Assembly (NCBI GenBank): GCA_027484825.1
Contig: JAIXSE010000021.1
Span: 434,001 to 498,000 of the forward strand
Length of the DNA: 64,000 nucleotides
Source of the DNA: Rubrivivax sp.
GTDB taxonomy: Bacteria; Pseudomonadota; Gammaproteobacteria; Burkholderiales; Burkholderiaceae_C
Direction of reading: 5' to 3'
Of this stretch, positions 1-64,000 are shown in pieces (position 1 is the stretch's first letter; every line of letters starts with the position of its first letter). The notes under the pieces were generated by a model that searched no databases, was not told where the DNA came from, and was given only the letters and a program-made list of their open reading frames with translations. A program made the translations under genes and the position numbers.

Positions 1-853
1 AGCCGGTGGCGATGTTCTCGCTGCCCTGGCGCACCGTGCTGACGATGCGGGCCAGCGAGGTCTGCATGTGGCGGGTGGCGTCGAGCATTTCGCCGACTTC
101 TCCGCGGCCGGTGGTGGGAATGTCCTGCGACAGGTCCCCATCGCCGATGGCTTTCACGGCCTGGGTGACCTGGCCCAGGGACTGGCGAATGCCCGCCACC
201 AGCATCCAGGCCAGCAAGCCCAGCAGCACCAGGCCGGCGCCGCCGGAGACGATGGTGAGCCAGCGGTAGCCGTTGACCATCTGCAGGGCCTGCTCCGCCT
301 GCTCCGCCGAACGGCGGGCCTGGTAGGCCACCATCTTCTCCGCCATGGCGTTGTACTTGTCCATCAGCGGCGCATAGCTGTTTTGCGCCAGCGTCTTGGC
401 CTGGGCCAGATCGCCGCTCTTCTTCAGCGCCAGGGATTTGTCGCGCGCTTCCAGATACGGCTTGCGGGCCTCGCTGAGTTCTTCCAGGATGGCCAGGCCT
501 TCGGGGGACTTTTCCAGCTCCACGTAGCGCTTCTGGGTCTCGGAAGTGTCCTTGGTGGTGGCGGCGATGGCGTCCTTGAAGTAGTTCTGCAGCTCGTCGC
601 CGTCGGACATGATCACCGCAAAGACGCGGGTGGAATTGACGGCGATGTTGGTGCGCCAACGCTGCGCCAACTGCAGTCGCTCGACCTGCTCATTGGCGAC
701 ATGGTCGATCGTGTCGCCCAGCTGGTTGACCCGGAACAGGCTGATGCCGCTCAGGCCCAGAAGGATGGCGGCGGCAATGGCCACAAGAAGCACGAACTGC
801 TGGGCGATGCTGAATCGCGCGCCCAGACCGCCCACCGGTGAAGTGGTTCCCAA
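1..853 (-). CDS. Methyl-accepting chemotaxis protein, N-terminal part (cut by window edge)
   Basis: This is the N-terminal 284 residues of a transmembrane chemoreceptor; the signalling domain lies beyond base 1. A first membrane helix (about residues 20-42, FVLLVAIAAAILLGL) is followed by a roughly 150-residue helical periplasmic region of the 4HB_MCP type. A second membrane helix (VLLGLLAWMLVAGI) leads into a HAMP domain ending in GDGDLSQDIPTTGRGEVGEM. I chose the TTG codon at 851-853 because GGGGAG lies six bases upstream and no ATG in this frame precedes the first membrane helix. The gene is transcribed leftward, in the same direction as the cfa gene but separated from it by about 200 bp containing hairpins. 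The ligand cannot be predicted. Confidence 0.85.
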   Translation of the reverse strand, partial: MGTTSPVGGLGARFSIAQQFVLLVAIAAAILLGLSGISLFRVNQLGDTIDHVANEQVERLQLAQRWRTNIAVNSTRVFAVIMSDGDELQNYFKDAIAATTKDTSETQKRYVELEKSPEGLAILEELSEARKPYLEARDKSLALKKSGDLAQAKTLAQNSYAPLMDKYNAMAEKMVAYQARRSAEQAEQALQMVNGYRWLTIVSGGAGLVLLGLLAWMLVAGIRQSLGQVTQAVKAIGDGDLSQDIPTTGRGEVGEMLDATRHMQTSLARIVSTVRQGSENIATG

Positions 854-866
854 GGTGATCTCCCCG

Positions 867-885
867 GAAGCCTCCGAGAGGCTTC
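867..885. other. Perfect 8-bp hairpin in the leader of the chemoreceptor gene
   Basis: GAAGCCTC and GAGGCTTC form a perfect inverted repeat around a 3-nt loop, ending about 14 bases upstream of the TTG start at 853. It could be a 5'-UTR structure affecting initiation, or part of an operator. No T-tract follows, so a terminator is unlikely. Confidence 0.4.
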
Positions 886-1020
886 AAGACGATGCAAGCG
901 GACGATCGGCGCTCGGTTGGCCGAGCCTGTCGTCCGTCATTTCTCCCTGACGTCCCATGTGCCTGATGGTACGCGGGCGATCATCGCCCGGGGTGGTTTC
1001 TTGTGCGTCCCACACCGGAG

Positions 1021-1042
1021 GGACGCGACAAAGGTCGCGTCC
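1021..1042. terminator. Hairpin after cfa (terminator-like, no T-tract)
   Basis: GGACGCGAC, AAAG, GTCGCGTCC form a perfect 9-bp stem with a 4-nt loop, 13 bp beyond the cfa stop codon. A second palindrome (CGGGCGAT-C-ATCGCCCG, 974-990) lies just past it. Neither has a run of T, so termination may be factor-dependent. The stem resembles the terminator hairpin at 44821-44846. Confidence 0.5.
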
Positions 1043-1054
1043 TGGCTCAGTCCG

Positions 1055-2335
1055 TCACAGCGGGCGTTCCAGCCGGTAGAGCCCCACATCCACCCGTCCG
1101 GCCAGGAATCCGGCCTCGCAGTAGCAGAGGTAGTACTCCCAGACCCGCTTGAACGGCAGGTCAAAGCCCAGGGCCTCGATCGCCGGCCATTGCGCCAGGA
1201 AGCGGTGTCGCCAGTCGGCCAGGGTGCGGGCGTAGTCACGGCCAAAGCGCAGCTCGGTGCTGAAGCGCAGGCCCACCCGGCTGGCATGGGCCGCCATGCG
1301 CTCCGGGGTGGGCAGCATGCCGCCCGGGAAGATGCAGCGCTGGATGAAGTCCGGGCTGGATCGGTAGGCCTCGAAATGCGCCTCGTCGATGGTGATGGCC
1401 TGCAGCACTGCCGAGCCACCGGGCTTGAGCCGGTCCTTGAGGGTCTGGAAGTACACCGGCCAGTATTCCTCGCCCACCGCCTCGATCATCTCGATCGAGA
1501 CGATGCGGTCGAACTGGCCCTGCACGTCGCGATAGTCCTGCAGCCGCAGGTCGACCCGGTCGGCCACCTGCCACTGCCGGGCGCGCTCCTGGGCAAAGGC
1601 CAGTTGCTCGGTCGACAGGGTCAGGCCCACCACCTGGGCCTGGCAGCGCTGCGCCAGGGTGGCCGCGAGCGTCCCCCAGCCGCAGCCGATCTCCAGCACC
1701 TGCTGGCCGGGCTGCGCATCCAGCAGCGACACGATGCGGTCCAGCCGGCGCTGCTGGGCGTCTTCCAGGGTGGCTGCGGTGTTGGGGCCGTCCGTGTCGT
1801 AGAGCGCGCTGGAATAGAGCATGCTGGGGTCCAGCCATTGCTCATAGAACCGGTTGCCCAGGTCGTAATGCGCGGAGATGTTGTCGCGGCTGCGCCGACG
1901 GGTGTTGGCATTGGCCCGGTGGCGCAGCAGCCCCAGCCAGCGCGCCGGCCCCCGGGCACGGCCCTGGCTCTTGAGCGCGGTTTCATTGGCCAGGCCGAAG
2001 GAGAGCAGGGCGGTGAGGTCCGGGGTGCTCCAGTCGCCGTCGCGATAGGAGAAGGCCAGGCCCAGGTCGCCTTCCAGCGACAGGCGCAGCAACGGCCGCC
2101 AGCGGTGCAGATGCAGGGCCGCGCGCGGTCCGGGCAGGTTGCCGCCCAGCATCATCGTGCTGCCGTCGGGCAGGGTCAGGTCGAGCTGGCCGTGGCGAAT
2201 GCGTTCGCAGGCGCGGCGGACGGCGGGGAGGCGCAACAGCCAGTGCTTCGCGGTCCCGGTCCCGGTCCTGACAGGCGCGTCGGACGACGAGCCAGGCGGC
2301 GGGGACGGCGGGAGCGTGCGGCTGTTGGGATGCAT
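1055..2335 (-). CDS. cfa: Cyclopropane-fatty-acyl-phospholipid synthase family methyltransferase
   Basis: This is a 426-residue SAM-dependent methyltransferase of the CFA synthase family, predicted to act on unsaturated acyl chains of membrane phospholipids at the inner leaflet. HYDLGNRFYEQWLDPSMLYSS is the family substrate/SAM region, VLEIGCGWGTLA is SAM motif I, and WEYYLCYCEAGF near the C-terminus matches the conserved tyrosine pair. The residue matching the E. coli active-site Cys (YSC) is Ser here (YSS), unlike the second CFA homologue at 8682. I chose the ATG at 2335 because AGGAAC lies nine bases upstream; an in-frame ATG at 2356 has no ribosome site. It is the third gene of the operon FAD oxidoreductase-DUF1365-cfa, read from the ECF promoter at 4664-4693. 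Confidence 0.88.
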   Translation of the reverse strand: MHPNSRTLPPSPPPGSSSDAPVRTGTGTAKHWLLRLPAVRRACERIRHGQLDLTLPDGSTMMLGGNLPGPRAALHLHRWRPLLRLSLEGDLGLAFSYRDGDWSTPDLTALLSFGLANETALKSQGRARGPARWLGLLRHRANANTRRRSRDNISAHYDLGNRFYEQWLDPSMLYSSALYDTDGPNTAATLEDAQQRRLDRIVSLLDAQPGQQVLEIGCGWGTLAATLAQRCQAQVVGLTLSTEQLAFAQERARQWQVADRVDLRLQDYRDVQGQFDRIVSIEMIEAVGEEYWPVYFQTLKDRLKPGGSAVLQAITIDEAHFEAYRSSPDFIQRCIFPGGMLPTPERMAAHASRVGLRFSTELRFGRDYARTLADWRHRFLAQWPAIEALGFDLPFKRVWEYYLCYCEAGFLAGRVDVGLYRLERPL

Positions 2336-2386
2336 GGCGCTTCGTTCCTGTTTCATGAAGTCGATAGTGGCGGGCGCTGAGGCCGC

Positions 2387-3223
2387 TCAGGGAAGATCGG
2401 TCGGGACCGGCTGGACCGGTCGCACGACGGTGACGGGAGGCTGGGGCGGCTGGCCGCGCTCATGCAGGCGGGCGCCCTTGAGCCACAGGCGCAGCGCTTC
2501 CCAGTGGATGCTGACGATCACCTTGAGCGTCAGCAGCGGATAGGACACCAGCAGGCTCAGCAGGCCGCCGTCGGTCAGCGGGGCGCGGCGGGCATCGTGG
2601 CGGGCATTGAGCACCGGCGCACCGTCGGCGTTGTCATGCACCGAGATGCCCAGCGACAGCTGCTCGCGCGGCGGGTCGATGCGGAAGCGGTAATGCAGGT
2701 CCATGCCCAGGAAGGGCGACACATACAGCTGCTTGTCGCAGCGCTGCAGCACGGTGCGGGCCTGCCGCTGGTCGGGCGCCACTTCGGCCAGATAGCTGTG
2801 CCGCTGGCCGAAGGTGTTGTTGACCTCGTAGAGGATGGCCTGCAACTCGCCGTCCGGCGCATGGCAGAACCACACGCTCAGCGGATTGAACGCATAGCCC
2901 AGCAGACGCGGCATGGTCAGCAGCCGCAAGGGGCCGCCCACCGGCAGGCCGGCCCGGCTCAGGTGCGCGTCGATCTGGGCGCGCAGCGTGGCGACGTCCG
3001 GCGCCTGGCCGTCGCCATGATCGGACGGGCGGAAGCTGAAGAGGTTGAAGCGGCCAATGCTGAACCAGCGCAGACGGCGGTCCAGGGCCGGCAACTCATC
3101 CAGGTCCAGCAGCAGGGTGAAGAGACGGTATTGCAGGCGATGGCGCATCGGCCGCAGGCGCTGGTGCATCACCTCCCCGCGGTAGATGGCCGATGCGTGG
3201 ACCGCGTCCTGGGTGTCACTCAT
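2387..3223 (-). CDS. DUF1365 family protein
   Basis: This 278-residue protein matches DUF1365: YRGEVMHQRLRPMRHRLQYR near the N-terminus, then LLLDLDEL, FNLFSFRPSDHGDG, and later YAFNPLSVWFCH and EVNNTFGQRHSY. Members are found almost always beside CFA-type methyltransferases and flavin oxidoreductases in ChrR/RpoE-linked clusters, and take part in lipid modification by an unknown reaction. The start ATG at 3223 overlaps the upstream stop codon (ATGA), which argues for translational coupling; the longer open frame to 3313 would overlap the upstream gene by 94 bases and is not needed. Near the C-terminus a hydrophobic stretch (LLSLLVSYPLLTLKVIVSI) may associate with the membrane. Confidence 0.88.
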   Translation of the reverse strand: MSDTQDAVHASAIYRGEVMHQRLRPMRHRLQYRLFTLLLDLDELPALDRRLRWFSIGRFNLFSFRPSDHGDGQAPDVATLRAQIDAHLSRAGLPVGGPLRLLTMPRLLGYAFNPLSVWFCHAPDGELQAILYEVNNTFGQRHSYLAEVAPDQRQARTVLQRCDKQLYVSPFLGMDLHYRFRIDPPREQLSLGISVHDNADGAPVLNARHDARRAPLTDGGLLSLLVSYPLLTLKVIVSIHWEALRLWLKGARLHERGQPPQPPVTVVRPVQPVPTDLP

Positions 3224-4641
3224 GCCGCGGACACCTGCGTCGTCACCGGTCCTACCCCCTGCAGGGCTGCCTGCGGCAGGTGGATGCGGCCGGATTCGTT
3301 CTCCACGTTCCACGGGCGACGCACGCCGCCGAGCGCTTCCGCCACCGCCAGACCGGCCTGCAGGCCGTCCTCATGGAAGCCCGAGCCGAAGTAGGCGCCG
3401 CAGAACCAGGTGTTCTGCTGCCCCTGCAGGCTCCACAGCTGACGCTGCGCCTGGATGGCGGCGCCGTCAAAGCGCGGATGTTCATAGACCTCGGTATGCA
3501 CCAGCAGTTCCGGACGCGGTGCCCCCGTCGGGTTGAGCGTCACGAACAGCGGCGTGGCCTGGGGGCCTTGCGGCAGATGCGGTTGCAGCCGGTTCATCCA
3601 ATAGGTGACGGTGGGGGGGGCCTCGCTGGCGGACTTTCCGCTGCCGGCCAGGTAGTTCCAGCTGCACCAGACCGACCGGCGACGCGGCATCAGGGCCGGG
3701 TCGTGATGCAGCACCGCCAGGTTGCGGCTGTAGGTCAGGGCGCCCAGCACCCGGCGCTCATCGGCGGTCGGGGTGGGCAGCATGCGCAGGGCCTGGTCGG
3801 AATGGGCGGCGATGACCACATGGTCAAACTGCCGGCTCAGCGCGCCGCTGCGGGTGTGCAGCCGCACGCCGCCGGGCTCGCGCAGGACGGCCAGCACCGA
3901 TTCATTGCGGTGGATGCGGTCGCCCAGCGGCTCGGCCAGGCGGCGCACATACTCGCGGCTGCCGCCGTCCACCGTGCGCCAGACCGGTCGGCCGGACACC
4001 TTCAGCAGACCGTGGTTCTCGCAGAAGCGCACGAACGAGGCCATCGGATAGCGGCCGATGTCCGAGGCGGTGGACGACCAGATGGCGGCGCCCATCGGGT
4101 AGAGATGGTCGTCGCGGAAGGCGCGGCCGTAGCCGCGGGCGTCGAGGTAGTCGTCCAGAGCCAGGTCGCCGCACTGGGCCACATCGGCGGGCGCCTCTTT
4201 ATAAAAACGCAGCAGCTCGCGCAGCATCCGCCAAAAGCGCGGCCGCACCAGGTTGCTGCGCTGGGCAAACAGACCGTTGAGGTCGGTGCCCGCATATTCC
4301 AGCCGGCCGTGGTCCAGGCTGACCGCGAAGGACATGTCGGACGCTCGGGTCGGCACGCCCAGATGCTGGAACAGGGCGGTCAGGTTGGGGTAGGAGGGTT
4401 CGTTGTAGACGATGAAGCCGGTGTCCACCGCCACCTGCCGGATGCCGCAGGGCGCGTCCACCGTGTTGCTGTGACCCCCGATGCGGCCTTCAGCCTCGAA
4501 GACCTCCACCTCATGACGCTGGGAGAGCAACCAGGCGCAGGACAGTCCGGCGATGCCGCTGCCCACCACCGCAATGCGCAGGGGGCGGTCGGTGGCCGCG
4601 GCGGGGTGGGGCGGGAGGGCGTGAAGGTGGGGACGGTCCAT
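3220..4641 (-). CDS. FAD-dependent (amine-oxidase-type) oxidoreductase
   Basis: This 473-residue protein has a Rossmann FAD-binding motif near the N-terminus (IAVVGSGIAGLSCAWLL, residues 23-39) followed by the FAD ribose contact VEVFEAEGRIGGHSNT. This is typical of the NAD(P)-binding/amine oxidase superfamily that includes phytoene desaturase-like enzymes. The C-terminal part (TWFCGAYFGSGFHEDGLQAGLAVAEAL) is the second dinucleotide contact. It is the first gene of the operon leading to DUF1365 and cfa, and lies behind the ECF promoter 4664-4693. By context it probably oxidises a membrane fatty-acyl or polyprenoid substrate; the substrate is unknown. Confidence 0.87.
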   Translation of the reverse strand: MDRPHLHALPPHPAAATDRPLRIAVVGSGIAGLSCAWLLSQRHEVEVFEAEGRIGGHSNTVDAPCGIRQVAVDTGFIVYNEPSYPNLTALFQHLGVPTRASDMSFAVSLDHGRLEYAGTDLNGLFAQRSNLVRPRFWRMLRELLRFYKEAPADVAQCGDLALDDYLDARGYGRAFRDDHLYPMGAAIWSSTASDIGRYPMASFVRFCENHGLLKVSGRPVWRTVDGGSREYVRRLAEPLGDRIHRNESVLAVLREPGGVRLHTRSGALSRQFDHVVIAAHSDQALRMLPTPTADERRVLGALTYSRNLAVLHHDPALMPRRRSVWCSWNYLAGSGKSASEAPPTVTYWMNRLQPHLPQGPQATPLFVTLNPTGAPRPELLVHTEVYEHPRFDGAAIQAQRQLWSLQGQQNTWFCGAYFGSGFHEDGLQAGLAVAEALGGVRRPWNVENESGRIHLPQAALQGVGPVTTQVSAA

Positions 4642-4663
4642 GGTGGGTTCTGTGCAATTTTCA

Positions 4664-4693
4664 CTTGTACGCGCGGCGGCGACGTTTGGATCG
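4664..4693 (-). promoter_or_regulatory. ECF-type promoter for the FAD oxidoreductase-DUF1365-cfa operon
   Basis: On the minus strand the sequence reads CGATCC, an 18-bp spacer ending in CGCG, then TACAAG. The -10 element ends 22 bases before the ATG at 4641. The layout matches the promoters at 4778-4807 and 9773-9802 and resembles the TGATCC-type -35 used by RpoE/ChrR-class sigma factors. It is assigned by pattern comparison within this window. Confidence 0.7.
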
Positions 4694-4777
4694 TCCGTCG
4701 GATGCGGGAGAACCCTGGGTCGGGCGCTGAGGCGGGGCGAAAAACGCCCGGATGGCGGGGGCAGTGATGATCAGCGA

Positions 4778-4807
4778 TGATCCGAACCGCCGTTGGACGC
4801 GTATAGG
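4778..4807 (+). promoter_or_regulatory. ECF-type autoregulatory promoter of the rpoE-chrR operon
   Basis: TGATCC (4778-4783), an 18-bp spacer ending in ACGCG, and TATAGG (4802-4807) form the best match to the RpoE/ChrR-class consensus known from Rhodobacter. Transcription would begin about six bases after the -10, which falls on the annotated ATG at 4813, so the message may be leaderless. Confidence 0.75.
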
Positions 4808-4812
4808 GCTGC

Positions 4813-5586
4813 ATGGGCACCCTGCGACGCGACTCTCTGGCACAGACCCCGGCTCCACAGCCGGGCACGGCGGCTTTGCCCAAGCCGTCCTCGTCGGCCG
4901 TGCCTCACTTGAAAATTGTTTCCCTCCATGGCGAGCCCCCCATCGATCCGTTGCGCGGTCCGCCGCCCGGCGGGTCGGGTGCTGCCCATCCTGCGGCATT
5001 GACCGACCTTGCCGGTGCTTTGGCGCCGGAAACCGGGCCTTCTGCAGACGACTGGTCCGAATGGATTCGGCGAGTGGCCGAGCACAAGGACCGGGACGCC
5101 TTCTCCCGTTTGTTCCAGCATTTTGCCCCGCGTGTGAAGAGTTATCTCATGCGCACCGGCAGCAGTGAACAAATGGCCGAAGACCTGTCGCAGGAAGCAC
5201 TGGTGACGGTGTGGCGCAAGGCCGCCCTGTTCGACCCTGCCCAGGCGGCGGTGTCGACCTGGATCTTCACCATCGCCCGGCGCCTGCGGATTGATGCTGC
5301 CCGTCGGCATCGGCTGGAGGACACGGGCGATGAAGCCTTTGATTTCGACCGCCTGGAAGCCGATCAGCGGGAGCTGGGTGAGAACACCGACGCCACCCGC
5401 CTGACCCGGCGCATCCGTGACGCCCTGGGCCGGCTGCCTGCCGAGCAGGCCCAGGTCCTGCGTCTTTCCTATTACGACGACGAGCCGCATGCCCGGATTG
5501 CCGCCGAACTCGGACTCCCGCTGGGAACCGTGAAGTCGCGCATCCGGCTGGCCGTGGCGCAGCTGCGCAAGATGCTGGACGCCTGA
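4813..5586 (+). CDS. rpoE: RNA polymerase ECF sigma factor (RpoE/ChrR-partner type)
   Basis: This sigma-24-like factor has region 2 (DAFSRLFQHFAPRVKSYLMR, then AEDLSQEALVTVWRKA and a VSTWIFTIARRLRIDAARR core) and region 4 (LGRLPAEQAQVLRLSYYDDEPHARIAAELGL with LGTVKSRIRLA). It is followed after one base by the ChrR-type anti-sigma gene, the classic pair that answers singlet oxygen and photo-oxidative stress. The first 75 or so residues are Pro/Ala-rich with no recognisable domain. The ATG at 4813 lies at the predicted transcription start; if the message is not leaderless, GTG 4900 or TTG 4909 are in-frame alternatives, giving a length closer to the family norm. Confidence 0.9.
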   Translation: MGTLRRDSLAQTPAPQPGTAALPKPSSSAVPHLKIVSLHGEPPIDPLRGPPPGGSGAAHPAALTDLAGALAPETGPSADDWSEWIRRVAEHKDRDAFSRLFQHFAPRVKSYLMRTGSSEQMAEDLSQEALVTVWRKAALFDPAQAAVSTWIFTIARRLRIDAARRHRLEDTGDEAFDFDRLEADQRELGENTDATRLTRRIRDALGRLPAEQAQVLRLSYYDDEPHARIAAELGLPLGTVKSRIRLAVAQLRKMLDA

Positions 5587-5587
5587 C

Positions 5588-6292
5588 ATGTTAGCCATGA
5601 CTGTTTCCGCCCCCGTCGCACCGACCCGTTCCAGGGCCGGCATCCAACATCATCCGGCCGACGAGCATCTGCTGGCGCTGGCTGCGGGCTCATTGCCCGT
5701 GGGCATCCGGCTGGTGACGCAGACCCACCTGGAGCTGTGCAAGAGCTGCCGCGACCGGGTGGCCATGCTGGAAGCGCTGGGCGGTGTGGTGCTGGAAGAC
5801 CAGCCCGCGGCCGCGATGCGCGACGATGCGCTGGAACGGGCCTTCGCCGCCATTGATGCGCTGGAGCCGGAAGGTCCGCGCACGCTCAAGGTGGCGGGCC
5901 CGCCACCGCTGCCCGCCGGCGCCGTCTGGCCCAAGGCCCTGGCCCATTGCAGCGCCACCCGCTGGCGCTGGCTCGGCCCGGGCATGCGCTGGAGCCGTGT
6001 CAGCGTGCCGGAGGCCCCGGACGCCAATGTCTTCCTGCTGCGCATCGGCGCGGGCAAGTATCTGCCGCAGCACACCCATGACGGGGTGGAACTCACCCAG
6101 GTCATCTACGGCCATTTCCATGACGGCCGGGAACTGTTCGGCCCCGGTGACTTCGACTGGGCCGACGGCGAGGTGCACCACCAGCCGGTGGTGCAGGACG
6201 GCAGCGAATGCATCTGCATCGCTGCCGTCGAGGGACGGCTGAGCTTCGACGGGTTTATCGCCCGCTGGTTCGGCTCACTCGTCGGCATGTAG
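5588..6292 (+). CDS. chrR: ChrR-family zinc-binding anti-sigma factor with cupin domain
   Basis: This 234-residue protein should hold the upstream ECF sigma factor inactive in the cytoplasm until singlet oxygen or related oxidants act. The N-terminal anti-sigma domain carries the H-x3-C-x2-C zinc site (HLELCKSCRDR, about residues 48-58). The C-terminal half is a ChrR-like cupin with a second metal site (HTHDGVELTQ, then GEVHHQP). Start is ATG 5588, one base after the sigma stop; ATG 5597 is an alternative. The last 38 bases overlap the 3' end of the convergent DUF2177 gene. Confidence 0.9.
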   Translation: MLAMTVSAPVAPTRSRAGIQHHPADEHLLALAAGSLPVGIRLVTQTHLELCKSCRDRVAMLEALGGVVLEDQPAAAMRDDALERAFAAIDALEPEGPRTLKVAGPPPLPAGAVWPKALAHCSATRWRWLGPGMRWSRVSVPEAPDANVFLLRIGAGKYLPQHTHDGVELTQVIYGHFHDGRELFGPGDFDWADGEVHHQPVVQDGSECICIAAVEGRLSFDGFIARWFGSLVGM

Positions 6293-6788
6293 CCAGGGTG
6301 AGGGCGGTGGCGGCCCAGGCGGCCACACCGCTCGCAAAAGATCCCCAGATCAGGTCCATCACCGTCACCGACCAGGGCCAGTCGCGCATCGTGGCCTGAT
6401 TGGTCAGGTCATAGGTGGCGTAGGCCATCAGCCCGAACAGGGCCCCGCGGCCCAGCGCCACGAGACTGCGGCCTTGCTGCAGCGCCGGCGCCTCGCCGAA
6501 GAACACCACCCCGCCGATATACAGCAGATAGAACAGGGCTGCGGCGCCCCAGTCCACCGTACTGGCCATCAGGTGGCCAATGGCCGGCTGGTACAGCGCC
6601 TGGTTCGCCTGGCTCAGCCAGACGGCATCCATTCCCAGAAAAATCACTGCGGTGAGGCCATAGGCCAGCGGCCAGCGCCAGACCGGCGCTGCGGTCGGTG
6701 CGGATGCATGGAGCGTGGAAGCGGGGGAGCCCGGCGACCGGTGCGCGGCATTGCCGGACCGGGGGGAAGCACTGTGGGCGGGGGGCAT
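6255..6788 (-). CDS. DUF2177 family integral membrane protein
   Basis: This 177-residue protein has four predicted membrane helices (for example LAYGLTAVIFLGMDAVWL, GAAALFYLLYIGGVVFFG and LIWGSFASGVAAWAATALTL) and the DUF2177 signature GLMAYATYDLTNQAT. Function is unknown, but the family recurs in RpoE-ChrR and CFA clusters. The start has a good ribosome site (CAGGAGA, six bases upstream of ATG 6788). The first 35 residues are low-complexity and Ser/Pro/Ala-rich. It is the last gene of the leftward set from 9743 but lies beyond a hairpin at 6910-6937, so it may be expressed less or separately. Its 3' end overlaps chrR by 38 bp tail to tail. Confidence 0.85.
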   Translation of the reverse strand: MPPAHSASPRSGNAAHRSPGSPASTLHASAPTAAPVWRWPLAYGLTAVIFLGMDAVWLSQANQALYQPAIGHLMASTVDWGAAALFYLLYIGGVVFFGEAPALQQGRSLVALGRGALFGLMAYATYDLTNQATMRDWPWSVTVMDLIWGSFASGVAAWAATALTLATCRRVSRTSGR

Positions 6789-6815
6789 GAGCGTCTCCTG
6801 AGAGGGGAACAGAGG

Positions 6816-6860
6816 GAATCAATCGAGGGAACAAACGGGGGAACAAACAGGCGGAACAAG
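6816..6860. repeat. Short degenerate direct repeats (GGGAACAAAC type)
   Basis: GGGAACAAACG, GGGAACAAACAGG and GGAACAAGAAG follow one another just upstream of the DUF2177 ribosome site. They may be replication-slippage products; no protein-binding role is evident. Confidence 0.4.
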
Positions 6861-6909
6861 AAGGGGATCCAGTGATGGGGATCAGCCCTGATTCAGGCCT
6901 GGCAAGCAA

Positions 6910-6937
6910 GCCACCCGGCACGCGTGGGCCGGGTGGC
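6910..6937 (-). terminator. Hairpin terminator between the DUF6134-like and DUF2177 genes
   Basis: GCCACCCGGC and GCCGGGTGGC form a perfect 10-bp GC-rich stem around an 8-nt loop, eight bases beyond the stop codon of the DUF6134-like gene. On the minus strand it is followed by TTGCTTGCC, a weak T-rich tail, suggesting partial termination before DUF2177. Confidence 0.55.
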
Positions 6938-6944
6938 AGTTCAC

Positions 6945-7637
6945 TCAGAGCAGTCGGTAAGTCAGCAGACGGTCGCCGCGCACGCGCGCATCCAGGCCCA
7001 GCCAGCGCTGGTCGCTGCGGTCCAGCCAGAGCGTCAGCCGCTGGGCGTCGCCCTTGGGCGGCTTGGTGACCAGTTGCCAGCGAGCGGCCATCACCTCGCG
7101 GCCAGCGACCTGGATCGTGGCGTCGGGAAGGCGCTCCACCTTCACCTCGTCCATCTTGCCGGTCTGCGGGTTGAGCAGGCGGGTCTGTTGCACCAGGGCG
7201 GGATGCCAGTAGGCGTAGCTCATCACGCAGTCGCCCTTGGCCGGGGTGGCGGCGCTGCCACTGCCACTGCCACTCGAATTGCCAGTGCCGCTACCGTCTC
7301 TGCGCCAATCGACCTTCTCCGCCTTGCCGTCATCGTCCGTGGTGCTTTGCACCGCGTCGACACAGTCACCCTGCCAGCGCTCCTGCGCCTGATGGCGATA
7401 GCGGAACACGGTCAGCCCGAGCAGCTTGACGGCCATGGTGGCGTCACTGGAGACGGTGCGGGCGTCCGGCGGCCCGCTCACTTCGAAGCGATGGGTGCCG
7501 ATGGGCTTGCCATCCAGCCGGATGTCGAAGTTCCAGGTCTGGGCCTGAGCCCAGCCGCTCAAACCGCTCAAGCCGAGGAGGGTCCCCAGCAACAGGGCAC
7601 CGTGCGGACGATGGACAACGGGGAAAAGCTTTCGCAT
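6945..7637 (-). CDS. Exported DUF6134-like protein
   Basis: This 230-residue protein has a Sec signal peptide (LLLGTLLGLSGLSGWAQAQ, cleaved near residue 32) and then a beta-rich domain (WNFDIRLDGKPIGTHRFEVSG) of the type annotated as DUF6134, related to DUF3108. Function is unknown; periplasmic location is likely. A short Gly/Ser run (residues about 118-130) is encoded by imperfect hexanucleotide repeats at 7248-7295, so length may vary between strains. It lies 28 bp downstream of the DUF1295 gene and shares its operon. Confidence 0.75.
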   Translation of the reverse strand: MRKLFPVVHRPHGALLLGTLLGLSGLSGWAQAQTWNFDIRLDGKPIGTHRFEVSGPPDARTVSSDATMAVKLLGLTVFRYRHQAQERWQGDCVDAVQSTTDDDGKAEKVDWRRDGSGTGNSSGSGSGSAATPAKGDCVMSYAYWHPALVQQTRLLNPQTGKMDEVKVERLPDATIQVAGREVMAARWQLVTKPPKGDAQRLTLWLDRSDQRWLGLDARVRGDRLLTYRLL

Positions 7638-7665
7638 CTGTTGGCACCGGGAGTGGACAAAAGGG

Positions 7666-8490
7666 TCAGGCCGCGCCCTTGCGCCGGGGCGGCCAGGGAA
7701 TGAAGGCGCTGGTGCGGGCGATGTAGTCGCGGTAGGCGGGGCGGCGCTCGCCGATGTCCTTTTCCAGCAGGCTCACGCCGGACACCTTCAGCAGCAGCAC
7801 CGTCATCAGCAAGGGGGAGACCAGGGCCCACAGGCCGGACAGTCCCGCGCCCGACAAGGCCATCAGCCCCACGCCCCACCACAGGCAGCATTCGCCGAAG
7901 TAGTTGGGATGGCGGCTGTAGCGCCACAAGCCGGTGTCCAGCACCCGGTCGCCCTGGCGGGGCACCCGGCGAAAGCGCGCCAGTTGCGCGTCCGCCACCG
8001 CTTCCATCAGGACGCCCACGGCCGCCACGACGGCGCCCAGCGTGTCCAGCGGTCCCCAGTCGGAACGCTCCAGGCCGGCAGCCGCCAGGAAGGGCAGGCT
8101 CACCATCCAGCCCAGCACCGCCTGCAGCAGGAACACCAGGTAGAAACTCTTGAAGGCAAAGCCCGGCTGGTTGCGCTCACGCATCTCGCGATAACGCCGG
8201 TCTTCGCCATGGCCCCAGTTGCGCACGGTGATGTAGACCCCCAGGCGCACCGCCCAGGCCAGGGTGATGGCCGCCATCACCAGCGTGCGGGCGTCGGCGC
8301 CCAGGCGCCACACATACCAAAGGGCCGGTGCCGTGATGAACACCGACCAGACGCGGTCCGCCACGCTGGCGTCCCGCAGGGGCAGGCTGATCAGCCAGGT
8401 CGGCAGGGCGATGAGCACGCAGATCAGCAGCCCGCCGCCGGCAGCGGCCCACAGGCTGGAGGGGTGGAGCACGGCGTCGAGGAAGTCCAT
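7666..8490 (-). CDS. DUF1295 / steroid 5-alpha-reductase-like membrane protein
   Basis: This 274-residue protein has six to seven membrane helices and the C-terminal signature DTGLWRYSRHPNYFGECCLWWG, shared by DUF1295 proteins, isoprenylcysteine methyltransferases and 5-alpha-reductases. The family probably reduces or modifies a lipid double bond in the membrane; the substrate is unknown. I chose ATG 8490 over the GTG at 8517 because it is the first ATG and gives an N-terminus directly before the first helix. It follows the CFA-like gene in the RpoE-ChrR-linked operon. Confidence 0.87.
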   Translation of the reverse strand: MDFLDAVLHPSSLWAAAGGGLLICVLIALPTWLISLPLRDASVADRVWSVFITAPALWYVWRLGADARTLVMAAITLAWAVRLGVYITVRNWGHGEDRRYREMRERNQPGFAFKSFYLVFLLQAVLGWMVSLPFLAAAGLERSDWGPLDTLGAVVAAVGVLMEAVADAQLARFRRVPRQGDRVLDTGLWRYSRHPNYFGECCLWWGVGLMALSGAGLSGLWALVSPLLMTVLLLKVSGVSLLEKDIGERRPAYRDYIARTSAFIPWPPRRKGAA

Positions 8491-8577
8491 GGCGAGGGTC
8501 GGCAAGGGTGGCAGCACCGGGATGGGCTGCAGTCACAGGGGCAAGGGAGGCGCCAGCGCAGAAGCGCGGGCGCCATC

Positions 8578-8657
8578 GTCAGCGTCAGCGTCAGCGTCAG
8601 CGCAGTGGCAGTTGCCAAGCACCTGGCACTGGCACGGGCACTGGCACTGACACTGGT
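8578..8657. repeat. Hexanucleotide tandem repeats (GTCAGC)4 and degenerate (CTGGCA)n
   Basis: Four exact GTCAGC units occupy 8578-8601 and a degenerate CTGGCA run occupies 8624-8657, in the 191-bp gap between the CFA-like gene and the DUF1295 gene. They are on the operon's transcript. Slippage could change the spacing; no hairpin terminator is evident here. Confidence 0.7.
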
Positions 8658-8681
8658 AGCGGTGGGCGCAGGGCCGACCGC

Positions 8682-9743
8682 TCAGCGGCGCGGCGCGAAG
8701 AGATAGTGGCTGACCCACCATTGCTGGCCCTGGTCATACGCAAACAGCTCCTGCACCGACAGCAGGAACAACCGCCAGCGCTGCCACCACATCGGGGCCT
8801 GCGCCGCGCCGTAAACGGACTCCAGCACCGGCATCACCGCCAGACGGTTGGCATCGAACTTCTCCAGCCAGGCGCCGGCGGTGCGCGCATAGTGCCGGCC
8901 GTCCCAGCGCCACTGCTGCTGCAGCGCCAGATCACCCTGGCAGCGCAGGGCCAGATCGTCACTGGGCATCATGCCGCCGGAGAAGAAATACTGGCTCATC
9001 CAGTCGGTGTCATCCCGGACCTCAAAGGCATAGGGGGCGCCGCGGTGGGCGAAGACATGCATGAAGAAGCGGCCATCGTCCTTCAGCCAGCGCGAGACCT
9101 TGCGGAAGGCCTGCGGCCAGTTGCGCAGATGCTCGAACATCTCGACGGAGACGATGCGGTCGAACTGTCCGTCCATGCCGCCGTCGTCGCCCAGGCGGTT
9201 GAAGTCCATGGTCAGCACCTGCAGGTTGTGCAGGCCGCGCTCCTGGGCACGGGCCAGGATGAATTCGCGCTGAGACGCGGAATTGGAGACGGCGGTGATC
9301 CGTGATTGCGGGTAGTGCGCCGCCATCCACAGGCTCATCGAGCCCCATCCGCAGCCCAGTTCCAGAATGGTCTGACCGTCCGCCAGGCCCGCCCGCGTGG
9401 CGGTTTCCTGCAGGGCGGCGGCTTCGGCCTGTTCCAGCGTGGCAACGCCCTCGGGCCACCAGCAGCAGCTGTATTTCAGATGCGGGCCCAGCATGTTGAG
9501 ATAGAGCGCGGCCGGTAGTTCGTAGTGCTGTTCATTGGCCTTTTCCGGCACCAGCGCCAGGGCGGACCGGTCCAGCGAGGCCAGGAACTGCGCCGTCAAC
9601 TGCGCCGCCGACTCCGCATGGCGGGCCTGTGATTCATCCAGCCGCTGGCGCAGCAGCTGGCGAATACCGGCGCGCAGCGCCACATCGGGCAGCAGGCCGC
9701 GTTCGGCCATCTGGACGGCGAGGGAGGAGAGTTTGAGAGTCAT
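8682..9743 (-). CDS. CFA-family SAM-dependent methyltransferase (second homologue)
   Basis: This 353-residue protein is homologous to cyclopropane fatty acid synthase: HYELPAALYLNMLGPHLKYSC precedes SAM motif I (ILELGCGWGSMSLWMA), and FDRIVSVEMFEHLRNW and YFFSGGMMPS follow. Unlike the first CFA gene it keeps Cys in the YSC motif. Proteins of this type in RpoE/ChrR regulons methylate unsaturated fatty acids; one Rhodobacter member acts in furan fatty acid synthesis. A similar role here is inference. The start is ATG 9743; the open frame runs 60 codons further upstream, but the ECF promoter 9773-9802 lies inside that extension. It is the first gene of a leftward operon. Confidence 0.85.
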   Translation of the reverse strand: MTLKLSSLAVQMAERGLLPDVALRAGIRQLLRQRLDESQARHAESAAQLTAQFLASLDRSALALVPEKANEQHYELPAALYLNMLGPHLKYSCCWWPEGVATLEQAEAAALQETATRAGLADGQTILELGCGWGSMSLWMAAHYPQSRITAVSNSASQREFILARAQERGLHNLQVLTMDFNRLGDDGGMDGQFDRIVSVEMFEHLRNWPQAFRKVSRWLKDDGRFFMHVFAHRGAPYAFEVRDDTDWMSQYFFSGGMMPSDDLALRCQGDLALQQQWRWDGRHYARTAGAWLEKFDANRLAVMPVLESVYGAAQAPMWWQRWRLFLLSVQELFAYDQGQQWWVSHYLFAPRR

Positions 9744-10128
9744 GGGGCGCTTGTTCTCGTGGAGCTTGTGCACTTGTACGCGCGACCCGGGCTGCTGGAT
9801 CTGAGGGAAAACGCAATTCGGCGCTGAACAGGTGGTGCCCAGTGCGGGGAACGCGGGGCACGCCGGGGCCATCGTGGAGACGCCGGAGAGACTCCGGGGA
9901 TGCATCGACGAATCGAGAAGCACGCAGTGGAGGTGGGCAGGCGAGCGGGAAGAGGGGCGGGAAGAGGGGCGGCAAGTGAAGCGCCCTCAATGTCACCAGC
10001 ACGGGAGGGACTGTCATTTGGGCATTCATGGGAAGCGCTTTTAGCGATTCAGTCACGATTGGTCCGCCATAAATATCAATCTCAAGCGCGGCGCCCTCGT
10101 ATAGTGATGGCATCAGAGAGGTAGAGCC
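9744..10128. other. Divergent intergenic region (ECF promoter plus receiver-gene leader)
   Basis: The left part holds the ECF promoter for the leftward CFA-like gene. A 12-bp unit (GCGGGAAGAGGG) is repeated twice in tandem at 9945-9968. The right 100 bp are AT-richer, with TATAGT at 10100-10105 as a possible -10 and AGAGAGG as the ribosome site for the gene at 10129. I see no further gene here. Confidence 0.5.
9773..9802 (-). promoter_or_regulatory. ECF-type promoter for the CFA-like-DUF1295-DUF6134-like operon
   Basis: On the minus strand AGATCC, an 18-bp spacer ending in CGCG, and TACAAG mirror the promoter at 4664-4693; the stretch CGCGCGTACAAGTG is identical in both. The -10 ends 29 bases before ATG 9743. 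This ties the operon to the sigma factor at 4813. Confidence 0.7.
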
Positions 10129-10500
10129 ATGAAAAAAGTGCTGGTGGTGGACGACCACGCCGATATCCGTCGACTGATTCGCCTGACGCTGGACTTCGAG
10201 GACTTCGAGGTGCGTGAGGCGCCGGACGGTCCCGGCGCGCTGACGGTGTTGCAGGACTGGACCCCGGACGCCATCCTCATCGACGTGATGATGCCCGGCA
10301 TGGACGGCTTCACCCTGTGCCGCACCATTCGCGCGCAACCCAGCACGTCGCACATCCCGGTGCTGTTCCTCAGCGCCCGCGGGCATGCGCGCGACACCGA
10401 CGAAGGGCTCAAGGCCGGCGGCAGCGCCTACCTGATCAAGCCCTTCAGTCCTCTGCAATTGATTCACGAATTGAGCCGGGCCAGCGCCAAGGCCGCTTGA
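10129..10500 (+). CDS. Single-domain response regulator (CheY-like receiver)
   Basis: This 123-residue protein is only a receiver domain: acidic pocket VVDDH (D8-D9), phosphoacceptor D52 in ILIDVMMPGMDG, and K in AYLIKPF. It has no output domain. The next gene overlaps its stop codon (TGATG) and encodes an HD-GYP phosphodiesterase, so the two look like an RpfG-type regulator split into two polypeptides. The histidine kinase at 12186 is a plausible phosphodonor by operon context. Confidence 0.9.
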   Translation: MKKVLVVDDHADIRRLIRLTLDFEDFEVREAPDGPGALTVLQDWTPDAILIDVMMPGMDGFTLCRTIRAQPSTSHIPVLFLSARGHARDTDEGLKAGGSAYLIKPFSPLQLIHELSRASAKAA

Positions 10501-11249
10501 TGACCGTCCCCATGTCCGACACCAATTCTTATGACGCGCAGGCGTTTGCGCAAATGGAGCGCATCGTCTCCGACCTGCGCATCATGTATCGTGAACGCAA
10601 TGAAGCCCTGCGTCAGGTGACCCGGGCGCATCACGATGCCCTGATGCGACTGGCCCGGGCCGCCGAATTCCGAGATGACGATACCGGCGTGCACATATTC
10701 CGCATCGGTTATCTGGCCGAGGCCCTGGCGATCAAGCTGGGGCAGGGCGAGGCCTTTGCGCGTCTGCTGCGCAGTGCCGCGCCCATGCATGACATCGGCA
10801 AGATCGGCATTCCGGACCATGTGCTCAAGAAGCAGGGGCCGCTGACGGTGGAGGAGCGGGCGATCATGAACCGTCACCCGGAGATCGGCGCCGACATCCT
10901 GGGCCGGTCCAACATCCCGGTCTTCCTGCTGGCGGCCGAGGTGGCCCTTTGCCACCATGAGCGCTGGAACGGCCTGGGGTATCCGCGCGGCCTCAAGGGC
11001 GAGGACATTCCGATCTCTGCCCGCATCGTGGCCGTGGCCGATTTCTTCGATGCCCTGGCCATGGACCGCTGCTACCGGCCCGCCTTTGCGCCCGAGGTGG
11101 CCCTGGGCATGCTGCAGGCGGAAAGCGGCAAGGCCTTCGACCCGCAGGTGGTGCAGGCCTTCACCGACCATTTTGAAGAACTGCTGGCGCTGCGGGCCCG
11201 CATCAATGCCGCCCCGCCGACCCACGACGAACTGCTGGGCAGCCTCTGA
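10500..11249 (+). CDS. HD-GYP domain cyclic-di-GMP phosphodiesterase
   Basis: This 249-residue protein carries the HD-GYP domain that hydrolyses cyclic di-GMP. Visible motifs are GVHIFRIGYLAEAL, the HD pair in MHDIGKIGIPD, HPEIG, CHHERWNGLGYPRGL (the GYP loop) and ISARIVAVADFFDAL. An N-terminal coiled segment (MERIVSDLRIMYRERNEAL) precedes it; there is no receiver. Start is ATG 10500, overlapping the receiver gene's stop; ATG 10512 is a possible alternative. It is probably controlled by the adjacent receiver protein and lowers c-di-GMP in response to the downstream sensor genes. Confidence 0.9.
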   Translation: MTVPMSDTNSYDAQAFAQMERIVSDLRIMYRERNEALRQVTRAHHDALMRLARAAEFRDDDTGVHIFRIGYLAEALAIKLGQGEAFARLLRSAAPMHDIGKIGIPDHVLKKQGPLTVEERAIMNRHPEIGADILGRSNIPVFLLAAEVALCHHERWNGLGYPRGLKGEDIPISARIVAVADFFDALAMDRCYRPAFAPEVALGMLQAESGKAFDPQVVQAFTDHFEELLALRARINAAPPTHDELLGSL

Positions 11250-11276
11250 GCAACGGCCCGGACACAGGGAGCCTTC

Positions 11277-12182
11277 ATGCCAACGAACGCTATGCATCGG
11301 CCCTCGCGACCCTCGTCGCGCTCTTCTCAGGCGCTGAGCCCGGCTTGGCGGGGCTTGGCCCTGTGCCTGGCGGCCGCCTTCTGCCTGAGCGGCATGAGCG
11401 GCGTCAGCCGGGCCGCCGCGCCTGAGCCGCCGCCGCCGCCCCCGTCAGCCGACCTCTCCGTTCCGGTGCTCACCCGCCTCAAGGCCAGCGGTGAACTGCC
11501 GGTCTGCATCTGGCCGGACTACTACGGCATCACCTTCCGCAATCCCTACACCGGCCAGCTCAGCGGCATCGATGTCGAGCTGTCCGAGGCCTTTGCCAAG
11601 GACCTCGGGGTCAAGCTCCGCTATGTGGAGTCGTCCTTCGCCACGGTGATCGACGACGTCACCAAAGGCCGCTGCGACATTGCCATGTTCGCCATCGGCG
11701 TGACACCTCAGCGCCGCGAACGACTGGCCTTCAGCGCGGCCTATCTGCAAAGCGACATCTATGGCATCACCACCCGGTCCAGCCGCCTGGTGAAGACCTG
11801 GGACGACATCGACCAGCCCGGCGTGGCGGTCGCGGTGCAGGCCGGCACCTTCATGGAGCCGGTGATGACCGAGCGCCTGAAGCAGGCGCGGCTGGTCGTC
11901 ATCCGTCCGCCCAAAACGCGCGAGGCCGAACTGGCCGCCGGGCGGATCGACGTCTTCATGACCGACTATCCCTACAGCCGCCGCTTGCTGGAGAACGCCG
12001 ATTGGATGCGCCTCATCCCGCCGCCCAAGCCCTTCCACGTGCTGCCCTATGCCTATGCGGTGCGTCCCGGTGACGAGGCCTGGCTGACCCGCATCAACAG
12101 CTTTGTTGCGGCCATCAAGGCCGATGGCCGTCTGGCCGCTGCCGCCCGCCGCAACGGACTGACCGACATCCTGGCCCGCTGA
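11277..12182 (+). CDS. Periplasmic amino-acid-type substrate-binding protein
   Basis: This 301-residue exported protein has an N-terminal hydrophobic signal (LALCLAAAFCLSGMSGVSRAAA) and then a type II periplasmic binding fold like that of polar amino acid ABC transporters: PYTGQLSGIDVELSEAFAKDLGV, VIDDVTKGRCDIAM and GVTPQRRERLAFSAAY. No ABC permease or ATPase genes accompany it. It lies 27 bp after the HD-GYP gene and 3 bp before a histidine kinase gene, so it may act as a ligand-binding partner of that sensor. The ribosome site is CAGGGAG. Confidence 0.85.
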   Translation: MPTNAMHRPSRPSSRSSQALSPAWRGLALCLAAAFCLSGMSGVSRAAAPEPPPPPPSADLSVPVLTRLKASGELPVCIWPDYYGITFRNPYTGQLSGIDVELSEAFAKDLGVKLRYVESSFATVIDDVTKGRCDIAMFAIGVTPQRRERLAFSAAYLQSDIYGITTRSSRLVKTWDDIDQPGVAVAVQAGTFMEPVMTERLKQARLVVIRPPKTREAELAAGRIDVFMTDYPYSRRLLENADWMRLIPPPKPFHVLPYAYAVRPGDEAWLTRINSFVAAIKADGRLAAAARRNGLTDILAR

Positions 12183-12185
12183 GCC

Positions 12186-14666
12186 ATGACCGTGCGCCGC
12201 CCGCAAACCCTCTCGCTGGTGTGGCTGGCGCGCGGGGTCGGTGCGTCCCTGGCGCTGGCTGCGGCGCTGGGCGTCGGCTTCCTGACCTGGCAAAGCCGCA
12301 ATGAGGCGCTGGAGGCGGCCCAGGAGCGCAGCCGGCTGATCGCCCGGGTGCTGGAAGACCATGCCACCCAGACCCTGGAGTCCGCCGCACTGGCCTTGAC
12401 CACCGTGGGCGATGCGATCCGCACGCAGCCGGTCGTCGACCCGGCGCATGTCTCCCAAATGCTGGGTCAGATGCTGCTGGCCCAGCCGACCCTTCGCGAA
12501 GCGGCGCTGCTGAGCGAAAGCGGACAGGTGCTCAGCAGCTCGGCCGGCCATCCACCCGGCAGTCTGGTCCGCATGGCCGAATGGGGGCCGCTGCCCGTGG
12601 GCGACGGCAAGGTCACCCTCATGCACCTGCAGGGCGGGCGTGGTCTGCTGGACGGACGGCGCCCGCAGCGTATCGACCAGGTGTCCTATCTGCCGCTGGT
12701 GATGCCCTTCCAGTCGCATGCACGGCGCCTGTACCTGGTGGCGTTGGTCAATCCCGATGCGCTCGCCAATTACCAGCAGGGCGTGGCGGAGCCGGAATGG
12801 CATGCGGGCCTGTTCAGCTACGGGGGACAACTGCTCGCGGCAACCACCGAGTTTCCGCTCAAGCCCGGCTCCTGGCAGCAGGCGCACCGGCTGTTCCGCG
12901 AGGCGCTGCCGGCGCAGGCCATCGGCGGCTGGCAGGGCCCAGGATTCAGCGACGGCCAGCAACTGCTGACCTATCGGGTCTCCCGCTCGCGCCCGATGGT
13001 GGTGGTCGTGGAGCAGGAGCGCAGCCGTCTGCTGGCGGACTGGCGCGAGAGCCTTTGGTGGAATGCCGGCGCACTGCTGGTGATGGAACTGCTGATCCTG
13101 GGGGGCATGGCGGCCACACTTCGGGCGCTGTCGACCCGGGCGCAGGCGCAGCGGGTGCTGGATGAGGCCTATGCCAAGCTCTCCGCCAGCGAGCAGGAGA
13201 TGTCGCTGGTGCTGCGCAGCATCCAGGAGCTGATCTTTCGCACCAATGCAGATGGCGAGCTGGTGTTCGTCAATGCCCGCTGGGGGCTGCTCACCCGCGA
13301 GCCGACCCAGAAGATCCTCGGACGCAAGATTTCCAGCCTCGCGGTCCCGGGAGACCGGGCCCAGGTGGAGCGGCTGTTCTCCGATGCGACCCCGGACGGC
13401 GTGCGGCATGCGGAGGTGAGCGTGCCGGTCTCGCCGGGGCAATTGCGCCGCTTCTCGATGGCCGTGGTGCCCCTGCGCACCGGCGACCGGATCGACGGGT
13501 ATGCCGGCTCGGCGGTGGACGTCACCGAGCGCTATGAGGCCGAGGCCCGTCTGCAGCAGCAGTTGCATCTGGTGGCGCTGCTGCTGGAACTCAGTCCGCA
13601 GCCCACCTCCATGGTGGACCGGGAAGGCTGCTATGTGACCGTCAACCGCGCCTGGGAAGACTTCACCGGTCGCCGCCGCGAGGACGTAGTGGGCCGACCG
13701 GTGGACCGCCATCTGCCGGAGTGCGGCATGGAGCCGCCCACCTCCGACTGGGTGCCGATGGAAGGCATCCAGGGCCAGAGCCTGCTGCGCTACGAGACCC
13801 AGTTCTATGACCGCAATCACGACTGCCGCGATGTGGTGCAGTCCAAGGTGGTCGTCCCCGGCGACGAGAACGGGCCGGCCGGTGTGCTGTTCACCCTGAC
13901 CGATGTGTCCGAGTTCCGACGCGCCGAACGGGCCACGATGGAAGCCAAGGAGGCCGCGGAAGAGGCCTCGCGGGTCAAGTCGGAGTTCATTGCCAACATG
14001 AGCCATGAACTGCGCACACCGCTGCAATCGATCATCGGCTATTCGGAGCTGGGGCGCAGTCGCGGCGAGGCCACCTGTCCCAAGCTGTCCGCCATGTTCG
14101 GGGACATTCACGATTCCGGTCGCCGCATGCTGGACCTGGTCAACGACCTGCTGGATGTGTCGGCGCTGGAGAGCGGCGTCGGCACCTTCAGCCTGGAGCG
14201 CTGCGACATCCGGCCGCACATCACGGCGGTGGTGCGAGAGCTCAAGCCGTTGATGGCGGCGCGACGCCTGACGCTGGACATGTCCCAGGCGCCCGAGCCG
14301 CTGGTGGCGCGGGTCGACCCGCTGCGGTTCCAGCAGGTCATTCGCAATGTGCTGGCCAATGCCATCCGGTTCTCGCCGGAAGGCAGCGCCATCACCGTGC
14401 GGTCCCTGCGGCAGTCGCAGGGGCATGCGCATCTGGCCATCATGGACCGCGGACCGGGCATCCCGGAGCCGGAGCTCGAGCGCATCTTCGACGCCTTCGT
14501 GCAGTCCAGTGCGACCAGCACCGGCGCGGGCGGGACCGGCCTGGGCCTGGCCATCTGCCGCAAGATCATGTCGGCCCTGGGCGGCCATATCTATGCCGAG
14601 AACCGTCCGGGCGGCGGCGCGGTGTTCCATGTGCTGATGCCGCTGGGCGTGGTGGCCGAGATCTGA
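12186..14666 (+). CDS. Membrane PAS-domain sensor histidine kinase
   Basis: This 826-residue kinase has an N-terminal membrane helix (about residues 15-35), a roughly 250-residue periplasmic sensor region, a second helix (ALLVMELLILGGMAATL, near residue 300), two PAS domains (about 330-450 and 455-580), a HisKA domain with H607 in MSHELRTPLQ, and a HATPase domain (N box NVLANAIRF, D in MDRGPGIP, GTGLGLAICRKIM). It lacks its own receiver, so the single receiver at 10129 is the likely partner. It may sense a ligand through the adjacent periplasmic binding protein. Confidence 0.9.
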   Translation: MTVRRPQTLSLVWLARGVGASLALAAALGVGFLTWQSRNEALEAAQERSRLIARVLEDHATQTLESAALALTTVGDAIRTQPVVDPAHVSQMLGQMLLAQPTLREAALLSESGQVLSSSAGHPPGSLVRMAEWGPLPVGDGKVTLMHLQGGRGLLDGRRPQRIDQVSYLPLVMPFQSHARRLYLVALVNPDALANYQQGVAEPEWHAGLFSYGGQLLAATTEFPLKPGSWQQAHRLFREALPAQAIGGWQGPGFSDGQQLLTYRVSRSRPMVVVVEQERSRLLADWRESLWWNAGALLVMELLILGGMAATLRALSTRAQAQRVLDEAYAKLSASEQEMSLVLRSIQELIFRTNADGELVFVNARWGLLTREPTQKILGRKISSLAVPGDRAQVERLFSDATPDGVRHAEVSVPVSPGQLRRFSMAVVPLRTGDRIDGYAGSAVDVTERYEAEARLQQQLHLVALLLELSPQPTSMVDREGCYVTVNRAWEDFTGRRREDVVGRPVDRHLPECGMEPPTSDWVPMEGIQGQSLLRYETQFYDRNHDCRDVVQSKVVVPGDENGPAGVLFTLTDVSEFRRAERATMEAKEAAEEASRVKSEFIANMSHELRTPLQSIIGYSELGRSRGEATCPKLSAMFGDIHDSGRRMLDLVNDLLDVSALESGVGTFSLERCDIRPHITAVVRELKPLMAARRLTLDMSQAPEPLVARVDPLRFQQVIRNVLANAIRFSPEGSAITVRSLRQSQGHAHLAIMDRGPGIPEPELERIFDAFVQSSATSTGAGGTGLGLAICRKIMSALGGHIYAENRPGGGAVFHVLMPLGVVAEI

Positions 14667-14673
14667 CGGGCGT

Positions 14674-14697
14674 GGATGGGCCGGGTCAGGCCCGTCC
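14674..14697 (+). terminator. Hairpin terminator after the histidine kinase operon
   Basis: GGATGGGCC and GGCCCGTCC pair over nine bases with one G-T, around a 6-nt loop, eight bases past the stop codon at 14666. A T-rich stretch (GCATTTTTCC) follows at a short distance. Confidence 0.55.
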
Positions 14698-14912
14698 AGC
14701 TGTTTCGCGCATTTTTCCGCGCGGCTCGCACTTTGTCGGTGTCAGTAATATCACTTCGATCATTTGTCTCTTTCCGTCGCCTACATTGTTCTGGCGAGTC
14801 GCTCCTGCACGCTTTCATCCGCGTGCTGAGTCGTCACCATCGCGCCCATGCCGATTCGCCGTGGTCGCAGCTTTCGCAGGCGTTGGACACGCCAGGGAGA
14901 AGAGGAGAGACC

Positions 14913-16478
14913 ATGTTCAAGCTTTATCGGCTGTCGATGCGCCAACTGCTGGTGCTGTCCTTTACCTTCCAGCTGACCTTGCTGCTGATGGTCGCTCTCT
15001 ATGCGGGTTATGGCCTGAGCGGGGCGCAGCATCGGCTGCAGACCATGGTGGGTGAGGAACTCCAGCGCGCCATGCTGGGCCGTGACGTCCGCGCGGCCGC
15101 CAGTGCACGCGCCATTGCCGCGCGCAACATTGTCCTGGCGCCGAATGCCGCGCAGCAGGAAGAGGAACGCACCGCCGTGCTCGCCGCCCACGAACGCGTT
15201 GTGAAGAGCCTGGACAAACTGCGCGACGCGCTTTCCCGCAACGATGTCTCCGCGGAAGAGCGCTCCCACTTCCAGCACATGGTCGAGGTGGAGACGCAAT
15301 ATGGCCGCGTGGCCCTGGCCATCGTGGACATGGCGCTGCAAGGGCAGCGGGAGCAGGCTGTCAACAAGATGAATGCCGAATGCCGGCCCTTGCTCAAGCA
15401 GTTGATCCAGGCCACCTCGGCCTACACCTCGTTCATCACCGCCGCCAGCAACGAGGAAATGCGCCAGACCACTGCCAGCATGGAACGCCAGCGTTTCACC
15501 ACTGCGGGCATCACGCTGCTGGCGGTGCTGGCAGCGATTTGGCTGTCGGTGATCATCACGCGTCGTCTGCTGCGGTCCCTCGGGGTCGATCCGGGCGTGC
15601 TGCGCGAGATTGCTGACCGACTGGCCTCCGGTGACCTGAGCGACTCGCCCGACGTGCGGGACGCACCGTCCCACAGCGTGCTGGCCTCCTTGACCAAGAT
15701 GCAGCGCTCGCTGGCCGGCATCGTCTCCCAGGTGCGAACCAGCGCCCTGGCCATTGCGGAGGACGCCGCGCAGATCGCGGCCGGGAATCAGGACCTGTCC
15801 GAGCGCACCGACAATCAGGTGAGCAAGCTGCGCCACACCTCCTCGTCGATGACGCAGGTCACCGATTCAGCCCGGGGCACGTCGCTCCACGCGGTCGAGG
15901 CCACCCAATTGGCCCAGTCCGCCCAGACGGCGGCCCAGCGGGGCGGCGCGGTGGTCACCCAGGTGGTCACCACCATGGACGACATCTCCAGCCAGTCCAC
16001 CCGGATGATGGAGATGGTGGGCCTGATCGAGGCCATTGCCTTCCAGACCAACCTGCTGGCCCTGAATGCGGCGGTGGAGGCGGCGCGGGCCGGCACCCAT
16101 GGCAAGGGGTTTGCGGTGGTGGCGTCGGAGGTGCGGGTGTTGGCCCAGCGCAGCGCCGAGGCCGCCAAGGAGATCAAGACCCTGATCGATGCGAATGTGG
16201 CCAGTGTGTCGACCGGGAGCCAGTTGGCCACGTCGGCGGGCTCGGCCATTGGCGACATCGTAGGCCAGGTCAACCGGCTGGCCGCCCTGATCGGCGACAT
16301 CAGCGAGGCCGCACAGCGCCAGACCCAAGAGATTGAAAGCGCCACCGATGACGTCGGCAGCGTGGATGCGGATTCACAGAAGAACGCGGTGCTGGTGGGC
16401 CGGATGGCAGCCGCTGCACACAGCTTGAACAGTCAGACCAAGGCGCTGGCCTCGGCCGTGGTGCTGTTCAAGGCTTGA
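14913..16478 (+). CDS. Methyl-accepting chemotaxis protein
   Basis: This 521-residue receptor has membrane helix 1 ([21 protein letters not shown]), a four-helix-bundle periplasmic domain of about 170 residues, membrane helix 2 ([22 protein letters not shown]), a HAMP region, and the signalling hairpin tip ([19 protein letters not shown], then [23 protein letters not shown]). I chose ATG 14913, with AGGAGAG upstream and the membrane helix directly following; the open frame continues upstream without plausible protein sequence. It stands alone between the kinase operon and the convergent secretion operon. Confidence 0.9.
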
Positions 16479-16503
16479 TCAGACGACGTTGGGAACCGTC
16501 GAA

Positions 16504-16531
16504 GCGGCCCGCGCCTCACAGCGTGGGCCGC
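16504..16531. terminator. Bidirectional hairpin between convergent operons
   Basis: GCGGCCCGCG and CGTGGGCCGC form a 10-bp stem with one mismatch around an 8-nt loop, placed between the chemoreceptor stop (16478) and the stop of the leftward M50 gene (16548). GTTGTTG follows on the plus strand. Confidence 0.5.
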
Positions 16532-16547
16532 GCTGTTGTTGCGACCG

Positions 16548-18677
16548 TCACAGGACGGCTTCGCGATGCCACAAGGCCAGGAGCGACCGCAGACCGTCGC
16601 CCAGCCAGGACCGTCGCTCGGACGCGGCCAGATCCACCGTGCCGAAGATCTCCCGCCGCGGCGCGCCGTCGCTGGCGCAGTGGTCGAGCCGCAGATGGAA
16701 GGTCGGGCGCACCGGGGCATAGCGGCCATCCTGCAGGCGCTGCACCGGCACCGGTCCGCCATGGGCATCAGCCAGGCCCGGCTCCTCCAGGGTCGTCAAT
16801 TGGACCGGGTCGATGCGGGTGAGCGAGCAGCGCCGACTGGCTTCCTCCGGCACGGACGGGACAAAGGTGCCAACGGCGCCTGTGGCCAGCCCCTGCAGGG
16901 CGGACTCGTCCGCATAGGCGTCGACTTTCAGGCCCCCCGGTGCCGCCACACTCAGCAGCCGCTCGCCGGCCGGCACCCAGACGCCAGGGCGCAAGCCTTC
17001 GGACACTTCCACCACCGTGCCGGCAAACGGCGCCCGCACGGCCAAGCGGTCCTTCTGGGCGCTGAGCCCCTGCAGGGCTGCCACCGAGCCTTCCCACTGC
17101 TTGCGCAGCGCCGGTCCCAGCTCGCGCAGCCGTTCGTCAAAGGGCTGCTGCTCCAGTTGCAGTCGCAACTGCTGTTCCTGCACCATCGCCTGCTGCCACT
17201 GCATCTCCAGCTCCGGGGAGCGGAGCTGAAGCAACAGGTCGCCAGCCTGGACCGCCTGGCCTTCGCGCGGCGCCGGGCTGGTGAGCTGCGCCGCGTAGCT
17301 GGCCACCACCACCTGCACCTCGCTGGGGGACATCACTGCCGGCACACGCACGGAAGCCTCAAAGGGCCAGCACAGCAGCCACATCGCAGCGCCCAGCAGC
17401 AGCACGGTGCGGCGGGTGGCCCGGTTCCAGCGCCAGCGCTGACGCTGTTGCCACCAGGTCTGCAGCTCGCGCCAGATGGGCCGTGCAATGAACCACACCA
17501 ACTCCACCGCCAGCAGCACCAGGCCCAGCGCCTTGAAAAACGCGTGGTAGACCAGCAGCGCAATGCCGAAGAACAGCACCAGCCGGTAGAGCCAGGTGGC
17601 CAGCGCAAAGGCGATCAGTCCGCGGCGGCGCCCCGGGCTGAAGCGCTCGGGCGGCGCGTCGCCCCAGCCGAACAGGCGCTCGCGCATCCACCAGCGCCCC
17701 AAGGCGAAGGCCCGCTCATGCAGGTTGGGCATGTTCAGCGCGTCGGACAGCAGGAAGTAGCCGTCAAACCGCATGAAGGGGCTGGCGTTGATGGCCACCG
17801 TCAGCAGCCAAGTGGTGGTGGCCAGCAAAAAGGCGCCGGAGCGGATCGGCGCCCACCCGGGCGTGTCCGGCAACAGGCTCCAGGCCAGCAGCGCCACTGA
17901 TGCCAAGGCCAATTCACTCAGCATGCCGGCAGCGCCCACGAACAGTCGCTGCCGACGCGAGGTGAGCTTCCAGGCCTCATTGGTGTCGGTGTAGAGCACC
18001 GGCCACATCACCAGGAAGGCCACGCCCATGGTGGGCACCCGGCATCCGAAATGCGTGGCGGTGAAGGCATGACCCAGCTCATGCAGCACCTTCGCGCCGC
18101 TCAGGGCCAGGCCAACGGCCAGCAGGCCTTCCCAGTTCGCATAGCTGGTGAGGGTGTGGCTGAACTCATCCCAGCGCCGACCCGCCATCACCAGGCCCAG
18201 CAGCATCAACACACCGCAGCCCAGCCAGAAGGCCGGCTGGAAGGCCCAGCGCACCCAGCGGCTCATGCGCTGCAGCCAGCGCATCGGCTGCAGCAGCGGA
18301 ACGCGGAAGAACAGGTAGTGCTTGAGCAGCCATTGGCCGGCGGACATGCGGGTGGCCTGTGCGTGGGCGGTCAAGCGCTCGGTCTGCGCGGCATCGCTGG
18401 CCACCAGCAGGTGATGGCTGCGCAGCATCTGAAGCACCGCCAGCAGGTCGTTTTCGCCCAGCCGCAAGGTGGTGTCCCGCGCGACTGACGCCAGCACCTG
18501 CGCCGGATCGCCCAGGCTCCAGCGCGACAGCAGCTCGAAGGCCGGCCAGCTCAGCGCGTAGAAGCGGTGGCTGGCCGGGTCGTGAAGGGTCCAGGTGGGC
18601 GAGCCGTCCAGGGCCTCGGGACCTGGGTGCAGCGCCAGGTCCTCCCGCAGCGGCGGCAGTGTCACCACCCCAGCCAT
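16548..18677 (-). CDS. M50-family membrane metallopeptidase fused to HlyD-type adaptor, with PqqD/RRE-like N-terminus
   Basis: This 709-residue inner-membrane protein has three parts. Residues about 10-95 resemble a PqqD/RRE winged helix (REDLALHPGPE, TWTLHDPASHRFYALSW, then a helical segment). Residues about 140-450 are a multi-spanning site-2-protease-like core with the zinc motif HELGH (199-203) and a distal NASPFMRFDG (D305). Residues about 455-600 form a lipoyl/barrel-sandwich and coiled-coil hairpin of the HlyD type (LTSPAPREGQAVQAGDLLL, later VRAPFAGTVVEV). It is the last gene of a five-gene operon with two other adaptors, TolC and a giant exported protein; its start overlaps the upstream gene by 16 bp. 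It may replace the ABC ATPase of a type I secretion system, by an unknown mechanism. Confidence 0.85.
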   Translation of the reverse strand: MAGVVTLPPLREDLALHPGPEALDGSPTWTLHDPASHRFYALSWPAFELLSRWSLGDPAQVLASVARDTTLRLGENDLLAVLQMLRSHHLLVASDAAQTERLTAHAQATRMSAGQWLLKHYLFFRVPLLQPMRWLQRMSRWVRWAFQPAFWLGCGVLMLLGLVMAGRRWDEFSHTLTSYANWEGLLAVGLALSGAKVLHELGHAFTATHFGCRVPTMGVAFLVMWPVLYTDTNEAWKLTSRRQRLFVGAAGMLSELALASVALLAWSLLPDTPGWAPIRSGAFLLATTTWLLTVAINASPFMRFDGYFLLSDALNMPNLHERAFALGRWWMRERLFGWGDAPPERFSPGRRRGLIAFALATWLYRLVLFFGIALLVYHAFFKALGLVLLAVELVWFIARPIWRELQTWWQQRQRWRWNRATRRTVLLLGAAMWLLCWPFEASVRVPAVMSPSEVQVVVASYAAQLTSPAPREGQAVQAGDLLLQLRSPELEMQWQQAMVQEQQLRLQLEQQPFDERLRELGPALRKQWEGSVAALQGLSAQKDRLAVRAPFAGTVVEVSEGLRPGVWVPAGERLLSVAAPGGLKVDAYADESALQGLATGAVGTFVPSVPEEASRRCSLTRIDPVQLTTLEEPGLADAHGGPVPVQRLQDGRYAPVRPTFHLRLDHCASDGAPRREIFGTVDLAASERRSWLGDGLRSLLALWHREAVL

Positions 18678-19996
18678 TGCCTCACCGTCGACAGCGGGCG
18701 GCGCAGGGCCACATAGATCAGCGGCGCCCAGCCGCCGTAGACCCGCGCACTGCCAAGCTGGCCGATGCGGGGCAGGGGCTGCTCGGGCTTGAAGCTGGCC
18801 TTGATCCGGTAGGCCATGAAGCCGTCGCGGGTGGGTTCGGCGCGATAGGACACGGTCTGCACCTGCGCCTCGAAGGACTGCAGCGGCGCGCCTTGCGGAT
18901 GCAGCGTCAGCGTGTCGCCGGGGGAGACCGGCAGGCGGTCCGCAGCCGGCATCCAGGCCACCAGTTCCACCTTGGCCGGATCGGCCACCAGCAGCACCCG
19001 CTCGCCCAGGGTCACGGCCTTGCCGATCCAGTCATTGGCATCGGCGAAGACGGCAATGCCGGCGCGGTCGGACTTGACCTGCACCCGGTCCAGTTGTTCG
19101 GCGGTGTAGTCCAGCTCAACGGCCTTCTCCTGCACCTTGCCGCGCCGCAGCACCAGCTCCGCCCGCGTCTTGTCATTGGTGACGGCCGCCTGGGCGGACT
19201 GGCGATATTCCTCCTGCGCCGTGTCCACCGCCTTGCGGGCGACTTCCAGACGGGCGCGCAGGGCGGTGGTGTCCAGGCTGAACAGGGCGGTGCCGGCTTG
19301 CACCGGCTGGTTGGGCCGGATGTCAAAACGGTCGATCACGCCGTCCAGCGGTGCGCGCACCACAAACGGCTCCAGAGGGACGACCTCGGCCTGCGCCAGG
19401 GCCGACAGACGGATGGGGCACAGGCTCACCAGCAGCACACCGGCCAGCAGCCAGCGGCGCGTCTTGCCCTTCTTGAGCAGCGGGCCCAGGCCTTCGCGCC
19501 AAGGGTGGCGCGGCTGCAGGGCATCGAGCGCATGGCCGTAGGCATGGGCCAGCTCGCCGAGCAGGCCGATTTCATGGGTCGCCCAGGGCGTGTCGCGGGC
19601 CAGCAGCAGGCCGGCCGCGGGAGGACGATCGCCGGCGGGCAGCGGCAGCCACAGGGCATGCGCCGGTAGCCAGCTGGGCCACTCCGCCCGCAGTGTTTCG
19701 GGCAAGCCGTCCACCGCCACTTCACCGGCCGGCAGCGCCTCCCGCATCAGATGCCGGCACAGCGGCGCCAGCCACTGGATGTAGGGCGCCTGTGGGTCGG
19801 GCTGCGGCGGCCCGGACACGGCCATGACCTGGCCCAGCCCGGACGCGCTCCACAAGGCCGCCTGCCGGTAAGGGGCCAACTGCAGGGTTTCGTTGACCGC
19901 GATGAAGCCCAGGGCTTGCGGCGAGGCCGCCTGCCGGGCCCGACGCTGCAACTGCAGCAGCGTGACCAGCGGGGCCGCGCGTTCCGGCGCCGTCAT
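18662..19996 (-). CDS. HlyD-family membrane fusion protein with N-terminal GAF-like domain
   Basis: This 444-residue protein begins with a cytoplasmic domain of about 165 residues with GAF-like layout (ALGFIAVNETLQLAPYRQAALW, then ALWLPLPAGDRPPAAGLLLARD). After a basic KKGKTRR stretch there is one membrane helix (RWLLAGVLLVSLCPIRLSAL, about 181-200), then a typical HlyD adaptor: barrel-sandwich half (VVRAPLDGVIDRFDIRPNQ), coiled-coil hairpin and C-terminal beta-barrel (YRIKASFKPEQPLPRIGQLG). It should bridge the inner membrane to TolC. The GAF-like part could gate transport by a cytoplasmic signal. It sits 10 bp after the third adaptor gene and overlaps the M50 gene. Confidence 0.85.
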   Translation of the reverse strand: MTAPERAAPLVTLLQLQRRARQAASPQALGFIAVNETLQLAPYRQAALWSASGLGQVMAVSGPPQPDPQAPYIQWLAPLCRHLMREALPAGEVAVDGLPETLRAEWPSWLPAHALWLPLPAGDRPPAAGLLLARDTPWATHEIGLLGELAHAYGHALDALQPRHPWREGLGPLLKKGKTRRWLLAGVLLVSLCPIRLSALAQAEVVPLEPFVVRAPLDGVIDRFDIRPNQPVQAGTALFSLDTTALRARLEVARKAVDTAQEEYRQSAQAAVTNDKTRAELVLRRGKVQEKAVELDYTAEQLDRVQVKSDRAGIAVFADANDWIGKAVTLGERVLLVADPAKVELVAWMPAADRLPVSPGDTLTLHPQGAPLQSFEAQVQTVSYRAEPTRDGFMAYRIKASFKPEQPLPRIGQLGSARVYGGWAPLIYVALRRPLSTVRQWLGW

Positions 19997-20006
19997 GATC
20001 GGGCCC

Positions 20007-20834
20007 TCACGGATGCGGCGGGAACACCGCCCAGCCGCTCATGCCGGGCAGCAGGCCCGGCTGGCTGCCGTCCATCACGCCGAACACGGCCACCGTCTGG
20101 CTGACCGGGTCGATCTGCGCGCCCAGTCGCTGCACCTTGGCCGGATATCGCTTGCCCAGTTCTTCCACATCGACCTGGAAGACCGCACCCGGGCGCAGCC
20201 AGGCCAGCCAGCGGGACGGCACGATCATCTGCACTTCCAGCTGACCGGTCTCGATGATGTCCAGCAGCGGATTGCCCGGCGAGACATATTGATGGGCCGC
20301 CACATGCCGCTTGGCCACTCGGCCGGAGAAGGGCGCCGAGATGTTGCAGCGGTTGACCAGCATCTTGTTGCCGGCCAGTTCCGCCTGCGCTTCCTTCAAG
20401 CGCGCCTGGCCCTGCTGCACTTCCAGAGCGCCAATGGAATTGAGCTCGGCCAGCCGCTGATTGGAGGCCACCAGCGCACTGGCAGCCTCCACCGCGGCTT
20501 CGGCCTTGCGCTGCTGGCTCTGATGCAGCGAGCAGTCCAGGCCGACCAGCAACTCGCCGGCGCGGAAGGCGTCTCCTTCCCGCAGCCGCAGCGTGGCCAC
20601 ACGCGCGGGAATCTCCGCGGCGATGGTCACCGCATTGCGGGCGCTGAGCTGCGTGCGGATGCGGCCTTCCTTGTCCGTGTCGATGGCGCCCGGCTGGGCG
20701 GCGCTGGGGGTGCCGGGAGCGCGGGCCGGCGTTGCCGGCTTGGCGGGGGTCTGTGCGTCTGCGGTGGCCATCAGGCCCACCATCATGATGCCCAGGCCCA
20801 ACTGCCTGACCGGGGCATCCCATCCTTCTCTCAT
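20007..20834 (-). CDS. Periplasmic HlyD/RND-type adaptor protein
   Basis: This 275-residue protein has an N-terminal signal sequence (LGLGIMMVGLMATADAQ), an Ala/Pro-rich linker, and the adaptor core: a barrel-sandwich half (TIAAEIPARVATLRLREGDAF), a short coiled-coil hairpin (residues about 105-155), the second half (ISAPFSGRVAKRHVAAHQYV), and a beta-barrel ending in PGLLPGMSGWAVF. It is exported without a lasting membrane helix. Its ATG overlaps the TolC stop codon (ATGA) and it precedes the GAF-HlyD gene by 10 bp. It is the second of three adaptor-type proteins in the operon. Confidence 0.87.
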   Translation of the reverse strand: MREGWDAPVRQLGLGIMMVGLMATADAQTPAKPATPARAPGTPSAAQPGAIDTDKEGRIRTQLSARNAVTIAAEIPARVATLRLREGDAFRAGELLVGLDCSLHQSQQRKAEAAVEAASALVASNQRLAELNSIGALEVQQGQARLKEAQAELAGNKMLVNRCNISAPFSGRVAKRHVAAHQYVSPGNPLLDIIETGQLEVQMIVPSRWLAWLRPGAVFQVDVEELGKRYPAKVQRLGAQIDPVSQTVAVFGVMDGSQPGLLPGMSGWAVFPPHP

Positions 20835-22351
20835 GCACCGCCCTCGGGGTTCATCGTCTTGGTCCAGTTCTGCTCGGAGGCCTTCACCGCTTCGCCCAGG
20901 CTCTTGAGGTCATGACCCGGCACCGACTGGGGCAGGGGGTCCAGACCCAGCGTCGCCACCAGCTGGCTGTAGGCGCCTTGCAGCGCGCCGTAGCTCTGAT
21001 AGAGGCGCAGCTCGGACATCATGGCCGCTGCCGAAGCACGGATCTCTTCCAGCTTGCCCTGGCTGTTGGCCGTGGCGGCATTGCGGGTGTAGCCCAGAAT
21101 GCGCTGCTCCACGCCGTTGAGCTGCTCGGTCAGCTCGAACTGGCGCAGACGGCCCTGGTAGTCCAGCCGGGCCACATGCACCTGGGTCAGCACCGCCATG
21201 TTCAGCGCCAGGCGCTGTTGACGGGCCAGGTCCAGCTGGGCCTGGGCCATGCCGCGGATGTTGCTGGCGTTCAGCACATTGAACAGGTTCCAGCCCACGC
21301 GCAGACCCGCGTCGCCCCACTGGCGGTTCACCAGGAAGCTGTTGCTGTCGTAGTGACCGCCGACGCTGATTTCCAGACCCGGCAGCAGGCGGGCCAGCGC
21401 CTTGCGGGTCTCCAGCACGCCGATGCGCTCGTTGTACTGGGCTTCCACCAGCTCCGGACGGCGCGTCAGGGCCGCTTCTTCCATGCTGGCCGCTGGCAGC
21501 GTGATGCGCGGGGCCTGCATGCTGGTGGGCATCTGCACGGTGAAGGACTGGCCCGGTTCCAGGTTCATCAGCGCGGCCAGACGCGGCTTGGCCTGCGCCA
21601 GTTCGTCACGCACCGCTTCGAGCTGTCGAACGATGTCCAGCAGCTGCCGCTGATAGGTCAGCGCTTCCAGCGGCGAGCGCAGTTTTTCGACTTCCACCTT
21701 GCGGGAGTCGTCCAGCGCGCGGCGGGTCGTCTCCAGCACCGGCTCGATCTTGCCTTCCAGCATCTGCGCACCCGCGGCCTGCCAGTAGGCCTGCGCGGTC
21801 TGCTGCATCAGCAGGTGCAGCACCTTGCGGCGCCGCTCTTCCGCCACCAGCACCCGGTCGGCCTGCTGGCGGGCGCCGAAGTAGCTGACGCCGAAGTCCA
21901 GCACGTTCCAGCTCAGGGTCAAGTCGGCGGTGTTGCGCTCGCGGTCGCTGGAGGTAGAAGGCTCCAGGGACTGCTGACCGCTCAGCACGCTGCGCGAGGA
22001 CGAGGCGAGTTCGCTGTCCCGCCAGTTGTAGCCGGCCTGCAGCGTCAGCTTGGGCAGCAGGTCGCTGCGGGTGAGGTCCAACTGGCGCTGGGCGACCGCC
22101 GCCTCCATCAGCTTCACGCGATGGTCGAGGTTGTACTTGATGGCCCGTGCCATCGCCTCTTCCAGCGAGATCGGGCCCTGGATGGGCTCCTGCTGGCTGG
22201 TCAGCGTCTGGCGGTCCGCCTGGATCAGGCTCTGGCGCTCCTGCGCGGTCAGGGCCTCGGGGGCCACGGCGCAGCCGCTCAGGGCGGCGGCCACCACGGC
22301 CATCACGGCCAGGGCCACCCGGCTGTGGCGGGGGAATCGTTCCATCGTCAT
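20831..22351 (-). CDS. TolC-family outer-membrane efflux protein (lipoprotein)
   Basis: This 506-residue protein has a lipoprotein signal (AVVAAALSGC, Cys near residue 27) and the two OEP repeats of TolC: ISLEEAMARAIKYNLDHRVKL, LDLTRSDLLPKLTLQAGYNW, LTLSWNVLDFGVSYFGARQQAD, then AALTRRPELVEAQYNERIGV and LRVGWNLFNVLNA. I chose ATG 22351, with AGGAGA eight bases upstream; the ATG at 22375 lacks such a site. It lies 32 bp after the giant exported-protein gene and overlaps the next adaptor gene. It should form the outer-membrane exit duct for that protein. Confidence 0.9.
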   Translation of the reverse strand: MTMERFPRHSRVALAVMAVVAAALSGCAVAPEALTAQERQSLIQADRQTLTSQQEPIQGPISLEEAMARAIKYNLDHRVKLMEAAVAQRQLDLTRSDLLPKLTLQAGYNWRDSELASSSRSVLSGQQSLEPSTSSDRERNTADLTLSWNVLDFGVSYFGARQQADRVLVAEERRRKVLHLLMQQTAQAYWQAAGAQMLEGKIEPVLETTRRALDDSRKVEVEKLRSPLEALTYQRQLLDIVRQLEAVRDELAQAKPRLAALMNLEPGQSFTVQMPTSMQAPRITLPAASMEEAALTRRPELVEAQYNERIGVLETRKALARLLPGLEISVGGHYDSNSFLVNRQWGDAGLRVGWNLFNVLNASNIRGMAQAQLDLARQQRLALNMAVLTQVHVARLDYQGRLRQFELTEQLNGVEQRILGYTRNAATANSQGKLEEIRASAAAMMSELRLYQSYGALQGAYSQLVATLGLDPLPQSVPGHDLKSLGEAVKASEQNWTKTMNPEGGA

Positions 22352-22383
22352 CTTGTGCTTCTCCTCTGAATGCATCGCGGGAC

Positions 22384-25300
22384 TCAGGCCGGCGTACCGG
22401 CATCGGTCAGGACCTGTTCCCAGTGTTGTCGTTCGGCCTGCCAGGCGCCGCGTCCATGCTGGCTGAACTGGCTGGCCAGGCCGGGGCGTCCGGCGGTAGG
22501 GCTTGCGTCGGCCGGAGCACCGGCGTCCGCGGCGCGGCTTTGCAGGGCCGCCACCCGGGCCTCGCCCTCGGCGGACGCGCCTCGCTGGTTCGCGCCGGAC
22601 TTGATCTCGAGCTCGATGGTGCTGACCGAGCGCTGGCCCTTGGCATCACGCACCGTGAACTCGATGGAAATCTTCTGGTTCATGCCCGCCGGCGCTTTGC
22701 CCACCAGCGTGCCGGTGACCGGGTCATACCGCAGCCAGGCGGGCAGGGGCCGGCCGTTGGACAGGCGCACCTCCACCGTGGTGGGGTTGTCGGGATTCAG
22801 CGTGGCGGCGAGATCCACCGGCAGGGCGATGCGCACCGGCTCACCGGAGGCAATGGCCACCGAAGTGGGGCGATCCAGGCCCTGGAAGGACCGTCCGGCC
22901 GTGTTGACGACGTCTGCGGTGCGGCTGTCGCTGCCCGCCGGCACCGGGTTGTAGACGCGGTTGGGATCCAGCGGGTTGTTGAGCAGGGGGACGTTGAACA
23001 CGGCTGCGATGGAAGAGATCGCGTTGCCGGCATTCCCGGAATTTCCGGTGCCGGGGGACGTATCCAATCCGGTGATCAGCACCGGGTTGGGAATGACCAG
23101 ACCGGTGGACAGGCCCGCCGGCACGTCGAAGGTGACCGGCGTTTGTGAGGCCACCTCGACCGGCGGGACGACCGGTGGCGTCAAGGTCATGGGCGGCTCC
23201 ACCGGCGGCAGCGGCGGCGGCGCGATTGGGGCGACGGCATAAGCCGGTCCTTCGGCCCCGGTGCTCAGCGCATTGCCGGCGCTGTCCGCAATGGCGCTGT
23301 TGGCGGCCGCCAGCGCCAGCGAAATCTGACCCGCGCCCGAGACCTGCCCGACCTCGACCACATAGGTGCTGCCATCCACCCGGGTCACGCCGGTGATGGT
23401 GGCGCTGGCGTTGCCAGTGGTGCTGAGGCGGAAGTCCGCAGCGTCCACGCCGGTCACGGTTTCGGAGAAGGTGACCTGATAACGCACCGGCTGGCCGCTG
23501 GTGGCGCTGCCATCCAGGCGGGTGATGCTGGAGACGGAAGGCAGCACGGCATCCACCCGGATGCCAGCCGTGGAGCCCAGCCCTACGAGCGTCACGCCGG
23601 ACAGGTTGCCCACGCTGTCGCGCAGCACCGCGCCGTTGGCGTCGACGCTGCCCGCCACGGTGATGCCGCCCGAAGCCTGCTGGCCCGCTTGCACGGTGAG
23701 GCGGAAGACCAGCGACGAACTGCCCGAGCCGGAGACATAGTCGGCGTAAGCAACACGCCCGCCGTCCAGCGTCACGGCCAGACGAGGCGCGGCGCCGTTG
23801 GCTCCGTTCGTGGCCAGGGTCACGGCTTCGCTGTAATCGACGGTGAAGTCCAGTGTCTGCCCGGCCACATAGGTGCCGGCGGCAGGCAAGCGCACCCCGG
23901 TCACCACGGGGGCGACTCCATCGACCTGGATGGCATGCGTGGCGGCCAGCGAGTCAGCGCTGCCCGGGGCCGGCAGGGCCAGCAGGGCATCGAACTGGGT
24001 GGCGCTGCGGATGCTGCCGCCGTTCAGGGCCAGCGCGCCGGTGGACGCATAGTCCAGCCGCGTTGCCACATCACCGGCTTGCACCACGTAGCGGAAGGTC
24101 AGCGTGTTGGTGCCGGAGCCGGAGACATAGACCGCCTGACGGTCGATGGCGCCGGTCTCCAGCAGCAGGCTGGGCGTGCCGCCGCTGAGGTCCACCGTGA
24201 CCGCCTGGTCGAAGGTGATGGTGGTGGTGATGGTGTCGCCCACCTTGTAGCCGCCATCGGGCGTGGTGGTGCTGATGCTGCTGATGACCGGATTGGTGGG
24301 GTCGACGCTGAGCGTGAGGGTGTCGGTGTCCGTGCGGGCCGGACCACCGCCGTTGCCCAGGTCATTGGTGGTGATCTGCAGGCTGGCGTCACCGTGATAG
24401 CCGGCCGTGGGCGCAAAACTCAGGCCCTGCAGCGCGGCATTGATGTCGGCCAGGCTGCCGGTGAAGGTCATGGTGGCGTCGCCGCGGCCGGTGCCGGTCA
24501 CGAAGCTCAGGCCGTTCGTGCCGGACAGGCTCAGCGTGCCCTGGGTGACGGTGAGGGTGACCTGCATCAGGCCGTTGCCCGCGTCCGCATCGCTGAGGCT
24601 GATGGCATTGCCCTGGGCGGTGCCGAACACCAGCGTGCTGTCCTGATCGACGTGCTGCACGGCGGACGGCACGGTGTTGACCGGCGTGTCGTTGGCGCTG
24701 GTCACGGTAACGGAGCGGGTGAGGGCGCTGCTGTCGCTGTTGCCGTCGTTGACCACGAAGCTGATCACGCGGCCCGCGGTGTTCGGGGCTTCCGAGGTGT
24801 TGGCGTAGGTGACTGCGCGCAGCGCCGCTTCCCACTGTGCCACCGTGGCCGTGCCGCCGGCCGAGCTCAGGCTCAGCATGCCGGAGGTCGGGTCATAGCT
24901 GGCGATGATGTTGCCAAACTGGATGGCGCTCGTGTTGGTGAAGGCCAGCAGGTCTTCGCCGGTGTGCAGGTTGCCGGTGATGGTGACGGTGGCGGTGGTG
25001 AGCGTGGCCGAATCGGCATCCGACAGCGTCAGGCCCGGGTCGATCGCCACCGGCGATGCGGCGGCATTGTCGGCTTCGGCAAAGACGGCGGTGCCGCTGC
25101 CCCCCGTGATGACCGGGCTGTCATCGACCGACACCACATTCACCGTGCGGCTGCCGGTATTGCTCAGCCCGCCGGCGCCGTCATCCACGATGAAGCTGAT
25201 GGTGCGTGCCGCAGTGGAGGGAGCGTCGGACGTGCTGGTGTAGGTGACCGCGCGCAGGGCGGCCTGCCACTGGGCGACGGTGGCCGTGCCGCCGGCGGAG

Positions 25301-28300
25301 CTCATCGACAGCAGGCCGGTGGCGGCGTCGTAAGTCGCGATGATGTTGCCGTACACCGGGGCGCTGCTGTTGATGAAGCTCAGCACATCCGAGCCGGCTT
25401 CGAAGTTGCCGGTCACGGCCACGGCCGCCGCGGCGAAGGTGGTGTTGTCCGCGTCCGAGACGGTCAGCCCGGCATCCACGACCACCGGCGTGCTGGCCAC
25501 CTGATTGCCTTCGGTGAAGGTGATGCTGCCGCCGGAGGTGCCGAGCACCGGGGGGGTGGCCACGGCGCTGACGGAGATATCCCGCGTGGCCGCGGCGCTG
25601 GTCTTGACCCCGTCGCTGATCACATAGGAGACGGTCCGTGTCGACACGTCGGGGGACGAGGAACTGTTCAGGTAGGAGACCGACTGCAGCGCCGCCTGCC
25701 ACTGCGTCACCGAGGCGGTGCTGCCAGCGGAGCTCAGCGTCAGAACGCCGGTCGAGCTGTTGTAGCTGCCGACGATGTTGCCGTAAGTGATGGCACTGCT
25801 GTTGATGAAGCCCAGCGCGTCCTGCGCCGCGTTGAAGTTGCCAACGATCTGCACCTGCGCAGAGCTCAGCGTGGTGTTGTCCAGGTCGGAGACGGAGATG
25901 CCGGCGTCCACCGCCACGGCGCCCTGGCCTTCGATGAAGCTGGCCGCGCCGTTGCTGGTGCTGATCAGCGGGGTCTGGTCGACCGCCGTGACGGTGACGT
26001 TGCGGGTGGCCGTCACGCTGTCGTTGCTGCCGTCATTGACGGTGAAACTGATGGTGCGGGTGGCCGTGTTGGGCGTCACGGCTGTGTCGGTGTAGCGGAC
26101 CGAACGCAGGGCGGCCTGCCACTGCGAGATCGTCGCCGTGCTGCCGGCCGAGCTCAGCGTCATCGTGCCGGTGCCGGCATTGAAGCTGGCGGTGATGTTG
26201 CCGTAGAGGGTGCTGTTGCTGTTGACGAAGCTCAGCACGTCTTCACCGGGCTGGAAGTTGCCGGTGATGCGCACCGTGGCGGAGCTCATGGTGGTGCTGT
26301 CGACGTCCGACAGCGTCAGTCCGCTGTCCACCACGATGGGGGTGGACGCCGTGTTGTCGCCGGCCGTGAAACTGGCAGAGCCGCCGGTGGTAGTGACCAC
26401 CGGCGCGTCGTTCACTGCCACCACCGTCACGGTGCTGGCCAGCCCCAGGAGGGCCGTGTCGCTGCCCCCGTCGCTGGTGCCTCCGTTGTCTCGGGCGGTG
26501 GTCAGCGTCACCGTCCGGGGACCGCCTGTGGGGTTGTCGCTCGTGTCGCGATAGGTCATGCCGTTGAGCAGGGACGCCACATTGGCGCCGCTCAGCGGGC
26601 TGCTCGCATTCAGGCTCACGGTGGCCACACCCCCCGAGACGCTCACTGTCACCCCGGCGTTGAAGGTGGAGGTATTGACGGAGGTGCCATTGACCAGCAG
26701 GACGTCGGTGCCGTCGATCCTCAGGATCTCACTGCTGCCGTCAGAGACGTTGTTGACCGTCCAGGTCAAGGCGGTGAAGCCTTGGCCGGATTCAACGGTG
26801 GAGGCCGAAGTGCCGCTGAACAGCGCCACACCGGCGCCATTCTCCGTGTAGGTGGGTGTCTGTGGGCTGGCCGTGACCGTGGGCGCGTCATTGACCTTCG
26901 TCACATTCACGGTCGTCAGGGCTGCTGTGCTGCTGCTGACGCCATCGCCATCGTTGAGCGTGAACGAGACAGTGCGCTGCAAGGTGCCGGGATCGCTGCT
27001 CGTGTTGTTGAAAGCGATGCTCTTCATCAACGCAGCGACGGAAGCAGAATTGGCGAAGGCCGAGTTAAAGGTCACCACCAAGGCGTCCGTGCCGGTGCCG
27101 CCGCTGAAAGTTCCGATGACATTGCCGTTGAACAGGACGTTCTGGCCGACCACTGAAATCTGATCCGCGCCAATGGTCTGGCTTTGGATCACCAGCTCAT
27201 CCACACCGTTGTAGCGATTGGTGATGATGTTGACGGTGAGGTTGCCGCCGTTGAAGTCGGTGCTGTCACCGTCGGTCACCGTCACATTGGCACCGACATC
27301 CAGCAGGACCGGGGCGCCCTTTTCCGTAAAGGTGACGGAATCTCCGTTGAGCTGAGTGATCGCAGGCGGGGCATTGGGCGGTGGGGCCGCGGAGATATTG
27401 ATGTCATCCACCCAGAGGGAGACACTGCCCGAATTCTCCGTGGTGATGATGCGGATCTCGTCCACGTTTTCCCAGGCGCTGCCGCTGACGGAGATGACGG
27501 CCCCCGTCGCCCCTTGAACAGGGGCCTGGAAGTCCTGCGTGGCCCCCGAGACTTGCACGCCGTCCTGATAACCGATCAGACGGTAATTGACGTTGTTGCT
27601 AAGGCCCTGCTGGACGGTGATCGAGTGGAAGTTGAAGTTCTCCCCGGAGGTCGCCTTCAGGACCAGCTGCGAGGTGTAAGAGGTGAGTGAGTTCTGGTCG
27701 CTATCCAGAATCAGGGCCTTGTCATTGGCGTTGTTGGCCAGGTCCGTGTTCACCTGCTGATTGGTGACCACGATCTGAGCGTTCGGATCGGTGCTCCCGT
27801 TGCTCAGCAGCACCTGGAAGGTCCAATTGTTCAGGTCGTAGCCGGCCGCAGGAGCGAAGTAGTACTGGCCGTCGGGCAGCACCACCGTGTCGAAGTTCTC
27901 GTATCCGGGTGCCGTCAGCAGCCCATCAAAGCTGGTCACCAGCGCGGCGTCCTGCTGCAGGCTGCGCGCTTCGATGCTCCCGGTGCTGCGCTCCAGCGTC
28001 CAGTTGCCCCCGCGGCCTGCAGCGCCGGTGTCATCGGTCGAACCCGCCACATCGGCCGAGGTCAGGGCGGCCACCTGGTCCAGCAGTTGCTGACCCATCG
28101 TGCCCTGGCCGACCCGGCAGCCATACAGCAGCAGATCTCCGGATTCGCTGAGCGAGGCGCCAATCGCCTTGAGCGCATCCGCATGCTGCGCCAGCGTGTC
28201 CGAGGTGAGCCACACCGACCCGGCCTGCACCGCACCCATGCTGCCGTGCGAGATCAGCGCAATCGAATCGATGTCATGACGGCCAGACAGATAAGCCGCC

Positions 28301-28713
28301 ATCTGGGCGAAGCCGTCCTTGCTGCCGTCCAGCATTACCACTTCCGTGCCGGAGGGCAGGGTCTGGGCGATCTGGCTGGCGCCGGCCACGTTGCCGTCCA
28401 CGAAGACGACGTCATGGCGCGCGGATGCCGGGGCGGCTTCGAGTGCGACCGGTCGCGCATCGATGCTGGCGGCGAGGCTGTGGTCCTGAACCGCTACGTC
28501 CGCAGCGGCCGCCGTGACGGCGACCGAGGCGTCGAACATCAGGCGAGGTTCCAGGGCGAGGATGAGCGGGCTGCCGATGGAGGAGGCGCCCGACCCGCCA
28601 GCGTTCCCGTCAGTTCCACCGGGCGGTGGCGGTGCGATGAGAGGCCGACCGGCGGCAGCGCGAGTGGTCGCCCGCAGGCTTCGTTTCCAGAATGCAGCCA
28701 TCGGGCCCCCCAT
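22384..28713 (-). CDS. Giant DUF4347 / cadherin-like repeat exported protein (probable secretion substrate)
   Basis: This protein of about 2109 residues starts with a basic segment and the motif LEPRLMFDA (about residues 54-62), seen near the N-terminus of large secreted repeat proteins (LEPR type). A DUF4347 domain follows (about 100-270: DVVFVDGNVAGASQIAQTL, IALISHGSMG, LLLYGCRVGQG). Then come a carbohydrate-binding-like beta domain, tandem cadherin/VCBS-like repeats (four near-identical units of about 140 residues), Ig-like domains with VTFSETVTGVD, and a dystroglycan-type cadherin domain (GRPLPAWLRYDPVTGTLVG). There are no RTX GGxGxD repeats. The start is ATG 28713 or ATG 28701 (GGGGGG just upstream). 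As first gene of the operon with TolC and the adaptors, it is the likely cargo; adhesion or biofilm roles are inference. Confidence 0.88.
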   Translation of the reverse strand: MGGPMAAFWKRSLRATTRAAAGRPLIAPPPPGGTDGNAGGSGASSIGSPLILALEPRLMFDASVAVTAAAADVAVQDHSLAASIDARPVALEAAPASARHDVVFVDGNVAGASQIAQTLPSGTEVVMLDGSKDGFAQMAAYLSGRHDIDSIALISHGSMGAVQAGSVWLTSDTLAQHADALKAIGASLSESGDLLLYGCRVGQGTMGQQLLDQVAALTSADVAGSTDDTGAAGRGGNWTLERSTGSIEARSLQQDAALVTSFDGLLTAPGYENFDTVVLPDGQYYFAPAAGYDLNNWTFQVLLSNGSTDPNAQIVVTNQQVNTDLANNANDKALILDSDQNSLTSYTSQLVLKATSGENFNFHSITVQQGLSNNVNYRLIGYQDGVQVSGATQDFQAPVQGATGAVISVSGSAWENVDEIRIITTENSGSVSLWVDDINISAAPPPNAPPAITQLNGDSVTFTEKGAPVLLDVGANVTVTDGDSTDFNGGNLTVNIITNRYNGVDELVIQSQTIGADQISVVGQNVLFNGNVIGTFSGGTGTDALVVTFNSAFANSASVAALMKSIAFNNTSSDPGTLQRTVSFTLNDGDGVSSSTAALTTVNVTKVNDAPTVTASPQTPTYTENGAGVALFSGTSASTVESGQGFTALTWTVNNVSDGSSEILRIDGTDVLLVNGTSVNTSTFNAGVTVSVSGGVATVSLNASSPLSGANVASLLNGMTYRDTSDNPTGGPRTVTLTTARDNGGTSDGGSDTALLGLASTVTVVAVNDAPVVTTTGGSASFTAGDNTASTPIVVDSGLTLSDVDSTTMSSATVRITGNFQPGEDVLSFVNSNSTLYGNITASFNAGTGTMTLSSAGSTATISQWQAALRSVRYTDTAVTPNTATRTISFTVNDGSNDSVTATRNVTVTAVDQTPLISTSNGAASFIEGQGAVAVDAGISVSDLDNTTLSSAQVQIVGNFNAAQDALGFINSSAITYGNIVGSYNSSTGVLTLSSAGSTASVTQWQAALQSVSYLNSSSSPDVSTRTVSYVISDGVKTSAAATRDISVSAVATPPVLGTSGGSITFTEGNQVASTPVVVDAGLTVSDADNTTFAAAAVAVTGNFEAGSDVLSFINSSAPVYGNIIATYDAATGLLSMSSAGGTATVAQWQAALRAVTYTSTSDAPSTAARTISFIVDDGAGGLSNTGSRTVNVVSVDDSPVITGGSGTAVFAEADNAAASPVAIDPGLTLSDADSATLTTATVTITGNLHTGEDLLAFTNTSAIQFGNIIASYDPTSGMLSLSSAGGTATVAQWEAALRAVTYANTSEAPNTAGRVISFVVNDGNSDSSALTRSVTVTSANDTPVNTVPSAVQHVDQDSTLVFGTAQGNAISLSDADAGNGLMQVTLTVTQGTLSLSGTNGLSFVTGTGRGDATMTFTGSLADINAALQGLSFAPTAGYHGDASLQITTNDLGNGGGPARTDTDTLTLSVDPTNPVISSISTTTPDGGYKVGDTITTTITFDQAVTVDLSGGTPSLLLETGAIDRQAVYVSGSGTNTLTFRYVVQAGDVATRLDYASTGALALNGGSIRSATQFDALLALPAPGSADSLAATHAIQVDGVAPVVTGVRLPAAGTYVAGQTLDFTVDYSEAVTLATNGANGAAPRLAVTLDGGRVAYADYVSGSGSSSLVFRLTVQAGQQASGGITVAGSVDANGAVLRDSVGNLSGVTLVGLGSTAGIRVDAVLPSVSSITRLDGSATSGQPVRYQVTFSETVTGVDAADFRLSTTGNASATITGVTRVDGSTYVVEVGQVSGAGQISLALAAANSAIADSAGNALSTGAEGPAYAVAPIAPPPLPPVEPPMTLTPPVVPPVEVASQTPVTFDVPAGLSTGLVIPNPVLITGLDTSPGTGNSGNAGNAISSIAAVFNVPLLNNPLDPNRVYNPVPAGSDSRTADVVNTAGRSFQGLDRPTSVAIASGEPVRIALPVDLAATLNPDNPTTVEVRLSNGRPLPAWLRYDPVTGTLVGKAPAGMNQKISIEFTVRDAKGQRSVSTIELEIKSGANQRGASAEGEARVAALQSRAADAGAPADASPTAGRPGLASQFSQHGRGAWQAERQHWEQVLTDAGTPA
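24695..26415 (-). repeat. Four tandem ~425-bp repeats inside the giant gene
   Basis: Units begin near 26415, 25985, 25560 and 25135 (minus strand). Each codes for about 140 residues with the shared elements VDAGLTVSDAD-like, GNF-(8)-FINSSA, YGNI, LSSAGSTA, QWQAALRSV and RTISFTVNDG. High DNA similarity between units makes recombination and length change between strains likely. Confidence 0.8.
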
Positions 28714-28827
28714 CAATTCTTCAGTTCGTTATCCCGGAATGATACGGGAAGGCCTCACACTGGAAACAGCGTGTAGTCGCGCGGACACTCTCGTTCAGGG
28801 TGTGGGTAAACCCTAATGGTCGCGACT

Positions 28828-30063
28828 TCAAACCGTCATGAGCTTGCCGGCCGGCGCTCGCCGCCGATCCCGCGCCTGGGCCAGCTCGGATGGATGCAGC
28901 CAGGCCAGCAGCTTCTCCTTCTGCTGCAGCGCATCTTTCTCCCCGAGGTCCATCAGCTCGCGTGTGTAGCCTGGCTCGAACAGCAGGTAACTGGCCAATG
29001 CGCCGCCTTGGGCATTCCCCTGCCGCGCGCCGGCCGACTTCAGCAGCAACTGCACCGGCCGGGGCAGGCTGTCGATATGGCGCGCCGCAATCGCATCAAG
29101 CCGCTCGCTGGGCGCAATGACCAGGGCATCCACCGGCCGCAGCGAATGGCGTTCGCGCTGGTCTGCCGTCAACATCGCCAGGGTGCGGTTGATGCGCTCC
29201 ATGCGCTCGATGTCCACCGCCAGCGCGTCCAGGAAGATGCTGGACAGCGCATGCCCGGCCACCTGGGCCAGGCTTGGATAACGGTGGTCCTGCGCATCGC
29301 TGACGCTGGGCTCATGCATGCGTCCCGCGCCAATGATCAGCAACTGCTTGGCCCCCAGATGGATGGCCGGCGACAGCGGCGCACTCTGGCGCATCGAGCC
29401 GTCCCCATACCAGGCGCCGCGGCCCTCATGGTGCAGCCGTGTTGCCGGAAAAATGAAGGGAATGGCCGACGACGCCAGCAGATGCTCATGCACCAGCATG
29501 GCCGGCGCTGCCATTCGCTGCATACGCACCCAGGGCGTGATCGGCGCCTGGCTCTGGTAGAAGCTGACGTGATGGCCGTTGCTGTAGCTGGAGGCCGTTA
29601 CCGCCACCGCATGCAGATAGCGCCGGGCCAGCAGCGTCGGCAGCCGGTGCATCGGCACCAGCCCGCGCAGCAGGCCGGCCAGCGGCGTGTTGTCCAGCAG
29701 CGAGCGGGGGCGCCAGCGCCGCAGCGCCCATCCCAGGGACATCATCGTGAGCCAGCGGGCGCCGTTGCCCGCCAGGTGAAGCGCATCGCAGCGGTAGACC
29801 TGCTCCGCATGCATCTGCGACCAGGCCGCCACCAGCCGCTCCACGCCTTCGTCAAAGTCGTCGGCATAACAGGCCAGGGCGGTGCCGTTGATGGCGCCGG
29901 CCGAGGTGCCGGTGATGACGCCGAACGGATTGCGTTTGCGGGCCTGCGGGGTGAGATGGTCCCGCCTGAGTTGCGCAATGGCCCGCAGCACACCGACCTG
30001 ATAAGCCGCCCGGGCGCCGCCGCCGCTGAGCACCAGGCCGGTCAAGGGGAGTTCATACATCAT
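28828..30063 (-). CDS. Patatin-like phospholipase
   Basis: This 411-residue protein has the patatin layout: oxyanion motif LVLSGGGARAAYQVGVL near the N-terminus, nucleophile GTSAGAING (serine hydrolase G-x-S-x-G), and the catalytic Asp in WYGDGSMRQSAPLSP. It should hydrolyse membrane phospholipids or acyl esters. No signal peptide is visible, so it is probably cytoplasmic or membrane-peripheral. Two adjacent ATG codons (30063, 30060) follow GGGAG at a good distance. It lies 25 bp after a chemoreceptor gene and is the last gene of the long chemosensory transcription unit; the secretion operon begins about 115 bp further on. Confidence 0.88.
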   Translation of the reverse strand: MMYELPLTGLVLSGGGARAAYQVGVLRAIAQLRRDHLTPQARKRNPFGVITGTSAGAINGTALACYADDFDEGVERLVAAWSQMHAEQVYRCDALHLAGNGARWLTMMSLGWALRRWRPRSLLDNTPLAGLLRGLVPMHRLPTLLARRYLHAVAVTASSYSNGHHVSFYQSQAPITPWVRMQRMAAPAMLVHEHLLASSAIPFIFPATRLHHEGRGAWYGDGSMRQSAPLSPAIHLGAKQLLIIGAGRMHEPSVSDAQDHRYPSLAQVAGHALSSIFLDALAVDIERMERINRTLAMLTADQRERHSLRPVDALVIAPSERLDAIAARHIDSLPRPVQLLLKSAGARQGNAQGGALASYLLFEPGYTRELMDLGEKDALQQKEKLLAWLHPSELAQARDRRRAPAGKLMTV

Positions 30064-30088
30064 GGACGTCACTCCCGGACATGGAGTT

Positions 30089-31435
30089 TCAGAAGAGCTC
30101 GATCCGCGGGCCGTTGACCACCGCCAGCTCGACCGGGCGCGGCTCATGCAGCGGAATCACTTCCGCGCCGCCGCCAGCGGGCGCCGCGCGGCGCTGGCTG
30201 CCGGCAAGCACATGGGCCACCCGCTGCGCATGCATCACATAGTCCTTGGTCCACAGCTGCAGCAGTTCTTCCAGTTGCACCGGCGGCGGCGGCGCCTGGC
30301 CGTCGATCAGCTGGTAGAGCTGCGCGAAGTGGGTCGACAGACCGCCCAGCGCATTGTTGATCTGCTCCAGCAACTGCCGGTTGATGTCCTGGAACTGCAT
30401 GTCGCCCAGGGTGTCGATGATGTCGGAGGTGATGCGGTCCACGCCGCCGTCCATGTCCTTGGACAGCTGGCTGAGGTAGGGCACCACCTCACCCAGCGTG
30501 CGGCTCATGCTCTGGATGTGCTCGGCAATCTGGCCCATCTGCGCGGCGGCGCTTTCGCCCATGTTGGCTTCCAGCTTGCCGGCCTCCTGGGAGATGGCCT
30601 GGGCCGCCTGGCCGATGCCGTCGGTGACCTGGCGGGCCGCCTCGGCGGTCTGCCCGCTGAGGCGGCGCACTTCCGCCGCCACCACCTTGAAGCCGGCGCC
30701 TTCCGGACCGGCCCGCGCCGCCTCAATCGCGGCGTTGATGGCCAGCAGATTGGTCTGGCGGGCGATGTCCGAGATCATCTCGGCCAGCGGCGACAGCCGG
30801 CGGACTTGATCGGCGGACTCGCGCACCCGGTCCAGCAAGCTTTGGCGAGTCTGTTCGAACATCGCCTGATGCTCGGCCAGCTGGGTGACCGCAGCCGCAT
30901 GCTGGTCCGCCTGGCTGAGCGAGTGGGCGGACAGCTCCTCCGACCGGGCCACCGCAGCGACGATGCGCTGATGCAGGTCGCCGGTCTGGTCATGCACCCG
31001 GGTGAGGCGCTCGCCCATGTCCATGACGGCCGTCTCGGAGGTCTGGATGGTGGCATTGACCTGCTGGGTCAACACGGCGAAAGCCTGTTGCAATGTGGAG
31101 ATGTCCTGCGTCACCAGATCGGCGGGAAAGGCGGCGGTGGAGACGTCGGCGCGGAACCGTCGCCAGCTCATCCAGCTGCGCAGGGCCCAGCCCAGCAACA
31201 CGCCAAGTCCCACCCAGGCCACGGTGTCCAGCCGGTCCAGCCAGCGCTGCTGGGGCCAATCCATCCACACCAGCGGCGTCAGCACGGCCACCCCGATCAA
31301 GGGCCACACCCAGCGGCGCCAGTGCGCCATCAGCCGCCGCTGGGCGCGGGCCGCTTCGGGGGTGGCGGGGTGTCCATCGTCAGCGGCGCCCTGCAGGGCA
31401 CCGGTCGTCATCGGGGATGCGGTTGATTCGTCCAT
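30089..31435 (-). CDS. Chemoreceptor without periplasmic domain, carrying a CheZ-like motif
   Basis: This 448-residue protein has two closely spaced N-terminal membrane helices (about residues 42-60 and 72-90) with almost no periplasmic loop, then a signalling region with the tip [20 protein letters not shown] (about 224-243) and [22 protein letters not shown]. The C-terminal helices hold [15 protein letters not shown], in which D350 and Q354 match the D-x3-Q catalytic pair of the CheY-P phosphatase CheZ (DLTGQ in E. coli). No separate cheZ is present in the operon. Receptor plus phosphatase in one chain is inference from this motif. It sits 12 bp after a CheY-like gene. Confidence 0.85.
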
Positions 31436-31447
31436 GACACGCCTCCC

Positions 31448-31816
31448 TCAGGTTCCAGGCAGCACCTGCCGGATCACCTGCAGCAGGTCATTGCCGCCCA
31501 CCGGCTTGACCAGCCAGCCGGTGGCGCCATTGCGCTTGGCCTCGTCCCGCTTGTGCTGCTGACTCTCGGTGGTCAGCGCCAGGATGGGCGTGAAGCGCAG
31601 CAGGCGACGGGTCTCGCGGATCAGGCCCAGGCCATCCAGCTTGGGCATGTTGATGTCGGTGATGATCAGGTCCGGCTTGAATCCGGACTGCAGCCGCTCC
31701 AGCGCGGCGCTGCCGTCCGAGGCGGTCTCGACGTCGAAGCCGCTGATCTTCAGCGTCTTGCTCAGGCTCATCAGCATGGTGGCTGAATCGTCCACCAGGA
31801 AGATCTTTTTGCTCAT
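31448..31816 (-). CDS. CheY-like response regulator
   Basis: This 122-residue single receiver has VDDSATM at the acidic pocket, phosphoacceptor Asp in LIITDINMPKLDG (about residue 53), T/S in LALTTES and K in GWLVKPVGG, all typical of CheY-class proteins. It is the second stand-alone receiver of the operon. The start ATG at 31816 overlaps the stop of the STAS gene (ATGA). The CheA at 32073 is the likely phosphodonor and the neighbouring CheZ-motif receptor may dephosphorylate it. Confidence 0.9.
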   Translation of the reverse strand: MSKKIFLVDDSATMLMSLSKTLKISGFDVETASDGSAALERLQSGFKPDLIITDINMPKLDGLGLIRETRRLLRFTPILALTTESQQHKRDEAKRNGATGWLVKPVGGNDLLQVIRQVLPGT

Positions 31817-32073
31817 GGGGCACTCCTTGCGGAAATCTCGGGCGCCGGGCCCAGGCCCAGCACATGGCGCAGGCGCGCATCGGGCGGCGGCGTCTTGATG
31901 GGAGGGGACAGCGCCAGCAGGGTCTGGAGCACGGCGGTGTGCAGGCTGTCGCAGCGGCCCAGGTCCACCGTGCGCTTCTTGCCGGCCCGCAGCCACTGCT
32001 GCAGCGCTTCGGCGGATTCGGCATCCACATGGCCCTGCAGCCGGGCCACGGTCTTGAGATAGTCGATGGCCAT
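31813..32073 (-). CDS. STAS-domain protein
   Basis: This 86-residue protein reads as a small STAS/anti-sigma-antagonist-like domain (LQGHVDAESAEALQQWL, then TVDLGRCDSLHTAVLQTLLAL). The conserved phosphorylatable Ser/Thr position is within DSLHTA. It overlaps cheA by one base (TGATG) and the next cheY by four. STAS proteins are found beside CheA in several alternative chemosensory operons; the partner is unknown. Confidence 0.8.
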   Translation of the reverse strand: MAIDYLKTVARLQGHVDAESAEALQQWLRAGKKRTVDLGRCDSLHTAVLQTLLALSPPIKTPPPDARLRHVLGLGPAPEISARSAP

Positions 32074-34520
32074 CAGAGCAGCTCCTTGGGGTTGAGGATC
32101 ATCAGCACGCTGCCGTCGCCCATCAGCGCCGAGCCGGCGAAACCGGCCAGGCCGCCCAGCACGCCTTCGAGCGGGCGCAGGATGATGTCGCAGGTGCCGT
32201 CGAATTCATCGACGATCAGGCCGATCTGCTCGCCGCCCCAGCGCAGCACCAGCACCGCATGCTCGCCTTCGGCATTCAGGCGCGGGGCTTCGTCCAGGGC
32301 CAGCATCTGGTTGAGCGGGCGCAGCGGCACGACACGTCCGCGCAGCACCACCGTCTGGGCCTGCTTGAAGCGGTGGATGTCTTCGGCAGGTACCCGCACC
32401 GTCTCCACGATCAGGTCCATCGGCACGCCGAAGCGGCAACCGGCGGCGCGGATCATCATCACGTGGGTGACCGCCATGGACAGCGGCAGCGTCAGGCGGA
32501 TGCGGGTGCCCTGACCGCGCTCGCTGGACAGGCTCACCGTGCCGTTGATCCGCTCCACCGCCGAGCGCACGACGTCCATGCCGACGCCGCGTCCGGAGAG
32601 GTCGGAGATGCTGTCCGTCGTGGAGAAGCCGGGCAGGAAAATGAGCTGCACCGCTTCGGCTTCGCTCAGGCCGTCGGCCCGGTCGGCGGGGATCAGGCCG
32701 CGCTCCACGGCCTTGGCCCGCACACGGGCGGTGTTGATGCCGGCGCCGTCGTCGCTGATGTCCAGGATCACCCGGTCACCTTCCTGACGTGCCTGCACCC
32801 GCAAGGTCCCTTGCGCCGGCTTGCCGGCCGCCAACCGGTCGGCGGGCAGTTCAATGCCGTGGTCCAGGCTGTTGCGCAGGATGTGGATCAGCGGGTCGGC
32901 CAGCGACTCGATGACGTTCTTGTCGGCTTCGGTCTCCTCGCCCTCGATCACCAGTTGCACGTCCTTGCCCAGGCGCTTGGAGATGTCCCGCACCAGGCGG
33001 CCAAAGCGCTGGAAGACAGTGCCCACCGGCAGCATGCGCACCTGCATGATGGCGTGCTGCATATCCTCGGCGATGCGGTTGATGACCGCATATTGGTTTT
33101 TGATCTCGCGGGCCAGTTCGCGTTGCCCGAACTGCGTTTCCGCGCGCTGCGCCAGATAGGGCAGGGCGTTCTTGGCCACCACCATTTCGCCGATCAGGTC
33201 CATCAGGCGGTCGATCTTGTCCTGCGCCACCTTGAGCACCCGCTGACCGCCGCGGTCCGGGCTGGTGGGGTCTTCAGCGGCCGCTGCGCGGGTCGTCGCC
33301 GCGGCTCCCGGCGCGCCTGCTGCAGCGCCGCCGTCCGGATGTGAACGGCGGGCCCAGGCGGCCAGCGCCGGTGCCCCCTCTGCGCATGGCGGCATTGCCG
33401 CGACCGAGCGGGGGCCCGTGCTGTCGTCCAGCAGCGGCAGCAGATGGCGCAGCACCTGAGCCACGGCTTCCAGCGTTCCGGCGGTGCAGCTGGGACGGTC
33501 CAGCAGGGCCAGCTGTTCGCGCCAGATCTCCTGGGCCCGATGGAGCAGCGAGGCCTGGGCTGCGGCACCGCCTGGGTCGGCCGCGCCGCTGCTGGCGCTG
33601 TCGGCGGCTGTTCCTGCAGCTGTTCCGGCGGCTGCGGGCGCCGACGGTCCGTTGAATCGGGCGCTGGCCAGCGCCGCTCCGCCAGCAGCGCCTGATGCCG
33701 CCGTCACCGGGGCAGCCGGCGGCTGGATCACATGCCATTCGCATTGCTCCGGCACATAGCGGAAGTGCTCTTCCACATAGGCCAGCGGCGCGTCACACAG
33801 CACCAGGAAGCCGAGCCGGCACTGGTAGCAGTCGAAGTCTTCGGCCGGGCCCCAGTCGGCCGGCGGCAGCACTTGAAGGGCCAGCAGACCCGGTGACTGC
33901 TGGACCAGCGCCCAGGGGTCCTCACCCTTGAAAAAGCATTCCGGCTCCGGCAGGTAGCGCACCACACAGGCCCCGGACCGCTGCCAGTCCTGCGGCAGGG
34001 CCTGCACCCAGTCCGGGGCGGGCGGCGCAACCGGGGTAACCGGCGCAACAGCCGCAACTGGCGATGCGTGCGCTGTAGACGCTGCAGGCGCTGCAGGCAC
34101 CGCTGCTGCGACGCTCGCGGCCGGTGCCTCCTGCAGGAACGCCCGCAGGTCACGCGCCAGTTGATGGGAACGCTGCTCGGCCGAATCCGGCAGTTCCCCA
34201 TGCCCGTCCAGCGCATCGATCATCTCGGCGCTGTGGTCCATCGCCGCCAGCAGCACGTCCGCCATGGCGCTGGTGTAGGGCAGCTTGCTGGCGCGCACCC
34301 GGTCCAGCACATCTTCGCCGGCATGCACGACGCGCTCCAGCGCGCCGAACTCGAACATGCCGCAATTGCCCTTGAGCGTGTGCACCGAACGGAACAGGTC
34401 GTTCAGCAGCTCCAGGTTGGTCGGATCACGCTCGATCTGGAGCAGGCGCTGACCGATGGTCTCCAGGCATTCACGCGCTTCCAGAATGAATTGCGCCAGG
34501 ATTTCCGCAGCGTCGTTCAT
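32073..34520 (-). CDS. cheA: Chemotaxis histidine kinase CheA
   Basis: This 815-residue kinase has an HPt domain with H47 in FRSVHTLKGNCGMFE, a long Ala/Pro linker, a P2-like domain (about residues 170-265), a second Ala/Gly-rich linker, a dimerisation helix pair (QDKIDRLMDLIGEMVVAKNAL), a HATPase (LADPLIHILRNSLDHGIE, ISDDGAGIN, DLSGRGVGMDVVRSAV) and a C-terminal CheW-like domain ending in ILNPKELL. Only one HPt is present. It is the core kinase of the operon and should phosphorylate the two CheY proteins and CheB. Start and stop overlap both neighbours, indicating tight coupling. Confidence 0.95.
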   Translation of the reverse strand: MNDAAEILAQFILEARECLETIGQRLLQIERDPTNLELLNDLFRSVHTLKGNCGMFEFGALERVVHAGEDVLDRVRASKLPYTSAMADVLLAAMDHSAEMIDALDGHGELPDSAEQRSHQLARDLRAFLQEAPAASVAAAVPAAPAASTAHASPVAAVAPVTPVAPPAPDWVQALPQDWQRSGACVVRYLPEPECFFKGEDPWALVQQSPGLLALQVLPPADWGPAEDFDCYQCRLGFLVLCDAPLAYVEEHFRYVPEQCEWHVIQPPAAPVTAASGAAGGAALASARFNGPSAPAAAGTAAGTAADSASSGAADPGGAAAQASLLHRAQEIWREQLALLDRPSCTAGTLEAVAQVLRHLLPLLDDSTGPRSVAAMPPCAEGAPALAAWARRSHPDGGAAAGAPGAAATTRAAAAEDPTSPDRGGQRVLKVAQDKIDRLMDLIGEMVVAKNALPYLAQRAETQFGQRELAREIKNQYAVINRIAEDMQHAIMQVRMLPVGTVFQRFGRLVRDISKRLGKDVQLVIEGEETEADKNVIESLADPLIHILRNSLDHGIELPADRLAAGKPAQGTLRVQARQEGDRVILDISDDGAGINTARVRAKAVERGLIPADRADGLSEAEAVQLIFLPGFSTTDSISDLSGRGVGMDVVRSAVERINGTVSLSSERGQGTRIRLTLPLSMAVTHVMMIRAAGCRFGVPMDLIVETVRVPAEDIHRFKQAQTVVLRGRVVPLRPLNQMLALDEAPRLNAEGEHAVLVLRWGGEQIGLIVDEFDGTCDIILRPLEGVLGGLAGFAGSALMGDGSVLMILNPKELL

Positions 34521-34957
34521 CGCAGGCTCCCCTTGACCGGAATCGAGGCGGCCGCACGGGCCGCTGCGGCGCCGTCGCCCAGCAGCAGGGCCGCGCTCAG
34601 CACCAGCTCGGCCGGCCGGGCCGGTTTGATCATGTAGCAGTTGGCGCCGGCCTGCCGCGCGGCCTCGGCGTCCTGCAACTGGGACTCGGTGGAGACCATC
34701 ATCACCGGCGCCTGCACCGCCGTCTGCAGCCGGCGCAATTCGCGCACGAAGCCGTAGCCGTCCAGCTTGGGCATGTTGATGTCCACCACGTACAGGTCGA
34801 AGGGCCGCTGATCGCCGGCGGCGACCACTTTCTCCAGGGCCTCCATGCCGTTGACCGCTTCATCGGTGCTCCAGCCGGCATCGCCCAGCAGCTTGCGGTG
34901 GTACATGCGCACGGTGGCGGCATCGTCGACCACCAGGATGCGGGTTGTGCTTGTCAT
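34517..34957 (-). CDS. CheY-like response regulator
   Basis: This 146-residue receiver has VVDDAATVRMYH at the acidic pocket, the phosphoacceptor in LYVVDINMPKLDGYG (about residue 58), MMVSTES and CYMIKPARP. A C-terminal Ala-rich tail of about 25 residues (LLLGDGAAAARAAAS) extends beyond the usual receiver. It overlaps cheA downstream and cheR upstream by four bases each. With the second CheY at 31448 it gives CheA two alternative targets, one possibly acting as phosphate sink. Confidence 0.9.
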   Translation of the reverse strand: MTSTTRILVVDDAATVRMYHRKLLGDAGWSTDEAVNGMEALEKVVAAGDQRPFDLYVVDINMPKLDGYGFVRELRRLQTAVQAPVMMVSTESQLQDAEAARQAGANCYMIKPARPAELVLSAALLLGDGAAAARAAASIPVKGSLR

Positions 34958-35835
34958 GGGGCCTCCCCAGTCAACGGCTTCTGATAGACCATGGCGTCGG
35001 CAAAGCGGCGCACCTTGTAGAGCGAAGTGATGCGGCTCATCGACTCGGAATGCCCGAGACAGACGAAGCCGCCCGGCCGCAGGGCGTCGTACAGCGCCTC
35101 GGCGGCGGCCCGGCGGGACACATCATCAAAATAGATCAGCAGGTTGCGGCAGAAGATCAGGTCGATGTCGCGAAAGCGCGCGGTGTCGGCCGGATTGCTC
35201 AGGTTGACCTGGCTGAACTCCACCGCCGCCACCAGCTCCCGCGAGATCGCCCAGTCGCCATTGCCCACCGGCGTGAAGTAGCGGTCCAGCCAGGCCTTGG
35301 GCACATTGGCCACCGAGCGCGGGCTGTAGACCCCGCGCTGGGCGGCCTGCAGCACGGTGGTGTCGATGTCGGAGGAGAAGATCTCCACCTCATGCTGCTC
35401 GATGCCGGGCCAGCGCTCCAGCAGCTGCATGGCGATGGAATAGGGCTCCTCACCGGTGGACGACGGAATCGACCAGATGCGGATGCGCTCGCCGCGCGGC
35501 TTGTTGCGGACCAGCTCGTCCAGCAGGTTGTTGGTCATGCAGTCGAACTGATAGCTCTCCCGCAGGAAGTAGGTCTCGTTGACCGTCATCGCATTGACCA
35601 GCTGCTGCAGCTCGCGGCCGTCCCGCTCGAAGCGCAGGCCGACGAAGTAGTTGCGGAAGTCGTCCGCGCCGGTGGCCTCGATCCGCTCCAGCAGACGCTT
35701 GTCGACGAAGTAGCGCTTGTTGTCGTCGAAGTGGATGCCGGTCTTTCGATAGAAGAATTCGCGGAATTTCTGGAAGTCCGCGTCGGTGATGGCGAGCTTG
35801 GATCGGCCGGCCGGCGTGCGCAGGGCTTGATTCAT
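34954..35835 (-). CDS. cheR: Chemoreceptor glutamate methyltransferase CheR
   Basis: This 293-residue enzyme methylates receptor glutamates with SAM. It has the N-terminal helical domain (FQKFREFFYRKTGIHFDDNK, then LQQLVNAMTVNETYFLRE) and the methyltransferase domain with IPSSTGEEPYSIAM, DLIFCRNLLIYFD and GGFVCLGHSESM. I chose ATG 35835 because it overlaps the HEAT gene's stop (ATGA) and matches family length; the longer frame to 36012 is not supported. It pairs with cheB in the same operon. Confidence 0.94.
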   Translation of the reverse strand: MNQALRTPAGRSKLAITDADFQKFREFFYRKTGIHFDDNKRYFVDKRLLERIEATGADDFRNYFVGLRFERDGRELQQLVNAMTVNETYFLRESYQFDCMTNNLLDELVRNKPRGERIRIWSIPSSTGEEPYSIAMQLLERWPGIEQHEVEIFSSDIDTTVLQAAQRGVYSPRSVANVPKAWLDRYFTPVGNGDWAISRELVAAVEFSQVNLSNPADTARFRDIDLIFCRNLLIYFDDVSRRAAAEALYDALRPGGFVCLGHSESMSRITSLYKVRRFADAMVYQKPLTGEAP

Positions 35836-36455
35836 GGGGCCTCGATGCGTTCCAGCGCCACCTGGGTGGCAAAGCCGATGAAGGGATCGTCCGAAAAACG
35901 GTCGCGGGCGCCGAGCAGGGCCGCGCGTTCGTCGGCGCTGCCGGTTTCCGCCAGCACTTCGATGGCGGCGGCCACCACATTGATCTCGGGCTCCTGCCGC
36001 AGCACCTGGCACAGCCAGGCATTGACCTCGGCATGGCGCAGGTCCCCCAGCAGGTTGACGGTGAACAGGCGTACATCCGGGTCGGCATCCTGCAGCAGCC
36101 GCTGGATGGAGGGGCCGACCGCCTGCGGCATGCCGCTCAGGGTTTCGATGGCGCCATTGCGCAGGGCAGCGTCTTCGGTGCGCAGCAGCGGGATCAGCGC
36201 CTGCACGGCGCTGTCATCGGCCAGGGTGCCCAGGCTGGTGAACAGCGCCTCGCGGACCGACGCGTCGGTCTCCTTGGCCAGGGCCTGTCCCAGCACCGGG
36301 CTGGCCTGCGGCATGCGGGCCAGGTCACGGGCCGCGTGACGGCGCTGCACGGGATCGGCGCTGGTGAGCTGCTGACTCAGGCCGGGGAAGTCCCGCGCAT
36401 GCTCGCGGGCATGGACCGGATGCAGGCTGGGGGTGGGGGCTTTGCGCAGTGCCAT
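35832..36455 (-). CDS. HEAT-repeat protein of the chemosensory operon
   Basis: This 207-residue protein is made of HEAT/PBS-lyase-type helical repeats (SADPVQRRHAARDLARM, TDASVREALFTSLGTLAD, EDAALRNGAIETLSGM, ADPDVRLFTVNLLGDL, EPEINVVAAAIEVLAETG), about five units. It has no catalytic motif, signal peptide or membrane helix. Such proteins occur between cheR and cheB in certain alternative chemosensory operons and probably serve as a scaffold for complex assembly. Start ATG 36455 follows GAGGACCC; it overlaps cheR by four bases. Confidence 0.82.
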   Translation of the reverse strand: MALRKAPTPSLHPVHAREHARDFPGLSQQLTSADPVQRRHAARDLARMPQASPVLGQALAKETDASVREALFTSLGTLADDSAVQALIPLLRTEDAALRNGAIETLSGMPQAVGPSIQRLLQDADPDVRLFTVNLLGDLRHAEVNAWLCQVLRQEPEINVVAAAIEVLAETGSADERAALLGARDRFSDDPFIGFATQVALERIEAP

Positions 36456-36468
36456 GGGGTCCTCATCG

Positions 36469-37638
36469 TCAGTGGGGCCGGGCCCAGTGGAGCAACTGGT
36501 CGCCGATGCGCTGCACCGGCAGCACACATTCGGCGCCGGCGCGGTTCACCAGTTCCTGCGGCATGCCGTAGACCACGGCGGTTTCCGCGGATTCGGCAAT
36601 GGTGTGGCCGCCTCGTTGGCGCAGCCGGGTCATGCTGCTGGCGCCGTCATCGCCCATGCCGGTGAGCAGGACGCCCACCACGCGTTCAGCGGGCATGTGC
36701 TTCATGACGCTGTCCACCAGCACGTCCACGCAGGGATGCCAGGGATGGGCCGGCGACTCGGGGGCCGGTTGGGCCAGCAGCCGGCCCAGACGCTCGACCA
36801 CCACCATGTCATGGCCACCCTGCGCCACCAGGATTTGCCCGGCCTGCAGCGGCATCGGGGCATTGCATTCGCGCACCTGGAGGGCGCAGAGTTGGTCCAT
36901 GCGCTGGGCGAAGGCGGCGGTGAAGTGCGGCGGCATGTGCTGGGCCACCAGCACCGGCCAGGGAAAGTCGGCGGGCAGCCGGGGCAAGACGTCTTCCAGC
37001 GTCCGAGGGCCGCCGGTGGAGACGCCGATGACGACGAGGCCGTCCGGCAAGCCCAGTCGTGCGGCGGGGGAAGGCGGCGCGGGGACGGGGGCGGTTCTTG
37101 CCGTTCGGGTCGCCCGGCTGCTCGGCTCCGGCACGTTCGGCTCGACGATGGCGCCGCGCGTGCGGGGAACCTGGCGTCGCATCGCAGTGGCCTGCCCGAC
37201 GCCGGGCGCGCGTACACCGCCGCTGACCCGTGCCGTGCTGGCCGTGCGCACCTTGCGCACCAGCTCGTCGCTGATCTCCCGCAGGTTCAGGGAAATGGTG
37301 CCGCCCGGCTTGGCCACATAGTCCACCGCGCCCAGCGCCAGCGCTTCCAGCGTGCTGATCGTGCCCTGCTGGGTCAGCGACGACACCATCACCACCGGGG
37401 TCGGGCGGATGCTCATCAGCAGCGACAGCGCGGTCAGCCCGTCCATCTCCGGCATGTTGATGTCCAGGGTCACCACATCGGGCAGGAACTGCTGGGCCAG
37501 ATTGACACCTTCCATGCCGCTGCGGGCGGACTCCACCTCGAAGCCGGCATCGGTCAGGACTTCGCGCAGCACCTTGCGCATCAGCGCGGAGTCATCGACC
37601 ACCAGCACTTTTTTTGGGGTGCTTGCAGACGTGGGCAT
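36469..37638 (-). CDS. cheB: Chemoreceptor methylesterase/deamidase CheB
   Basis: This 389-residue enzyme has an N-terminal receiver (VVDDSALMRKVL, D59 in VVTLDINMPEMDG) and a C-terminal methylesterase with the triad S207 (VIGVSTGGPRT), H234 (VAQHMPPHFT) and D331 (LLTGMGDDGAS). A linker of about 65 residues rich in Arg, Pro and Ala joins them, longer than usual. Phosphorylation by CheA should activate receptor demethylation opposite to CheR. It lies 12 bp after the triple CheW gene. Confidence 0.95.
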   Translation of the reverse strand: MPTSASTPKKVLVVDDSALMRKVLREVLTDAGFEVESARSGMEGVNLAQQFLPDVVTLDINMPEMDGLTALSLLMSIRPTPVVMVSSLTQQGTISTLEALALGAVDYVAKPGGTISLNLREISDELVRKVRTASTARVSGGVRAPGVGQATAMRRQVPRTRGAIVEPNVPEPSSRATRTARTAPVPAPPSPAARLGLPDGLVVIGVSTGGPRTLEDVLPRLPADFPWPVLVAQHMPPHFTAAFAQRMDQLCALQVRECNAPMPLQAGQILVAQGGHDMVVVERLGRLLAQPAPESPAHPWHPCVDVLVDSVMKHMPAERVVGVLLTGMGDDGASSMTRLRQRGGHTIAESAETAVVYGMPQELVNRAGAECVLPVQRIGDQLLHWARPH

Positions 37639-37649
37639 GGGGAGGCTCC

Positions 37650-39332
37650 TCAGGCAGCCATCGGAAGGGAGGCGGGGGCGGCTCCGGTGCTGGCGCCGTC
37701 GGCACTGCCGGCGGGCAGCATCGGCTGGGCGCCGTGGGCGTCCCGCTGCCAGCCCAGCAGTTGTTCCGGGTCGATCAGCATGACCAGTCGCTGGCCGTTC
37801 TGCAGCCGGGCCACCTGATGGATGAGCCGGCTGTGCGGGCCGCTGACGTCGGGCGCCGGTGCCAGGCAGCCGTGGGCGACCCGCAGCACCTCGGCCACCG
37901 CGTCCACGATGAAACCGGTGCGCTGGTTGCCCTGGGCGAACACCATGATGCGCTGGCCGTCATTGCGCTCCAGCGTGGCCAGGCCCAGCCGATTGCGCAG
38001 GTCGATGACCGGCAGGACAGCGCCCCGCAGGTTGATCACGCCTTCCACAAAGGCCGGCGTGCGCGGCACCCGGGTGAGCTGTTCCGGTACCCGGACGATT
38101 TCCTGCACGCACATGATGGGGACGCCGAATTCCTCGGCACCCAGGCGGAAGACCACCAGTTGCATGTCTTCGCCCACGGCACTGCCAGCGGCGGACGCGG
38201 CGGTGGACATGAGCGGGGCGGAGGGGAGCGTTGCTGACATGGCATCTCCTGACGACATCGAGGATCCGGTCGCTGCGGCGGTGTCGCCGTTCGCCAGGGA
38301 CTGGGCGGCCGCGCTGGCTTCACGCAGCGCTTCCAGCCCCAGCAGCCGGGCGGCCGACAGCACCGAGATCAGGCGGCGGCCCTGGTCCAGCTGGCAGATG
38401 GCGTCGAATTCATGGTGTTGGCCGTCGCGGGCCAGCAGGTCCGGCATGCCGCTGGTTTGTTGGCGCGGCACGCTCATCACTTCCTTGACGGTGTCGGTCA
38501 CCAGCCCGACCGGACCACAGCCGGGCAGGGCCACCACCACGATGCGCTGGTGTTCGTCCTGACGCAGATGGCCCAGACCGAAGAGGCTGCGCAGGTCCAC
38601 CAGCGGCAGCAGGCGGCGGCGCAGGGTCATCACGCCGCGCATGTGAGCCGGCGCCTGCGGCACCACGGTGATCTGCTCCGGCATCTGCACGATCTCCTGG
38701 ACATCCTCGATCGGCACGCCGTACTCCTGGGCGTCGACAGTGAAGCTGACCAGGCGCAGGTCCGGCTCCGGGACGTGCGCGGACGTGTCGGCCAGCAACT
38801 GGGCGGCGTCGGCCCCCGAGCGTGCCGCACCCCGGTCCACGTCCGACGCGGACAGGGCAAAGGCCTGATGCACCAGATGCTCGAAGTTCAGCACCATCAG
38901 CAGCTCGTCCTGACCGTCCGGGCCGGGATGGCGGATGAGGCCAGACAGGGATTCGGTGTTGTGCACATGGCCCAGGGCCTGCGCGGGCTCGACCTGATCG
39001 GCCTCCACCTGCAGCACGCTGCAGACGCGGTCGACCAGAAAGCCCAGCGCCTGTCCGCAATGGATGACCAGAGCACGGGCGGTGTCGCCATGGTCCTGGT
39101 CCGGCAGGCCCAGCAGGCGGCGCAGGCTCATCAGCGGCAGCACCCGGCCCCGCAGATTGGCCAGGCCCAGCAGGGCCGAGGGAGCCAGCGGCAGCCGTGC
39201 CACCTCCGGCAGCCGGATGATTTCCTGCACCGGCGCCATCGGCACGGCGAAACGCTCGCCGGCCAGTTCAAAGCTGACGAACTGGCGGTCGGCCTGCGGA
39301 CCCGCCTGGGCGTCGTTGACGTGATCGTTCAT
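37650..39332 (-). CDS. CheW adaptor with three CheW domains
   Basis: This 560-residue protein contains three CheW domains in tandem, at about residues 15-155, 190-330 and 388-530. Each has the family pattern (FELAGERFAVPMAPVQEI, FTVDAQEYGVPIEDVQEI, FRLGAEEFGVPIMCVQEI; then LRGRVLPLMSLR, LRRRLLPLVDLR, LRGAVLPVIDLR). Gly/Ser/Ala linkers separate the domains. A normal CheW has one domain; the triple form may cross-link receptors and CheA into a different array geometry. No single-domain CheW is in this operon. Confidence 0.93.
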   Translation of the reverse strand: MNDHVNDAQAGPQADRQFVSFELAGERFAVPMAPVQEIIRLPEVARLPLAPSALLGLANLRGRVLPLMSLRRLLGLPDQDHGDTARALVIHCGQALGFLVDRVCSVLQVEADQVEPAQALGHVHNTESLSGLIRHPGPDGQDELLMVLNFEHLVHQAFALSASDVDRGAARSGADAAQLLADTSAHVPEPDLRLVSFTVDAQEYGVPIEDVQEIVQMPEQITVVPQAPAHMRGVMTLRRRLLPLVDLRSLFGLGHLRQDEHQRIVVVALPGCGPVGLVTDTVKEVMSVPRQQTSGMPDLLARDGQHHEFDAICQLDQGRRLISVLSAARLLGLEALREASAAAQSLANGDTAAATGSSMSSGDAMSATLPSAPLMSTAASAAGSAVGEDMQLVVFRLGAEEFGVPIMCVQEIVRVPEQLTRVPRTPAFVEGVINLRGAVLPVIDLRNRLGLATLERNDGQRIMVFAQGNQRTGFIVDAVAEVLRVAHGCLAPAPDVSGPHSRLIHQVARLQNGQRLVMLIDPEQLLGWQRDAHGAQPMLPAGSADGASTGAAPASLPMAA

Positions 39333-39355
39333 GCGCAGCTCCCGACGCGACCGAC

Positions 39356-41284
39356 TCAGTTGCTCTGCAGCTCATCGGCCAGGGAGGAGATTTCCTCGAT
39401 GGCGGCACTGAGTTCATCGGCGCCTTGCGACTGCTGCCGCGCGGCGGTGGCCGCCTGCTCGGCGGCTTTCTCGGCCTGATGGGCGGCCGCGGAGATCTGC
39501 TCCACGCCGTTGCGCACCTGGCCCAGGGCGGTGACGATCTCGGCGGAGGTCTGGGCTGCCTCGACATTGCCCCGCTCCACGTCGGACACGTCGCGCTCGA
39601 TCGTCTGCAGGTTCTGGGTGATGGTGCGGGTCTTCTCGATCTCGCTCTGTGCGGAGGAGAGGATTTCCGTCAGGTCGCGGCCCACCAGGGCGATCTGGTC
39701 CTGGATGCTCTTGACCAGGTCCTTGATGCGGTCGGCGTTCTCGGCCGAGTCATGGGCCAGGTTGCGGATGTCGGTGGCGACCACTACGAAGCCCTTGCCG
39801 TATTCACCGGCCCGGGCGGCTTCGATGCTGCCGTTGACCGCCAGCATGTTGGTCTGCACCGAGACCTGGGTGATGGCGTCCACGATCTTGTCGATCTTGC
39901 GGCTGACCAGCTCCAGTTCCTTGATCTGCTGCATGCTGGTGCGGGTGGAGTCCACGCCGCGCCCGATGCTGGCCACCAGCGAATCGATGTGCTGCTTGTT
40001 CTCCCCCATCATCGTGCGGATGCTGGAGGCCTTGCTGCTGGCTTCATTGGCGCGGCGCTCGGACAACTCGGCACCGTTGGTGATCTGGGTGATGGCGGCG
40101 GCCGACTGCGCGGTGGCAGCGGCTTGCGCCTGCGAGCCTTTGCGGATCTGCTCCAGCGCAATCATGATCTGGCTGGCGGCGCGGGTGATTTCCTGCACCG
40201 CGCTGGAGAGTTCCTCCGCGGCGGAGGCCACTTCCTCGGCGCTCTTGGCGATGTCGGTGGAGTTCTTCAGCTCTTCCGCAATCTCCGACAGGCTGGCGGC
40301 GGTCTGTTCGCACTCGGCCAGCGCGGTGGACTGTTCCTCGATGGTCTTGGCCGATTCCTCACAGGCCGACCCCTGTTCGGTGGCGGCGGCGGCAATCTGC
40401 TCGGCCCCCTTGAGCGCCTGCTGGGCGGCCACGCTGCTCTGGCTGGCGGCGGTGGCGATCTGCATGGCGCCGTTGAGGATGTCCCCGGCGTCCTGGCGGA
40501 TGAGGTTGAGCTGGTCGGAGATGATCTGGCTCTTTTGCACCTCGGTCTGAATCATGTCGGCCGACTCGTTGATGCCGCCGGCAATCGTCTGGACCTCGGT
40601 CTGGATCTGGGCCACCAGGTCCTGGATCTGTTTGGCGCTCTTTTCGCTGGTCTCGGCCAGGGTGCGCACCTCGTCGGCCACCACCGCAAAGCCCTTGCCG
40701 TGTTGTCCGGCACGAGCGGCCTCAATTGCTGCATTCAGGGCCAGCAGATTGGTCTGGTCGGCAATCCGGGCCACGGCCTTGACGATGTCGCCGATGTTGG
40801 CGGCCTGCCGCTCCAGCTCGGCCACCCGCTTGACCGAATTGGCCTGCCGCTCGGCGGCCACGCCGACGGCGCTGATGGTGGCGGACACATCCTCATTGAT
40901 GCGGCCGACCAGGTCGCGCATGGTCTCGGCCCGGCCCTGGGACTGCTGGCTGGCATTGAGCTGGCGGGTCAGGGCCGCACTGATCTGGGTGATGGCGGCC
41001 AGGGATTCCTGGGCGGCGCCGGACGCTTCTTCCGCGCCGCTGGCAATCTGGTCGGACGAGCGCTTGAGCTCTTCCGCCGCGGAGGCCGCCTCGTTGATGC
41101 CGGCGGCGAGCTGGGCGCTGGCGCTGGCCACCCGCTCGGCGGCCTGCTGCTGCTTGGCCAGGGTGCGGGCCCGGCGACGATTCGCCTCGGCATCGCGATT
41201 GACCTGACGGTTCAGGCCTTTGGCCACGACGGCCGGTGCGGGGGTGTGGTCCAGGGCCTGGCGGTTTTTCATCACCAAAGACAT
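39356..41284 (-). CDS. Soluble chemoreceptor with two signalling tips
   Basis: This 642-residue protein is almost entirely alpha-helical coiled coil with no membrane segment or ligand domain. It has two complete MCP tip signatures: [20 protein letters not shown] (about residues 174-193, followed by [20 protein letters not shown]) and [20 protein letters not shown] near residue 480 (followed by [20 protein letters not shown]). Known receptors have one tip, so this may bend back twice or join two arrays. The first gene of the leftward chemosensory operon, it has a good ribosome site (AAGGAG). Confidence 0.9.
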
Positions 41285-41620
41285 GTTTGAGCTCCTTGAT
41301 CTGAGGGCGGTTTGTCGTCACCGTCCTTGGTGCGGCATGCGTCCACGTGCTCAATTTGAGGCTCAAAACGATAAAAGAGAAAGTTGAAAATGACACGAAA
41401 CTGCATATTCGAGGATTAAATGTGATGAATGTGGCGATAGATTTGATTTGAAAATGATCTTGACGAATCCGCGCAAGGCTCATCTCCGTATCCGGCGGAT
41501 CGGTTCCGGGCCTCGCAAACTTCAGTAGCATTCGGCGGAGCGCAGCGCCCCCTCCATGGGGCCGGCGGTCGCGTCACCTGCGTTCACGCGGGGACGCTGG
41601 TGTGCATGCAGGGAGGACGA
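41285..41620. other. Divergent intergenic region with AT-rich core
   Basis: This gap separates the leftward chemosensory operon from the rightward gene at 41621. Bases about 41360-41470 are clearly AT-richer than the surroundings, as expected for promoters on both strands, but I cannot assign a confident -35/-10 pair. No gene is visible; GGAGG before 41621 is the ribosome site of that gene. Confidence 0.5.
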
Positions 41621-42109
41621 ATGACATTCACAGCAAGCTGGCGCGGCGCAAACCGCGCCGCGGAGAAGGTCGCCGTTGCGGCGCTTTTGGTGGCGTCGGT
41701 GGCGGCCATGGCGGCCAGCCCGGCCCAGGCTCATAACGGCGGCCTGAGCCGTGCCAGCGAGGCCTCGCTGGTCCCGGTGGCCGTGTCGGTGGCGGTGCCC
41801 GCCATCCTCGTGGGGGCCGCCGTGGGGGTCACCGTCGGCTTGACCGTCAAGGCGGTGGAGACCAGTGCGAAGGGGACCGTGTGGGTGCTGGAGCGGGCGT
41901 CCGACGGGGTGCAGTTCAGCGTCAAGTTCGTGGGTGATACGGTCACCGCGTCCGCCGTGGGCGTGGGCACGGCGGTCACCGTCAGCGTGGTGGGCACCGG
42001 CTACATCCTCTCCAAGGGCAGCGAAGTCATTGCCTTCGTCCCCAATGAAATCGGCGCCTCGCTGCTGCACAACGAGCGGGTGACTCGCAAGGACGAGGTG
42101 CTGCGGTGA
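41621..42109 (+). CDS. Exported hydrophobic protein of unknown function, paired with DUF2145
   Basis: This 162-residue protein has a signal peptide (VAALLVASVAAMAASPAQA, cleaved before HNGG) and then two long Val/Ala/Gly-rich hydrophobic stretches (about residues 52-80 and 108-128) separated by a charged loop (VLERASDGVQF). I do not recognise a named family. Start ATG 41621 has a strong ribosome site, GGAGGACG. Its stop overlaps the GTG start of the DUF2145 gene, suggesting that the two act together in the envelope. Confidence 0.75.
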   Translation: MTFTASWRGANRAAEKVAVAALLVASVAAMAASPAQAHNGGLSRASEASLVPVAVSVAVPAILVGAAVGVTVGLTVKAVETSAKGTVWVLERASDGVQFSVKFVGDTVTASAVGVGTAVTVSVVGTGYILSKGSEVIAFVPNEIGASLLHNERVTRKDEVLR

Positions 42110-42972
42110 AGGGCGCGTCGATGCAAGGGGGGCGGGGGTCGCGCCTCTCGTTCTGCGCGGCCCAATGCAGGGCGGCTGCGGGCGCCGTCGTTCTCGCGGC
42201 GGCGCTGGCTGCGCCGGGCCTGGCTCTGGCAGGCCGCCCCTGCGAAGAAACGCCGCTGACCGCCACCCAGGTGAAGGACAGCATGGCGCTGGCCCAGGCC
42301 ACGGCCGAGGCGCTGGACCGCTCCGGCGCGCAGGTGGTGCTGCTGGCCCGCGCGGGTCAGAACCTCGATGAATACGGGCTTCGCTGGTCGCATGTGGGCT
42401 TTGTCTACCGCGATGCGGATGCGAACGGCAAGCCGGTCTGGCGGGTGATGCACAAGCTCAATGAATGCGGCACCGCACAGGCGGATCTGTATCGGCAGGG
42501 CCTGGCGGAGTTCTTCATGGACCGGCCGTACCGGCTCGAAGGGGCCTTCTCGGTGCTCAAGCCGCAGTTGCAGGAAGCCTTGCTGCCGGTGCTCAAGGAC
42601 AACGCCCAGGCCGCCACCATGCACACGCCGGCCTACAGCATGCTGGCCTATCCGTGGGCGCAGCAATACCAGCAGAGCAACCAGTGGGCCCTGGAAACCC
42701 TGGCGGGCGCGGCGGCGCCGGGCGAGGTCTTCAACCGGCCGCAGGCGCAGCAGTGGCTCAAGCGCGCGGGCTATCAACCCAGCGATCTGCAGATCTCCGC
42801 CGTCAAGCGGCTGGGTGCGCGCATCGGCATGGCCAATGTCGCGTTTGACGACCATCCCTCGGCACGCCGCTACAGCGGGCACATCGACACCACGACCGCG
42901 GACACCATCTTCCAATGGTTGTCCCGCAGCGGGTTGGGGGCGGCGCCGACCGTCGTGCGGGCGCCCCGATAG
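42106..42972 (+). CDS. DUF2145 family exported protein
   Basis: This protein of 288 residues (283 from ATG 42121) has a signal peptide (VVLAAALAAPGLALAGRPC) and matches DUF2145: CEETPLTATQ, LLARAGQNLDEYGLRWSHVGF, KLNECGTAQADLYRQGL, YSMLAYPWAQQYQQSNQW and HPSARRYSGHIDTTT. It may be an NlpC/P60-like amidase relative, with C, H and Q/N residues placed as in that fold, but this is uncertain. GTG 42106 overlaps the previous stop (GTGA); ATG 42121 with AAGG upstream is an equally plausible start. Confidence 0.82.
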   Translation: MKGASMQGGRGSRLSFCAAQCRAAAGAVVLAAALAAPGLALAGRPCEETPLTATQVKDSMALAQATAEALDRSGAQVVLLARAGQNLDEYGLRWSHVGFVYRDADANGKPVWRVMHKLNECGTAQADLYRQGLAEFFMDRPYRLEGAFSVLKPQLQEALLPVLKDNAQAATMHTPAYSMLAYPWAQQYQQSNQWALETLAGAAAPGEVFNRPQAQQWLKRAGYQPSDLQISAVKRLGARIGMANVAFDDHPSARRYSGHIDTTTADTIFQWLSRSGLGAAPTVVRAPR

Positions 42973-43016
42973 AGACCGGGCCGCGCCAACAGGGCGCTCC
43001 GGGATTCGCACGGGCG

Positions 43017-43032
43017 AGGGGCTGCGGCCCCT
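43017..43032 (+). terminator. Short hairpin terminator after DUF2145
   Basis: AGGGGC-TGCG-GCCCCT forms a perfect 6-bp stem with a 4-nt loop, followed by TGTTGT. It lies about 45 bp past the DUF2145 stop codon. Confidence 0.55.
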
Positions 43033-43107
43033 TGTTGTCACGGACGTGACACTGCGGGCCGACACAGTGCTGCGCTGTTGTTAACGCATGGCTTCGGCTC
43101 CGCTTCT

Positions 43108-44748
43108 GTGAATCACGCTCTCTTTTCCTCCTCGGCGGCGCGCAGCCGCTTCTTCCTGTCCTCCGTGGCCGTGGCCGCCGTGCTGGCCGTGGCCGCCTGC
43201 GGGGGCAGCGACAACGACAGCACCGCCCCGGTGGAGCAGGGCAGTTGGACCACTGGCGACCTGCATGTGCACACGGTGCAGTCGGACGATTCCCGCACCA
43301 CGCAGACCCTGGACTTCGTGCTGGGCAAGGCCTTCACGACGCACGGCCTGGACTGGATGGCGGTGACGAATCACCTGCGCTCCTCCAAGTACGACAACAA
43401 CGCCAACCTGCTGAGCGCCCCGGTGGCCTTCGCCTACGGCATGGAGGCCTACGAGATGCCGCGCATCAAGGCCCTGCAGGCCGCCGGCACCTACAGCAAC
43501 AAGCTGATCTTCTCCGGCTTCGAATGGGACGCGCCGGCCCATGACCACATCGGTATCGGCATCTTCGAAGGCGGAACAGCCAGCACGCCGATGAGCTTGT
43601 CGCCCAGCGCGTTCAAGGAGTTCCAGTGGGCCTTCACCACCGGGGACGCCTCGCTGTTCAAGGCCGACGATGTGACCCGCTTCCAGGCCAAGTATCCGCA
43701 GCGCTTCAACAGCACGGCGGCGGACACGCTCAAGGGCATCAGCTGGCTGAAGGACAACTACCCGGATACCAGCTATGCGCTGATCAACCACCCGTCCCGC
43801 AATCCCGGCAAATACACGATTGCCGACTTCCGCCAGATGAATGACCTGGCGCCGAAGATCGTCTTCGCCATTGAAGGCATGGTGGGCAACCAGATGGAGC
43901 CGGACCGCGGCGGCTATACCTCGGCCTATGTCGACGCCAATCTGCCCAACCGCACCTACGGCGGCACCGACGCGGTCGTGGCCAAGCTGGGCGGGGTGTG
44001 GGATGCGCTGCTGGGCGAAGGCCGCCGCATCTGGAACGTGGCGAATTCGGACTCACACTTCGAGATCGATACCGCCGGCAACAGCAGCGGCTACTTCCCC
44101 GGCGAATATGCCAAGAACTATGTGTGGATGCCCAAGGGCAGCACCGGTGTGGCGGGCCTCCTGGACAGCCTGCGGGCCGGCCGCAGCTTTGGTGTGTTCG
44201 GCGACCTGATCAACGCACTCGACTTCCACGCCACCGCAGGCAGCGACAAGGCCACCATGGGCCAGGAACTGGCCACCGCGGCTGGCCGCACGGTCACGCT
44301 CACCCTGCGCTTCAAAAGCCCGCCGGTGAACAACTACCAGCGTCCGGTGAACAGCGGCAATCTGGGCAACATGGTGCCCAAGGTGCATCACGTCGACCTG
44401 ATCGTGGGGGATGTGGGGCCGAAAGCCGCGCCTGGCACTGCGGCGTACAACCTGGCCACCAACCCCAGCACCCGCGTGCTCAAGCGCTTCACCAGCGCGG
44501 ACTGGAAGCAGGACGCCGACGGCTACTACAGCGTCACCACCACGGTCATCGCCAGCAAGAGCCAGTACTTCCGGCTGCGCGGGACCAATCTGGCCGAGGA
44601 CGTGGCGGGCCTGAGCGCGGGCGGCGAGCCGCTGCCGGACCAGAAGATCAGCACCACCGACAACGCCACCCGTCATGACCAGATCAATGATCGCAACTAC
44701 GGCAGTCTGTGGTTCTATTCGAATCCGATCTTCGTGACGGTGAAGTGA
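43108..44748 (+). CDS. PHP-domain lipoprotein (phosphoesterase-like)
   Basis: This 546-residue protein has a lipoprotein signal (VAVAAVLAVAACGGS) and then a PHP-type metal-dependent domain: DLHVHTVQSDD (metal His and Asp), DWMAVTNH, SGFEWDAPAHDHIGIG, ALINHPSRNPG and VANSDSHFE, all positioned as in the PHP phosphoesterase superfamily. The C-terminal 130 residues are beta-rich and unassigned. It probably sits on the inner or outer membrane facing the periplasm; the substrate is unknown. I chose GTG 43108 because the signal peptide follows at once; no clear ribosome site is present. The stop of a seven-codon frame (ATG 43088) overlaps this start as GTGA. Confidence 0.82.
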   Translation: MNHALFSSSAARSRFFLSSVAVAAVLAVAACGGSDNDSTAPVEQGSWTTGDLHVHTVQSDDSRTTQTLDFVLGKAFTTHGLDWMAVTNHLRSSKYDNNANLLSAPVAFAYGMEAYEMPRIKALQAAGTYSNKLIFSGFEWDAPAHDHIGIGIFEGGTASTPMSLSPSAFKEFQWAFTTGDASLFKADDVTRFQAKYPQRFNSTAADTLKGISWLKDNYPDTSYALINHPSRNPGKYTIADFRQMNDLAPKIVFAIEGMVGNQMEPDRGGYTSAYVDANLPNRTYGGTDAVVAKLGGVWDALLGEGRRIWNVANSDSHFEIDTAGNSSGYFPGEYAKNYVWMPKGSTGVAGLLDSLRAGRSFGVFGDLINALDFHATAGSDKATMGQELATAAGRTVTLTLRFKSPPVNNYQRPVNSGNLGNMVPKVHHVDLIVGDVGPKAAPGTAAYNLATNPSTRVLKRFTSADWKQDADGYYSVTTTVIASKSQYFRLRGTNLAEDVAGLSAGGEPLPDQKISTTDNATRHDQINDRNYGSLWFYSNPIFVTVK

Positions 44749-44820
44749 GCCGGATCACAGACGGCGAGCGGCGGTGAGAGGCCCCTAGAGGCCGCTAGAG
44801 CCCCTTGAGACTGCTGGAAG

Positions 44821-44851
44821 CGGGACGTGGCGAAGGTCACGTCCCGTTTTT
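44821..44851 (+). terminator. Rho-independent terminator after the PHP lipoprotein gene
   Basis: CGGGACGTG and CACGTCCCG make a perfect 9-bp stem around an 8-nt loop and are followed directly by TTTTT. It is the clearest terminator in the window. The stem and loop resemble the hairpin at 1021-1042. Confidence 0.88.
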
Positions 44852-44971
44852 CTTGGGCCTTTGGGGCATGCAGGCGACATGGAGGAGGCCCGCCCACCGA
44901 CCGCGCAATGACATACTCCCGCCCACCTCGGCAGCCATAGCCTGAGGAGACCAGACAGTCAGGGAGAGACT

Positions 44972-47356
44972 TTGAATTTGGCGGCATTCAATCGCAGTGC
45001 GTTGTGGGCGTCGGCACGGATGCGGACGGGTCAACAAGGGCGTTTGGGCCAGGTGTTGCGCCTGGGAACGTGTCTGGGACTGCTGGCATGTCTACCGGCC
45101 GCTGCCTTCGAGGTCCTGACCGCCGCACCGGACGACGCGCCGGTGGTGGTCGACGGTCGGCTGGACGAAGGCGTCTGGCGTCGCGCGGCCATCCACCGGC
45201 GGTTCGCTCAGCTCCAGCCGACGGCCGGCGCCGCTGTGGCCGACGATCTTCGCACCGAGGTGCAGTTGGTTGCGGAGGGGCGGGCGCTGGTCATCGGCAT
45301 CCGCGCCTGGTCGGCACAGCCGCCGCGCAGCTTGCTGTCCCGGCGGGATGCGGTGCAGCGGGACCAGGACATGGTGGGCGTCTGGATCGACACCAATGGC
45401 CGCGGCGAGTCCGCCATGTTCGTCAAGGCGAGCCTGGCCGGCGTGGTGACTGATGGGCTCTACCGCGCCTCCGACGATGAAGAGGACCTGGGGCCGGACT
45501 TTCCGGTCCAGGTCGCCGCCGTGAGGCTGCCTGACGGCTACAGCATGGAGATCCGCTGGCCGCTCGCCGCGTTGAGGTACCCCTATCAGGCGGCGGCCCC
45601 GTGGCGCATGGTGGTGGCCCGAGCCGTGCCGGGTGCGAACGACCTGCTGCTGGTCAGCGGCGAAGCGGACGCCGAGGCGTTGAGCTTCCTGCATGCCAGT
45701 GAGCCCATCACCGGCCTCACGCCGGTGCTGTCCCGCCACCGGGACCGGCAGGAGGGCGACGTGACGATGGAGTGGACCGGGCGGTCGATGCGGTCCGAAG
45801 GCGCCACATCGAACCGCGGCAGTGTGGGCGTGGAAGGCTGGTGGCGTCCCCGTGCCGATTGGCTGGTGAATGCCACGCTGAATCCGGATTTCGCGCAGGT
45901 GGACATCGACGCGCCGCAGACCAGCGGCAACCGCGCGGTGGCGCTTGCGCTGCCGGAAAAGCGCCGCTACTTCCTGGAGAGCGCCGACGTGCTGGGGCTA
46001 CCGCTGTCGGGCTTTTATTCCCGCACGGTGGCGGATCCGCGCTGGGGCGTGCGCGCCACCTGGCGCGGCGAAGCTGCGGATGCCACGCTTCTGCTGACGG
46101 AAGATCGCGCGGGGACGGTGGTCACGCGCGGGCGTCCGTTTGGCACCGACGAATGGACCCTGGGCGCCCCGAGCAGCGCCCAGGTGCTGCGCAGCCGGTG
46201 GCAGGGCGCAGCGGCGACGGCCGACGATGACGACGGCCATCAGGCGCTGACACTGGGCACCTTGCTGTCGCGACGGGCGCTGGAGGGCGGCGGCCAGGGG
46301 GAACTGCTGGGCGTGGATGGACTCTGGCGCCAGAGCGCCGATGGGCGTCACTGGAAAGCGCAATGGAGCGTGATGGCCAGCCGACACAACTTGGTGGTGG
46401 ACGGGGACGGCCGCGTCACGCCGGGTCAGGGCCCGCAGCGGCGCGACGCATCCGCCTGGATGAATCTGCTCTACAGCGACGACCACTGGCTCAACGCCGC
46501 CGAGGTGTCCATCATCGGCCCGGACTTCGTGAATCTGCTGGGCTTTGTGGATCAGGCCGGGCTGTGGCGGGCGTCCGGCGAGCTGAATCGACGCCTCGGA
46601 GAATTCCGGCTGCCGGGGGACCTGCTGCTGAATCAGCTGGAATGGCACTGGGGGCTGAAAGAGGCCCGCAGTCTGCGCGACGACTCGCGGAGCGATGGCA
46701 GCGGCCAACTTGGCGGCCAACCCGGCGGCGAGGTCATCCTGCGGGAGCGTCGCACCGGTTTCTGGCTCGCCACCACACGGCGCACCAATGCCTGGCTGAA
46801 TGCCGGACTGGATCAGCAGCGGGCCCGCAGCGGCGGTCGGCTGCATGACGTGCCGGCTTGGCATGGCGGCGTGGAGACCACGCCCTTTGCCTGGATGGCC
46901 CGGCTGACCGCAGAGGGCAGCGTCGGACGTCAGCTCGACACCGAGCTGGACCGGGTGGGGCAGGGCGGCTGGTGGTCGCTCCAGGCGAGCACCCGATGGG
47001 CACTGCCTGGGGGCCGCAGCCTGGAGATAGATCCGGTGTTGACCGGTACCCGGATCGCCGGCAATGGCACGTTTGCGGCGCTGCGAGAGACCGGCGTGCG
47101 GCTGCTGACGCTGCTGCATCTGAATGCGCAGGAGAGCCTGCGGGTGATCGTGCAGAACGAGCGCAGCGGCCGCGGCGCCACGGCCCTCAAGCCCGCCGAG
47201 TCCGAGACCCACCGGCATCGGTCCCTGATGTGGAAGAAGCGGTTTTCGTCCCGCTGGCAGCTGGCATTGGGGGCGCAGTGGGAATCGCGGCCGCAGCAGC
47301 CGTCCACTCGGGAAGTCTTCCTCAAGCTGGAGGCGGCGCTGGGGGATGAGGGCTGA
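44972..47356 (+). CDS. CBM9-like / DUF5916 outer-membrane beta-barrel protein
   Basis: This 794-residue protein has a signal peptide (LGTCLGLLACLPAAAF), an N-terminal family 9 carbohydrate-binding-like domain (APVVVDGRLDEGVWRRAAIH, about residues 60-215) and a long beta-strand-rich C-terminal part matching DUF5916 (NATLNPDFAQVDIDAPQ, then ALPEKRRYFLESADVLGLP), predicted to form an outer-membrane barrel. Function is unknown; related proteins are often seen beside peptidases or TonB systems. The TTG start at 44972 has AGGGAGA upstream; the in-frame ATG 45020 lacks one. It stands alone between two non-coding gaps. Confidence 0.82.
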   Translation: MNLAAFNRSALWASARMRTGQQGRLGQVLRLGTCLGLLACLPAAAFEVLTAAPDDAPVVVDGRLDEGVWRRAAIHRRFAQLQPTAGAAVADDLRTEVQLVAEGRALVIGIRAWSAQPPRSLLSRRDAVQRDQDMVGVWIDTNGRGESAMFVKASLAGVVTDGLYRASDDEEDLGPDFPVQVAAVRLPDGYSMEIRWPLAALRYPYQAAAPWRMVVARAVPGANDLLLVSGEADAEALSFLHASEPITGLTPVLSRHRDRQEGDVTMEWTGRSMRSEGATSNRGSVGVEGWWRPRADWLVNATLNPDFAQVDIDAPQTSGNRAVALALPEKRRYFLESADVLGLPLSGFYSRTVADPRWGVRATWRGEAADATLLLTEDRAGTVVTRGRPFGTDEWTLGAPSSAQVLRSRWQGAAATADDDDGHQALTLGTLLSRRALEGGGQGELLGVDGLWRQSADGRHWKAQWSVMASRHNLVVDGDGRVTPGQGPQRRDASAWMNLLYSDDHWLNAAEVSIIGPDFVNLLGFVDQAGLWRASGELNRRLGEFRLPGDLLLNQLEWHWGLKEARSLRDDSRSDGSGQLGGQPGGEVILRERRTGFWLATTRRTNAWLNAGLDQQRARSGGRLHDVPAWHGGVETTPFAWMARLTAEGSVGRQLDTELDRVGQGGWWSLQASTRWALPGGRSLEIDPVLTGTRIAGNGTFAALRETGVRLLTLLHLNAQESLRVIVQNERSGRGATALKPAESETHRHRSLMWKKRFSSRWQLALGAQWESRPQQPSTREVFLKLEAALGDEG

Positions 47357-47540
47357 GTGACCTAGGCTGAAGGACCGGGGCTGAGGGACTTGGGCCACAT
47401 CCGGGGGGCGTCACCGGCGTAACGCATGCCGGCGCTCGTCAGGCCGGAGGGCGTCGCCACAATCGCGCGCTTGTGCTTGCAGCGCCCCTCGTGCTGTCAA
47501 GGTGCTTTGCGGTTCTGACGACCGTCTCCTGTGGCATTCC

Positions 47541-48497
47541 ATGACCCGACGCCGACACCTCCTCGTTTCCGCCCTCAGCCCGTTCTGCGGCGCCCTTGGG
47601 ACTCCGCGGGTCTTCGCGTCCACCGCGCAGCCTGCACCTTCGCTCCCTCCCGCAACCGGTGCTTATGCGCTGCCCAACACCTTCGTGCATCCGCTGCCGG
47701 ATCCGGTCAGTGGTCGGCGATACGAGGTGTGGGTGGATCTGCCGCCCGGTGTGGCGGCCTCTCGCACGGACCTGCTGCCGTCGGTGTTTGTCACGGACGC
47801 GCCCTACGCCTTCCCCATGGTGCGGGCGCTGCGCCACCGGGTCGGCCAGCGCGGCCAGAACATCGCTGATTTTGTGCTCGTGGGACTGGCGGGGCCGGCC
47901 GATGAATCCGCCGTGGACATGCGCAATCGGGACTACACGCCGACCGATCCGTCGCAGCGGGCAGGCCACTCATCGCGACACTACGGCGGGCGGGGCTATG
48001 GCGGCGGACCAGCCTACCTGAGCTACGTGGCCAAGGTGGTGGTCCCCGCGGTCTCAGCGGCCTACGGGCTGGATCCTCGCCGCCGGTTGATCCTGGGCCA
48101 TTCCTACGGCGCCCTGCTGGCCGTGCAGGCGCTGCTCAGTCGCCCCGACTGCTTCAGTCACTACATTCTGGGCAGCCCCTCGTTCTGGTTCGACGACAGC
48201 GTGCTCTTGAAGACCTTGCCGGCTCTGCTTCAGTCGCGAAGAGACCTCAATGCGCAGGTCTTTCAATACGTCGGCGGCTATGAAGCAATCGGACGCGGCT
48301 CACGCTTCAACAGCGAGGTGGACATGGTGGCGGACGCCCGGCGTTTCCAGACTCTTCTTGAGCGCAGCCACTTTCCATCGCTGCGTCTGCGCACTCAGGT
48401 GTTGAACGGGGAAGACCATCTCACGGTCGCGCCGGCAGGGGCGACGCAGGGCTTGCTGTGGGCGCTGCCGGGGCGAGGCCCCTACACGGGAGGCTGA
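47541..48497 (+). CDS. Exported alpha/beta-hydrolase, putative siderophore-esterase-like
   Basis: This 318-residue protein has a signal sequence with consecutive arginines (MTRRRHLLVSAL), which could be Tat-type, and an esterase fold of the IroE/enterochelin-esterase kind: RYEVWVDLPPG, LPSVFVTDAPYAF, the nucleophile in LILGHSYGALLAVQAL, LGSPSFWFDD and GEDHLTVAPAG (catalytic His). It should hydrolyse an ester in the periplasm. It precedes the DUF2946/TonB/metallophore genes in the same direction, so a role in releasing metal from an imported chelate is possible, but the product predicted here contains no obvious ester. Confidence 0.82.
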   Translation: MTRRRHLLVSALSPFCGALGTPRVFASTAQPAPSLPPATGAYALPNTFVHPLPDPVSGRRYEVWVDLPPGVAASRTDLLPSVFVTDAPYAFPMVRALRHRVGQRGQNIADFVLVGLAGPADESAVDMRNRDYTPTDPSQRAGHSSRHYGGRGYGGGPAYLSYVAKVVVPAVSAAYGLDPRRRLILGHSYGALLAVQALLSRPDCFSHYILGSPSFWFDDSVLLKTLPALLQSRRDLNAQVFQYVGGYEAIGRGSRFNSEVDMVADARRFQTLLERSHFPSLRLRTQVLNGEDHLTVAPAGATQGLLWALPGRGPYTGG

Positions 48498-48620
48498 AGA
48501 CGCGCCTGTGGTGTCGGCTGCTGGCGCTGCGGTCACCCGGCGCCAGCATTGAGGTGCTCACATGGACTCGCGTGTTTTCATCAATGCCCGGTCAGCGATT
48601 CCTGTGCCTACAATGGCTCA

Positions 48621-49019
48621 ATGCGCATTGGTGTCGTCAGCAAGAGGATGCTCTTATGGATCGCCTGTTTGGCCATCCTGATGTCGTCCATTGCACCGGC
48701 AATCTCTCATGTGCTGCAGGCTCGATCGGCGGGTAGCTGGATCGAGATCTGCTCTGTCGCTGGCATGGAGTGGGTCAGCGTCGGCGTCGATGCCAACCAG
48801 AAGGCGCCAGACGTCCCAGACGTCCCAGGCAGCTCCATGCTTGAGCATTGCCCCTACTGCGCACTCCACGCCACGGCTTTCGCGCCGCCTCCCTCGTCGA
48901 TGGACGGTCAGGCGCTGCTGCAGTTGGCCTTTGACGTCCCCCGGCTGTTCCTTTCCGCGCCGCGCACGCTGTATGCGTGGCTCACTTCGCAGCCTCGCGG
49001 ACCGCCCTCTCTCTCCTGA
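48621..49019 (+). CDS. DUF2946 family protein
   Basis: This 132-residue protein has an N-terminal hydrophobic signal/anchor (MLLWIACLAILMSSIAPAISHVL) and the DUF2946 hallmark HCPYCALH at about residues 72-79, a possible Cu(I)-binding C-x-x-C site. A second weakly hydrophobic segment follows. Members commonly sit next to TonB-dependent receptors and copper genes, as here. Start ATG 48621 is the first that places the hydrophobic segment near the N-terminus; a TACAAT just upstream may be a -10 element. The metal role is inference. Confidence 0.82.
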   Translation: MRIGVVSKRMLLWIACLAILMSSIAPAISHVLQARSAGSWIEICSVAGMEWVSVGVDANQKAPDVPDVPGSSMLEHCPYCALHATAFAPPPSSMDGQALLQLAFDVPRLFLSAPRTLYAWLTSQPRGPPSLS

Positions 49020-49383
49020 CGCTTCGCAGTCACGCGCCATGCGCGACCTTCGGTCGTGCATGTCTGCGCCAGAAGACTTCCATGCCCTTCGACCCGCGCG
49101 CCTAGCGGCGCCACCGCTCGTCCACGTCGGCGCGCTCAGGTCGGCCGCCATGTGGCCGCGGCAGCACGCCGGGTGAACCTCGCGCGTCCATGGACGGCTC
49201 GACTTCGCGGCACTGGCCCGAAGTCGCTGCAGCGATGCGTCCCCTGTCCGGTGCTCTGTTCGGTGCCCTGACGCTGGTTCTGGCCATCGTCGCTCCCACC
49301 TTGTCCGTCGCCACGTCGGTGTGCGCTGCTGTCCGATGCCGGGTCCTTGGACCTCGTCGCCGGTGGCCCTTCACCGCTCCCTC
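49020..49383. other. Gap before the TonB receptor gene with a stable hairpin
   Basis: A strong hairpin lies at 49038-49062: CATGCGCGACC and GGTCGTGCATG pair over 11 bp with one G-T, closed by a C-UUCG-G-type tetraloop, 18 bases past the DUF2946 stop. It may be a terminator or mRNA end. Frame 49235-49387 could encode 50 residues with one membrane helix (MRPLSGALFGALTLVLAIVAP), perhaps a small membrane protein or remnant, but no ribosome site supports it. No Fur-, CueR- or Zur-like operator was recognised. Confidence 0.5.
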
Positions 49384-51336
49384 ATGACTTTCATCCATTC
49401 CATGACCCATACGACCCCATTCATGCGCCCCCATCTCATTGCAATGGCGGCTTCACTGGCCTGTTGCAACGTCGCCGCCGCCCAGACCACGGACACCCCG
49501 AAGACATTGCAAACAGTGGTCATCGCCGGCCGCCCCATCATCGAAGACAACCGTACCGACGCATTCGGCAGTCTCTCCACCGAGGTGACCGCCTCGCAGA
49601 TTCGGGATCTGAATGCGCTCGACCTGTCTTCCGCGCTCAGGCGCACGCCGGGCGTGACGGTCTCGCGCTTTAATCCGGTGGGGTCGTTCGGAGGCGACGA
49701 AGGGGGAGCGGTCTTTGTGCGAGGCCTCGGGGCCAGTCGTCCGGGCAGTGAAATCAAGACCTACATCGACGGCATCCCGTTCTATATGGGCGTGTGGAAC
49801 CACCCACTGCTGGACCTGATCCCCGTGAACGGCATTGACCGCATCACCGTCCACAAAGGCCCACAGCCGCAGAGCTTCGGCAACACCTTCGCCGCCATTG
49901 ACGTGACGCCGCTTCGCGCTGCACGTGAGGGCCTCTCGGCCGATGGCCGATTGAGCGTGGGCAGTTTCTCGACCGTGGTGGAGCAGGCCAGCCTGCAGGT
50001 CCGCCAAGGCGACCTCGGTGTCGCCTTGGCCCAGGGTATGGCTCGTTCCGATGGCGCCCGCGCGGACGGCGACGGCAAGTTGTCCAACGTGCTCGGCCGC
50101 GTGGACTACCGGCTGACACCGCAGTGGTCGGTCGGCATGACCTTCCTGTTCGCCGACAACAAGGTGTCCGACCCCGGCGAAGTCGGCAATCCCGCCACCA
50201 AGACCGGCAAGTTCGACACCCGTGGGGGCTTCGCAGCCGTGTCGGTCTCGCATGAGCACGAGCGGGCTCGTGGATCGCTGCGGATCTACGACAACAGCGC
50301 CCGAAGCAACTGGCACGACAACCCTGCGCAGGCCGACATCCTCAGCAAGTCCCGGCTGAGCGGGCTGCGCTGGACGGAAACCATCCAACCCTGGACCGAT
50401 GGTGAGATCGCCGCCGGCCTTGATGTGGATCGCATGAGCGGCAGCGCGGCCTTCGGCGGTTTCACCGCGTTCGACGGCGTGTCCCTGCGCCTGACCTCGC
50501 CGCATGTGGCGCTGAGCCAGGCGGTGGACATTGGCGGCGGCTGGAAGGCCACGCCCTCGGCCGGCGTGCGCTTGTACGACCATAACGTTTACGGCCGCTC
50601 CAGCGCGCCGCATGCGGGCCTGGTGGTCGACCGCGGCGATTCGCTGTCGCTGCGCGTGAACGCAGCGCGCGGGGTGAACCACCCCGGGTTGGACGCTGCG
50701 CTGCTCAATGCCATCGTGCAGCCACTGGCTGGCGCTCCGACCAGTTGGCGCGACCTCCAGCCTGAGCGCATGGACCACGTGGAGGCTGGCGTGCGCTGGT
50801 CGCCGCAGCCGGGCAGCAGTCTCGACGTGGCCGTCTTCAACGACGAACTGAAGAACCGCTATGTGTTTGCCTTCCCACCCGCGGTGACGCAGCCCAGCTT
50901 CACCAACCTGGGTGACTACCGCGTGCAGGGTGCCGAGGTCTCGGTCCAGCAGGCCATCGGCAATGCGTGGTCGCTGTTCGGCGGCCTGACGCTGCTCGAC
51001 CCGAGCCGCAGCGATCTGCCTTATGCACCCAAGCGTGCGCTGTCGCTGGGGGTGAACTGGCAGCAAGGCCTGTGGCGCGTGAGTGCCGATGCGCAAGGGC
51101 AAAGCGAGATGTTCACGCTCAGCCGCACGCGCGCTGACGGGGCCACCAATACCGGCCGCGTGGGCGGCTTCGCCGTCGTCAATCTGCGTGCCGCCTATGC
51201 GCTGCCCCAACTGCTCGGGCCTCGCGGCGAGGTCTTCCTGGCGCTCGAAAACCTGGCTGACCGCCACTACGCCTACCGGCCCGGCTATCCCATGCCTGGC
51301 CGCTCCGCGCAAGTCGGCGTGAATGTGAGCCTGTGA
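49384..51336 (+). CDS. TonB-dependent outer-membrane receptor
   Basis: This 650-residue protein has a signal peptide (LIAMAASLACCNVAAAQ), a plug domain (TLQTVVIAGRPI, LRRTPGVTVSRFN, AVFVRGLGASRPGSEIKTYIDGIPFY, IDRITVHKGPQ) and a 22-strand-type beta-barrel ending in an aromatic-poor VGVNVSL. As first gene of the operon with thiocarboxylate biosynthesis genes and a copper-uptake-associated protein, it is the likely importer of the metal-loaded product, comparable with PdtK. Start is ATG 49384 or ATG 49402; no ribosome site decides it. Confidence 0.9.
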   Translation: MTFIHSMTHTTPFMRPHLIAMAASLACCNVAAAQTTDTPKTLQTVVIAGRPIIEDNRTDAFGSLSTEVTASQIRDLNALDLSSALRRTPGVTVSRFNPVGSFGGDEGGAVFVRGLGASRPGSEIKTYIDGIPFYMGVWNHPLLDLIPVNGIDRITVHKGPQPQSFGNTFAAIDVTPLRAAREGLSADGRLSVGSFSTVVEQASLQVRQGDLGVALAQGMARSDGARADGDGKLSNVLGRVDYRLTPQWSVGMTFLFADNKVSDPGEVGNPATKTGKFDTRGGFAAVSVSHEHERARGSLRIYDNSARSNWHDNPAQADILSKSRLSGLRWTETIQPWTDGEIAAGLDVDRMSGSAAFGGFTAFDGVSLRLTSPHVALSQAVDIGGGWKATPSAGVRLYDHNVYGRSSAPHAGLVVDRGDSLSLRVNAARGVNHPGLDAALLNAIVQPLAGAPTSWRDLQPERMDHVEAGVRWSPQPGSSLDVAVFNDELKNRYVFAFPPAVTQPSFTNLGDYRVQGAEVSVQQAIGNAWSLFGGLTLLDPSRSDLPYAPKRALSLGVNWQQGLWRVSADAQGQSEMFTLSRTRADGATNTGRVGGFAVVNLRAAYALPQLLGPRGEVFLALENLADRHYAYRPGYPMPGRSAQVGVNVSL

Positions 51337-51369
51337 CCCAGACCCCACCCCCTCATGAGGAGCCTTCAC

Positions 51370-51846
51370 ATGTCAACGATTCACCGCTGGGTCCGTGGGG
51401 CCGTTGCCGCGGCCACATTGGCCTGCAGCGCCTTGCACGCCATTGCCGCTGAGCCGGCCGACGAAGCCTCGATTCGGCAAGTGATTCTTTCCACGTGGGA
51501 CAAGCCGGACGCGCGCGTCGAGGTGGGCCCCGTGGTCGTGGTCGGCAACCACGCCGTGGCCGGGTGGACGCAGGGACAGCGCGGGGGCCGCGCCTTGATG
51601 GCGCGCAACGCGGCCGGCCACTGGGCCGTGGCCGCCTGCGGCGGCGACGGACTGAAGTCTGCGAAGACGCTGGAATCCACCGGCATGGCCCCCGCGCAAG
51701 CCAGGCAGCTCAGTGCGTCGGTCGCCAAAGCCGAGGCTGACGTGGCGCCCGCACGTCGAGCGCTGTTCTCCACGTTCGATGGCCTGCTGCGTATGAACGA
51801 GGGGGATGCGCACACCGGCCACGCAGCGTCGGGAGCCAAGCCATGA
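51370..51846 (+). CDS. Copper uptake system-associated protein
   Basis: This 158-residue exported protein has a signal peptide (AVAAATLACSALHAIAAE) and a compact domain: SIRQVILSTWDKPDARVEVGPVVVV, HAVAGWTQGQRGGRALMAR and CGGDGLKSAKTLESTGM. I recognise the family that NCBI annotates as copper uptake system-associated. It is probably periplasmic. AGGAG before ATG 51370 sets the start. Its stop overlaps the MoeZ-like gene by four bases, binding copper handling to the biosynthetic genes. Confidence 0.72.
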   Translation: MSTIHRWVRGAVAAATLACSALHAIAAEPADEASIRQVILSTWDKPDARVEVGPVVVVGNHAVAGWTQGQRGGRALMARNAAGHWAVAACGGDGLKSAKTLESTGMAPAQARQLSASVAKAEADVAPARRALFSTFDGLLRMNEGDAHTGHAASGAKP

Positions 51847-53006
51847 AGCTGCCGCCGCTGGTGCCTCCACGGGCGGAGTTGGGGGCCGAGGAGATCGCCC
51901 GCTACAGCCGCCACCTGCTGCTGCCGGAGCTCGGGCTTGAGGGCCAACGCCGCCTCAAGAGCGCCCGCGTGCTCGTGATCGGCGCCGGCGGCCTGGGCTC
52001 GCCGGTGCTGCTGTACCTGGCTGCAGCAGGCATCGGCCGCATCGGCATCGTCGAGTTCGACGTGGTGGAGTCGTCCAACCTGCAGCGGCAGGTCATCCAC
52101 GGCATGTCGAGCCTGGGACATGCCAAGGCTGACAGCGCCGCGCATGCCATCCACGAGCTCAACCCCTTCGTGGACGTGCGGCTGCACCGTGAGCGGCTGG
52201 AAGCCCACAACGCGCTGGCCGTTCTCGACGGCTACGACCTGGTCATCGACGGAAGCGACAACTTCGCCACGCGCTACCTCGTCAACGACGCCTGCGTGCT
52301 GGCCGGTAGACCCTACGTGTGGGGCTCGATCTACCGCTTCGAAGGCCAGGCCTCGGTGTTCTGGGAAGACGCGCCTGGGGGCGTTGGCTTGAACTACCGC
52401 GACCTCTATCCCGAGCCACCGCCGCCGGCGCTGGCGCCGTCCTGCGCCGAGGGGGGCGTGCTGGGCGTGTTGTGCGCGGCCATCGGCTCGGTCATGGCGA
52501 CCGAGGCGGTCAAGCTGATTGCGGGCCTGGGCGACTCGCTGCTCGGGCGACTGATGGTCTACGACGCGCTGGACATGAGCTGGCGCAGTCTGCCGATCCG
52601 CCGCGAGAAGCTGCGCACGCCGATCACCGGGCTCATCGACTACCCGGCATTTTGTGGGCTGCACCCGGTCGAGGCCGACGACGTGCCCATCCTGACAGCC
52701 CACGCGCTGAAGGCGCTGCTCGACAGCGAAGGGCCGCCCGTGCTGATCGACGTGCGTGAAGCGTCGGAACGCGCCATTGCCTGCATTCCCGGCGCGCGGC
52801 ACATCCCCAAGGGCGCGCTGGCCGAGGATGCCTGGCTCGCCAGCCTGCCCAAGGACACGCCCCTGGTGCTGCATTGCAAGTCGGGCGCGCGCTCGAAGCA
52901 GGCGCTGCTGGCCTTGCGCGAGCGCGGCTTTGCCCAGGTGAGCCATCTCGATGGCGGCATCCTGGCGTGGATTGACCAGGTGGATGCCTCGCTGCCCCGC
53001 TACTGA
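51843..53006 (+). CDS. MoeZ-type E1-like adenylyltransferase/sulfurtransferase
   Basis: This 387-residue protein adenylates the C-terminus of a ThiS-like carrier and transfers sulfur to it. It has a ThiF/MoeB domain (ARVLVIGAGGLGSPV with GAGGLGS at 47-53, VIDGSDNFATRYLVND, PSCAEGGVLGVLC) and a C-terminal rhodanese domain with C345 in LHCKSGARSKQ. The region LNYRDLYPEPPPP lacks the first zinc Cys pair, as in MoeZ rather than MoeB. The same architecture occurs in PdtF (pyridine dithiocarboxylate) and QbsC (thioquinolobactin). JAMM protease and carrier genes follow at once. Confidence 0.92.
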   Translation: MKLPPLVPPRAELGAEEIARYSRHLLLPELGLEGQRRLKSARVLVIGAGGLGSPVLLYLAAAGIGRIGIVEFDVVESSNLQRQVIHGMSSLGHAKADSAAHAIHELNPFVDVRLHRERLEAHNALAVLDGYDLVIDGSDNFATRYLVNDACVLAGRPYVWGSIYRFEGQASVFWEDAPGGVGLNYRDLYPEPPPPALAPSCAEGGVLGVLCAAIGSVMATEAVKLIAGLGDSLLGRLMVYDALDMSWRSLPIRREKLRTPITGLIDYPAFCGLHPVEADDVPILTAHALKALLDSEGPPVLIDVREASERAIACIPGARHIPKGALAEDAWLASLPKDTPLVLHCKSGARSKQALLALRERGFAQVSHLDGGILAWIDQVDASLPRY

Positions 53007-53015
53007 GGAGACCCC

Positions 53016-53432
53016 ATGCTCTTGCTCACGCCCGAACTGGCCGATGCGGTGACGCGTCACGCATTGGCCGAGCATCCCCTCGAAGCCTGCGGGTTGATGG
53101 CCGGCCCGGCCGGGGGAACGCCTACACGCCATGTTCCGCTTCAAAACACGGCGCGCGCCAGCGACGCCTTCCGCTTCGACGCCCGCGAGCAGTTGGCCGT
53201 GTGGCGCGAGCTGGAAGCGCGCAACGAAGTGCCGCGCGTGCTCTACCACTCTCACACCGCATCGCGCGCCTACCCGAGCCGTGACGATGTGGCGTTCGCC
53301 GCCGACCCCACTGCGCACTACCTCATCGTTTCCACGGCTGACCGCACCAACCCAGAACTGCGCAGCTATCGAATCGTAGGGGGCCATGTCATCGAAGAGA
53401 CCGTGGTCGTCGCCGGTCCCGCTTCACGTTGA
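53016..53432 (+). CDS. JAMM (M67) metalloprotease for sulfur-carrier maturation
   Basis: This 138-residue protein carries the complete JAMM zinc motif: E23 in LEACG and H78-S-H80 followed by seven residues, S88 and D91 (YHSHTASRAYPSRDD). In thioquinolobactin synthesis the homologue QbsD removes residues after the Gly-Gly of the carrier QbsE. The carrier gene here follows within 14 bp and does have extra residues after Gly-Gly, so the same maturation is likely. Ribosome site GAGGAGA. Confidence 0.92.
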   Translation: MLLLTPELADAVTRHALAEHPLEACGLMAGPAGGTPTRHVPLQNTARASDAFRFDAREQLAVWRELEARNEVPRVLYHSHTASRAYPSRDDVAFAADPTAHYLIVSTADRTNPELRSYRIVGGHVIEETVVVAGPASR

Positions 53433-53445
53433 AGGAGTCTTGCCG

Positions 53446-53736
53446 ATGTCCATCACTGTTCACATCCCCACGCTGCTGCGCGCTCTCACGCAGGACCGCA
53501 AGCGCGTCGAAGGCACCGGTCGCACCGTGCTCGAAGTCATCGAGTCCATTGACCGCCAGCATCCCGGCCTGAAAGACCGGCTGGTCAACGAGGGTCGTGC
53601 GCACCGCTTCATGAACCTCTACGTCAATGACGACGACATCCGCTTCGCCGACGATCTGGCCACGCCGGTGAAGGCCGGCGACACGCTGACCATCCTTCCC
53701 GCGGTGGCCGGAGGCGCCGGAGCGCCCGCATGTTGA
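53446..53736 (+). CDS. ThiS/MoaD-like sulfur carrier proprotein
   Basis: This 96-residue ubiquitin-like protein (ITVHIPTLLRAL, then LVNEGRAHRFMNLYVNDDDIRF and GDTLTILPAVAGG) ends in Gly89-Gly90 followed by AGAPAC. The six extra residues block the Gly-Gly and must be cut off before adenylation, which fits the JAMM protease upstream. After cleavage it would carry a C-terminal thiocarboxylate as sulfur donor. AAGGAG, nine bases upstream, fixes ATG 53446. Its stop overlaps the CaiB-like gene by seven bases. Confidence 0.9.
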   Translation: MSITVHIPTLLRALTQDRKRVEGTGRTVLEVIESIDRQHPGLKDRLVNEGRAHRFMNLYVNDDDIRFADDLATPVKAGDTLTILPAVAGGAGAPAC

Positions 53737-55613
53737 CGGCTTGGCTTGCGCGATGCGCGCTTGCCGGGCTGCCGGAGCAGGCGCCGTCAGGGTTCGAGCC
53801 ATTGGCTCGGTCGCTGCGGTATCAGGCGTCGCGGCTGGGGCTCACGCTGGAAGGGGCGCCGCCGCCGAAAGCCGTGCGCCGCACCGGGAACCCGGGCTGC
53901 TTGAGCTTCGACTTCATCGTGCCCGGCGCAGGCGCCATACCGATCGGGATCGATGCCTGGGCCGATGGTGGCAAAGCGCCGGCCAGCGAGTTCCTGATAC
54001 AGGCAGCCAGCGGGCTGATGGCGGTGCATGGCCGCTCCAGCGGCGGCAGCCGGGCGCTGGGCGTGGACTTCGTGTCCACCGCCGGCGCGGCACTGGCGCT
54101 GCAGGGGGCGATGGCCGCCGCGCTGGGCCGATTGCGCGGCGCCGCCGTGGCACGGGTCCATCTGTCGCTGGCCGGCGCGGCGCTGCTGGGCATCGGGCAG
54201 TACATTGCCGGCGCCACCGCCCCCGAGATGCCTGAACGCATTCCCCCGGGCAGTGGATCACCGCTGGACCGGCCGCCGTTCGTGTCGTCCGACGGCATCG
54301 TGTTCGAGCTGGAGTCGCTGGACGCCGCGCCGTGGCGCCAGCTGTGGTCAGGCCTGGGCGTGGATGCGTCCTTGGCCGCGCAAGGCTGGAAGGGCTTCCT
54401 GCTGCGCTATGCCAAGGCGACCTCGCCCATCCCGGCCGAGATGATGCAACGCCTGGCGGCCTTGCCGTATGCCGACATCGCCGCGCGTTGCGCCCAGGCC
54501 GGTGTATTCATCTGCCCGGTGCGAACGCTGGCCGAGCGCTCGCGCGATGCCAGCGCCTCCAGCCTGTGGAACCAAGGACCCTGGCGTTTCGCCGCCGCGC
54601 CTGGCGCCCCCGCGGTGCGGCCCGGCTTGCCGCCAGATGCGCTGCCTCTGAGCGGCTTGACCGTCGTTGAATCGTGCCGCCGCATCCAGGGCCCGCTGGC
54701 CGGTCACCTTCTGGCCATGATGGGCGCGACGGTGATCCGCATCGAGCCCCCGGGCGGGGACGCGCTGCGCGGCATGCCGCCGATGGCCGGCGACGTGTCG
54801 GCACGCTTTGATGCGTTGAACCGATGCAAGACCGTGCGCGAGATCGACATCAAATCCGCGGCCGGGCGAGACGCCGTGCTCGAACTGTGCCGCGACGCCG
54901 ATGTGTTCCTGCACAACTGGGCGCCGGGCAAGGCGGCCGATCTGGGGCTGGACGACGCAGACCTGTCGCGCGTGAATCCGGGCCTGGTGTATGCCTACGC
55001 GGGAGGCTGGATCGACGGGGATGAACCCGACTTGCCGGGTACCGACTTCACGGCGCAGGCGTACTCGGGGGTCGCTGACCTCATCTCGCGCGCCAACGGC
55101 ACGCGTGGCGGGTCACTGTTGACCGTGCTCGATGTGCTGGGCGGCATCGTCGCGGCACAGGGCGTCACCGCCGCGCTGCTGCGCCGGGCCTTGCAGCCCT
55201 CGCGCTGCCGTGTGGATACCTCGCTGCTGGGGGCGGCCTCGCTGCTGTGCGAACGCGAGCTTCAGGCTTGCTGGACGGAGGGCGGCGCTGCCGAGCGTGC
55301 CACGCTGCAGGCGGTGCTCCCCGCCAAGGACGGGCGCCTGGCCATCGATTGCGCCGATGCTTCAGCACTGCGTCGCCTGGCCGAAGTGGTGGGCCTGCCC
55401 GGGTCAGCCGCGACGCAGGAGGTTCGCGGCGCGCTGACTGCATGGCTGGCCCCCCGCGCCATGCATGACGCCGTTTCGCTCCTCGCCGCTGTCGGCGTGC
55501 CTGCCGTGGCCGTCAGCGAAGACCTCGCCACCCTGTCCGGACACCCCGCGCTGGCCCGTGCGCTGCGGTCAGCTGGATACACCCACGTCGAATCTCCCTG
55601 GAGTTGGTCATGA
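53730..55613 (+). CDS. CaiB-like family III CoA-transferase, duplicated, N-half degenerate
   Basis: This 627-residue protein consists of two type III CoA-transferase-like halves. In the second half PGTDFTAQAYSGVADLI keeps the likely nucleophile D439, with LSGLTVVESCRRIQGPLAGHLLAMMGATVIRIEPP as the typical domain start. In the first half the same place reads ASEFLIQAASGLMAVHG, with Glu at 87 instead of Asp, suggesting loss of catalysis there. Homologues PdtI and QbsK occur in thiocarboxylate clusters, with role unclear (acyl transfer between CoA or carrier). It overlaps both neighbours (7 and 4 bases). Confidence 0.88.
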   Translation: MLTAWLARCALAGLPEQAPSGFEPLARSLRYQASRLGLTLEGAPPPKAVRRTGNPGCLSFDFIVPGAGAIPIGIDAWADGGKAPASEFLIQAASGLMAVHGRSSGGSRALGVDFVSTAGAALALQGAMAAALGRLRGAAVARVHLSLAGAALLGIGQYIAGATAPEMPERIPPGSGSPLDRPPFVSSDGIVFELESLDAAPWRQLWSGLGVDASLAAQGWKGFLLRYAKATSPIPAEMMQRLAALPYADIAARCAQAGVFICPVRTLAERSRDASASSLWNQGPWRFAAAPGAPAVRPGLPPDALPLSGLTVVESCRRIQGPLAGHLLAMMGATVIRIEPPGGDALRGMPPMAGDVSARFDALNRCKTVREIDIKSAAGRDAVLELCRDADVFLHNWAPGKAADLGLDDADLSRVNPGLVYAYAGGWIDGDEPDLPGTDFTAQAYSGVADLISRANGTRGGSLLTVLDVLGGIVAAQGVTAALLRRALQPSRCRVDTSLLGAASLLCERELQACWTEGGAAERATLQAVLPAKDGRLAIDCADASALRRLAEVVGLPGSAATQEVRGALTAWLAPRAMHDAVSLLAAVGVPAVAVSEDLATLSGHPALARALRSAGYTHVESPWSWS

Positions 55614-57283
55614 ACGCATCCGGCCTCATTGATCTGGTTCCCTCCACCCTGCGCCGCGAATGGAGCCGGCTCGGGTGGTACCCCGATCGCTCGGTGTACG
55701 ACCTGTTCGCCCAGCACGCGCGGCGCCATCCCGACAAGGCCGCCGTGGTGGCGCCGACGGGATCCGTGAGCTACGCCCTGCTGCTGGACGCCGCGCATCG
55801 CCTCGCGGCCAGCCTGCGCGCACGCGGCATCGTCGAAGGCGATGTGGTGGCCTATCAGCTAGGCAACTCGTGGCGCAGTTGCGCGATCGACCTGGCCGTG
55901 GCGGCCCTGGGGGCGGTGGTCGCGCCGCTGCCCCCCGGGCGCGGACGGCTGGACCTGGAATCGCTGCTGCGACGCTGCCAGGCGCGTGGCGTCATCCTTG
56001 CCTCGTCCCAAGGCGATGGCGACCCGTGCGACCCGTGCGATCCGTGCCAAGTGGTCGAGTCGCTGCGTCCCACGCTGCTGTCGCTGCGCGTGCTGGTGGC
56101 CGACGGTGCGCCGCGCCCGGGCTGGCACTCGCTGGACGCGATGCTTGACGCCGCGCCAATCGCCGCGACGGCGCTGCCCGCGATTGACCCTGATGCGCCG
56201 GTGCGCCTGCTGGTGTCGTCGGGGACCGAGTCCGAGCCGAAGCTGGTGGCCTACTCGCACAACGCGCTTCTGGGCGGGCGCGGGCGCTTCCTGCAGAGGC
56301 TGCATCCCGACCGCGAAGGCTTTCGTGGGCTCTACCTCGTGCCGCTGGGTTCGTCGTTCGGCTCCACGGCCACTTTCGGCGTGCTGTCGTGGCTGGGGGG
56401 CTCCATTGCGCTCTTGCCGCGCTTCGAACCGGCACTCGCGATTGAGGCCATCGAGACGCTACGCCCCACGCACGTTCTAGGCGTGCCCACCATGCTGCAG
56501 CGCATGGCGGCCGACCCGCGGCTGGCGGGCGTCGACAAATCCAGCCTGAAGGCCGTGGTCAGCGGCGGCTCGGTGATCGACGAGGCCAGCATCCACCGCT
56601 GCGTGCAGGCCTTCGGCTGCGGCTTCATCAGCCTGTACGGGTCTGCCGACGGCGTGAATTGCCACAACACGCTCGATGAGCCCTTGGACCTGGTGCTGCG
56701 CAGCGTGGGTCGGCCCAACGACAGCGTGTGTGCCATTCGCATCATCGACGAAGCGGGCCGCGAAGTGCCGGCGGGTGACATCGGAGAGATCACCGCGCGC
56801 GGGCCCTTGAGTCCGATGCAGTATGTCAATGCGCCGGAACTGGACCGCCGCTATCGCGACTCCGAAGGGTGGGTGTTGACTGGCGACCTTGGCCGCATCG
56901 ATGCCGACGGCTGCCTGGTACTCACCGGGCGCAAGAAGGACATCATCATCCGCGGCGGTGCCAACATCAGCACGGTGCAGGTCGAGACGCTGGCTACCAC
57001 CCATCCCGACGTGGTGAGTGCCGCCTGTATACCGGTGCCCGACGCCGACCTGGGCCAGCGCCTGTGCCTTTGCCTGACCTTGCGAGAGGGCGTGGAGCGG
57101 CCCAGTCTGGCCGAGTTCAATGCGCACCTTCGCGAGCAAGGGCTCGAAATCAACAAGCTGCCCGAGTACCTGCGTTATTGCCGGCAACTGCCGCTGAGCC
57201 CCGCCGGCAAGGTGGACAAGAAGGCGCTGGCCGCCGACGTGGCCGCGCTGGGCAGCGGCCCGGGTTTCCGCATGAGCGTCTGA
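55610..57283 (+). CDS. AMP-dependent acyl ligase
   Basis: This 557-residue ANL-family enzyme activates a carboxylic acid with ATP. Visible motifs are the P-loop-like LLVSSGTESEPKL (near residue 201), SLYGSADG, TGDLGRIDADGCLVLTGRKKDIIIRGG (near 423) and the catalytic Lys in LSPAGKVDKKA (near 534). In the pdt and qbs pathways the corresponding ligase (PdtJ, QbsL) forms the acyl-adenylate that receives sulfur from the carrier. No fused methyltransferase domain is present, unlike QbsL. ATG 55610 overlaps the previous stop (ATGA). Confidence 0.92.
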   Translation: MNASGLIDLVPSTLRREWSRLGWYPDRSVYDLFAQHARRHPDKAAVVAPTGSVSYALLLDAAHRLAASLRARGIVEGDVVAYQLGNSWRSCAIDLAVAALGAVVAPLPPGRGRLDLESLLRRCQARGVILASSQGDGDPCDPCDPCQVVESLRPTLLSLRVLVADGAPRPGWHSLDAMLDAAPIAATALPAIDPDAPVRLLVSSGTESEPKLVAYSHNALLGGRGRFLQRLHPDREGFRGLYLVPLGSSFGSTATFGVLSWLGGSIALLPRFEPALAIEAIETLRPTHVLGVPTMLQRMAADPRLAGVDKSSLKAVVSGGSVIDEASIHRCVQAFGCGFISLYGSADGVNCHNTLDEPLDLVLRSVGRPNDSVCAIRIIDEAGREVPAGDIGEITARGPLSPMQYVNAPELDRRYRDSEGWVLTGDLGRIDADGCLVLTGRKKDIIIRGGANISTVQVETLATTHPDVVSAACIPVPDADLGQRLCLCLTLREGVERPSLAEFNAHLREQGLEINKLPEYLRYCRQLPLSPAGKVDKKALAADVAALGSGPGFRMSV

Positions 57284-57297
57284 AGGAGGAACCTTCC

Positions 57298-58464
57298 ATG
57301 CAATCGCCATTGATCGCCTCGGACCTGTCCAGCCGCGTCCGCGCATGGCTGGATGCGCACATCGTTCCCGCCGAAGCCGTGCTGGACAGTGAGGGCGCCG
57401 CAGCCACAGGCAAAGCCGATGAACTGATCGCCGCCGCGCGGCGCGCCGAACTGTGGGGCCTGTTCTACCCTGGCGCCTGGGGCGGCCGCATCGACAGGCT
57501 GACCGACTATGTGCCCGTGGCCGAAGAGGAGGGCCGCTCCGAGCATGGTCCCATGATCTTCGGTAGCGAAGCCGTCATCGACGCGCACATGCTGGATCGG
57601 CACGGCAGCGCCGCGGTGAAGGAACGCTACCTCGCGCCGCTGGCGGCGGGGCTCGCCACACCCGCCTACGGAATGTCCGAGCCAGGGAGCATCGGCTCCA
57701 TCCCCTCGACCATCCAGACCTCGGCGGTGCTCGAAGACGGCCATTGGCGCATCGACGGCCGCAAATGGTTCATCTGTCGCGCCGGCCGCGCCGCATTCGT
57801 CACCGTGGTGGCGCGCACACGGCCTGACGCACCTGCGGACGACGCGCTGTCCATGATCATCGTGCCCACCGACACGCCCGGATTCAGGGTGGAGCGCGAA
57901 CTCGACGTGTTTGGCCGGCACCAGGGCCAGTGCGAAATCTCGTTCACGAACGTGCGCGTGCCGGCCCACCACGTGTTGGGACGCCCGCACGCGGGCATGG
58001 GTTTGATGCGCGAGCGTCTGGTGCTGGGCCGTCTGGTGCGTGCGAGCCACTGGCTGGGCCTGGGGCAGCGCTGCTTCGACCTCATGGTGGAACGCATTCG
58101 CTCGCCGCGCGGCGAATTGGCGGCGTTGGCGGACAAGCAGTTGATGCGCCAGCACGTCTTCGAGGCGCATCTGTCGCTGGCGAGTGCCCGCGCCCTGGTG
58201 CGCGCCGCGGCGGAGGACTTCGACGCCGGTCGGCGCTGCGACGTGTCGGCCAACCTCGCCAAGGTGGCTGCGGCCCGGGCGCTCAACCGCTGCGCCGATT
58301 CGGCCGTGCAGGTCTACGGCGCCGAGGGGGTGTGCGCCGCGCTCTCGCCGCTGGCCGGCATCTACCGCGCCGCGCGTGCCGCACGCATTCTCGATGGCAC
58401 CGACGAAGCGCTCATCAACTCGGTCGGCAGGCAATTGGTCGGCATCGACGTCACCGCGCCTTGA
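57298..58464 (+). CDS. Acyl-CoA dehydrogenase family protein
   Basis: This 388-residue flavoprotein has the acyl-CoA dehydrogenase layout: N-terminal helices, AYGMSEPGSIGS and RIDGRKWFICRAGRAAFVTVVAR (FAD region), VPAHHVLGRPHAGM, and C-terminal helices with VQVYGAEGVCAALSPLAGIYRAARAARILDGTDE. The DGTDE end fits the usual catalytic region. It follows the ligase by 14 bp with a strong ribosome site (AAGGAGGA). Its homologue in pdt is PdtL. It may desaturate or oxidise the aromatic precursor; the substrate is not known. Confidence 0.9.
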   Translation: MQSPLIASDLSSRVRAWLDAHIVPAEAVLDSEGAAATGKADELIAAARRAELWGLFYPGAWGGRIDRLTDYVPVAEEEGRSEHGPMIFGSEAVIDAHMLDRHGSAAVKERYLAPLAAGLATPAYGMSEPGSIGSIPSTIQTSAVLEDGHWRIDGRKWFICRAGRAAFVTVVARTRPDAPADDALSMIIVPTDTPGFRVERELDVFGRHQGQCEISFTNVRVPAHHVLGRPHAGMGLMRERLVLGRLVRASHWLGLGQRCFDLMVERIRSPRGELAALADKQLMRQHVFEAHLSLASARALVRAAAEDFDAGRRCDVSANLAKVAAARALNRCADSAVQVYGAEGVCAALSPLAGIYRAARAARILDGTDEALINSVGRQLVGIDVTAP

Positions 58465-58475
58465 GGAATGCAACC

Positions 58476-59681
58476 ATGGCTGAATCCAGCATCCCAGTGA
58501 GCCGGGCGGCGCCCGGCGCAAGAGCGCAAAGCCTGCTCCTGGGGACGATCCTCACGGCCGCGATGGCGCTGCCGATGCTTGTGCTCTATGCCGTCGGTGC
58601 GCTCGGTCCTGTGCTGGCGCAGGACCTCCGGGTGGCGCTCAGTTCCTTGGGCTGGGTCACGTTCACGACCTTCAGCATTGCTGCGGTACTGTCCCCGTGG
58701 GCGGGGCCCTTGACCGACAGGCTGGGTGCGCGGCGCGGCCTTGTACTGCTGTTCATGGCCGTGGCTCTGGCCTATGTGGCGGCGGCCTGGGTGCCAAGCC
58801 TTGCCGCACTGGCCGGCGCGGTGGCCATCGGCGGCGTGGCGCAGGCGCTGTGCAATCCGGTCACGAACCTGCTGATCGCGCGCGAGGTGGCCCCTGCGCA
58901 CAAGGCGCGGATCGTCGGACTGAAGCAGGCAGGGGTGCAGGGGGCGGCGCTGTTTGCGGGCATGGCCTTGCCCACGCTCGCATCGGGCATAGGCTGGCGT
59001 CTGGCGCTCGGCCTCATGGCGCCGATCAGTGTGCTGCTGGCTGTGACGGCGCTGGCGGTGACGAAACCCCACACGCCAGGACCCGTCCGACCCTTGCGAC
59101 CGCCGCGACCGAACCATCGGCTGGCCCTCTTGATGACCCTCCAACTCTGCGTGGGTGTGGCGCTCTCCGCGTTCGTGACCTTCCTGCCCGCGCACGCAGC
59201 GGCCAAGGGCATGAGTCTGGCGCAGGCGGGCGCGCTGATCGCCATCTTCGCGGGCACGGGAATGCTGTCGCGCATCGCACTCACGCCGTTGGCGGGGCGG
59301 CTTCCGGACGAGTCTGCGCTGATGCTTGTGTTGCTGCTGACGGCGGCCGTGGCGTCTGGAAGTGTGCTGATGGCCACCGCCGATCGGCACTGGCCGCTAT
59401 GGGGCGCGGCCGCACTGATGGGCGCCAGCGCGGTGGCCTCCAATGCCGTTGCCATGAGCATGCTGATCCGCGACGAGGGTTTCGGATCCACTGCGGTCGC
59501 CTCTGGCTGGTTGTCGGCGGGCTTCTTCGCCGGTCTGGCGATCGGGTCTCCCCTGGCTGGCGCCGTTGCGGCCGACAGTGGCAGCTTCGCGGCAACGTGG
59601 TGGGGGATTGCCACGGTGCTCTGCATCGCCGCCATGGTCACGCTGCTGCTCTGGCGCGTGCGGCGTGGCATCGAGCCGTAG
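58476..59681 (+). CDS. MFS transporter, probable metallophore exporter or importer
   Basis: This 401-residue protein has 12 predicted membrane helices and the MFS loop motif GPLTDRLGARRGL between helices 2 and 3. It is the last gene of the metallophore operon, 11 bp after the dehydrogenase gene. PdtE and QbsA in related loci are MFS proteins assigned to transport of the product; direction across the inner membrane is not decided by sequence. It ends three bases before the convergent J-domain gene, leaving no room for a terminator. Confidence 0.88.
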   Translation: MAESSIPVSRAAPGARAQSLLLGTILTAAMALPMLVLYAVGALGPVLAQDLRVALSSLGWVTFTTFSIAAVLSPWAGPLTDRLGARRGLVLLFMAVALAYVAAAWVPSLAALAGAVAIGGVAQALCNPVTNLLIAREVAPAHKARIVGLKQAGVQGAALFAGMALPTLASGIGWRLALGLMAPISVLLAVTALAVTKPHTPGPVRPLRPPRPNHRLALLMTLQLCVGVALSAFVTFLPAHAAAKGMSLAQAGALIAIFAGTGMLSRIALTPLAGRLPDESALMLVLLLTAAVASGSVLMATADRHWPLWGAAALMGASAVASNAVAMSMLIRDEGFGSTAVASGWLSAGFFAGLAIGSPLAGAVAADSGSFAATWWGIATVLCIAAMVTLLLWRVRRGIEP

Positions 59682-59684
59682 AGA

Positions 59685-61313
59685 CTAGGCCGCCAGCGTC
59701 TGCAACTGACGGCGTGCCAGGCGCACGGCTGCGCGCTGCAGCCCCAGCACGGCCACCAGCGCCAGCATTAAGGCGGTCACCTGGACCGGACCGCTGACGC
59801 CGCCCCTTTGCTGGGCCGGTGCAAGCGCGAGCAGGAAGACCCAGAGCATCGGGTAGTAGCCCGCGCGGTCGGCGATCCAGGTGACCAGCGTCGGCAGGCC
59901 CACCGTCGCCATCAGCAGCCAGCCGCTCAGGCCCAGTCGCGGTGAACGCCACAACGGGGCCTCGGGCAGGCGGGCCCCAGGGCGGAACCAGCCCAGTTCA
60001 TAGGCCTGCGCACCGGCCACGATCCACAGCATCAAGATCGGGCTGATCACGTTGTGCAGGGGATGAAGGGCGGGAAAGAGGAAGGAATACAGCATCAGCG
60101 AGACCGCCGACAGCGTGAAGGACCTGGGCAAAGCCAGGAACAGCCCCGCGATCACCAGCAGCCCAACCCTGACCACCGGCCGCTGATCGGTGTAGGCATG
60201 GAGCACTGCGGCGACGGCGGCCAGGGCCAGCAGTCCGAGCCCGAGGCAGGGCAGCAACCATCGCCATCGATCCGGGCGCAGCGGCAGCCGTTGGGCGAGC
60301 CAGGGCCAGGGGCCCCATCGCCGGATGCCCCACACCACGAGGGTGGCAATGACACAGTAACCGGCCTCCGTCAGGGAGCGGTTCACACCGTTGTAGGTCT
60401 TGCTCAGGCCTTCCGTCAACGAGAGGGACAGCGCCGCGTAGACCAGATAGACGGTCAGCAGGATGACCAGTGCCGAGACGACCTTGGCGGCCCATTCCAG
60501 CCGCTGCCACTGCGTGCTCATGGAGGGCGCCGCCCAACCGGCGCGGCGGAGCAGACTGGGGCTCATGCGTTCGAGCTGGAACTCCAGCACCGGCTTGAGT
60601 GCGGTCATCAGCAAGGCTTTCCGCACCCACAAGGGCCGACGGCCGTTCATCAGGCGTGAAAACCTCAGGATCTCGCCGGACGGCTGACGCAGATGCGGTT
60701 CCTCAATCGGTCGGTCCAGTCGCTCTTCCGCCAACCAACGAAGCCGCAGGGCGAGGTCAGCCCCCAGTTCCCGTTCCGCGCGAAGGTCCCGGTCCCATTC
60801 AAAGTGCTCGAACAGCACCTGAAGAATCTCGACCGGCCAGCCCGCGGCGTGCACAGCGGTCTGCTCGGCCCACAGCTGACTGCTGTCCAGGCGCCATTCC
60901 AGCGGCTGGTGGCTCAATTGCTCGCGGAGCGCGGGCGCTGCCGCACGCAAGGCCTCCGGGCCCTTCGTCGCGGTCAGCTCCAACCATTGGAGCAGTTCCG
61001 CAGGATCGAGCGGCGCAAAGCCACCGGATACGGCATCCGCATCGGGGGGAGGGGAAGATGCCGAAGTCGGCAGCGGCGCCACCACGACCGCGTCGCGCCC
61101 GTACCCATCCTGCTCTTGCGCATCCAGCGCCTGCGCTTGGCTCTGCTGCCACTGCGCCCCCGCTACCAGCCGCTCATACGATTCGCGCAAGGCCTGATAG
61201 GCCGCAGCATCATCGTCCGGGCGGGTGGTCTTGAGCATTCGTGCGTAGGCACGCTTGATCGCAGCCAGGTCCGTGGTCGGCGCTTCCAGGCCGAGGCGTT
61301 CCCAATCTCTCAT
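59685..61313 (-). CDS. J-domain membrane protein, partner of HscC
   Basis: This 542-residue protein starts with a short J domain (LAAIKRAYARMLKTTRPDDDAAAYQALRESYERL cut here by R31-P32-D33 where HPD is canonical). A middle soluble region (about residues 90-270) precedes eight to ten membrane helices in the C-terminal half. It is 11 bp downstream of the Hsp70 HscC gene and cotranscribed with it, as djlB/djlC accompany hscC in E. coli. RPD is common in this subfamily but may alter how it stimulates ATP hydrolysis. Confidence 0.82.
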   Translation of the reverse strand: MRDWERLGLEAPTTDLAAIKRAYARMLKTTRPDDDAAAYQALRESYERLVAGAQWQQSQAQALDAQEQDGYGRDAVVVAPLPTSASSPPPDADAVSGGFAPLDPAELLQWLELTATKGPEALRAAAPALREQLSHQPLEWRLDSSQLWAEQTAVHAAGWPVEILQVLFEHFEWDRDLRAERELGADLALRLRWLAEERLDRPIEEPHLRQPSGEILRFSRLMNGRRPLWVRKALLMTALKPVLEFQLERMSPSLLRRAGWAAPSMSTQWQRLEWAAKVVSALVILLTVYLVYAALSLSLTEGLSKTYNGVNRSLTEAGYCVIATLVVWGIRRWGPWPWLAQRLPLRPDRWRWLLPCLGLGLLALAAVAAVLHAYTDQRPVVRVGLLVIAGLFLALPRSFTLSAVSLMLYSFLFPALHPLHNVISPILMLWIVAGAQAYELGWFRPGARLPEAPLWRSPRLGLSGWLLMATVGLPTLVTWIADRAGYYPMLWVFLLALAPAQQRGGVSGPVQVTALMLALVAVLGLQRAAVRLARRQLQTLAA

Positions 61314-61324
61314 GGCGGTGACGA

Positions 61325-63025
61325 TCAGAAGCGGAAGCTGGTGTCGATGCTGTCCAAGGCCTCCTTGAAGGCCGAACGCGCCTGTCGGATGACGCGCGGG
61401 TCCTGCGTTTCCAGCGCGCTGCTGAACTGCGCCATCCAGTCCTGGATCACCTGGCGTTCCGCCCCCAGCCGGTCTTCATACAGCCGCTTGGCGCGCGCCA
61501 GCAGGTAGACGTTGTCGGCATCGTCACGGGGATGGCGCTTGAGGCCTTGCAGCTTGGCCACGGCTTCGGCCATCTGGGCGTCGCTCATGTTGGTGTCGGT
61601 ATTGCGGATCAGGGTGTTGGCCTGATTGCCGCCCAGCAGGTCGCGCACATCCACGTCCAGCAGGCCGTTGGCGTCGTAGGTGAAGCGGACGTCGACGGAG
61701 GCTTGTCCGGCCTTGGCCGGGGGAACCGCAATCTCCAGCTCTCCCAGCTTCAGGTTTTCGCTGCCGACCGGCGATTCCCCCTGCCGGATGTCCAGCTTGA
61801 TGAAGGTCTGGTTGTCCGAGACGGTGGAATACACGCCGGAGCGCGACACCGGCACCGGCGTGTTGCGTTCAATCAGGGGGCTGAAGCGGTCGCCGATGCG
61901 CGTGCCGTTCACCTCCTGCGACACGATGATGCCCAGGGAGAACGGCATCACGTCGGTGAGCACCACTTCGTCCAGCGCGGCATCGCGGGCCTTCAGGCCG
62001 GCCTGCACCGCCGCCCCCTGGGCGATGGCCTGGTCCGGGTCGATGGTGCGCAGCGGCAGACGCTGGAACAGCCGGGTGATCATCTGGCGGATCATCGGCA
62101 TGCGGGTGGCGCCGCCCACCAGCACCACTTCGTCCAGCGAGGCGGGCTGCAGCTGGGCATCGTGCAGCGCGCGCTCAATCGGGCGGCGCAGGCGATGCAG
62201 CAGTTCCGCGCTGGCTTTCTCGAAGGCGTCCCGGGTGATGTCGGCGCTCAGGGCCCGGTTGTCCAGCACCAGCTGCATGCGGGTGGACTCGCGGTCGGAG
62301 AGCTCGCGCTTGGCCAGTTCGGCCGCGCGCCACCAATGGGTGCTGCGGGAGAGCTGTTCACGCGTGGCGCTGGTGATGTCCGGGCAGGCATCGCAGAACA
62401 GCTGGCCCATCACCTGGGCGAAGTCTTCACCGCCCAGGCGCATGTCCCCGGCGCTGGCGCGAACTTCGACCACACCTTCAAAATACTCCAGCACCGACAC
62501 GTCGAAGGTGCCGCCGCCCAGGTCGAACACCAGGAAGGTGCTGTTGTTCTGGCGCTCCTGCAGCCCGTAGGCCAGACCGGCCGCCGTTGGCTCATTCAGC
62601 AGCCGCTCGACCTTCAGCCCGGCCAGTTGCCCGGCCATGCGGGTGGCGCGGCGCTGCGCATCATTGAAGTAGGCCGGGACGGTGATCACGGCTTCGGTGA
62701 CCGTCTCGCCCAGGAAGGCCTCGGCGTCCGCCTTCAGCGACTGCAACACCAGGGCCGACAGCTCTTCCGGGCGGAATTCCCGCTTGCCCAGGCGCAGACG
62801 GCGGTCGGTGCCCATGAAGCGCTTGAAGGCCTGGGCGGCCATGTCGGGATGGGTGGCGGCGCGCTCGCGGGCGGCCAGGCCCACGATGAGCTGCCCTTGA
62901 TCGTCCAGCGCCACCGCGGAGGGCGTGGAGAAGTCGCCGTGGGCGTTGCGGATCAGCTGCGGTGCGCCGTCCTTGAACACACCCACCAGGCTGTTGGTGG
63001 TGCCGAGATCGATGCCGACGATCAT
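61325..63025 (-). CDS. hscC: Hsp70 chaperone of the HscC type
   Basis: This 566-residue Hsp70 is shorter than DnaK (about 640) and close in length to E. coli HscC. ATPase motifs are MIVGIDLGTTNSLVGVF, VITVPAYFNDAQRRATR, FDLGGGTFDVSVLEYF and EVVLVGGATRMPMI; the substrate-binding domain (DVMPFSLGI, PVSRSGVYSTVSDNQ) lacks the long C-terminal lid of DnaK. I chose ATG 63025 (AGAGGGAACG upstream) because it lies directly at the MIVGIDLG start; the upstream open frame is not protein-like. Operon with the J-domain gene. Clients are unknown. Confidence 0.9.
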   Translation of the reverse strand: MIVGIDLGTTNSLVGVFKDGAPQLIRNAHGDFSTPSAVALDDQGQLIVGLAARERAATHPDMAAQAFKRFMGTDRRLRLGKREFRPEELSALVLQSLKADAEAFLGETVTEAVITVPAYFNDAQRRATRMAGQLAGLKVERLLNEPTAAGLAYGLQERQNNSTFLVFDLGGGTFDVSVLEYFEGVVEVRASAGDMRLGGEDFAQVMGQLFCDACPDITSATREQLSRSTHWWRAAELAKRELSDRESTRMQLVLDNRALSADITRDAFEKASAELLHRLRRPIERALHDAQLQPASLDEVVLVGGATRMPMIRQMITRLFQRLPLRTIDPDQAIAQGAAVQAGLKARDAALDEVVLTDVMPFSLGIIVSQEVNGTRIGDRFSPLIERNTPVPVSRSGVYSTVSDNQTFIKLDIRQGESPVGSENLKLGELEIAVPPAKAGQASVDVRFTYDANGLLDVDVRDLLGGNQANTLIRNTDTNMSDAQMAEAVAKLQGLKRHPRDDADNVYLLARAKRLYEDRLGAERQVIQDWMAQFSSALETQDPRVIRQARSAFKEALDSIDTSFRF

Positions 63026-63313
63026 GAATCCGTTCCCTCTGCTGTCTTTATTTGAATCGCGCGGGAGGATATCACCGGGGCGCCAGCGATCCGGTGTGCG
63101 CACGAAGGGTCGGCCAAAAGGGGGGTGTTGCAGAGAGGAGTCCGTGAGGATTTCGCCACGGTTGGCAGCGGCGCGAGAGGGCCGAACGCGGATCGCCCGT
63201 CGGCGGGGCATTCGATCTCCCTACGCACGCTCGGGCGGGGCGGCCTGCTAACGTCGGGCCGTTTTGCCCGAAGCGGGCCGTTCATCACCAAAGGTACCAA
63301 GGAGACAGGCCCC

Positions 63314-64000
63314 ATGAGCCTCGCAGACATTGAACTGCTCGTCATTGCGCTGATCAGCGTGCTGGGCCTGGTCGGCCTGATTGTCCTGAAACCGCGCCTG
63401 CATCCGCTGGTGGCGCTGCTGCTGGTGTCAGTGGCTGTGGGCCTGGCCACCAGCATGCCGCTGAACAAGCTGGCTTCGGCGATTTCAGGCGGCGCCGGGA
63501 AGACGCTGGGGGCGGTGGGTCTGGTGGTGGCGCTGGGCGCGATGCTGGGCAAGTTGCTGGCGGAGTCCGGCGTCACGACCCGTATCGCCGATGCCATTGT
63601 GAGCCGGTCCTCCTACCGCATGCTGCCCTGGGCGATGGCGGGGGTGGCGTTCATCATCGGCATTCCGATGTTCTTCGAGGTGGGACTGGTGGTGCTGCTG
63701 CCGCTGATCTTCGGCGTGGCCCGCAAGCTGGAGACCGGGCGCCAGGGCAGCGGCTCCGCCTATGTGTATGTGGCGGTGCCGGTGATCGCGGCGCTGGCGG
63801 CGATGCATGGCATGGTGCCGCCGCATCCCGGTCCGCTGACGGCGATTGCCACGCTCAAGACCAGCGTCGGCGCCACCATGATCTATGGCTTTGTGGCGGC
63901 CATTCCGGCCATCATCCTGGGTGGTCCGCTATATGCCGCCTTCATTGCGCCGCGCATGAAGGCGCGTCCGGATGACGCGATGATTCATCAATATGTGCCG
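63314..64000 (+). CDS. GntP-family gluconate:proton symporter, N-terminal part (cut by window edge)
   Basis: The first 229 residues of a GntP/GntT-type permease are present, ending at the window edge in frame. Hydrophobic helices (ELLVIALISVLGLVGLIVL, LVALLLVSVAVGLATSM) and family motifs GGAGKTLGAVGLVVALGAMLG, GIPMFFEVGLVVLLPLIF and MHGMVPPHPGPLTAIATL are clear. It should import gluconate or a related sugar acid with protons. AGGAGAC lies seven bases upstream of ATG 63314. A small hairpin (63266-63278) is in the leader; the 288-bp divergent gap to hscC holds both promoters, but I cannot place them. Confidence 0.92.
   Translation, partial: MSLADIELLVIALISVLGLVGLIVLKPRLHPLVALLLVSVAVGLATSMPLNKLASAISGGAGKTLGAVGLVVALGAMLGKLLAESGVTTRIADAIVSRSSYRMLPWAMAGVAFIIGIPMFFEVGLVVLLPLIFGVARKLETGRQGSGSAYVYVAVPVIAALAAMHGMVPPHPGPLTAIATLKTSVGATMIYGFVAAIPAIILGGPLYAAFIAPRMKARPDDAMIHQYVP

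Follow-up and report, generated by a model that had tools for sequence, protein, structure and literature searches.

A putative copper-controlled operon of the pdt family, predicted to make a thiocarboxylic-acid chelator, in Rubrivivax sp.

Few bacterial chalkophores are known. Among the described systems closest to the operon reported here are loci for thiocarboxylic acids. In the pdt operon, the genes for a MoeZ-like protein, a JAMM protease, a ThiS-like carrier, a CaiB-like protein and an AMP ligase correspond to PdtF to PdtJ (PMC1779556, row 4a), and thiocarboxylates have been described as carriers of iron or zinc (PMC12193353, PMC8456098). The thioacid cassette PtmA3/PtmU4 of thioplatensimycin, whose role others have shown for platensimycin, consists of a ligase and a two-domain type III CoA-transferase, and the account of the ptm cluster places the carrier, JAMM and E1 genes elsewhere (PMC6006322). 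On the side of copper, control by CruR, a DUF2946 leader ORF, has been demonstrated experimentally in Bordetella, where in the presence of copper transcription ends before the receptor gene and expression is therefore found at low copper (PMC9426467). The B. pertussis cruR-crtA(bfrG)-bp2921 operon has three genes and none for metallophore synthesis, and the account of CrtA names no high-affinity chalkophore identified for it.

The locus studied here lies in a 64-kb stretch of DNA from Rubrivivax sp. (GCA_027484825.1, contig JAIXSE010000021.1, positions 434,001-498,000, forward strand), which we call the window and whose coordinates are used throughout. Ten collinear genes occupy 48621-59681 on the + strand, and Pfam and NCBIfam profile searches of their proteins found every gene that a sequence-only reading of this DNA had named. 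The features are as follows, the C>G bubbles being given by the start positions of 78-nt windows.

48621..49019, + strand: cruR-like leader ORF (DUF2946), 132 aa; PF11162, E 2.7e-21; CPYC at aa 77-80 and RGPP at 126-129
48769..49119, + strand: C>G bubble 1, candidate Rho-utilisation region; second largest + strand C>G area of the window
49020..49401, + strand: cruR-receptor intergenic region, 382 nt; predicted copper-dependent termination site, as suggested by the 162-bp region of Bordetella
49208..49581, + strand: C>G bubble 2, over the intergenic region and the receptor gene start; largest + strand C>G area of the window
49402..51336 (start maybe 49423), + strand: TonB-dependent receptor; PF07715 plug 2.6e-17, PF00593 barrel 4.5e-31
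51355..51846, + strand: copper uptake system-associated protein; NF033672 1.3e-37, 127.9 bits (curated cut-off 50)
51843..53006, + strand: MoeZ-like E1 with rhodanese domain; PF00899 ThiF 2.6e-73, PF00581 rhodanese 1.8e-18; loop HCKSGARS
53016..53432, + strand: JAMM metalloprotease; PF14464 Prok-JAB 2.9e-24; motif HSH-x7-S-x2-D; HSHTASRAYPSRDD
53446..53736, + strand: ThiS/MoaD-like sulfur carrier; PF02597 ThiS 1.9e-15; capped C-terminus, GG-AGAPAC
53730..55613, + strand: two-domain type III CoA-transferase-like thioacid synthase (PdtI/QbsK/PtmU4 type); PF02515 CoA_transf_3 3.1e-70
55610..57283, + strand: acid-AMP/CoA ligase, aryl-acid type; PF00501 AMP-binding 3e-56
57298..58464, + strand: acyl-CoA dehydrogenase, E 1.6e-30; PF00441, PF02770 and PF02771
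58476..59681, + strand: MFS transporter, proposed exporter; PF07690 MFS_1 3.4e-36

The leader ORF is separated from the receptor start used here by 382 bp. The nine genes from the receptor to the MFS transporter are packed with spacings of 18, -4, 9, 13, -7, -4, 14 and 11 bp, that is, with gaps of 9-18 bp and overlaps of 4-7 bp. A scan for sigma-70 promoters found none against 1.1 expected. Among the eight flanking proteins four have no Pfam match and the others are DUF2145, an esterase, an HSP70 and a GntP permease; as the sequence-only reading had stated, no methyltransferase or kynurenine-pathway family is found among them.

The window shares the moeZ-JAMM-thiS-caiB-ligase core, in the same order, with the pdt loci of P. 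putida and P. kilonensis F113 (the F113 gene list was taken from PMC7415375). For a wider view we assembled 81 loci, namely the window and the best 80 CaiB relatives. The five-gene core is present in 61 of these and the seven-gene set, which adds the dehydrogenase and the MFS transporter, in 48, and so the association of these genes is not a matter of chance. In the pdt-type Pseudomonas loci of this set the dehydrogenase and MFS genes stand behind the core, and the ligase pocket is very similar to that of the window. However, the window between 43730 and 64000 does not contain the PigD/PigE-like pair of pdt (PdtL/PdtM, by our own mapping), nor its methyltransferase, second MFS, AraC regulator, GH88-like gene and PdtK-type receptor, and has instead CruR, a receptor of a different type and the NF033672 protein. 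The lack of the PigD/PigE-like pair, the methyltransferase, the AraC regulator and the PdtK-type receptor means that this is not a plain pdt operon.

Carrier, JAMM, E1 and CaiB chemistry is also common to the window and the qbs locus for thioquinolobactin. Unlike qbs, in which QbsL is a ligase-methyltransferase fusion, the window has no such fusion, there are no kynurenine genes near the locus, and a fusion of this kind in one of the 81 loci (L021) has a ligase pocket with motifs other than those of the window. Thioquinolobactin was thus rejected as the product, in agreement with the sequence-only reading. With the PtmA3/PtmU4 cassette the window shares the ligase and the two-domain type III CoA-transferase, and the ligase gene overlaps caiB by 4 bp; in contrast to ptm, the carrier, JAMM and E1 genes are here in the same operon. 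The actinobacterial loci that were fetched gave no match to DUF2946, the receptor or NF033672. The operon would also share the chalkophore logic of methanobactin operons, and NCBIfam gives NF033672 the short name mbn_chaper_assoc, but none of the ten operon proteins matches another Mbn family, MbnA, MbnB and MbnC included, and the product would be non-peptide.

The thiocarboxylate chemistry of the pdt/qbs kind that had been proposed for this DNA is supported by the motifs, the gene order, the two-domain CaiB protein and the ligase pocket. The CaiB protein carries the motif GTDF, and its N half is homologous to its C half (blastp 4e-6, hhalign probability 97%). The solved chains nearest to the ligase are salicylate and 2,3-DHB ligases, and its pocket motifs are close to those of pdt-type loci; a dipicolinate-like acid is a possible substrate. 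We propose that the acyl-CoA dehydrogenase oxidises the CoA-bound acid. A proline-to-pyrrole role was considered for it, but the acryloyl-CoA reductase and prolyl-PCP dehydrogenase models score about equally and both far under their cut-offs, so that no substrate is claimed.

The link to copper stands on better grounds than those first given for it because the DUF2946 protein is, as judged from its sequence, a copper-sensing leader ORF of the CruR type (PMC9426467). The spacing in the leader, CXXC followed by 45 residues, RGPP and 3 residues, matches that published for Bordetella CruR exactly, and the ORF has a CXXC and a C-terminal RxPP 45 ± 2 apart, is first in its operon and is followed by a long intergenic region. 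As in B. pertussis, a C>G bubble is present and a TonB-dependent receptor follows. A C-rich, rut-like bubble is found at the leader; comparable bubbles occur on the - strand, where two exceed the best and six the second of the + strand, so that bubbles of this kind are nothing unusual in DNA as rich in GC as this. The window's 400 nt after the CXXC rank at percentile 99.6 for C>G excess, and those of six relatives at percentiles 95.2, 86.5, 99.4, 98.9, 93.2 and 98.9. The leader RNA (48849-49400) has a structure z of -0.69, compared with the unusually unstructured rut region published for Bordetella. PF11162 is present six times in this genome.

The receptor is predicted to take up a metal complex, and its type is found in 18 of the 81 loci. 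Its comparison with solved structures gave one weak match (5fok, E 9e-9), which does not point to a ligand. The NF033672 protein is apparently exported, with one invariant Cys and a His-bearing tail in the alignment and predicted model. This model has good confidence (pLDDT 83) and matches no solved fold at E<=0.001, with weak NTF2/cystatin-like matches only. NF033672 occurs in one of 369 genomes of the class (the source genome). Of 17 cassette genomes, a part of which had been picked because of NF033672, 11 have it. It is not specific to the cassette because the ligase is present in only 2 of the 14 genomes, among 399 of the family, that have NF033672.

The locus is best read as a branch of the pdt family that is wired to copper, and we consider it quite probable that it is a copper-repressed operon for the synthesis, export and recovery of a small chelator, a thiocarboxylic acid, which serves mainly for the capture of copper, that is, as a chalkophore. 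The parts, their order, their motifs and their conservation can be seen in the DNA itself; the acid, the metal and the direction of transport are what we infer. Going by the known enzymology of the families, the JAMM protease would trim AGAPAC off the carrier, and MoeZ would adenylate the exposed Gly-Gly end, to which its rhodanese domain would add sulfur to give carrier-COSH. The ligase would convert an aromatic or pre-aromatic carboxylic acid to its AMP and then its CoA ester, the dehydrogenase would oxidise the activated acid, and the two-domain CaiB protein would exchange CoA for sulfur to give the thiocarboxylic acid. This acid would be exported by the MFS protein and bind copper outside, the receptor would carry the complex into the periplasm, and the NF033672 protein would help to handle it there. 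When copper is low, the ribosome would stall at the RGPP motif of the growing CruR chain, with transcription of the operon going on; copper on CPYC would relieve the stall and Rho would stop transcription before the receptor gene. We infer that this control extends to all nine downstream genes. The chelator is probably used for copper scavenging, and the sequence-only reading, which had suggested a copper-capturing thiocarboxylic acid, is partly supported overall.

It could be argued that this is an ordinary siderophore operon of the pdt kind for iron or mixed metals, in which iron or zinc is what the thiocarboxylate transports and the copper control by the leader is secondary. PDTC has been described as a siderophore and for zinc use (PMC12193353, PMC8456098), and the core genes and ligase pocket are like those of pdt-type loci. 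We consider this unlikely because the CruR leader and NF033672 are markers of copper uptake, and the locus lacks the AraC regulator and the PdtK-type receptor that pdt-type loci have. That the window has no Fur-box-like site at up to 3 mismatches to two patterns is a weak point, since chance alone would give hardly any such site and genuine boxes may be degenerate. None of the 61 core loci combines the receptor type of the window with a PigE-like gene (Fisher 2e-5, a value inflated by shared ancestry).

An alternative explanation is that only the receptor and NF033672 form a copper-uptake unit under CruR and that the thioacid genes are co-transcribed with them for a product unrelated to copper. 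Indeed, all 11 of the other NF033672 loci that were fetched and lack the cassette (9-15 kb fetched, profile E<=0.01) have a CruR ORF, and four of these have the window's receptor type. However, in L024, L026 and L073 CruR directly precedes moeZ, which places biosynthesis itself under copper, the receptor being downstream of the cassette in L024 and L026 and on another contig in L073. In addition, the receptor type and NF033672 stay confined to one cassette branch. This alternative thus has little probability. Of the 81 loci, 7 have a CruR ORF no more than ~0.4 kb away from moeZ or the receptor gene, where ~0.04 would be expected for 81 x 1 kb; 54 of the 61 core loci have no adjoining CruR, and in two other genomes of the family with the operon (G664 and G683) CruR was not found in the fetched stretches. 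In the ligase tree the window falls, with support 99, in a set of three rows that are all linked to CruR and, with support 95, in a set of six rows of which five are so linked; the rows for receptor, CruR and cassette have a common ancestry, by which p values are inflated. That the product serves defence against excess copper or starvation of competitors rather than feeding of the cell is very improbable and copper detoxification was rejected because, although PDTC has been suggested as protection from toxic metals (PMC7415375), CruR would give expression at low copper, the wrong direction (PMC9426467), and the receptor is inside the operon.

If the chalkophore reading is true, a synthesis operon headed by CruR predicts a thiocarboxylate chalkophore on genetic grounds, the copper switch offers a simple test of it, and such a compound could explain how some ammonia oxidisers get copper. 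A broader proposal, which we put forward tentatively and to which we give rather less than even chances, is that small non-peptide thiocarboxylates are a widespread class of chalkophores. The pdt-like operons would fall into PigD/PigE and copper branches, the copper branch being wired by CruR in Burkholderiales, Chitinibacteraceae and Pseudomonas, feeding the AMO/pMMO of ammonia oxidisers and some methanotrophs, and being pirated by receptor-only strains with CruR, receptor and NF033672 and no synthesis genes. Among the papers listed by our searches of the open literature we found none that links thiocarboxylates with chalkophores, the thioacid cassette with CruR, DUF2946 or a chalkophore, or PDTC with nitrifiers or methanotrophs. 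Ammonia oxidisers are the source of 16 of the 80 fetched loci, and two are labelled as from methanotrophs. In our searches the genomes of N. europaea and N. multiformis gave no DUF2946 and no NF033672, so that the case for copper is direct only for the branch of the window. Among 125 Nitrosomonadaceae genomes, 26 have both operon and AMO, 9 the operon only, 41 AMO only and 49 neither (p 0.005), an association on which we do not lean because some drafts, that of N. europaea for one, show no AMO where it must be present.

Searches with the CaiB protein were also made further afield. Viral contigs gave three pattern stretches and no relative, and 368 other genomes of the class gave no match at 1e-50. 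At 1e-20 at least 41 of 59 near relatives have a match, the best among the matches listed being 1.2e-33 with 39% identity over part of the protein, and these are taken for generic CaiB proteins.

The ten genes that the sequence-only reading had listed were borne out, with families assigned by Pfam and NCBIfam, and their order is as follows.

48621-59681 (+), genes 1 to 5: DUF2946 protein, TonB receptor, NF033672 'copper uptake system-associated protein', MoeZ E1-rhodanese, JAMM protein
48621-59681 (+), genes 6 to 10: ThiS-like carrier, CaiB protein, AMP ligase, acyl-CoA dehydrogenase, MFS transporter

From the receptor gene onward, neighbouring genes either share 4-7 bp or are separated by gaps of 9-18 bp. 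The motifs HSH-x7-S-x2-D, HCKSGARS and GTDF are present in the reading frames of the JAMM protein, the rhodanese and the CaiB protein, respectively, and the carrier ends in GG-AGAPAC. Within the CaiB protein the N-terminal half is a divergent duplicate of the C-terminal one (blastp E 4e-6; hhalign probability 97%), a two-domain form that it shares with the thioacid protein PtmU4 as described by Dong et al. (PMC6006322). The parts list and the thiocarboxylate chemistry proposed earlier are solid by sequence, and a thiocarboxylate is the predicted product.

The first gene resembles CruR, a DUF2946 protein that serves as a copper-sensing leader in Bordetella pertussis (Roy et al., PMC9426467). 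According to that report, copper is sensed by a CXXC motif, the ribosome is stalled by a C-terminal RAPP that lies 45 residues from the CXXC, and when the stall is relieved Rho terminates transcription upstream of a TonB receptor gene. In the window protein CPYC is followed by exactly 45 residues, RGPP and three residues to the C-terminus, the spacing being that of Bordetella CruR. Among C>G bubbles on the + strand of the whole 64 kb, the one starting at 49208-49581 has the largest area and the one starting at 48769-49119 the second largest; between them they lie in the 3' half of cruR, the intergenic region of 382 nt and the beginning of the receptor gene. Two bubbles of the - strand exceed the one at 49208 and six exceed the one at 48769. 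The C-G excess in the 400 nt from the CXXC is at percentile 99.6 of the + strand. Folding of the leader RNA is not unusually weak (z -0.69) and gives no help to the CruR model. Four more CruR-type leaders with the 45-residue spacing are found in the same genome (loci L154, L155 and L156) near other TonB receptor genes, and two of them adjoin PepSY_TM genes, as in Bordetella.

G000:C35:529162 and G000:C35:535727, CruR-type leaders
G000:C13:52504, CruR-type leader
G000:C35:139753, CruR-type leader

To see how widely the operon occurs, an alignment of three CaiB sequences was used to search contigs of 84,980 species; the best 80 of 308 relatives were kept, which with the window make 81 loci, and gene presence was judged by tblastn thresholds. 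At least 61 of these 81 loci have moeZ, JAMM, thiS, caiB and ligase genes (core loci), and at least 48 also have the dehydrogenase and MFS genes, these counts being lower bounds since several loci end at contig edges. The gene order of the window is kept in most Pseudomonas, Nitrosomonas, Nitrosospira, Alcaligenes and Acidovorax loci. Judged by record title, 16 of the best 80 CaiB loci belong to Nitrosomonas, Nitrosospira or Nitrosovibrio, and a further two carry methanotroph-type labels (Methylosinus and Methylococcales). The core of the operon was already known because Iyer et al. (PMC1779556) had listed such operons as 'siderophore biosynthesis' in N. europaea, N. multiformis, Ralstonia, Hahella and Pseudomonas (species abbreviations expanded by us). 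In the N. europaea family 35/125 genomes have the ligase at 1e-120. In the window's family 3/398 other genomes have the ligase, one being, from its contig positions, the Acidovorax genome of locus L023, which places this Acidovorax in the family of the window's organism; with a different query, the CaiB protein at 1e-50, none of the 368 other genomes of the window's class gave a match. In L036 (19601-20875), L050 (16953-18467) and related Nitrosomonadaceae loci, an alginate-export-like porin (PF13372) and an amidohydrolase follow the operon.

A strict CruR pattern, run over 1.73 Mb, found the leader in the window and in loci L024, L026 and L073; one more match, in the actinobacterial locus L081, is likely false, and reversed sequence also gave one match. 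A profile search (training set of 21, in which some of these genomes were represented by DUF2946 genes) added L023, L040 and L056; Pfam backs the L023 leader, and its matches in the genomes of L040 and L056 coincide with the profile positions. CruR thus adjoins the operon or its receptor in 7 of the 81 loci, where about 0.04 would be expected by chance in 81 kb (from a DUF2946 density of 46 matches in 17 genomes), and neither pattern nor profile found it beside 54 of the 61 core loci. In the Pseudomonas ORFs that the profile added, the C-terminus has RASP instead of RxPP. The C-G excess in the 400 nt from the CXXC is at own-strand percentiles of 95.2 (L023), 86.5 (L024), 99.4 (L026), 98.9 (L073), 93.2 (L040) and 98.9 (L056). 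In L024, L026 and L073 the leader is immediately 5' of moeZ, and therefore the synthesis genes sit behind the predicted copper switch.

The NF033672 gene is found in only one of 369 genomes of the class, the window's own. It is present in 11 of 17 cassette-bearing genomes searched (the L077 genome was left out and eight were known positives at the locus), and 3 of the 9 without it in the fetched locus have it elsewhere. In the Methylosinus sp. Ce-a6 genome of L069, it is found at locus L148, near a TonB-receptor-like gene and on a contig separate from the thioacid operon. In the window's family 14/399 genomes have it (13 over the cut-off), only two of them with the ligase, that is, 2/4 ligase genomes versus 12/395 others (p 0.007). 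Loci from 11 of the 12 ligase-free genomes were examined and all 11 have a CruR-type ORF (E<=0.01) within 9-15 kb. In four loci, L179, L182, L184 and L185, a receptor of the window's type (50-61% identity) adjoins NF033672, with CruR immediately upstream in three; no synthesis genes were found in these stretches and no ligase match in the genomes. It is possible that these are receptor-only users, or pirates, of a foreign chelator.

Copper is well supported as the probable controlling metal of the window's branch, its leader being of a regulator type, CruR, that was established by experiment in Bordetella. The case is weaker for the ammonia oxidisers because neither CruR nor NF033672 was found in the two genomes searched, N. 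europaea and N. multiformis.

A second branch is of the pdt type. Homologues of PigE and PigD, which are prodigiosin MAP enzymes, are present in 24 and 22, respectively, of the 61 core loci; representatives scored 1386 bits with NF053554 (over the cut-off of 850) and 685 bits with NF053552 (under the cut-off of 950).

L068:2255-4765 (-), PigD/PigE-like homologue in a pdt-type locus
L028:1348-3753 (+), PigD/PigE-like homologue in a pdt-type locus

Many of these loci also have a methyltransferase, a second MFS and an AraC gene. From the gene order pdtCKPELMFGHIJON of P. kilonensis F113, as given in PMC7415375, we mapped the pair to what are apparently PdtL and PdtM. In none of the 61 core loci does PigE occur together with the window's receptor type (18 core loci; p 2e-5), NF033672 (p 0.004) or CruR (p 0.036), p values that are inflated by shared ancestry of the rows. 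In the ligase tree the window groups first with L023 (support 95), next with L024 (99) and after that with L025, L026 and L073 (95), its neighbours being Acidovorax, Paracidovorax, Hahella, Rugamonas and Parachitinimonas; no CruR was found in Hahella of this group. Another conserved protein of these operons, which lacks a Pfam match (L088:15925-17007), is a relative of GH88-like unsaturated glucuronyl hydrolases (profile match to 2ahf, E 2e-34); it is present in 49/61 core loci, and the window's genome gave no match to it.

Among solved structures, those closest to the ligase are salicylate and 2,3-dihydroxybenzoate ligases, and in the alignment to the salicylate ligase CahJ the HN of CahJ is replaced by SS in the window. 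The five window motifs GSSFGST, GVPTMLQR, SGGSVI, SLYGSADGVNCHNTLD and KLPEYL recur unchanged or almost unchanged in pdt-type Pseudomonas, Stutzerimonas and Thauera, whereas nitrifier ligases are slightly further away (GTAFGST, CHTTLD) and a ligase-methyltransferase fusion (L021) has the most divergent pocket motifs among the proteobacterial rows. The simplest reading of these motifs is that the window ligase would use the same acid as the pdt-type ligases and, if pdt-type loci make PDTC, this would be dipicolinate or a precursor. The acyl-CoA dehydrogenase could convert a dihydro acid to the aromatic form; its scores against family models do not point to a substrate. In the Amycolatopsis loci L085, L089 and L091 the CaiB protein is accompanied, a few kb off, by a ligase with an HN (DHB-like) pocket, so these loci may use another acid.
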